The notes under the pieces are model-generated. The model searched no databases, was not told the origin of the DNA, and saw nothing but the letters and a program-made list of their open reading frames with translations. The position numbers were made by a program, and so were the translations under genes. Shown here piece by piece: positions 1-21,811 of a stretch of DNA of 21,811 nucleotides (positions are counted from its first letter, which is position 1; each line of letters opens with the position of its first letter). Origin of the DNA: a virus; IMG/VR virus record IMGVR_UViG_3300035670_001363, positions 1-21,811 of that record. One strand, given 5' to 3'.

Positions 1-25
1 CCTTTGTTCGCAACACCGCGAAATC

Positions 26-36
26 GGAGGGGGGGG
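26..36 (+). promoter_or_regulatory. Ribosome binding site of the small terminase gene
   Basis: GGAGG at 26-30 runs into a tract of eight G (29-36), ending five bases before the ATG at 42. This supports the start chosen for the small terminase. The rest of 1-41 holds no visible gene or promoter. Confidence 0.6.
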
Positions 37-41
37 CTTAA

Positions 42-521
42 ATGGGCAGGACTCGCAAGCCCAGCGCGCTCAAGGCTATCGAGGGCAACCCCGGTCATCG
101 CGCACCGAACAACAAGGAGCCCGAGTTCGATCTCCTGAGCGATCTCGAGCCGCCCTCTCACCTCGCCGATCGCTCCGCCGCCGTCTGGCGCGAGCTGGCC
201 TGGATGCTCCGCAAGGCCCAGGTCCTCACCGTCGCTGACAAGGTCGCCTTCGAGCTGCTTTGCGACGCCATCGCCGACTACCGCTACGTGCGCGAGCAGC
301 GCGGCGACGGCTTCATCACCACCAGCCCCAAGACCGGCGCCGAGATGCTCGACCAGCTCCTCGTCGCGCAGCAGATGCTCGCCAAACGTGCTGAAGGCTT
401 CATGGCCAAGTTCGGCATGGACCCCGCCAGCCGCAGCAAGGTCATGGTCGACCCGCAGCTCGGCCTGTTCGGCGACACCCCGGCCAAGCCGGCCGGCACC
501 GCCCGCTTCTTCACGCCATGA
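42..521 (+). CDS. Phage terminase small subunit, P27 family
   Basis: This 159-residue protein is the probable DNA-recognition subunit of the packaging motor. It would bind the packaging-initiation site on concatemeric phage DNA and hand the DNA to the large subunit at the portal. The N-terminus has the family look: a basic start (GRTRKPSALKAIEGNPGHR) followed by an acidic, proline-containing stretch (about residues 26-40) and a helical middle with alternating charged and hydrophobic residues (about 45-125). The length is typical of P27-type small subunits. The start has a strong GGAGG upstream. The stop overlaps the ATG of the large terminase gene as ATGA, which indicates translational coupling. 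Family assignment is by sequence recognition plus gene order. Confidence 0.88.
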   Translation: MGRTRKPSALKAIEGNPGHRAPNNKEPEFDLLSDLEPPSHLADRSAAVWRELAWMLRKAQVLTVADKVAFELLCDAIADYRYVREQRGDGFITTSPKTGAEMLDQLLVAQQMLAKRAEGFMAKFGMDPASRSKVMVDPQLGLFGDTPAKPAGTARFFTP

Positions 522-2299
522 CCCACGTCACCGACCGCCCGGCGCCCGTCAAAACGCGCCGGGGCGGAGCCGTGGGCAAGCGCAAGCCGGCAGCCGTCGC
601 CGACCGCACAACCGACTACTGCCACCGCGTCCTCAACGGCGACCTCATCGCTGGCCCGCACGTTCGAGCCGCGTGCCGCCGCCACCTGGCCGACCTCGAT
701 CAAGGCCCGGCCCGCGGCCTCATCTGGTCGCTCCCTCACGCCCAGCGCGCCATCGAGTTCTTCGAAGAGATCCTCCGCCTCAACGGTGGCCAGTTTGAAG
801 GCCTTCCGTTCAAGCTCCAGCCCTGGCAGGCCTTCGTCGTCGGCAGCCTCTTCGGCTGGCTGCGGGGCGATGTGCGCCGCTTCCGCGTTGCCTACGTCGA
901 AACCGGCAAAGGCAGCGGCAAATCCCCGCTCGCCGCCGGCGTCGGCCACTACGGCCTTACCGCTGATGGCGAAGCCCGGGCCGAGATCTACGCCGCCGCC
1001 ACCAAGAAGGACCAGGCCATGGTCCTCTTCCGCGACGCCGTCGCCATGTTCGACCAGAGCCCCGAGCTCCGCGCCCGCCTCGTGCCCAGCGGCCAGCTGG
1101 AGAAAGTCTGGAACCTCGCCTACCCGGCCACCGGCAGCTTCTTCCGCTGCATCAGCGCCGACGACGGCCAATCCGGCCCGCGCCCCCACATCGCCCTGGT
1201 CGACGAGCACCACGAGCACAAGACCAACGCCGTCGTCGAGCTGCTGCGCGCCGGCACCAAGTCCCGCCGCCAGGCCCTCATCTTCATCATCACCAACAGC
1301 GGCGCCGGCGCCACCACCCCCTGCGGCCAATACCACGACCGCGCCATCGCCGTCGCAGAAGGCAAGGAGCAGGACGACGCCCTCTTCAGCTACGTCTGCG
1401 GCCTCGACGAAGGCGAAGACCCCCTGCGTGACGAAGCCTGCTGGCCCAAGGCCAACCCCAGCCTCCAGCTCGCCAACCTGCCCGGCGTCCAGTACCTGCG
1501 CGAGCAAGTCACCGAAGCCATCGGAATGCCGGGCAAAGAGGCCCTCGTGCGCCGCCTCAACTTCTGCCAGTGGACCGGCGCGCTCAATCCCTGGCTCAGC
1601 GCCCATGTCTGGGACCCCTGCCGCGCCAGCTTCAGCGTCGAGCAGCTGCGCGGCCGTCGCGCCTATGGCGGGCTGGATCTTTCCAGCACCACCGACCTCA
1701 CCGCCTTCGTCCTCCTCGTCGAGCCGCTTGAGCCCGGCGAACCCTGGAGCATCCTCCCCTGGGCCTGGTTGCCGGAACAGGGCCTGCGCGACCGCAGCGA
1801 CCGCGACCGCGTCGACTACCTCGGCTGGGTCAAGAGCGGCCACCTGGAAGCCACGCCCGGCGCCGCCATCAGCAAGCGCCACGTCCTGCAGCGCGTCGCC
1901 CAGATCTGCGCCGAGTTCGACGTCCAGACCATCGCCGCCGACCGCTGGCGCATGGCCGACTTCAAGCAGATCGCCCAAGACGAGGGCATCACCCTGCCAG
2001 AACTGCTGGACTTCGGTCAGGGCTTCAAAGACATGAGCCCCGCACTCGACGCCTTCGAGACCGCCATCCTCAACCGCACCCTCCAGCACAACGGTCACCC
2101 CGTCCTCACCATGTGCTGCGCCAACGCGGTGACGGACACCGATCCTGCCGGCAACCGCAAGCTCAACAAGGTCAAGGCCACAGGCCGCATCGATCTGGCC
2201 GTCGCCGCCGTCATGGCCTACGCCAGCGCCGCCAAGCCCGTCGAGGCGCCGCTGGGCGACTACGTCTACGTGCTGGACGTCAACGAGGCCCAGGCATGA
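518..2299 (+). CDS. Phage terminase large subunit (ATPase and nuclease)
   Basis: This 593-residue protein is the packaging motor ATPase and the endonuclease that cuts genome ends. The N-terminal ATPase domain carries a Walker A loop GKGSGKS at residues 130-136 and a Walker B strand IALVDE at 225-230. A coupling-type segment IFIITNSG follows shortly after. The C-terminal RNase H-like nuclease domain starts with YGGLDLSSTTDLTAF, in which D387 is the expected first metal ligand; D559 in GRIDLAVA fits the last acidic ligand. Length and motif order match the Terminase_1 (P27-partner, HK97-like) group. Gene order terminase-portal-protease-capsid fits. The start overlaps the small subunit stop, and the stop overlaps the portal ATG, both as ATGA. 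Confidence 0.95.
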   Translation: MTHVTDRPAPVKTRRGGAVGKRKPAAVADRTTDYCHRVLNGDLIAGPHVRAACRRHLADLDQGPARGLIWSLPHAQRAIEFFEEILRLNGGQFEGLPFKLQPWQAFVVGSLFGWLRGDVRRFRVAYVETGKGSGKSPLAAGVGHYGLTADGEARAEIYAAATKKDQAMVLFRDAVAMFDQSPELRARLVPSGQLEKVWNLAYPATGSFFRCISADDGQSGPRPHIALVDEHHEHKTNAVVELLRAGTKSRRQALIFIITNSGAGATTPCGQYHDRAIAVAEGKEQDDALFSYVCGLDEGEDPLRDEACWPKANPSLQLANLPGVQYLREQVTEAIGMPGKEALVRRLNFCQWTGALNPWLSAHVWDPCRASFSVEQLRGRRAYGGLDLSSTTDLTAFVLLVEPLEPGEPWSILPWAWLPEQGLRDRSDRDRVDYLGWVKSGHLEATPGAAISKRHVLQRVAQICAEFDVQTIAADRWRMADFKQIAQDEGITLPELLDFGQGFKDMSPALDAFETAILNRTLQHNGHPVLTMCCANAVTDTDPAGNRKLNKVKATGRIDLAVAAVMAYASAAKPVEAPLGDYVYVLDVNEAQA

Positions 2300-3606
2300 G
2301 CGCCCAACTCCTCCAGCTCGACACCGCGCGCCACAGTAGCCGCGTCCTCGGCGCCTGGCTGGCCGGTCGCGAAGGCGCTGCCCAGCGCCTCGGTCACGGT
2401 GCAGACGTCAGCACGCCCCAAGCCTCGGGCGAGAACGCCGTCAGCACCAACCTCAGCTACAGCGACCTGGCCACCCTCTACGGCATGGGCAGCCTCAGCA
2501 GTGCCGGCGTCGCCGTCACCAAAGACACGGCCCTGCGCGTAGCCACCGTCTACGCCTGCATCGACCGCATCGCCGGCGCCATCAAGAGCCTGCCCTTCAA
2601 GATCTTCGAGCGGCTCGACAGCGGCTCCGAGCCCGTCAACCACGACTACCACTGGCTCTTCAACGAGCGCGCCTGCGCCGACTGGACCGCCGCCGACGCC
2701 TGGGCCTACCTCATCGGCGCCAAGTTCCTTGAGGGCGACGGCTACGCCGAGCTGCTGCGGCCCAGCATCAGCAGCAGCCGCATCATCGGCTGGCAGCCGC
2801 TACTCCACTGCCGCCCCTTCCGGGACTCGCGCAGCCAGAACAAGTACTACCGCGTCACCCGGCCGGACGGCAGCATCGACATCCTCGACCCCGCCGACGT
2901 CGTCCAGCTCCCCAGCCAGGGCTACGACGGCCTCACCAGCCCCAGCGCCATCACCTACGCCGCCCACGAGGCCGTGGGCCTGTCCCTGGCCGGCCAGCGC
3001 TGGGCCGGCAGCTTCTTCCGCGACGGTGCCACCTTCGACTACGTGCTCAAGGCGCCCGGCAGCGTCGACGAAAAGCAGCGCGAGCTCATTGCCCGCGCGC
3101 TCCTCGGCCGCGCCAGCGGCAGCCGCGCGCCGCTCATCCTGGCCAACGGCCTCGAGCCCGCGCAGCTGACCATCAACCCGAAGGATGCCGAGATCCTGGC
3201 CACCCGGCTCTTCAGCGTCGAGGAGATCTGCCGCATCTTCGGCGTGCCGCCCTACATGGTCGGCCACACCGAAAAAAACAGCAGCTGGGGTACCGGCATG
3301 GAGCAGCAGGGCAGCAACTTCGTCCGCTACACCCTGGCCGGCCACCTCACGCAGATCCGCCAGGAGTTCAACCACAAGCTCTGGCCCACGCGCAGCCGCT
3401 ACTTCGCCGAGCACGTCACCGCGGCGCTGGAGCGCGGAGACCTCAAGGCCCGCAACGAGGCCTACCGAGTGGCGCTTGGCCGCGCTGGCGAGCAGCCGTG
3501 GATGACCATCAACGAGATCCGGGCCATCGAGAACCTGGGCGACATGCCCGCCGGCGCCGACCCGGAACCGCCCCAAGTCCCTGAAGGAGCGCCTGATGCG
3601 CCATAA
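2296..3606 (+). CDS. Phage portal protein, HK97 family
   Basis: This 436-residue protein would form the dodecameric portal at one capsid vertex, through which DNA enters and to which the neck attaches. Recognisable family features are the N-terminal segment with ALRVATVYACIDRIAGAIKSLP (about residues 78-99), the middle domain, and the conserved C-terminal block with RLFSVEEICRIFGVPPYMVG, then GMEQQGSNFVRYTL and the LWP motif after it. The frame is open further upstream, to 2113, but that extension lies inside the terminase gene and is rejected. The ATG at 2296 overlaps the terminase stop as ATGA and gives the usual family length. The C-terminus is Pro/Glu/Asp-rich and overlaps the protease gene by 11 bases. 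Confidence 0.94.
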   Translation: MSAQLLQLDTARHSSRVLGAWLAGREGAAQRLGHGADVSTPQASGENAVSTNLSYSDLATLYGMGSLSSAGVAVTKDTALRVATVYACIDRIAGAIKSLPFKIFERLDSGSEPVNHDYHWLFNERACADWTAADAWAYLIGAKFLEGDGYAELLRPSISSSRIIGWQPLLHCRPFRDSRSQNKYYRVTRPDGSIDILDPADVVQLPSQGYDGLTSPSAITYAAHEAVGLSLAGQRWAGSFFRDGATFDYVLKAPGSVDEKQRELIARALLGRASGSRAPLILANGLEPAQLTINPKDAEILATRLFSVEEICRIFGVPPYMVGHTEKNSSWGTGMEQQGSNFVRYTLAGHLTQIRQEFNHKLWPTRSRYFAEHVTAALERGDLKARNEAYRVALGRAGEQPWMTINEIRAIENLGDMPAGADPEPPQVPEGAPDAP

Positions 3607-4402
3607 CCGCCTGCTGCAGCTGCTGGCCGACAACCGTGCCACCAGCGGCCGCCGCTTCGAGATCAAGACCGCCGCCGAGAGCAGCGACGAAGCCGAGGTC
3701 TTTCTCTACGACGCCATCGTCGACACCGACGCCGAGGCCCAGTGGTGGGGAGGCGTCAGCGCCCAGGCCTTCGTGCGTGAGCTGCGTGGCATCACCGCCA
3801 GCACCATTCATCTGCGCATCAACAGCCCGGGCGGTAGCGTCTTTGCGGGTCGCGCCATGGAGACCGCCCTGCGCGAGCACAAAGCGCGCGTGGTCGTTCA
3901 CATCGACGGCCTGGCCGCCAGCGCCGCCACCTTCGTGGCTATGGCGGGCGACGAGATCGTCATCGCCCAAGGCGCCATGTTCATGATCCACAAGGCCTGG
4001 ACCTGGACCTGGGGCAACGCCGACGACCTCAAGGCCACCGCCGACCTGTTGGACAAGATCGACGGCACCCTGGTGCAGACCTATGCCAAGCGCACCGGCC
4101 AGGCCGAGCAGCAGGTCAGCGACTGGATGGCTGCCGAGACCTGGTTCACCGCGCAGGAGGCCCTGGACGCCGGCTTCGTCGACCGCATCCTGGAAGACGA
4201 GGAAGCAGGCGACACCGCCGCCGAGGCCAGCACCGGCAAGCCCGCCTGGAACCTCAGCGCCTTTCTGGCGCGCGTCTCGCGACCCGCTGCAGGTCCCGCG
4301 CCCGCGCCTGACGCCCAACCGGACCCCGTCCAACCCGACCCCGATCGCACCCGTCAGCAGCAGCGCCTGCGCGCCCTGCAGCTGACCGCCCCCATCGCCT
4401 GA
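3596..4402 (+). CDS. Prohead protease, ClpP-like (S14 family)
   Basis: This 268-residue protein is the probable capsid maturation protease, which would cleave the scaffold domain from the major capsid protein inside the procapsid. The ClpP fold is clear: INSPGGSVFAG at residues 75-85, nucleophile S109 in DGLAASAATFVAMAGD, and H132 in MFMIHKAW. The position that holds the catalytic Asp in cellular ClpP appears to be Glu here (MAAETWFTAQEA), which I believe is common in phage ClpP-like members. The N-terminal ~30 residues and a C-terminal ~70-residue Pro/Asp-rich tail extend beyond the ClpP core. AAGGAG at 3584-3589 sits six bases before the ATG. HK97 itself uses an unrelated protease fold, so this is the ClpP-type variant of the HK97 module. 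A terminator-like hairpin follows. Confidence 0.92.
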   Translation: MRHNRLLQLLADNRATSGRRFEIKTAAESSDEAEVFLYDAIVDTDAEAQWWGGVSAQAFVRELRGITASTIHLRINSPGGSVFAGRAMETALREHKARVVVHIDGLAASAATFVAMAGDEIVIAQGAMFMIHKAWTWTWGNADDLKATADLLDKIDGTLVQTYAKRTGQAEQQVSDWMAAETWFTAQEALDAGFVDRILEDEEAGDTAAEASTGKPAWNLSAFLARVSRPAAGPAPAPDAQPDPVQPDPDRTRQQQRLRALQLTAPIA

Positions 4403-4423
4403 CGCGCTCGCGCAGTCGAACCC

Positions 4424-4456
4424 AAGCCGCCTCGGGGCAACCCAGGCGGCTTTTTT
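4424..4456 (+). terminator. Rho-independent terminator-like hairpin before the capsid gene
   Basis: Arms AAGCCGCCT (4424-4432) and AGGCGGCTT (4444-4452) pair perfectly over 9 bp, with an 11-base loop and a run of six T (4451-4456). It lies between the prohead protease stop and the capsid start. Since no obvious promoter follows, it may be a partial terminator or an mRNA 3'-end protector. The loop contains GGGCAACC, also found in the hairpin at 7953-7984. Confidence 0.8.
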
Positions 4457-4480
4457 CATCCCACCGAAAGGAAGCACCCC

Positions 4481-5734
4481 ATGAGCAAACTCGCTCAACT
4501 GCGCGAGGCCCGCAACGCCAAGGCCAAAGAAGCGCAAGACCTCAACGCCAAGCACCCGGCCGACCAGCGCATGCCCTCGGCCGACGCCGCCCGCCTCGAC
4601 GAGCTGCTGGCTGCCATCGAAACCATTGACGACGAGATCGGCCGCGAGACCCGCATGGCCAAGCTCGCCGGCGAGCAGACCGACAAGCTGCTCGACCGCG
4701 TGCGCGACGACGCCACGCGCGACCCCTCCAACCAGAGCGACAACAGCAAGGCCCTGCGCAGCTACCTCACCGGCGGCATGTCGGCCCTCACCGACCAGCA
4801 GCGCACGGAACTCATGGCCCGCCTCACGCCGGACATCCGCGCGGCCATGAGCACCACCACCACCACGGAAGGCGGTTTCACCGTCGCCACCGAGTACGCG
4901 CGCTCGCTGGAAGAGGCCATGAAGGCCTACGGCGGCATGATCGAGTCGGCCAGCATCATCAACACCGCCAGCGGTGCCCAGATGAACTTCCCCACGGCCG
5001 ACGCCACGGCCGAAGAGGGCGAGATCGTGGGCCAGAACGGCCCCGCCACCACGGGCGAAACGACCTTCGGCAACACCGCCCTGGACGTCTACAAGTACTC
5101 GTCCAAGAAGATCGCGCTGCCCTGGGAGCTGATTCAGGACAGCTTCCTCGACATCGAGGCCTACATCCAGGGCCTGCTGGCCGTGCGCCTGGGTCGCATT
5201 CTCAACAAGCACGCCACCATCGGCACTGGCACGGGCCAGCCGCGCGGCATCGTCACCGGCTCGGCGGTGGGCAAGACCGGCACCACCGGCCAGACCCTCA
5301 GCGTCATCTACGACGACCTGGTCGACCTCGAGCACAGCGTCAACCGAGCCTACCGCGCCTCGCCGGGCGTCGGCTTCATGATGGCCGACACCAGCCTGCG
5401 CGTCGTGCGCAAGATCAAGGACAGCCAGGGCCGCCCGATCTTTGTGCCCGGCTACGAGCAGGGCAACCCGGGCGGCGCGCCCGACCGCCTGATGGGCCGT
5501 CGCATCGTCATCAACGACGACGTGCCGGTCATGGCCGCCAACGCCAAGTCCATCCTCTTCGGCGACCTGCGCAAGTACGTCATCCGCCGCGTGATGGACC
5601 TGACGCTGTTCCGCATGACCGACAGCGCCTTCACGCTGAACGGCCAGGTCGGCTTCGTGGCCTTCCAGCGCATGGGCGGCAACCTCATCGACGCCGGCGG
5701 CGCGGTCAAGCACTACGCCAACAGCGCCACCTGA
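4481..5734 (+). CDS. Major capsid protein, HK97 fold
   Basis: This 417-residue protein is the main shell subunit. The N-terminal ~100 residues are charged and helical (LAQLREARNAKAKEAQDL onward, heptad-like) and look like the built-in scaffolding (delta) domain that the upstream protease would remove; the cleavage site cannot be placed. The mature part starts near MSTTTTTEGGFTVATEYARS (about residue 125) and contains typical family segments: KKIALPWELIQDS, GTGTGQPRGI, and the C-terminal run with RRIVINDDVPVMA and SILFGDLRKYVIR. AAAGGAAG at 4467-4474 is a strong ribosome binding site. The gene is isolated by hairpins on both sides, unlike most genes here, which fits a need for separate high expression. 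Confidence 0.95.
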   Translation: MSKLAQLREARNAKAKEAQDLNAKHPADQRMPSADAARLDELLAAIETIDDEIGRETRMAKLAGEQTDKLLDRVRDDATRDPSNQSDNSKALRSYLTGGMSALTDQQRTELMARLTPDIRAAMSTTTTTEGGFTVATEYARSLEEAMKAYGGMIESASIINTASGAQMNFPTADATAEEGEIVGQNGPATTGETTFGNTALDVYKYSSKKIALPWELIQDSFLDIEAYIQGLLAVRLGRILNKHATIGTGTGQPRGIVTGSAVGKTGTTGQTLSVIYDDLVDLEHSVNRAYRASPGVGFMMADTSLRVVRKIKDSQGRPIFVPGYEQGNPGGAPDRLMGRRIVINDDVPVMAANAKSILFGDLRKYVIRRVMDLTLFRMTDSAFTLNGQVGFVAFQRMGGNLIDAGGAVKHYANSAT

Positions 5735-5749
5735 TCCTTCGTCAACCCA

Positions 5750-5796
5750 GGCCGCGGCCGGTTGTGCAGACGCCTGCACACCGGCCGCCGGCCTTT
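5750..5796 (+). terminator. Long GC-rich hairpin after the capsid gene
   Basis: CGGCCGGTTGTGCAG (5755-5769) pairs with CTGCACACCGGCCG (5774-5787), 14 bp with one bulged T and a 4-base loop. Pairing can be extended outward by GGCCG with CGGCC after a bulge. Only three T follow (5794-5796), so termination is less certain than for the other hairpins. It could instead stabilise the 3' end of the capsid mRNA. Confidence 0.6.
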
Positions 5797-5807
5797 CGGA
5801 GCACCCT

Positions 5808-6146
5808 ATGAGCACCAAACTCCTGCTGGCCCTGGTCCTGATGGACCTGGCCGCGCACCAGGTCAAGGCCGGCAGCTTGCTGCAGGCCGACGAGGCCACC
5901 ATCAAGGCGTTGGCCAAAGACGGCCAGGTCGACCCGCACAAGGACGCCATCACGGCCGCCAAGGAGCGCGGCGCCGCCGTGGTCCGCAGCGCCATCGAAC
6001 TGGCTGCCGAGAAGCGCGCCGAGGCCCGCGATGCACTGGTCGTCGCCATCGAGCAGACCAAGGCCCTGCTCGCCAAGGCCGAAACCGACGAAGCCCGTGC
6101 CGCGCTGGAGCGCCAGCTGGCGACCCAGACCGCCGAGCTGAACTGA
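5808..6146 (+). CDS. Hypothetical protein between capsid and connector genes
   Basis: I do not recognise this 112-residue protein. Residues 1-45 read as a mixed N-terminal part that begins with a hydrophobic stretch (LLLALVLMDLAA). This is probably not a signal peptide, because there is no basic N-region beyond one Lys and it is interrupted by Asp and His. Residues 48-112 are Ala/Glu/Lys/Arg-rich and strongly helical, probably a coiled coil. A GGAG at 5798-5801 precedes the ATG, and the codon use matches the neighbouring virion genes. Its place directly after the capsid gene is where HK97-like phages often carry a head decoration or accessory protein, but nothing in the sequence confirms that. 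It ends 11 bases before the connector gene. Confidence 0.8.
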   Translation: MSTKLLLALVLMDLAAHQVKAGSLLQADEATIKALAKDGQVDPHKDAITAAKERGAAVVRSAIELAAEKRAEARDALVVAIEQTKALLAKAETDEARAALERQLATQTAELN

Positions 6147-6157
6147 TCGCCACCGCC

Positions 6158-6742
6158 ATGCTGCAGCGCATCGCCTACACCGCGGGCTCGCAAGAACCCG
6201 TCTCGGTGGACGAGGCGCGCGCGGCGTGCCGGCTGGACGACGCCGAGCTTGACCTCGACCTCTTGCTCAGCATCCAGCAGGCCCGCGAGCAGGCCGAGGT
6301 CCTCACCGGCCGCTGCTACCGCGGCCAGCGCCTGCGCGACGAGTTCGTCGGCTGGCCCGCCGGCGCCACCTTGTGCCTGCCGGTGCATGAGGCGACCGCC
6401 GTCGAGATCCGCTACCGCAGCGCCGCGCAGCCCGACGACTGGACCCTGCTCGACGCCAGCCAGTACCGCTGGAGCAGCCAGCGCGCCGACACGCGCATCG
6501 ACCGCCGCAGCACCGTCGCCAGCTGGCCTGAGCTCGCCACCCCTGACTACGGAAGCCGCGTGCGCGTCGAGGTCACCGCAGGCCCTGCAGCTGACGCCAC
6601 CTTGCCCGCCAGCGTGCGCCGCTTCATCCTGGCCCATGTGGCCGCCTGGGTGGAGCTGCCGGCCGCCCTGCGCGCCGGCGGCGCGGTGGCCGTCAACCCG
6701 CTGGCCGAGCGCCTGCTCGACGGGGAGCGGCTGTGGCGTTGA
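6158..6742 (+). CDS. Head-tail connector protein (gp6-like, phiE125 gp8 type)
   Basis: This 194-residue protein probably forms the adaptor ring under the portal. It resembles the gp6-like/phiE125 gp8 connector family. The N-terminus has the typical pattern of a short strand, then EPVSVDEARAACRLDD, followed by a helix LLLSIQQAREQAEVLTGR. A central beta-rich part has PVHEATAVEIRYRS (about residues 75-88), and the C-terminal helix has LPASVRRFILAHVAAWVEL (about 146-164), matching the usual arrangement. The frame is open upstream to 5762, but that lies inside the preceding gene. The ATG at 6158 gives the expected length. The ribosome binding site is weak, so coupling to the gene upstream is likely. 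The 3' end overlaps the next gene by 10 bases. Confidence 0.82.
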   Translation: MLQRIAYTAGSQEPVSVDEARAACRLDDAELDLDLLLSIQQAREQAEVLTGRCYRGQRLRDEFVGWPAGATLCLPVHEATAVEIRYRSAAQPDDWTLLDASQYRWSSQRADTRIDRRSTVASWPELATPDYGSRVRVEVTAGPAADATLPASVRRFILAHVAAWVELPAALRAGGAVAVNPLAERLLDGERLWR

Positions 6743-7062
6743 GCATCGGCCAGCTCCGCACCCGCGTGCGCATTGAGCAGCGCCTTGCCGGCACCGACAG
6801 CTGGGGCCAGCGCGTCGACACCTGGACCGAGCTCGCCACCTGCTGGTCCGACTTCCGCCATACCAGCGGCATCGAGAGCGCGCGCGCCGGGACCGAGGTC
6901 AGCGCCGCTCGTGCCAGCGTGCGCATCCGCTGGCGCGAAGGCATCAGCGCCGCCATGCGGCTGGTGCACCTGAGCACCGGGGCGGTCTACAACATCCAGG
7001 CCGTGCTGCCCGACCTTGCCCGCCGCGAGCACGTCGACCTGGTTTGCGAGGCTGCATCGTGA
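6733..7062 (+). CDS. Head closure / head-tail adaptor protein (SPP1 gp16-like)
   Basis: This 109-residue protein matches the phage head closure (head-tail joining) family. The opening IGQLRTRVRIEQRLAGTDSWG followed by TWTELATCWSDFRH is the classic pattern of these small beta-barrel proteins, as are GTEVSAARASVRIRWREG and the later AVYNIQAVLPDLARREHVDL. It would plug or extend the connector so that packaged DNA is retained and the tail can dock. The start is a GTG at 6733, with GGGGAG at 6722-6727 five bases upstream. It overlaps the end of the connector gene by 10 bases. The 3' end overlaps the next gene as GTGA. Confidence 0.88.
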   Translation: MALSIGQLRTRVRIEQRLAGTDSWGQRVDTWTELATCWSDFRHTSGIESARAGTEVSAARASVRIRWREGISAAMRLVHLSTGAVYNIQAVLPDLARREHVDLVCEAAS

Positions 7063-7565
7063 GCCAGGCCACCTTCGGCATGTCGCTGGACCTCGGCAGC
7101 CTGGCCCGCGCGCTCCAGGCTGACCGCCAGGCCATCGCCGGAGCCACGCGCCCGGCGGCTCAGGCCGGCGCCCAAGTGCTGTACGACGCGGTCCGCTCCA
7201 ACGCCAGCCGCATCCGCCGGCGCACGGGGAAGCTTGCTGCCAGCATCTACCAGGCCTACGCCACCAACGAATCGGCGCCCGCCACGGCCACCTATTACGT
7301 CAGCTGGCGCACCAGTGGCAAGGCCGGTCTGCCGCGGGCGCCGCATGGCCACCTGGTCGAGTTCGGCTTTTTGCAGCGCTACGAGATCACTCGCGACCCC
7401 AAGACCGGGCGCTTCTTCACCCACAAGGACCGACCGCTGCCCGCGCCGCGTCAGATCCCGGCGCAGCCCTTCGTGCGGCCCGCTGCCGCGCAGCAGCCCG
7501 CGGCGCTGGCCGCCGCCGAGAAACGCTTCCTTGAAATCCTGGCGGAGAAGGGCCTCACCCAATGA
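7059..7565 (+). CDS. HK97 gp10-like neck/tail completion protein
   Basis: This protein of about 168 residues resembles the HK97-gp10 family of neck or tail-completion proteins that join head and tail. Key segments are the N-terminal SLDLGSLARAL, the helical part with RRRTGKLAASIYQA, and the conserved run HGHLVEFGF followed by PAQPFVRPA near residues 100-145. I chose the GTG at 7059, which overlaps the preceding stop as GTGA. An in-frame ATG at 7044 would add five residues and an internal ATG lies at 7080, so the exact N-terminus is uncertain by a few residues. The stop overlaps the next start as ATGA. Confidence 0.87.
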   Translation: MSQATFGMSLDLGSLARALQADRQAIAGATRPAAQAGAQVLYDAVRSNASRIRRRTGKLAASIYQAYATNESAPATATYYVSWRTSGKAGLPRAPHGHLVEFGFLQRYEITRDPKTGRFFTHKDRPLPAPRQIPAQPFVRPAAAQQPAALAAAEKRFLEILAEKGLTQ

Positions 7566-7915
7566 GCTGGGAGCAGACCCTCGTCGCGCTGATTGCGCCG
7601 CTGTGCCCGCGTGTCGAGCCCGACGCCGCCGCACCGGGCACCGCGCTGCCGTTCGTCACCTATCAGGCCTTTGGCGGCCGCGCCCTGCGCTACGTCGACG
7701 CCAGCGCCACGGACAAGCGCCACGCCCTCGTCCAGATCAACGTCTGGGCCGCCTCGCGCGCCGCCAGCGCCCAGCTGTTGCGGCAGATCGAGGACGCCCT
7801 CTGCCTTCACACCGGCTGGCAATGCCAGCCTGCCGGCGAGTACCGCGCCGACGCCGAACCCGACATCCGCCACTACGGCAGCAGTCAGGACTTCGACATC
7901 GTCGCCCCGCGCTGA
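7562..7915 (+). CDS. Tail completion protein, DUF3168-like
   Basis: This 117-residue protein fits the DUF3168 (SPP1 gp17 / tail-to-head joining) group, which terminates the upper end of the tail tube. The pattern is a helical N-terminus (LVALIAPLCPRV), the segment ALPFVTYQAFGG, a strand with RHALVQINVWA followed by a helix (ASAQLLRQIEDALC), and a final strand with IRHYGSSQDFDIVAP. Length and position between gp10-like and tail tube genes fit exactly. It starts by ATGA overlap with the previous gene and ends the coupled connector block. Two terminator-like hairpins follow. Confidence 0.87.
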   Translation: MSWEQTLVALIAPLCPRVEPDAAAPGTALPFVTYQAFGGRALRYVDASATDKRHALVQINVWAASRAASAQLLRQIEDALCLHTGWQCQPAGEYRADAEPDIRHYGSSQDFDIVAPR

Positions 7916-7952
7916 CGCCCTGACCTGAATCCGGCCGCAAGGCCAACCGAGC

Positions 7953-7984
7953 AACCCGCCCTGGGCAACCGCGGCGGGTTTTTT
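7953..7984 (+). terminator. Rho-independent terminator-like hairpin after the neck block
   Basis: AACCCGCC (7953-7960) pairs with GGCGGGTT (7973-7980), a perfect 8-bp stem with a 12-base loop, and six T follow (7979-7984). The loop contains GGGCAACC, also present in the hairpin at 4424-4456. Confidence 0.82.
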
Positions 7985-8010
7985 GTTGCCCGCTGAGGGC
8001 AGTTCCACCC

Positions 8011-8032
8011 AGCCCGCTGCCGCGGGCTTTTT
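8011..8032 (+). terminator. Second terminator-like hairpin before the tail tube gene
   Basis: AGCCCGC (8011-8017) pairs with GCGGGCT (8022-8028), 7 bp with a 4-base loop, followed by a T run (8028-8032). It lies only 27 bases after the previous hairpin and just upstream of AAAGG (8041-8045) and the tail tube ATG. No clear promoter is visible between the hairpins and the gene. Confidence 0.75.
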
Positions 8033-8053
8033 CACATCTGAAAGGCCCTCACC

Positions 8054-8707
8054 ATGGCTCAAGTCCCCACCGGCACCACCATTGCCATCGCCACCGCGTT
8101 CGCCGCGGCCCTGGCCGTCTCGGCCGCCTCCAACGCCGCCGAGTGCGTGCTGTCCATGGCCAGCACCGCTGGCTTGGTCAACGGCGACATCGTCGAAATC
8201 ACCAGCGGCTGGGGCCGGCTGAACAAGCGCGTCGCTCGCGTCAAGGCGCTGGTCGCCAACACCAGCATCACGCTGGAAGGCATCGACACCACCAACACCA
8301 CCTACTACCCGGCCGGCAGCGGCACCGGTAGCGTGCGCAAGGTCAACACCTGGCAGACCATCGACAAGGTCACCGCCATCACCAGCTCGGGCGGCGACCC
8401 CATCACCGTCGACTACAAGTACCTGGACAGCGACGTTCGCTACTCCATCAACGACGGCTTCAACGCGCAGAGCTACCAGCTCACCATCGACGCCGACGCC
8501 ATCGGCGGCGCCGGCTACAACGCGTTGCGCACCCTTACCGAGGTGCAGAGCGACACCGCGCTGCGCGTCACCACCCGCTCGGGCCAGGTCAACCTGGTCC
8601 CCTGCACCGTGGCGCTGAACGAGGCGGTGCAGATGAACGACGGCCAGATCAACACCGTCTCGGCCGCCTTCAACGGCAACAACCGCCTGACCCGCTACGC
8701 CAGCTGA
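8054..8707 (+). CDS. Major tail tube protein
   Basis: This 217-residue protein is the probable tail tube subunit. It is beta-rich with Gly/Ser/Thr-rich turns (NGDIVEITSGWGRLNKRVARV; SSGGDPITVDYKYLDSDVRY), and its C-terminal half (about residues 128-217) follows the usual tail tube pattern, with repeated short strands and the end QMNDGQINTVSAAFNGNNRL. Position right before the tail assembly chaperone pair and the tape measure gene strongly supports the call. The N-terminal Ala-rich stretch is not a convincing signal peptide. AAAGG at 8041-8045 precedes the ATG by eight bases. Like the capsid gene, it stands alone between hairpins. Confidence 0.87.
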   Translation: MAQVPTGTTIAIATAFAAALAVSAASNAAECVLSMASTAGLVNGDIVEITSGWGRLNKRVARVKALVANTSITLEGIDTTNTTYYPAGSGTGSVRKVNTWQTIDKVTAITSSGGDPITVDYKYLDSDVRYSINDGFNAQSYQLTIDADAIGGAGYNALRTLTEVQSDTALRVTTRSGQVNLVPCTVALNEAVQMNDGQINTVSAAFNGNNRLTRYAS

Positions 8708-8731
8708 TCGTGCTGGTTCCCTGAGCACCGA

Positions 8732-8774
8732 CCCGGCCGGGTTCTCTTCCTTCGCGGGGAGAGGCCCGGCCGGG
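8732..8774 (+). other. Large inverted-repeat hairpin after the tail tube gene
   Basis: The ten-base palindrome CCCGGCCGGG occurs at 8732-8741 and again at 8765-8774. The sequence between them (TTCTCTTCC and GGGGAGAGG) also pairs with one bulge and some G-T pairs, so the whole can fold as a stem of about 17 bp with a small loop. No T run follows, so this is not a standard terminator. It could protect the tail tube mRNA 3' end or pause transcription. Confidence 0.6.
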
Positions 8775-8814
8775 CACGGGCATGTTCTTCCTCACCCCGC
8801 GAAAGACCCCACCC

Positions 8815-9201
8815 ATGGCCACCATCCTCCTGGGCAAGCGCCCCGACACCTTCGCCCCCTTCGACGTCAAGTTCAAGGCTCCCGACGGCCGCGACCTCGT
8901 CATCCCCGCCGTCGCCTTCAAGTACCGCAGCCGCAAGGAGTTCGCTGCGCTGGTGGACGGCGTCAACGCGCGCCAGGGCTACCAGCCCGAGGCCGGCGAG
9001 ACCTTCAGCCTCGCCAAGGTCTTTGAGGCCGCCGACGGCAAGAGCAGCGACCTGCTGGCCGACAGCATCAAGGCCTGGGGCCTGGAGGAGCCGCTCACCC
9101 GGCAGACCTTCGAGCAGATCGTCGACGAAATGCCCGCCGCCTTCGCTGCCCTGTGGGAGTGCTACGCCGCTGCCGCGCGCGACGGCCGCTTGGGAAACTG
9201 A
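8815..9201 (+). CDS. Tail assembly chaperone, short form (gpG-like)
   Basis: This 128-residue protein is the probable equivalent of lambda gpG, the tail assembly chaperone that coats the tape measure protein while the tube polymerises. It is a small acidic/helical protein with the segment FDVKFKAPDGRDLVIPAVAFKYRSRKEF in its first half (about residues 14-42). The frame is open to an ATG at 8782, but the ATG at 8815 begins with MATILLGKRPDTF, fits the family better and is preceded by GAAAG at 8801-8805. Its last codons, GGA AAC TGA, contain the slippery heptamer GGGAAAC. A -1 slip there produces the longer form ending at 9521. The gene lies between tail tube and tape measure, as expected. Confidence 0.88.
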   Translation: MATILLGKRPDTFAPFDVKFKAPDGRDLVIPAVAFKYRSRKEFAALVDGVNARQGYQPEAGETFSLAKVFEAADGKSSDLLADSIKAWGLEEPLTRQTFEQIVDEMPAAFAALWECYAAAARDGRLGN

Positions 9202-9521
9202 AGAAGGCCGCCCACGCCGCCTATTTCCAGGCGCCGTCGGGCGGCATTGCCGGCGGCCTGTTCGACGCCGCCGACTACGACCTCGACCACGTCGAGCTCT
9301 GGCCCGAGAACTGGCCCGCCTGGCGGCTCTTCAGCCGCCTCGCCACGCAGTGGCGCATCGCCATGAACGGCCCCACGGGCCTGGACTACCAGCCGCTCAT
9401 GCGGCTGCTCGACCTGGAAGACCTCGGCCCTGCCGACTGGCAGGACCGATTCGACGACGTGCGCGTGCTGGAGGCAGCCGCGCTGGAGCAAATGCGCTCC
9501 AAGGACCCCGTGTCCACCTGA
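8815..9521 (+). CDS. Tail assembly chaperone, frameshift fusion (gpGT-like)
   Basis: This is the extended form, made when ribosomes slip -1 on GGGAAAC at 9192-9198. Residues 1-128 are shared with the short form. Translation then continues from CTG at 9198 as LKKAAHAAYFQAP and adds 107 residues, for 235 in total. The added part has SGGIAGGLFDAADYDLDHV, ELWPENWPAWRLFSRLATQW and GLDYQPLMRLLDLEDL, resembling the DUF1799-type T segment found after tail chaperones. The -1 frame has no convincing start of its own: upstream in-frame codons lie inside the G gene and give a low-complexity Arg-rich peptide. Known family behaviour is that the T part binds tail tube protein while G binds the tape measure. 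Confidence 0.85.
9192..9245 (+). promoter_or_regulatory. Programmed -1 ribosomal frameshift signal
   Basis: In the zero frame the heptamer reads G GGA AAC (9192-9198), directly before TGA at 9199-9201. This is the X XXY YYZ pattern, close to lambda's GGGAAAG. After an 8-base spacer, GCCGCCC (9207-9213) can pair with GGGCGGC (9239-9245) in a 7-bp all-GC stem. An inner stem CGCCT/AGGCG (9218-9222 with 9229-9233) can stack within it. This is a good candidate stimulatory structure. Confidence 0.85.
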
Positions 9522-9551
9522 CTCTCTGAAATCCAACCAAGGCCCCACCGA

Positions 9552-12500
9552 ATGAGCGACGACCGCAAAGTCCGCCTCGGCATCACCGCAGACAGCGCTG
9601 AAGCCGAGGGCGCGTTCGCGCGCGTCGAGCAGGCCGCCAAGAAGACCGCCCGCGGCGTGGCCGAGGCTGGCGCCCAAGGTGCCAAGGGCATGGACGGCAT
9701 CGGCGCCGGTGCTGATGCCGCTGCCAAGAAGGTCGACCGCGGTACCCAGTCCATCGTCCGCAGCATCGAGCGCGCCACCGCGGCCATCCAGGCGGGTGGC
9801 CGTGGCACGGCCGACTACTTCGAACAGATCGCCAAACAGCGCGGCGGCAATGCCGAGCTGCTCAAGCCCTACATCGAGCAACTGCGCCAGGCCGAGCGGG
9901 CCCAGGCCAGTGCCACGCAAGGCCTCGGCAACATGGGCCTGTCGGCGAAGCAGACCGCCGCCGCTCTGCGCGGCGTGCCGGCCCAGTTCACCGACATCGC
10001 CACGTCCATCGCCAGCGGCCAGCAGCCGCTCACCGTGCTGCTGCAGCAGGGCGGCCAGCTGAAGGACATGTTCGGTGGCGTTGGCAATGCCGCGCGGGCT
10101 CTGGGCGGCTATGTGGTCGGGCTCATCAATCCCTTCACGCTGGCCGCAGCGGCAGCCGGCGCGCTGGCCTATGGCTTCCTGCAAGGCGGCGACGAAGCGC
10201 GCGACTTCAACCGCGCCCTCATCCTCAGCGGCAACCAGTCAGGCACGACCGCCGATCGCCTCACCGCCATGGCCGAGCGCATGGACCGCCTCGGCACCAC
10301 GCAGTCGGCTGCCACAGCCGCGCTGCGCGAATTCGTGCAGGTCGGCGTCAGCGCAGCCAATGGCATCGACCGCTTCGCGCTCGCCGCCATCAAGCTCGAG
10401 CAGGTCGGCGGCCCCGCGGTGGAGAAAACCGCCAAGGCTTTTGCTGAACTGCAGAAGTCCCCGCTGGAGGCTGCCCTCAAGCTCAACGAAGCGCAGAACT
10501 TCCTCAGCAAGTCCACCTACGAGCAGATCCAGGCCCTGGAGCAGGCAGGCCGCACCACCGAGGCCGCGCGTCTCGCGCAAGACAGCTACGCCCAGGCCAT
10601 CGAGGAACGCACGCCCCGCCTGCTCGAGAACCTCGGTCTCATCGAGCGCGCCTGGCTCGGCATCAAGAAGGGTGCCGCGGAAGCCATCGACAACACGCTG
10701 CTCAGCATCGGCCGCCAACAATCCACCGCCGCGCAGCTGGCCGAGGCGGTGCGCGAGCGCAACAACGCCCGGCTCACCCAGCAGCAGCAAGGCGCCAACG
10801 GCGGCGGCGGTCTCATCGGCCGCCTCATCGCCAGCCGCGCTGCCGACGAAGAGCGCGCCCAGGACGCCCGCATAGCGGGCCTGAACCGCCAGCTCCTCAT
10901 CGAGAGCGAGATCAACGCCGAGCAGGCCGAGCGCAAGCGCCTGGTCGAGGCCAACGTCGAGGCGGACAGGGAGCTCGAGCGTTTGGGTATCAAGCGCCTC
11001 AGCCAGTCCCAGCAGGAGGAGGCTTTGCGCCGCAAGCTGGTCGCGGCTGGCAAGGACGACGAGACCATTCAGAAGGCCATCGCTGCGCTGCGCGAGAAGA
11101 ACGCCGACAAGAAGGGTGCCGCCGCCGCCAACCGCGAGCTGGAGCGCGAAGCCGCCCTGCTGGAAAAGCTCTCCGGCCTCAGTGGCAGCTACTACCGCGA
11201 CCTCGACAGCCTCAACCAGGCCTGGCGCCGCGGCTCCATCACCCAGGAGCAGTACGTCGCCGCGGTCAATGAGCTCACCGATGCCCAGCCCTTCGCCATC
11301 AAGGCCGAGAAGGACCGTGCAGCCGCCATCGCCGAGGGCGTGAAGCTCATCGAGCAGGGCCAGGCCGCCTACGACCGCTACCTCGCCACGCTCAACCAGA
11401 GCGCCGACGGCATTGCCCGCCAGGTCACGCAGCTGGAAGACGAAGAGCGCGCCGCCGCGCTGGCGGCCGCCAGCAATCTCAGCCTGGCCCAGGCCATCCA
11501 CGAGGTTGCCATCGCGCGCCTGGTCGACGAGCAGGAGAAGGCCAAGAACGACCCGGCCGCCGTCGCGGCCCTTCAGCGCGAGATCGACAAGCGCCGCGAA
11601 CTCATCGGCCTCATCGGCGGCAAGGAGGCGCGCGAGGCCTCCATCAAGGCCGCCGAGGACGCCAGCAAGCGCCTCACCGACTTCCTGGACCCCAGCAAGG
11701 CCGAGACCTTCGGCGAGGCACTCACGCGCGCGTTCGACGGCGCCGGCAACAGCCTGGCCAAGCTCAGCAACAGCCTGCAGAACTACGCGGTGCAGCAGCA
11801 GCGCCTGGCGCAGGCGCAGGCGGACATCAGCAAGATCGACGGCGACAAGGAGCCCGCCAAGAAGCTGGCGGCTCAGCTCAAGCTGAACCAGGACGCCCAG
11901 CGCAGCCAGATCGCCCTCTACGGCAACATGGCCGGCGCCGCCAAGGGCTTCTTCGCCGAGGGCACCAAGGGCTACAAGGCGCTGGAGGCGGCCGAGACCG
12001 CCTTCCGCGCCTACCAGCTGGCCAGCGACCTCGTGAAGGGCGCCAGCGCCGCTGCGGTGGCCGTGGCCAACCAGGCCCAGGGCGATCCCTACACCGCCTG
12101 GTTCCGCATGGCGGCCATGGCAGCTGCGATGGCATCGCTGGGCTTTGTCGTCACCGGCGGCCTGGCCAGCGGCCCCAGCGGCGGCGGCGACGGCGCCAAG
12201 GTCGCCACCGGTACCGGCACGGTCTTCGGCGACGCCGAGGCCAAGAGCGAGAGCATCGCCCGCGCCACCGACCGCCTGGCCGACACCGCGCGCCTGCAGC
12301 TCAGCACCCAGAGCGGCATGCTGGCCGCGCTGCGCAACATCGAGAACAGCATCGGCGGCATCACGAACCTGGTGCTGCGCGGGCAGTCGGCAGCGAGCGC
12401 ATCGGAGCAGTTCGGCATCGTCGAGGGCAAGTCGGTCAACAGCAGCGCCGCGCTCGGGGCGCAGCTGTTGGCGGGCGGCGCCATCGGCGGCATGGTCTAC

Positions 12501-14720
12501 GCGCTGGACAAGGCCTTGCTCGGCGGCAAGCTCACCACTGCGCTTTTTGGGACCAAGACCCGCATCACCGGCAACGGTCTGTTCGCCGGCGCGCAAGACC
12601 TCGGCAGCATCGTCGACAGCGGCCTGAGCCTTCAGGACTACGCCGACGTCAACACCACGAAGAAGTTCTTCGGCATCAAGACCAGCAACCGCAACAGCAC
12701 GGTCTACCAGGACGCCGACCCCCAGCTGCAGCAGCAGTTCGGCCAGGTCTTCAAGAACTTCTACGACGCCATTTCGCTGGCCGCCGGCCCGCTCGACCTG
12801 GCCTTGGCCGACGTGTCCAGTCGTCTGGACAGCTTCGTGGTCGACATCGGCAAGATCGACCTCAAGGGCCTCACGGGCGAGGAGATCCAGGAGAAGCTCG
12901 GCGCGGTGCTGGGTGCCGCCGGCGACAGCATTGCCGAGGCCGCCATTCCCGGCCTGCAGGCCTTCCAGAACGTCGGCGAGGGCTACTTCGAGACGGTCAT
13001 CCGCGTGGCCAGCGGCATCGAGACGGCCGAGGCTGCGCTGGAGCTGCTGGGCATCGGCGCCGTCAGCTTCAGCGACATCGCGCGCAAGCAGGGCGACGTG
13101 GCCGCCGAGATCGTGCGCCAGTCCATCGCCGCCTACGAAAGCCTGGACGGAAGCCTCTCCAGCGTGGGCGCCCTGGTCAACACCCTCGACGGTGCCGCCG
13201 AAGACCTGGTCGATGCCTACACCGCCCTGGTCGACGTGCGCGACATCCTGATCGCCGTCGGCGTCAGCGGCGACAGCCTCACCGCCGCCATGCTGCGCGG
13301 CGCGGGCGGGCTGGAGGCGCTGCAGACCTCGCTGGGCGACTACTTCGAGAACTTCTTCAGCGAGGCCGAGCGCAAGGCCGCCGGCCGCAGCCAGCTGCAG
13401 GGCCAGTTCGACCGCCTGGGCCTGGGCGCGCTGCCCGAGACGCGTGCCGCCTTCCGCGCCATCGTCGAGGGGGTCGACACCAGCACCGAGGCCGGCCAGA
13501 AGCTGTATGCCCAGCTGCTCGGCCTGAGCGGCGCCTTTGCCGAGCTGGTGCCCGCCGTCGCTTCAGTGGCCGACACCACGGCCGAGACCGTGCGCCGCCT
13601 CACCCAGAGCTACGCCGACAGCCGCGCGCAGCTGGAGGTCGAGCTGCTGCGCGCCACCGGCAACGAGACCGGCGCCCGCGAGCGCGAGCGCGCCAACCAG
13701 CTCGCCCGCGACACGGCCGGCCTCAGCGCCACCGACGCCGCCGCGGTGGCCGCGCTCTACGACTACAACCGCGCGCTGCGCGACCAGATCGACGCCGCCC
13801 GCGCCGCCACCGAAGCGCAGCGCGTCATCGAGGCCGCGCAGAAGAGCGCCGCCGAGTCGCTCAAGCGCACCTTCGACGACCTGGCCGGCACCCGCTTCGA
13901 CCTGGAGAACCAGCTGCTCGGGATCAGCGGCCAGGCCGATGAGGTGCTGCGCCGCACGCGCGAGCGCGAGCTGGCCAAGCTCACCACCGGCCTGGGCGCC
14001 GAGGAGGCGGCGCGCGTCACCGCGGCCTATGACCTCAACGCCGAGCTGCGCCGCCAGATCGAGGCCACCACCGCCGCCAAGGCGGCCGCCGAGGAGCTAG
14101 CGCGCACCCAGGCCCAGGCGGCCGAGGAAGCCCAGCGCGCCGCCGAGCAGTTCCGCAGCGCGTGGCAGTCGATCACCGACACGCTGTTCGAGGAAGCCGC
14201 GCGCATCCGCGGCCTGCTTACCGGCGGCGGCGCCGAAAGCCTGGCCAGTGCGCAAAGCCGCTTCGCCATCACCACCGCACAGGCCCGCGCCGGCGACCAG
14301 GAGGCCGCCAAGCTCCTGCCCGGCCTCAGCCAGACCCTGCTGCAGCTGGCGGAGGAGGGCGCCGCCAGCCTGCTGGACCTGCAGCGCATCCGCGCCCAGG
14401 TCGCCGGCAGCCTGGAGCAGACCGGCCTGGGCCTGACCGGCCGCTTCGGCCTCACGGTGCCCAAGTTCGAAGTGGGCACCAACTACGTGCCCAAGGACAT
14501 GCTGGCCCTCATCCACGAGGGCGAGGCCATCGTGCCGCGGGCCTACAACCCGGCCGCCGGCGGCAGCGAAGGCAGCGCCCAGGTGGTGGCCGAGCTGCGC
14601 GCGCTGCGCGAGGACAACAAGGCCCAGGCCCTGGCCATCGTGAAGCTGCAGGCCGAGCTGAACAAGGTCCTCAAGCGCTGGGACACCGAGGGTCAGCCTC
14701 CGGAAAGGCTTGAGGCATGA
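9552..14720 (+). CDS. Tail tape measure protein
   Basis: This 1722-residue protein sets tail length and is ejected with the DNA. The N-terminal part carries the lambda-type tape measure block: AKQTAAALRGVPAQFTDIA, SGQQPLTVLLQQGGQLKDMFG and a hydrophobic segment NPFTLAAAAAGALAYGF (about residues 135-215). A long helical region follows (about 280-820), then a second hydrophobic stretch around 835-875 (AAMAAAMASLGFVVTGGLASG). Two tandem 90-residue repeats lie near 1350-1529. The C-terminus has VPKFEVGTNYVPKDMLALIH and EGEAIVPRAYNP, a common end motif of these proteins. At about 0.15 nm per residue the helix would span up to about 260 nm, so a long tail is expected. AAGG at 9539-9542 precedes the ATG. 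The stop overlaps the next gene as ATGA. Confidence 0.95.
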   Translation: MSDDRKVRLGITADSAEAEGAFARVEQAAKKTARGVAEAGAQGAKGMDGIGAGADAAAKKVDRGTQSIVRSIERATAAIQAGGRGTADYFEQIAKQRGGNAELLKPYIEQLRQAERAQASATQGLGNMGLSAKQTAAALRGVPAQFTDIATSIASGQQPLTVLLQQGGQLKDMFGGVGNAARALGGYVVGLINPFTLAAAAAGALAYGFLQGGDEARDFNRALILSGNQSGTTADRLTAMAERMDRLGTTQSAATAALREFVQVGVSAANGIDRFALAAIKLEQVGGPAVEKTAKAFAELQKSPLEAALKLNEAQNFLSKSTYEQIQALEQAGRTTEAARLAQDSYAQAIEERTPRLLENLGLIERAWLGIKKGAAEAIDNTLLSIGRQQSTAAQLAEAVRERNNARLTQQQQGANGGGGLIGRLIASRAADEERAQDARIAGLNRQLLIESEINAEQAERKRLVEANVEADRELERLGIKRLSQSQQEEALRRKLVAAGKDDETIQKAIAALREKNADKKGAAAANRELEREAALLEKLSGLSGSYYRDLDSLNQAWRRGSITQEQYVAAVNELTDAQPFAIKAEKDRAAAIAEGVKLIEQGQAAYDRYLATLNQSADGIARQVTQLEDEERAAALAAASNLSLAQAIHEVAIARLVDEQEKAKNDPAAVAALQREIDKRRELIGLIGGKEAREASIKAAEDASKRLTDFLDPSKAETFGEALTRAFDGAGNSLAKLSNSLQNYAVQQQRLAQAQADISKIDGDKEPAKKLAAQLKLNQDAQRSQIALYGNMAGAAKGFFAEGTKGYKALEAAETAFRAYQLASDLVKGASAAAVAVANQAQGDPYTAWFRMAAMAAAMASLGFVVTGGLASGPSGGGDGAKVATGTGTVFGDAEAKSESIARATDRLADTARLQLSTQSGMLAALRNIENSIGGITNLVLRGQSAASASEQFGIVEGKSVNSSAALGAQLLAGGAIGGMVYALDKALLGGKLTTALFGTKTRITGNGLFAGAQDLGSIVDSGLSLQDYADVNTTKKFFGIKTSNRNSTVYQDADPQLQQQFGQVFKNFYDAISLAAGPLDLALADVSSRLDSFVVDIGKIDLKGLTGEEIQEKLGAVLGAAGDSIAEAAIPGLQAFQNVGEGYFETVIRVASGIETAEAALELLGIGAVSFSDIARKQGDVAAEIVRQSIAAYESLDGSLSSVGALVNTLDGAAEDLVDAYTALVDVRDILIAVGVSGDSLTAAMLRGAGGLEALQTSLGDYFENFFSEAERKAAGRSQLQGQFDRLGLGALPETRAAFRAIVEGVDTSTEAGQKLYAQLLGLSGAFAELVPAVASVADTTAETVRRLTQSYADSRAQLEVELLRATGNETGARERERANQLARDTAGLSATDAAAVAALYDYNRALRDQIDAARAATEAQRVIEAAQKSAAESLKRTFDDLAGTRFDLENQLLGISGQADEVLRRTRERELAKLTTGLGAEEAARVTAAYDLNAELRRQIEATTAAKAAAEELARTQAQAAEEAQRAAEQFRSAWQSITDTLFEEAARIRGLLTGGGAESLASAQSRFAITTAQARAGDQEAAKLLPGLSQTLLQLAEEGAASLLDLQRIRAQVAGSLEQTGLGLTGRFGLTVPKFEVGTNYVPKDMLALIHEGEAIVPRAYNPAAGGSEGSAQVVAELRALREDNKAQALAIVKLQAELNKVLKRWDTEGQPPERLEA
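13599..14138 (+). repeat. Two tandem 90-residue repeats within the tape measure gene
   Basis: Residues about 1350-1439 and 1440-1529 align without gaps at a period of 90 residues (270 bases). Shared positions include a LE..LL motif (L1361 and L1451), RERE-type charged segments, a GL turn, YD.N..LR.QI and Ala-rich helix ends. Boundaries are approximate. The copies have diverged clearly at both protein and DNA level, so this is an old internal duplication. Confidence 0.7.
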
Positions 14721-15619
14721 CCCCGCTGCGCATCGTCCAGCCGCTGCCCGTCAGCGACAGCGTGCTCGTCGCCACCGACGTTCCCGAGAGCGCCTACCCG
14801 GTCTGGAGCGCCGGCGCCACCTACGGCATCACCGACCGCGTGCACCTGGTCAGCACCCACAAGGTCTACGAAAGCGCCATCAACGGCAACACCGGCAACA
14901 ACCCGGCCAGCAGCCTCAACTGGGTCGAGGTCGGCCCCACGAACCGCTGGGCGCTGTTCGACCGCAGCAACAGCACGCAGACCGCGCAGGCCAACGCCTT
15001 CTACTACCGCCTGCAGCCCACCGGCGGGTTCAACAGCCTGGCGCTGTTGGGCCTCACCGGCGCGCAGACCCTGCGCGTGCGTGTGACGCACCCCACGCTG
15101 GGCAGCCTGTACGACCGCACGCTCGACCTCACCAGCCTGCCCGCGCAGGCCGGCTGGTGGGAGTGGTTCTACGGCACCCGCCGCGGCCCCTCGCTGGCGG
15201 TGCTGATGGACCTGCCGGGCGTCATCGGCGCCGAGCTGCGCATCGACGTGACCGGCACCACGGCGCTGGCCGCTGGCGTGCTGGTATTCGGCCAGGCCAA
15301 AGAGCTGGGCATCGCCGTGCGCCAGGGTGCGCGCGTCGGCATTCAGGACTACAGCCGCAAGGAGACCAGCCCCTTCGGCGACACGGTGCTGGTGCAGCGC
15401 GCGTTTGCCAAGCGCGCCAGCTTCGACGTGCCGGTGCTGGCCGAGCTGGTCGACGAGGCCGTCGACTTCCTCACCTCCATCCGCGCCACCCCCTGCCTCT
15501 TCATCGGGAGCGGCCGCTACGAATCGACCGTGCTCTACGGCTTCTACAAGGAGTTCGACGTGAACATCGCCTACGCCACGGTGAGCGAGTGCTCGCTGCA
15601 GATCGAAGGGCTCACCTGA
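14717..15619 (+). CDS. Minor tail protein with a carbohydrate-binding-like module
   Basis: I recognise the architecture but not a specific family. The protein has 300 residues. Residues about 27-82 form a small module (YPVWSAGATYGITDRVHLV, then VYES, GNTGNNP, WVEVG, NRWALFD) that resembles the chitin-binding (CBM5/12) type found in phage tail proteins. The middle (about 83-215) is beta-rich and hydrophobic. The C-terminal part contains FAKRASFDVPVLAELVDEAVDFL and CLFIGSGRYESTVLYGFYKEF, which looks like a structural tail domain. It starts by ATGA overlap with the tape measure gene, the place where distal tail or tip proteins are normally encoded, so a role in the tail tip is likely. Host-surface polysaccharide contact through the N-terminal module is an inference. 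Confidence 0.78.
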   Translation: MTPLRIVQPLPVSDSVLVATDVPESAYPVWSAGATYGITDRVHLVSTHKVYESAINGNTGNNPASSLNWVEVGPTNRWALFDRSNSTQTAQANAFYYRLQPTGGFNSLALLGLTGAQTLRVRVTHPTLGSLYDRTLDLTSLPAQAGWWEWFYGTRRGPSLAVLMDLPGVIGAELRIDVTGTTALAAGVLVFGQAKELGIAVRQGARVGIQDYSRKETSPFGDTVLVQRAFAKRASFDVPVLAELVDEAVDFLTSIRATPCLFIGSGRYESTVLYGFYKEFDVNIAYATVSECSLQIEGLT

Positions 15620-16314
15620 TGCCCATCGACGCACTGCCCCCGGCCCCTCAGCCGACCGACGACACCGCGACCTTCAACGCCAAGGCCTTCGCCTTGATCG
15701 CGGCCCTGGCCGGCTTTGTGACGCAAGCCAATGCCTTGGGGGCCGGCGCCACCGCGGATGCCGCTGCGGCTCTGGCTGCGCGCATCGCAGCCGAGCTGGC
15801 CGAGGTGAATGCCGAGGCTGCGCAGACCGCTGCCCAGACCGCCGCCGCGCAGTCGGCGCAATCCGCCGGCGCCGCCCCCTGGGTGGCCGCTACGAATTAC
15901 GCCACCGGCACGCTCGCGGCCAGTCTGGTCACGGGCCTCGTCTACCGCCGCAAGGCCCCCGGCGGCGTCACGGCCACCGATCCTGCCAGCGACCCGACCA
16001 ACTGGTGGCTGGCCGTCATCTCCGCCCCGCTCTACCGGCCCGAGACCGGCGCGACCGCCACCGGCGAGGTCAACGTCGACCACGGCCTGCGCTACGCAGG
16101 CGCGCAGAACCTCAACATGCCCGCGCCGGGCTCGCTGGCCGTGGGCGACATCTTGTGGGTGCGCGTCGAGAACGGGCGTACCGACAACTACCTGACCCTG
16201 AACGGGGCCAAGGTCAACGGCGAAACCCAGGCCGATGACCGCCTGAACCTCAACGACCGTTTCGCGGCCGTGTGCTGCCGCTGGACCGGCGCCACCTATG
16301 GATGGAGCATCTGA
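15619..16314 (+). CDS. Tail fibre-like protein with a carbohydrate-binding-like module
   Basis: This 231-residue protein is probably a minor tail or short fibre component. Residues about 40-85 are Ala/Glu/Gln-rich and helical (AARIAAELAEVNAEAAQTAA), which suggests a trimeric coiled coil. Residues 87-133 (PWVAATNYATGTLAASLV, VYRRKAPGG, DPTNWWLAV) look like the small aromatic-rich carbohydrate-binding-like module common in phage fibres. The C-terminal 100 residues are beta-rich (VNVDHGLRYAGAQNLNMPAP, ILWVRVENGRTDNYLTLNG). The start overlaps the preceding stop as TGATG, and the stop overlaps the next start the same way. An upstream extension of this frame to 14710 only shadows the previous gene and is rejected. 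Exact function unknown. Confidence 0.8.
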   Translation: MPIDALPPAPQPTDDTATFNAKAFALIAALAGFVTQANALGAGATADAAAALAARIAAELAEVNAEAAQTAAQTAAAQSAQSAGAAPWVAATNYATGTLAASLVTGLVYRRKAPGGVTATDPASDPTNWWLAVISAPLYRPETGATATGEVNVDHGLRYAGAQNLNMPAPGSLAVGDILWVRVENGRTDNYLTLNGAKVNGETQADDRLNLNDRFAAVCCRWTGATYGWSI

Positions 16315-17618
16315 TGGGCGACCTTTCAAATTTCCGCGGTCGTGTCTCCCGCTTGGGTGATGTCAAGAGCATGACCCTGGCCGGTCCAGCCCTGCTGATC
16401 GACGACTCGATCCGCTGGCTGCGCACCGGCAAGTTGATCGCCTATGGCGCCGACTACGCGCCGCTGCTGGTCGATCAGCCCGGCCTGCTGGTCACGGCCT
16501 ACCCGGCGCGTGTCAGCAGCTACAACCAGGCCAACTACGCCAACCTGGGCGTGAAGTTCCTCCGCGCTGGCAGCAAGAACTGGCAGATCGATGGCGGCGT
16601 CAGCGGCGACCAGGTCGGCGTCCGCTATTCGGCCGACGGGTCGCTGACCTTCGCCACCAACGCCATCCTGGGCGCCACGGACTACTTGGTCGGGGCCTAT
16701 GGCGCCTTTGCCATCGGCAGCAATGTGGTCGTGTTCGGCAGCGCCGACACCAACCAGACCGGCTGCACCTACTCGGCCAATGGCGCCATCTTCGCTGCGC
16801 CAACCGGACTGCCGACCGGCAGCACGGTCAGCATCGCCTGCGGTGCGGCCAGCGCGTCGCTGGGTGTGATTCTTCGCGCCGATACGCCGGGCGCCAACGG
16901 GGCGGGCTTCTACACCACCACCGACGGTTCCAGCTTCACGAACCGCACGGGCACCGGCGGCACCAACGGCAGCATTAGCTCCATGCACTGGTCGCAGGCC
17001 GGCGCCCGTTTCCTCTACGTGGTGGGCACTGCCGCCCTGAACAGCACCACGGACGGCTACACGCAGACGGCCTTGACCCTGCCCGCCAATGTGAGCTTCG
17101 TGCAGGGCGATACCTGGGGCAAGCGCTTTGCCAGCAGCGCCAGCGCCTCGCTGTTCCTGCTCGCCGATGGCCGCGTGCTGCGCACCACCGATGGCGTGGC
17201 CTTCACCGCCATCGACCCGACGAATGGCGGCCTGCAGGCGAGCGTCGGTGCCCAGGCCGTCATCGGCTACGACCCGACGAACACCCGCTTCGTCATCGCC
17301 ATCAACGCCGGCGGCACCGCGGCGCCGGCCTTCCTGTTCTCCGACGACCAGGGCCTGACCTGGCAGATGAGCACCGCCTTCGAGGACTTCCACGCCGGCA
17401 CCAGCGTTGCCAACGCGCCCCGGGTGATGGGCTTTGGCGAAGCCACCGTCAGCGGCACGCGCTTCATCGCCGCGGCCGGCCCGGCCAGTGGCGGCGGCGG
17501 AGACCGCCTGTTCGACATCACCGGCATGGCGATGCGCACTCCGAGCTTTGTGGGCACCTACCGGGCCAGCAAGGTCATGGCGGATCTTGAGTTTCCTCAC
17601 TACCTGCGAGTCAAGTGA
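16314..17618 (+). CDS. Putative Asp-box beta-propeller tail fibre / receptor-binding protein
   Basis: This 434-residue protein is best described by its repeats. Asp-box-like motifs (S/T-x-D-x-G-x-x-F/W) occur at residues 106 (SADGSLTF), 154 (SANGAIF, degenerate), 202 (TTDGSSF), 245 (TTDGYTQT, degenerate), 291 (TTDGVAF) and 343 (SDDQGLTW). The spacing is 43 to 52 residues, as expected for blades of a six- or seven-bladed propeller. Such folds occur in sialidases and in Asp-box surface proteins. I see no clear sialidase active-site arginine triad, so a binding role is more likely than catalysis. The N-terminal ~60 residues probably attach it to the tail. I chose the ATG at 16314 (TGATG overlap). 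An in-frame start at 16272 lies inside the previous gene. Confidence 0.78.
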   Translation: MGDLSNFRGRVSRLGDVKSMTLAGPALLIDDSIRWLRTGKLIAYGADYAPLLVDQPGLLVTAYPARVSSYNQANYANLGVKFLRAGSKNWQIDGGVSGDQVGVRYSADGSLTFATNAILGATDYLVGAYGAFAIGSNVVVFGSADTNQTGCTYSANGAIFAAPTGLPTGSTVSIACGAASASLGVILRADTPGANGAGFYTTTDGSSFTNRTGTGGTNGSISSMHWSQAGARFLYVVGTAALNSTTDGYTQTALTLPANVSFVQGDTWGKRFASSASASLFLLADGRVLRTTDGVAFTAIDPTNGGLQASVGAQAVIGYDPTNTRFVIAINAGGTAAPAFLFSDDQGLTWQMSTAFEDFHAGTSVANAPRVMGFGEATVSGTRFIAAAGPASGGGGDRLFDITGMAMRTPSFVGTYRASKVMADLEFPHYLRVK

Positions 17619-18025
17619 TGTCCATCCAACTCTCCCCCGGCGTGCCGTCCCTCGACGCCAGCGACTTCCAAGCCACGCACAACGGCGTCACCTTCGGTCT
17701 GAAGCTCCGCCACCTTCCAACGCCGGACGGCTCCACGGTGACATCACTGCTGCTGGTCGAACGCAACGCCTCTGGGTCCTGGGACTTCAAGGCTGAGATT
17801 GACCGCGACTTCATCCCCGCCCTGGAGGCCGACATGAGCGCATGGCTGGCGAGCGCACTCGCCAAGATCAACCTCTGGCTGCGCCAGCGCTTCAGCGACG
17901 GCGGCAGCGCCCCGGCGCCCGGGCCGCTGCCCTCCTATGTGCCAGCGGCGCTCGGCACGCTGGACGGCATGCTGCGCGCGCTGAAGACGGAAATCGTTGC
18001 GGGTGTTCCACAGGTCAAGGCATGA
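17618..18025 (+). CDS. Hypothetical protein between fibre and receiver-domain genes
   Basis: I do not recognise this 135-residue protein. Residues 1-68 look beta-rich (QATHNGVTFGLKLRHLP, STVTSLLLVERNASGSWDF). Residues 70-93 are helical (IPALEADMSAWLASALAKIN). A Pro/Gly-rich linker (about 94-110) leads to a final helix (LGTLDGMLRALKTEI). There is no signal peptide or membrane segment. It overlaps the fibre gene as TGATG and the next gene as ATGA, so it is translated with the fibre/lysis string. It could be a fibre chaperone or a small tail component, judging by position only. Confidence 0.8.
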   Translation: MSIQLSPGVPSLDASDFQATHNGVTFGLKLRHLPTPDGSTVTSLLLVERNASGSWDFKAEIDRDFIPALEADMSAWLASALAKINLWLRQRFSDGGSAPAPGPLPSYVPAALGTLDGMLRALKTEIVAGVPQVKA

Positions 18026-18747
18026 CGCCTCCCAACAGCGCCTTCTTCGACAGCGACACCGTGCGACTTCTTGATGGCATCGGAGCCCAGGGCGCGCCAC
18101 AGTTGCGGGCGCTGCTGGTGGACGACGACCCAATCCAGCTGCAGGTCACCGGCATTGCACTGCGGCGCGCCGGCTTTGCCGTCTCCGCGGCCACGACCGG
18201 CAGCGAGGCCCTGCGCCTCTTTGCCGAGCACTTGTTCAACGTCGCCGTGGTCGACCTGGGTCTGCCTGACTCCGACGGCGTTGATGTCATTCAGTGGATG
18301 CGCCAGGCCCTGCACGGCCCCACCGTGCGCATCGTTGCCTGGACGTCAAGCACCGAGGAGGCAGTTCTCGAGCGCGCTCTTCAAGCAGGTGCTGATGACG
18401 TCTACCAAAAGCACCTCGGCCCGGCCGTCATCCTGGCCAAGTTCCAGCGCCTGGCGGCCGAGATTACCAACGAGTCCAGCACGGCGTCGCGGCTGCTGCG
18501 GCTAGAGAAGGTCATCGAGAGCTTTGCCAAGTCTCAGGAAGAGATGAGCGAGGCGATTAAAGGCATGCGAGCCGACATCGCTCCTATGCGTGAAGTCGTT
18601 CAGGACTGGATGGATGCGCAGGCTTTCAAGCGGTCGGTGCGCGACTTCTTCGGGCTACTGCGTCGCTTCTGGGTATGGATCGCTGCCTTTGCTACCGCAG
18701 TTGTGACCGTTTGGTCGGTCATTCAGCTGCCAAAGGCCCCGAAATGA
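18022..18747 (+). CDS. Response-regulator receiver domain joined to a coiled coil and C-terminal membrane helix
   Basis: Residues about 29-145 of this 241-residue protein are a complete CheY-like receiver domain. It has the acidic pair D34/D35 in LLVDDDPIQL, phosphoacceptor D78 in VAVVDLGLPDSDG, the switch Thr T108 and Lys K130 in DDVYQKHLGP. The D78-T108 and T108-K130 spacings (30 and 22) equal those of CheY D57-T87-K109. Residues about 156-198 form a charged, heptad-like helix. Residues about 214-236 (RRFWVWIAAFATAVVTVWSVI) are one membrane helix, preceded by Arg/Lys and followed by a short KAPK tail, which fits a cytoplasmic receiver. There is no DNA-binding or enzymatic output domain. It overlaps neighbours as ATGA on both sides, directly before the lysis genes. 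About a quarter of its codons end in A or T, more than most neighbours. Function unknown. Confidence 0.9.
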   Translation: MTPPNSAFFDSDTVRLLDGIGAQGAPQLRALLVDDDPIQLQVTGIALRRAGFAVSAATTGSEALRLFAEHLFNVAVVDLGLPDSDGVDVIQWMRQALHGPTVRIVAWTSSTEEAVLERALQAGADDVYQKHLGPAVILAKFQRLAAEITNESSTASRLLRLEKVIESFAKSQEEMSEAIKGMRADIAPMREVVQDWMDAQAFKRSVRDFFGLLRRFWVWIAAFATAVVTVWSVIQLPKAPK

Positions 18748-18926
18748 CGCAGCGGCCTATTGCCTGGCTGGTTATTGACTTGCGCGGCCGCCGCTCGGTC
18801 TACATCGACCGCTCCCGCGCCGAGTCCCAGGCGGTGGCACAGCACGGCGTGCTGGTGGAGCTGGTGCCGCTGGTGCCGCTTCATGAACCTGACCCGGGAG
18901 ATGATCGCCATGACGCTGCTGCCTGA
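18744..18926 (+). CDS. Small phage protein at the head of the lysis block
   Basis: This 60-residue protein begins MTQRPIAWLVIDLRGRRSVY and continues with DRSRAESQAVAQHGVLVELV, ending in an acidic/His tail. Small proteins of this AWLV...RR type are often found in phage late regions; I know of no defined function. AAAGG at 18732-18736 lies seven bases before the ATG, which overlaps the previous stop as ATGA. The frame is open to 18675, but that extension covers the membrane-helix coding part of the receiver gene and is rejected. The 3' end overlaps the holin gene by 17 bases. Confidence 0.72.
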   Translation: MTQRPIAWLVIDLRGRRSVYIDRSRAESQAVAQHGVLVELVPLVPLHEPDPGDDRHDAAA

Positions 18927-19125
18927 CTGGAAGCGCGTTGCGCGCAAGGCATGGAGCGTGCGCTTGGGCCTGCTGGCTGCGCTTCTGGGGGCGGCTGAGG
19001 TCGGGATTCAGCTCTTTGCGGTGAGCCGGCCGACCCCTTACCTGGCCATGGCTGCCGCGGTGCTGAGCTTGGCCGCAAGCATCGCCCGACTGGTGGCGCA
19101 ACCAAGGATGCACGATGAGCGCTAA
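18910..19125 (+). CDS. Holin
   Basis: This 71-residue protein has two predicted membrane helices, about residues 15-34 (VRLGLLAALLGAAEVGIQLF) and 40-58 (TPYLAMAAAVLSLAASIAR). The N-terminus is basic (LLPDWKRVARKAWS) and the end charged (QPRMHDER). The WKRV.RKAWSVRL opening is typical of small holins in phages of Proteobacteria. It would permeabilise or depolarise the inner membrane and so trigger the endolysin. Three in-frame ATGs exist (18883, 18901, 18910). I chose 18910 because GGGAG at 18896-18900 lies nine bases upstream. A longer form from 18883 would add nine residues, and such dual starts can give holin/antiholin pairs, though no evidence here requires it. It overlaps the endolysin gene by 11 bases. 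Confidence 0.85.
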   Translation: MTLLPDWKRVARKAWSVRLGLLAALLGAAEVGIQLFAVSRPTPYLAMAAAVLSLAASIARLVAQPRMHDER

Positions 19126-19591
19126 CCCGAAATTCAAACGCGGCGCGGCCGTTGGCCTTGGGGCCTCGGTGCTGGCCCTGGCGCTGCCGGTGGTTGCACT
19201 GTGGGAGGGCTTGAGCCTCACCCCCTACCGCGATCCCGTGGGGATCATGACCGTCTGCTACGGCGAGACCGCAGGCGAGATGCGCGAGTTCACGGCGGCA
19301 GAGTGCAAGACCAAGCTGCACGAGAGCCTAGCCGCGCACGGCGCTGACATTGCGGCCTGTCTCCCTGCCGGACTGCCCGAGCATGTTCAAGCCGCCAGCC
19401 TGAGCTTTGCCTACAACGTGGGCGCGCAAGCATTCTGCGGCTCCACCATGCGCCGCAAGCTGGCCGAAGGCGACCTGCTGGGCGCCTGCGCCGAGTTGAG
19501 CCGCTGGACCTACGCCAAGGGCAAGCAACTGCCTGGCCTAGTCAAGCGCCGCGCCGCCGAGCGGGCGATGTGCGAGGGCAGGAAAACATGA
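19115..19591 (+). CDS. Endolysin, GH24 lysozyme with N-terminal SAR-type anchor
   Basis: This 158-residue protein is a T4-type lysozyme that cleaves the peptidoglycan glycan strand. The catalytic signature E-x8-D-x5-T is exact: E31, D40 and T46 in WEGLSLTPYRDPVGIMTVCYG. Residues about 11-30 form a weakly hydrophobic Gly/Ala-rich segment preceded by a basic N-terminus (KFKRG), typical of a signal-arrest-release sequence that is exported by the host Sec system and stays membrane-tethered until depolarisation. Six Cys are present (C48, C64, C82, C108 and two near the C-terminus), as in lysozymes activated or stabilised by disulfides in the periplasm. AAGGA at 19104-19108 is a good ribosome binding site. 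The stop overlaps the spanin ATG. Confidence 0.93.
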   Translation: MSANPKFKRGAAVGLGASVLALALPVVALWEGLSLTPYRDPVGIMTVCYGETAGEMREFTAAECKTKLHESLAAHGADIAACLPAGLPEHVQAASLSFAYNVGAQAFCGSTMRRKLAEGDLLGACAELSRWTYAKGKQLPGLVKRRAAERAMCEGRKT

Positions 19592-20142
19592 CCCCCGACC
19601 AACGCCTCCTCGCCACCCTGGGCGGCTACCTGCTGGGCGCCGTGCTGCTGCTCGCCGGCGGCGCCTGGGTGGGCTACGCCTGGCGCGACCGCGGCGCCGA
19701 CCGCGACCTGGCCGAGTGCCAGCGCGCGCACGCCGAGGCCCTGGCCATCACCCTGCGCGCCGCGCAGGCGGCCGAGGGCGATTACCGCGCCCGCGAGGCG
19801 CAGATCCACGACCAGCACCAGGAGATCATCCGTGCCGCCAACACCGCCACCACTGCCGCGCGCGCTGACGCTGATCGCGTGCGCACTGCTCTTGACCGCC
19901 TGCGCCGCGCCGCAGCCGTTGCCCCCCGTGGTGGTGACCCCGCCGCGCATCCCGCCACTGCCGCCGGAAGCGCGCCAGCCGGTGCCGCCGCCGATCTGCC
20001 GCCCGACTTGCTCTGGCGGCTTGGCCAGGCTGCTGGAGAGCTCGCTGCTTTCGCCGATACCAGCCGCACCGCCGGCCTCGCCTGCGAGCGCGACGCCGAC
20101 TCGGTGAGGGCGGCGCTGCCGCGTCTAGGTGGCGCCCCATGA
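19588..20142 (+). CDS. Rz: Inner-membrane spanin (Rz-like)
   Basis: This 184-residue protein has one N-terminal membrane helix (about residues 8-30, LATLGGYLLGAVLLLAGGAWVGYAW split by Gly), followed by a long charged periplasmic helix (RDRGADRDLAECQRAHAEAL to RADADRVRTALDRL). This is the standard i-spanin form, which joins the Rz1 lipoprotein to fuse inner and outer membranes in the last step of lysis. The frame is open to a GTG at 19570, but the ATG at 19588 overlaps the endolysin stop as ATGA and has AGGA at 19580-19583. The C-terminal part (about 110-184) is Ala/Pro-rich, because the same DNA also encodes Rz1 in another frame. Confidence 0.9.
   Translation: MTPDQRLLATLGGYLLGAVLLLAGGAWVGYAWRDRGADRDLAECQRAHAEALAITLRAAQAAEGDYRAREAQIHDQHQEIIRAANTATTAARADADRVRTALDRLRRAAAVAPRGGDPAAHPATAAGSAPAGAAADLPPDLLWRLGQAAGELAAFADTSRTAGLACERDADSVRAALPRLGGAP
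19832..20107 (+). CDS. Rz1: Outer-membrane spanin lipoprotein (Rz1-like), nested in Rz
   Basis: This 91-residue reading frame lies wholly inside the Rz gene in the +1 frame. It has a signal peptide (ALTLIACALLL) ending in the lipobox L21-T22-A23-C24, followed by a Pro-rich mature part (PLPPVVVTPPRIPPLPP), both hallmarks of Rz1 o-spanins. The start is a GTG at 19832 with AGGAG at 19820-19824, seven bases upstream. After maturation C24 would be lipidated and the protein sorted to the outer leaflet side, where it binds Rz. It implies a Gram-negative host. Fully nested Rz1 genes are known from lambda-like phages. Confidence 0.9.
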   Translation: MPPTPPPLPRALTLIACALLLTACAAPQPLPPVVVTPPRIPPLPPEARQPVPPPICRPTCSGGLARLLESSLLSPIPAAPPASPASATPTR

Positions 20143-20669
20143 GCGCCATCCTCATCCAGGGCAACACCCGCGTGCCGCACCTGGTGTTCGCCGTCAGCCG
20201 ACGCACGCGCCTGCCCAGCGTCGTTACCCGCCTAGCCACCTCAGGCGCCCTCTGGTCGCACTCCGCCTTCTACGACGTGGAGCGCGGCGTCATGAACGAG
20301 GCGCTGCTGTTCAAGGGCATGGTGCAGACGCCTGTACACGAATGGGTGCAGCGCTACCCGAGCCGCGAGTTCTTCGCTGTGCCGGTGCCCGACCCGGCGG
20401 CCGGTATCGCCTGGCGTCGCTCCATCCTTGGCCAGGGCTACGACTACCTCGGCGCGCTGGGCGTGCCGTGGCGCGGCGACTGGCAGGCCGAGGGCCGCTG
20501 GTACTGCAGCGAGGCCGACACCGTCACCTGCCTGCACGCCGGCCGCCAGCTCTTCGTTGACCACGACGGCGTCGTCAAGAGCCGCGGGGTCTGCCCGCAC
20601 GACTTCTGGCGCGTGGGCCGCGCCTTGGGGCTCAGCCCGAGCCCGTCTTTCCTTCCCTCCCTGACCTGA
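20139..20669 (+). CDS. Putative permuted NlpC/P60-like (papain-fold) protein
   Basis: This 176-residue protein has the motif order of circularly permuted papain-fold hydrolases of the YiiX/NlpC-like type: a His in an N-terminal SHSAFYD segment (H41), Glu in MNEALLFKG (E54), and a Cys near the C-terminal side in RWYCSEAD (C123). The middle has HEWVQRYP, VPVPDP and GQGYDYLGALG, the last of which is common in this fold (an aromatic-rich loop before the Cys). Such proteins act as peptidoglycan amidases/peptidases or thioesterases; the substrate here is not known. Lambda-like phages encode an NlpC-type tip protein upstream of lysis genes, whereas this one follows the spanins. The start overlaps the Rz stop as ATGA. 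The C-terminal ~20 residues look unstructured. Confidence 0.7.
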   Translation: MSAILIQGNTRVPHLVFAVSRRTRLPSVVTRLATSGALWSHSAFYDVERGVMNEALLFKGMVQTPVHEWVQRYPSREFFAVPVPDPAAGIAWRRSILGQGYDYLGALGVPWRGDWQAEGRWYCSEADTVTCLHAGRQLFVDHDGVVKSRGVCPHDFWRVGRALGLSPSPSFLPSLT

Positions 20670-20681
20670 AAGGCACCTGCC

Positions 20682-21284
20682 ATGCAACTCTCTGTCGCTG
20701 CTCGCAACAACCTGCTCGAAGCCATCGAACTCACCTACAACGGCCAGACCTTGAGCGCCGGCACCGGCGCGGGCGGCAACGTCACGGGCACGGCTGCCCA
20801 ACCCAAGTTCCGCATCCACACCGGCACCATGCCGGCCAACTGCGCCGCTGCGCGCACGGGCACTACGCTCGTGGACATCACGTGCCCAGCAGACCTGATG
20901 TCCGCAGCGGCCAGCGGCGACAAGGCGCTGAACGGCACCTGGCAGGCCGCGGCTGCGGCCGCAGGTCTGGGCGGCTACTACAGCATCCTGGACAACGCCG
21001 GCACCACCTGCCACGAGCAGGGCCTGGTCTCCCAGCCGCACGCCGTGTCGACGGCCTACCTGCTCAACCAACAGGTGCACAACGCCGGCAACGTGTATCG
21101 CTGCACGACGGCCGGCACCAGCGGCGCGTCCAGCCCGCCGACGGGTACCGGCTCAGGCATCGCTGATGGCACGGCCGTGTGGGCCTACGTGGGTCCGCTG
21201 GACGTGGCGCTGGACAACAGCAACATCGGCAGCGGCCAGACGGTCACCATCACCAGCAAGACCCTCACGGCGCCGAACCCCTGA
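20682..21284 (+). CDS. Fibre-like protein with a carbohydrate-binding-like module
   Basis: This 200-residue protein looks like a virion structural or fibre component. The N-terminal half begins MQLSVAARNNLLEAIE and contains Gly/Thr/Ala-rich strands. Proteins starting this way are frequent in phage tail regions, but I know no defined role. Residues about 121-171 form a Trp/Tyr/Gly-rich module (AYLLNQQVHNAGNVYRCTTAG, then SSPPTGTG, DGTAVWAYVG), similar in plan to the modules in the genes at 14717 and 15619. GAAAGG at 20668-20673 lies eight bases before the ATG. The leader CTGAAAGGCACCTGCC closely resembles that of the tail tube gene. It ends only two bases before the next gene. Confidence 0.8.
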   Translation: MQLSVAARNNLLEAIELTYNGQTLSAGTGAGGNVTGTAAQPKFRIHTGTMPANCAAARTGTTLVDITCPADLMSAAASGDKALNGTWQAAAAAAGLGGYYSILDNAGTTCHEQGLVSQPHAVSTAYLLNQQVHNAGNVYRCTTAGTSGASSPPTGTGSGIADGTAVWAYVGPLDVALDNSNIGSGQTVTITSKTLTAPNP

Positions 21285-21286
21285 TC

Positions 21287-21811
21287 ATGGCGACGCCGCG
21301 CAGCGAGAGCTATTCGGCGGGCAGTGGTGTGGCGGTGCATGCTGGCCGCTTGCCGCTGTTCCCCAACACGGCGCGCATCCAGATTCTGGGTCAGAGCAAC
21401 TCGGAAGGTCGCGGGCCGATTGCGGACATCAGCGCCGCGCCACTGTCTTCTGACCCCGGCCTCGCCACGCTGGCTGCCGGCACCTTCTCGCGAGTCAAGG
21501 TGTGGAACGGTGCGGCGTACGTCTCGCTGCAGATGGGGGTGAACAACGGGCAGCAAGGCGCCTCCGTCGCCAGCGGCACGCAGTTCGGCCCTGAGTTCGG
21601 CCTCGCCGTCCGTTGGATGCGTGAGACGACTTCGGGGACGCTCTACATCGAGAAGGTGGGCGGCAGTGGCTTGTCGATCACCGCTTTCGACCCGACTCCC
21701 ACCTACGACAGTTACCAGCTCCAACTGGGGGAGCGCACGCAAGCAAACACTTGGCTTGCGAGCAATGGTGGCATCGTCATCGAGCAGGAGGCGATGCTTT
21801 GGGTGCAGGGC
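21287..21811 (+). CDS. Sialate-O-acetylesterase-like (SGNH) enzyme, cut by the window edge
   Basis: An uninterrupted frame starts at the ATG at 21287, two bases after the previous stop, and runs to the last base (175 codons with no stop). It carries the SASA/CE6-type carbohydrate esterase blocks: nucleophile S37 in ILGQSNSEGRG, FGPEFGLAVRW at about 100-110, YIEKVGGSGLSI at about 120-131, and MLWVQG at 170-175, the beginning of the WxQGExD block. The rest of that block and the catalytic His would lie beyond the window. Such enzymes remove acetyl groups from surface polysaccharides; in phage fibres they modify capsule or O-antigen. Its A/T-ending codon share is higher than in most of the virion genes, which suggests recent acquisition. 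Confidence 0.82.
   Translation, partial: MATPRSESYSAGSGVAVHAGRLPLFPNTARIQILGQSNSEGRGPIADISAAPLSSDPGLATLAAGTFSRVKVWNGAAYVSLQMGVNNGQQGASVASGTQFGPEFGLAVRWMRETTSGTLYIEKVGGSGLSITAFDPTPTYDSYQLQLGERTQANTWLASNGGIVIEQEAMLWVQG

Follow-up and report, generated by a model that had tools for sequence, protein, structure and literature searches.

The window, by which we mean the whole stretch of DNA analysed (21,811 bases), is a 21.8-kb metagenomic fragment with the genes of a siphophage: small and large terminase, head protease, HK97 capsid, major tail protein and tape measure, together with a tail protein of PHROG 6278, a holin, a lysozyme and Rz/Rz1. Within its late operon, just upstream of the lysis genes, lies a plus-strand gene (18022–18747) for a 241-aa protein in which the ORF call, Pfam, a structure model and hydropathy delineate a response-regulator receiver, a coiled coil and one transmembrane (TM) helix. 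The gene overlaps both neighbours by ATGA, at 18022–18025 with the plus-strand ORF 17615–18025 and at 18744–18747 with a putative plus-strand ORF of 60 codons (18744–18926). These overlaps and the phage setting agree with the first-pass annotation, which had placed the gene in the late translational string; the same annotation set it directly before the holin, which does not hold, because the 60-codon ORF intervenes and the holin starts at about 18910.

The upstream coupled ORF has a homologue in a related phage (L002), where it lies 3′ of the same tail gene as in the window. The 60-codon ORF is an ORF call with neither a family nor a relative in Pfam, PHROG and sequence searches, and pattern scans of viral contigs returned no relatives of either ORF. 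No promoter-like site was found in the region of the receiver gene and no terminator-like site beside it; a defence-system search and an Rfam search gave no match. The GC content of the receiver gene is the lowest among the genes compared (0.629 vs. 0.694 for the window) and is especially low in its coiled-coil/TM part (0.576). Relatives of the PHROG 6278 tail protein sit in genomes of Burkholderiales (e.g. Paracidovorax and Delftia), and the host of the virus therefore probably belongs to that order.

The lysis genes follow on the plus strand: a putative holin with two TM helices (18910–19125), assigned by profile matches to DUF7940 (PF25612) and PHROG 1356, whose start is probably position 18910, given a GGGAG at suitable spacing upstream; a phage lysozyme endolysin (19115–19591; PF00959, E = 2e-35); an Rz-like inner-membrane spanin (19570–20142; PF10721, PHROG 312); and, nested within Rz, an Rz1-like lipoprotein ORF recognizable by its lipobox LLLTACAAP (19832–20107). 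The endolysin has a SAR-like N-terminus, in which the K/R-rich MSANPKFKR precedes an Ala/Gly-rich, weakly hydrophobic stretch, and part of its gene is similar at the DNA level to a gene annotated as SAR-endolysin; it is likely to be a SAR endolysin. If so, the DUF7940 holin could be a pinholin. Three further observations concern other parts of the window. The 176-aa ORF after Rz (20139–20669) matches PHROG 1128 (E = 6e-10) and, on a reading of its motifs (HSAF..., WYCSE), could encode a papain-like/NlpC-P60-type enzyme. A 448-aa tail-region protein (16272–17618) has no phage family match and a BNR/Asp-box match below threshold. The tape measure gene is immediately preceded by two overlapping ORFs (8782–9201 and 9153–9521), a position that usually holds a frameshifted tail-assembly chaperone pair.

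Receiver domain, coiled coil and membrane helix

The receiver domain is genuine. Response_reg (PF00072), the family that the first-pass annotation had named for an HMM check, matches residues 31–140 (E = 8e-21; 74.7 bits vs. a cut-off of 30.2) and is the only Pfam family above cut-off in the protein; Pfam, conservation, the model and Foldseek together place the domain at residues ~29–145 (18106–18456, plus strand). All five residues of the phosphorylation pocket are kept (D34, D35, D78, T108 and K130), as that annotation had claimed, but two positions are atypical: the switch aromatic, Y/F in 38 of 42 comparison receivers, is V127, and the proline after the lysine, present in 41 of the 42, is H131, the comparison set having been drawn from the genomes of four bacteria, with a few records of plasmids and phages added, and consisting mostly of receivers picked by their similarity to this one rather than at random. 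Neither feature is needed for membership of PF00072; both are relevant to the switching mechanism. Phosphorylation of the receiver is thus chemically plausible from its residues, and classical allosteric coupling is less certain: with both of these conserved residues lost, even a complete pocket is no assurance of classical phospho-switching.

The claim that the protein lacks a DNA-binding or enzymatic output likewise stood up to Pfam, NCBIfam and PHROG searches. There is no Pfam match outside the receiver, and the NCBIfam and PHROG matches cover the receiver and extend no further than the beginning of the helix that follows it; the remainder is coiled coil and TM helix. By sequence the closest receivers are those of OmpR/PhoB-type regulators (PrrA, BfmR, RstA and PhoP), which have the fold and the catalytic pocket in common with the window protein; unlike them, the window protein has no DNA-binding or enzymatic output, carries V127 and H131, and is membrane-anchored.

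Residues 155–196 (18484–18609, plus strand), on the helix that runs on from receiver α5, show coiled-coil periodicity: 10 of 12 a/d positions are hydrophobic, and 5 of 5000 shuffles were equally good, a post hoc count in that the stretch was selected after inspection. One TM helix follows at residues ~216–234 (18667–18723, plus strand; Kyte–Doolittle 1.99). Five basic residues flank it on the N-terminal side (K203, R204, R207, R214 and R215), and the positive-inside rule therefore predicts a cytoplasmic receiver and an N-in/C-out protein. The heptad test, the hydropathy and the charges accord with the layout first read from the sequence, a heptad-like helix and one membrane helix with the receiver kept in the cytoplasm. 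DUF6127, DUF2730 (up to E = 1) and XhlA (PF10779) gave no match in the window protein. A match to Phage_holin_2_2 fell below threshold (E = 0.79 for the whole protein, 0.02 for the C-terminal half), and we do not take it as evidence that the protein is a holin.

A single-sequence structure model of the protein reached a mean pLDDT of 46; an eight-row alignment (the window protein, three receiver segments and four coiled-coil/TM proteins) raised the mean to 80.7, with 82–96 in the receiver core over blocks of ten residues. The latter model has a CheY-like alternating β/α receiver fold, followed by one helix (residues 134–235) that spans both the coiled coil and the membrane segment. Foldseek against the PDB matched receivers, the best being DrrB (3nns; TM-score to target ~0.9). 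Confidence in the long helix lies below that in the core (pLDDT 54–90), and structure predictors commonly draw uncertain helical stretches as one unbroken helix; for both reasons the modelled continuity from α5 through the coiled coil into the membrane is suggestive only.

Rarity of the domain combination

The receiver–coiled coil–TM arrangement is a real, unusual domain combination, represented by this one example. Receivers had been described as rare in phage structural and lysis regions, and the related phages bear this out: across 80 loci that encode the tail protein and 23 that encode the holin, phmmer found no ORF with a receiver at E values up to 1, and PF00072 matched none of 48 whole related phage records, several of them fragments, while it does match the window record itself. 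A search for receiver–helix–TM relatives, also suggested by the first-pass annotation, returned no whole-protein relative from viral contigs, bacterial genome contigs, phages (INPHARED) or plasmids, the scans reaching close relatives or exact motifs, so that a diverged family could escape them. Nearly all INPHARED matches cover the receiver only; those with annotation are host-type regulators, many of the records resemble host DNA, and the single long match is unannotated. The plasmid matches of higher coverage that we inspected are cellular regulators or unannotated. Searches with the C-terminal half alone returned no close relatives from viral contigs, and none from 399 genomes of one order, a set searched without a positive control. 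Within the limited literature collection searched, nothing relevant was found on phage lysis regions with a receiver or on membrane-anchored response regulators.

Viral-contig proteins retrieved by receiver-motif scans were set aside as candidates: they are transcriptional regulators of ordinary layout or hybrid kinases, and many represent one PhoP-like gene. The recurrence of this PhoP-like regulator across many viral contigs (L161–L214) is probably a prophage boundary effect.

The position before the holin in related phages

The loci with a DUF7940 holin show what commonly stands before it. A short protein with a C-terminal TM helix directly precedes the holin in 18 of the 22 loci with enough upstream sequence to judge (L085, whose upstream sequence was not assessed, is left out), about 15 of the 18 forming one closely related DUF6127 group, so that the independent cases are nearer four. 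Two loci (L083 and L102) have no short TM protein at this position, and a third (L103) has a different single-TM ORF. The pre-holin proteins (L082, L101 and L104; the DUF6127 group, L084 etc.) have in common with the window protein a C-terminal TM helix, a cytoplasmic helical stretch and a position before the holin. They differ from it in carrying no receiver and in standing directly before the holin, where the window has the 60-codon ORF in between; the window protein, for its part, has no DUF6127 match.

A weak profile similarity links the window protein to four coiled-coil/TM proteins (L082, L101, L104 and L040). The best single match of its C-terminal half is L101 (phmmer, E = 0.034 among ~16,000 ORFs). 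A profile of the four, built without the window protein, scored 17.2 bits against that half, and none of 1000 segment-wise shuffles scored as high (best 14.7), although the margin is small, biased coiled-coil/TM composition can inflate such scores, and the profile is not fully independent, L101 having been chosen because it matched and L040 having been found through a profile to which the window protein had contributed. When L101 was removed the score was 15.3 bits, again above all of 2000 shuffles (best 13.9). The similarity supports either common descent or strong convergence between the C-terminal half and the pre-holin coiled-coil/TM class. Because this half resembles proteins that stand immediately before the DUF7940 holin elsewhere, the case for a lysis role amounts to more than proximity.

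Possible roles of the receiver protein

Two known proteins serve as precedents. Mu gp25, a membrane-tethered cytoplasmic protein, is needed for the release of the SAR endolysin (PMC9239132). This releasin (DUF2730) resembles the window protein as a cytoplasmic helper that is tethered to the membrane and whose lysis region includes a SAR-type endolysin (PMC9239132), and differs from it in its N-terminal TM helix and N-out/C-in topology (C-terminal and predicted N-in/C-out in the window protein), in the absence of a holin from Mu, and in having no receiver; the window protein has no DUF2730 match. LysF1b, a single-TM protein that governs lysis in mycobacteriophages, combines one TM helix with a cytoplasmic domain and is encoded next to a holin-like protein with two TM helices in a lysis cassette (PMC13056207). 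Its TM helix is N-terminal (N-out/C-in), it has no receiver, and we set it beside the window protein as a non-homologous precedent. By analogy, the two say only that membrane-tethered cytoplasmic lysis helpers exist.

We tentatively prefer, as possible rather than probable, the reading that the gene encodes an accessory protein of the lysis cassette onto which a receiver has been grafted, and that the state of the receiver changes the timing of lysis. The cytoplasmic coiled coil and single membrane helix would correspond to the accessory type that usually stands just before the DUF7940 holin, with the receiver added at its cytoplasmic end. Such a protein would most likely associate with the holin or with the SAR-type endolysin; D78 would or would not carry a phosphoryl group donated by a host kinase or small phosphodonor; the state of the receiver would alter the packing of α5, the coiled coil and the TM helix; and the altered packing would speed up or delay lysis. 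Oligomerisation, phosphorylation, the partner and the effect on lysis are all points that we infer. In favour of this accessory role we count the PF00072 match, the intact pocket, the structure model with its receiver matches in the PDB, the short C-terminal-TM proteins that precede the holin in related loci, the profile score, the ATGA coupling and the precedents of Mu gp25 and LysF1b. Against it we count the single example with no whole-protein homologue, the weakness of the C-terminal-half similarity, the atypical V127 and H131, the orphan ORF before the holin, and the two loci whose holins have no such upstream protein; moreover, the precedents are opposite in topology and non-homologous, and a role of the coiled-coil/TM class in lysis is itself only putative.

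How far phosphorylation enters is a separate matter. That phosphorylation gates the protein, which would then be the first lysis regulator of this kind in a phage, its receiver being set by acetyl phosphate or by the kinase of a host two-component system and so directly advancing or delaying holin triggering or endolysin release, strikes us as doubtful. It is rather unlikely, too, that the protein is a lysis accessory whose receiver serves as a structural or protein-binding module, for dimerisation or docking, independently of phosphorylation: the changes at V127 and H131 while the receiver fold is retained, and the precedent of receivers that work without phosphorylation, would suit such a module, but the conservation of all five pocket residues would be unexpected had phosphorylation long been irrelevant. 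A membrane-tethered decoy, which late in infection would soak up phosphoryl groups or titrate a host kinase or regulator, and so block envelope-stress responses or superinfecting phage while leaving the lysis proteins untouched, would fit the intact pocket, the missing output domain and the membrane location; it is nevertheless improbable, given that the gene stands in the late operon at the lysis region, that its C-terminal half is like holin-adjacent proteins, and that a decoy would serve better early in infection.

Two other explanations would take the gene out of the lysis module altogether. Its low GC content and the variation of the neighbouring slot among related phages are what one would expect of recently acquired cargo (a moron) lodged by chance between tail and lysis genes with no lysis role, yet the ATGA overlaps with both neighbours, the lack of a promoter-like site in the region and of a terminator-like site beside the gene, and a coiled-coil/TM half that suits the slot make this quite improbable. 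That a host gene was joined to a phage contig during assembly is highly improbable: the protein does come from a single metagenomic record, but the gene has 4-base overlaps with phage ORFs at both ends, the ORF upstream of it is matched by a phage homologue 3′ of the same tail gene, and no host gene of receiver–coiled coil–TM layout was found in the bacterial genomes searched.

In the usual account the holin itself sets when lysis occurs, and few external inputs to this timing are known. If the accessory role with a switching receiver is correct, a receiver in a membrane protein of the lysis cassette would let the phage read host two-component signalling or the level of a metabolic phosphodonor, all within a compact lysis module of ~2 kb; the locus thus hints at a virus that may allow the signalling state of its host to affect when the cell bursts. 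Even if phosphorylation is irrelevant, a signalling fold would appear to be recruitable onto a lysis accessory protein. Of separate interest is one related locus (L004:11767–12087) at which the ORF directly before the DUF7940 holin encodes an N-terminal TM helix and a charged cytoplasmic helix, a predicted topology like that of the Mu releasin.
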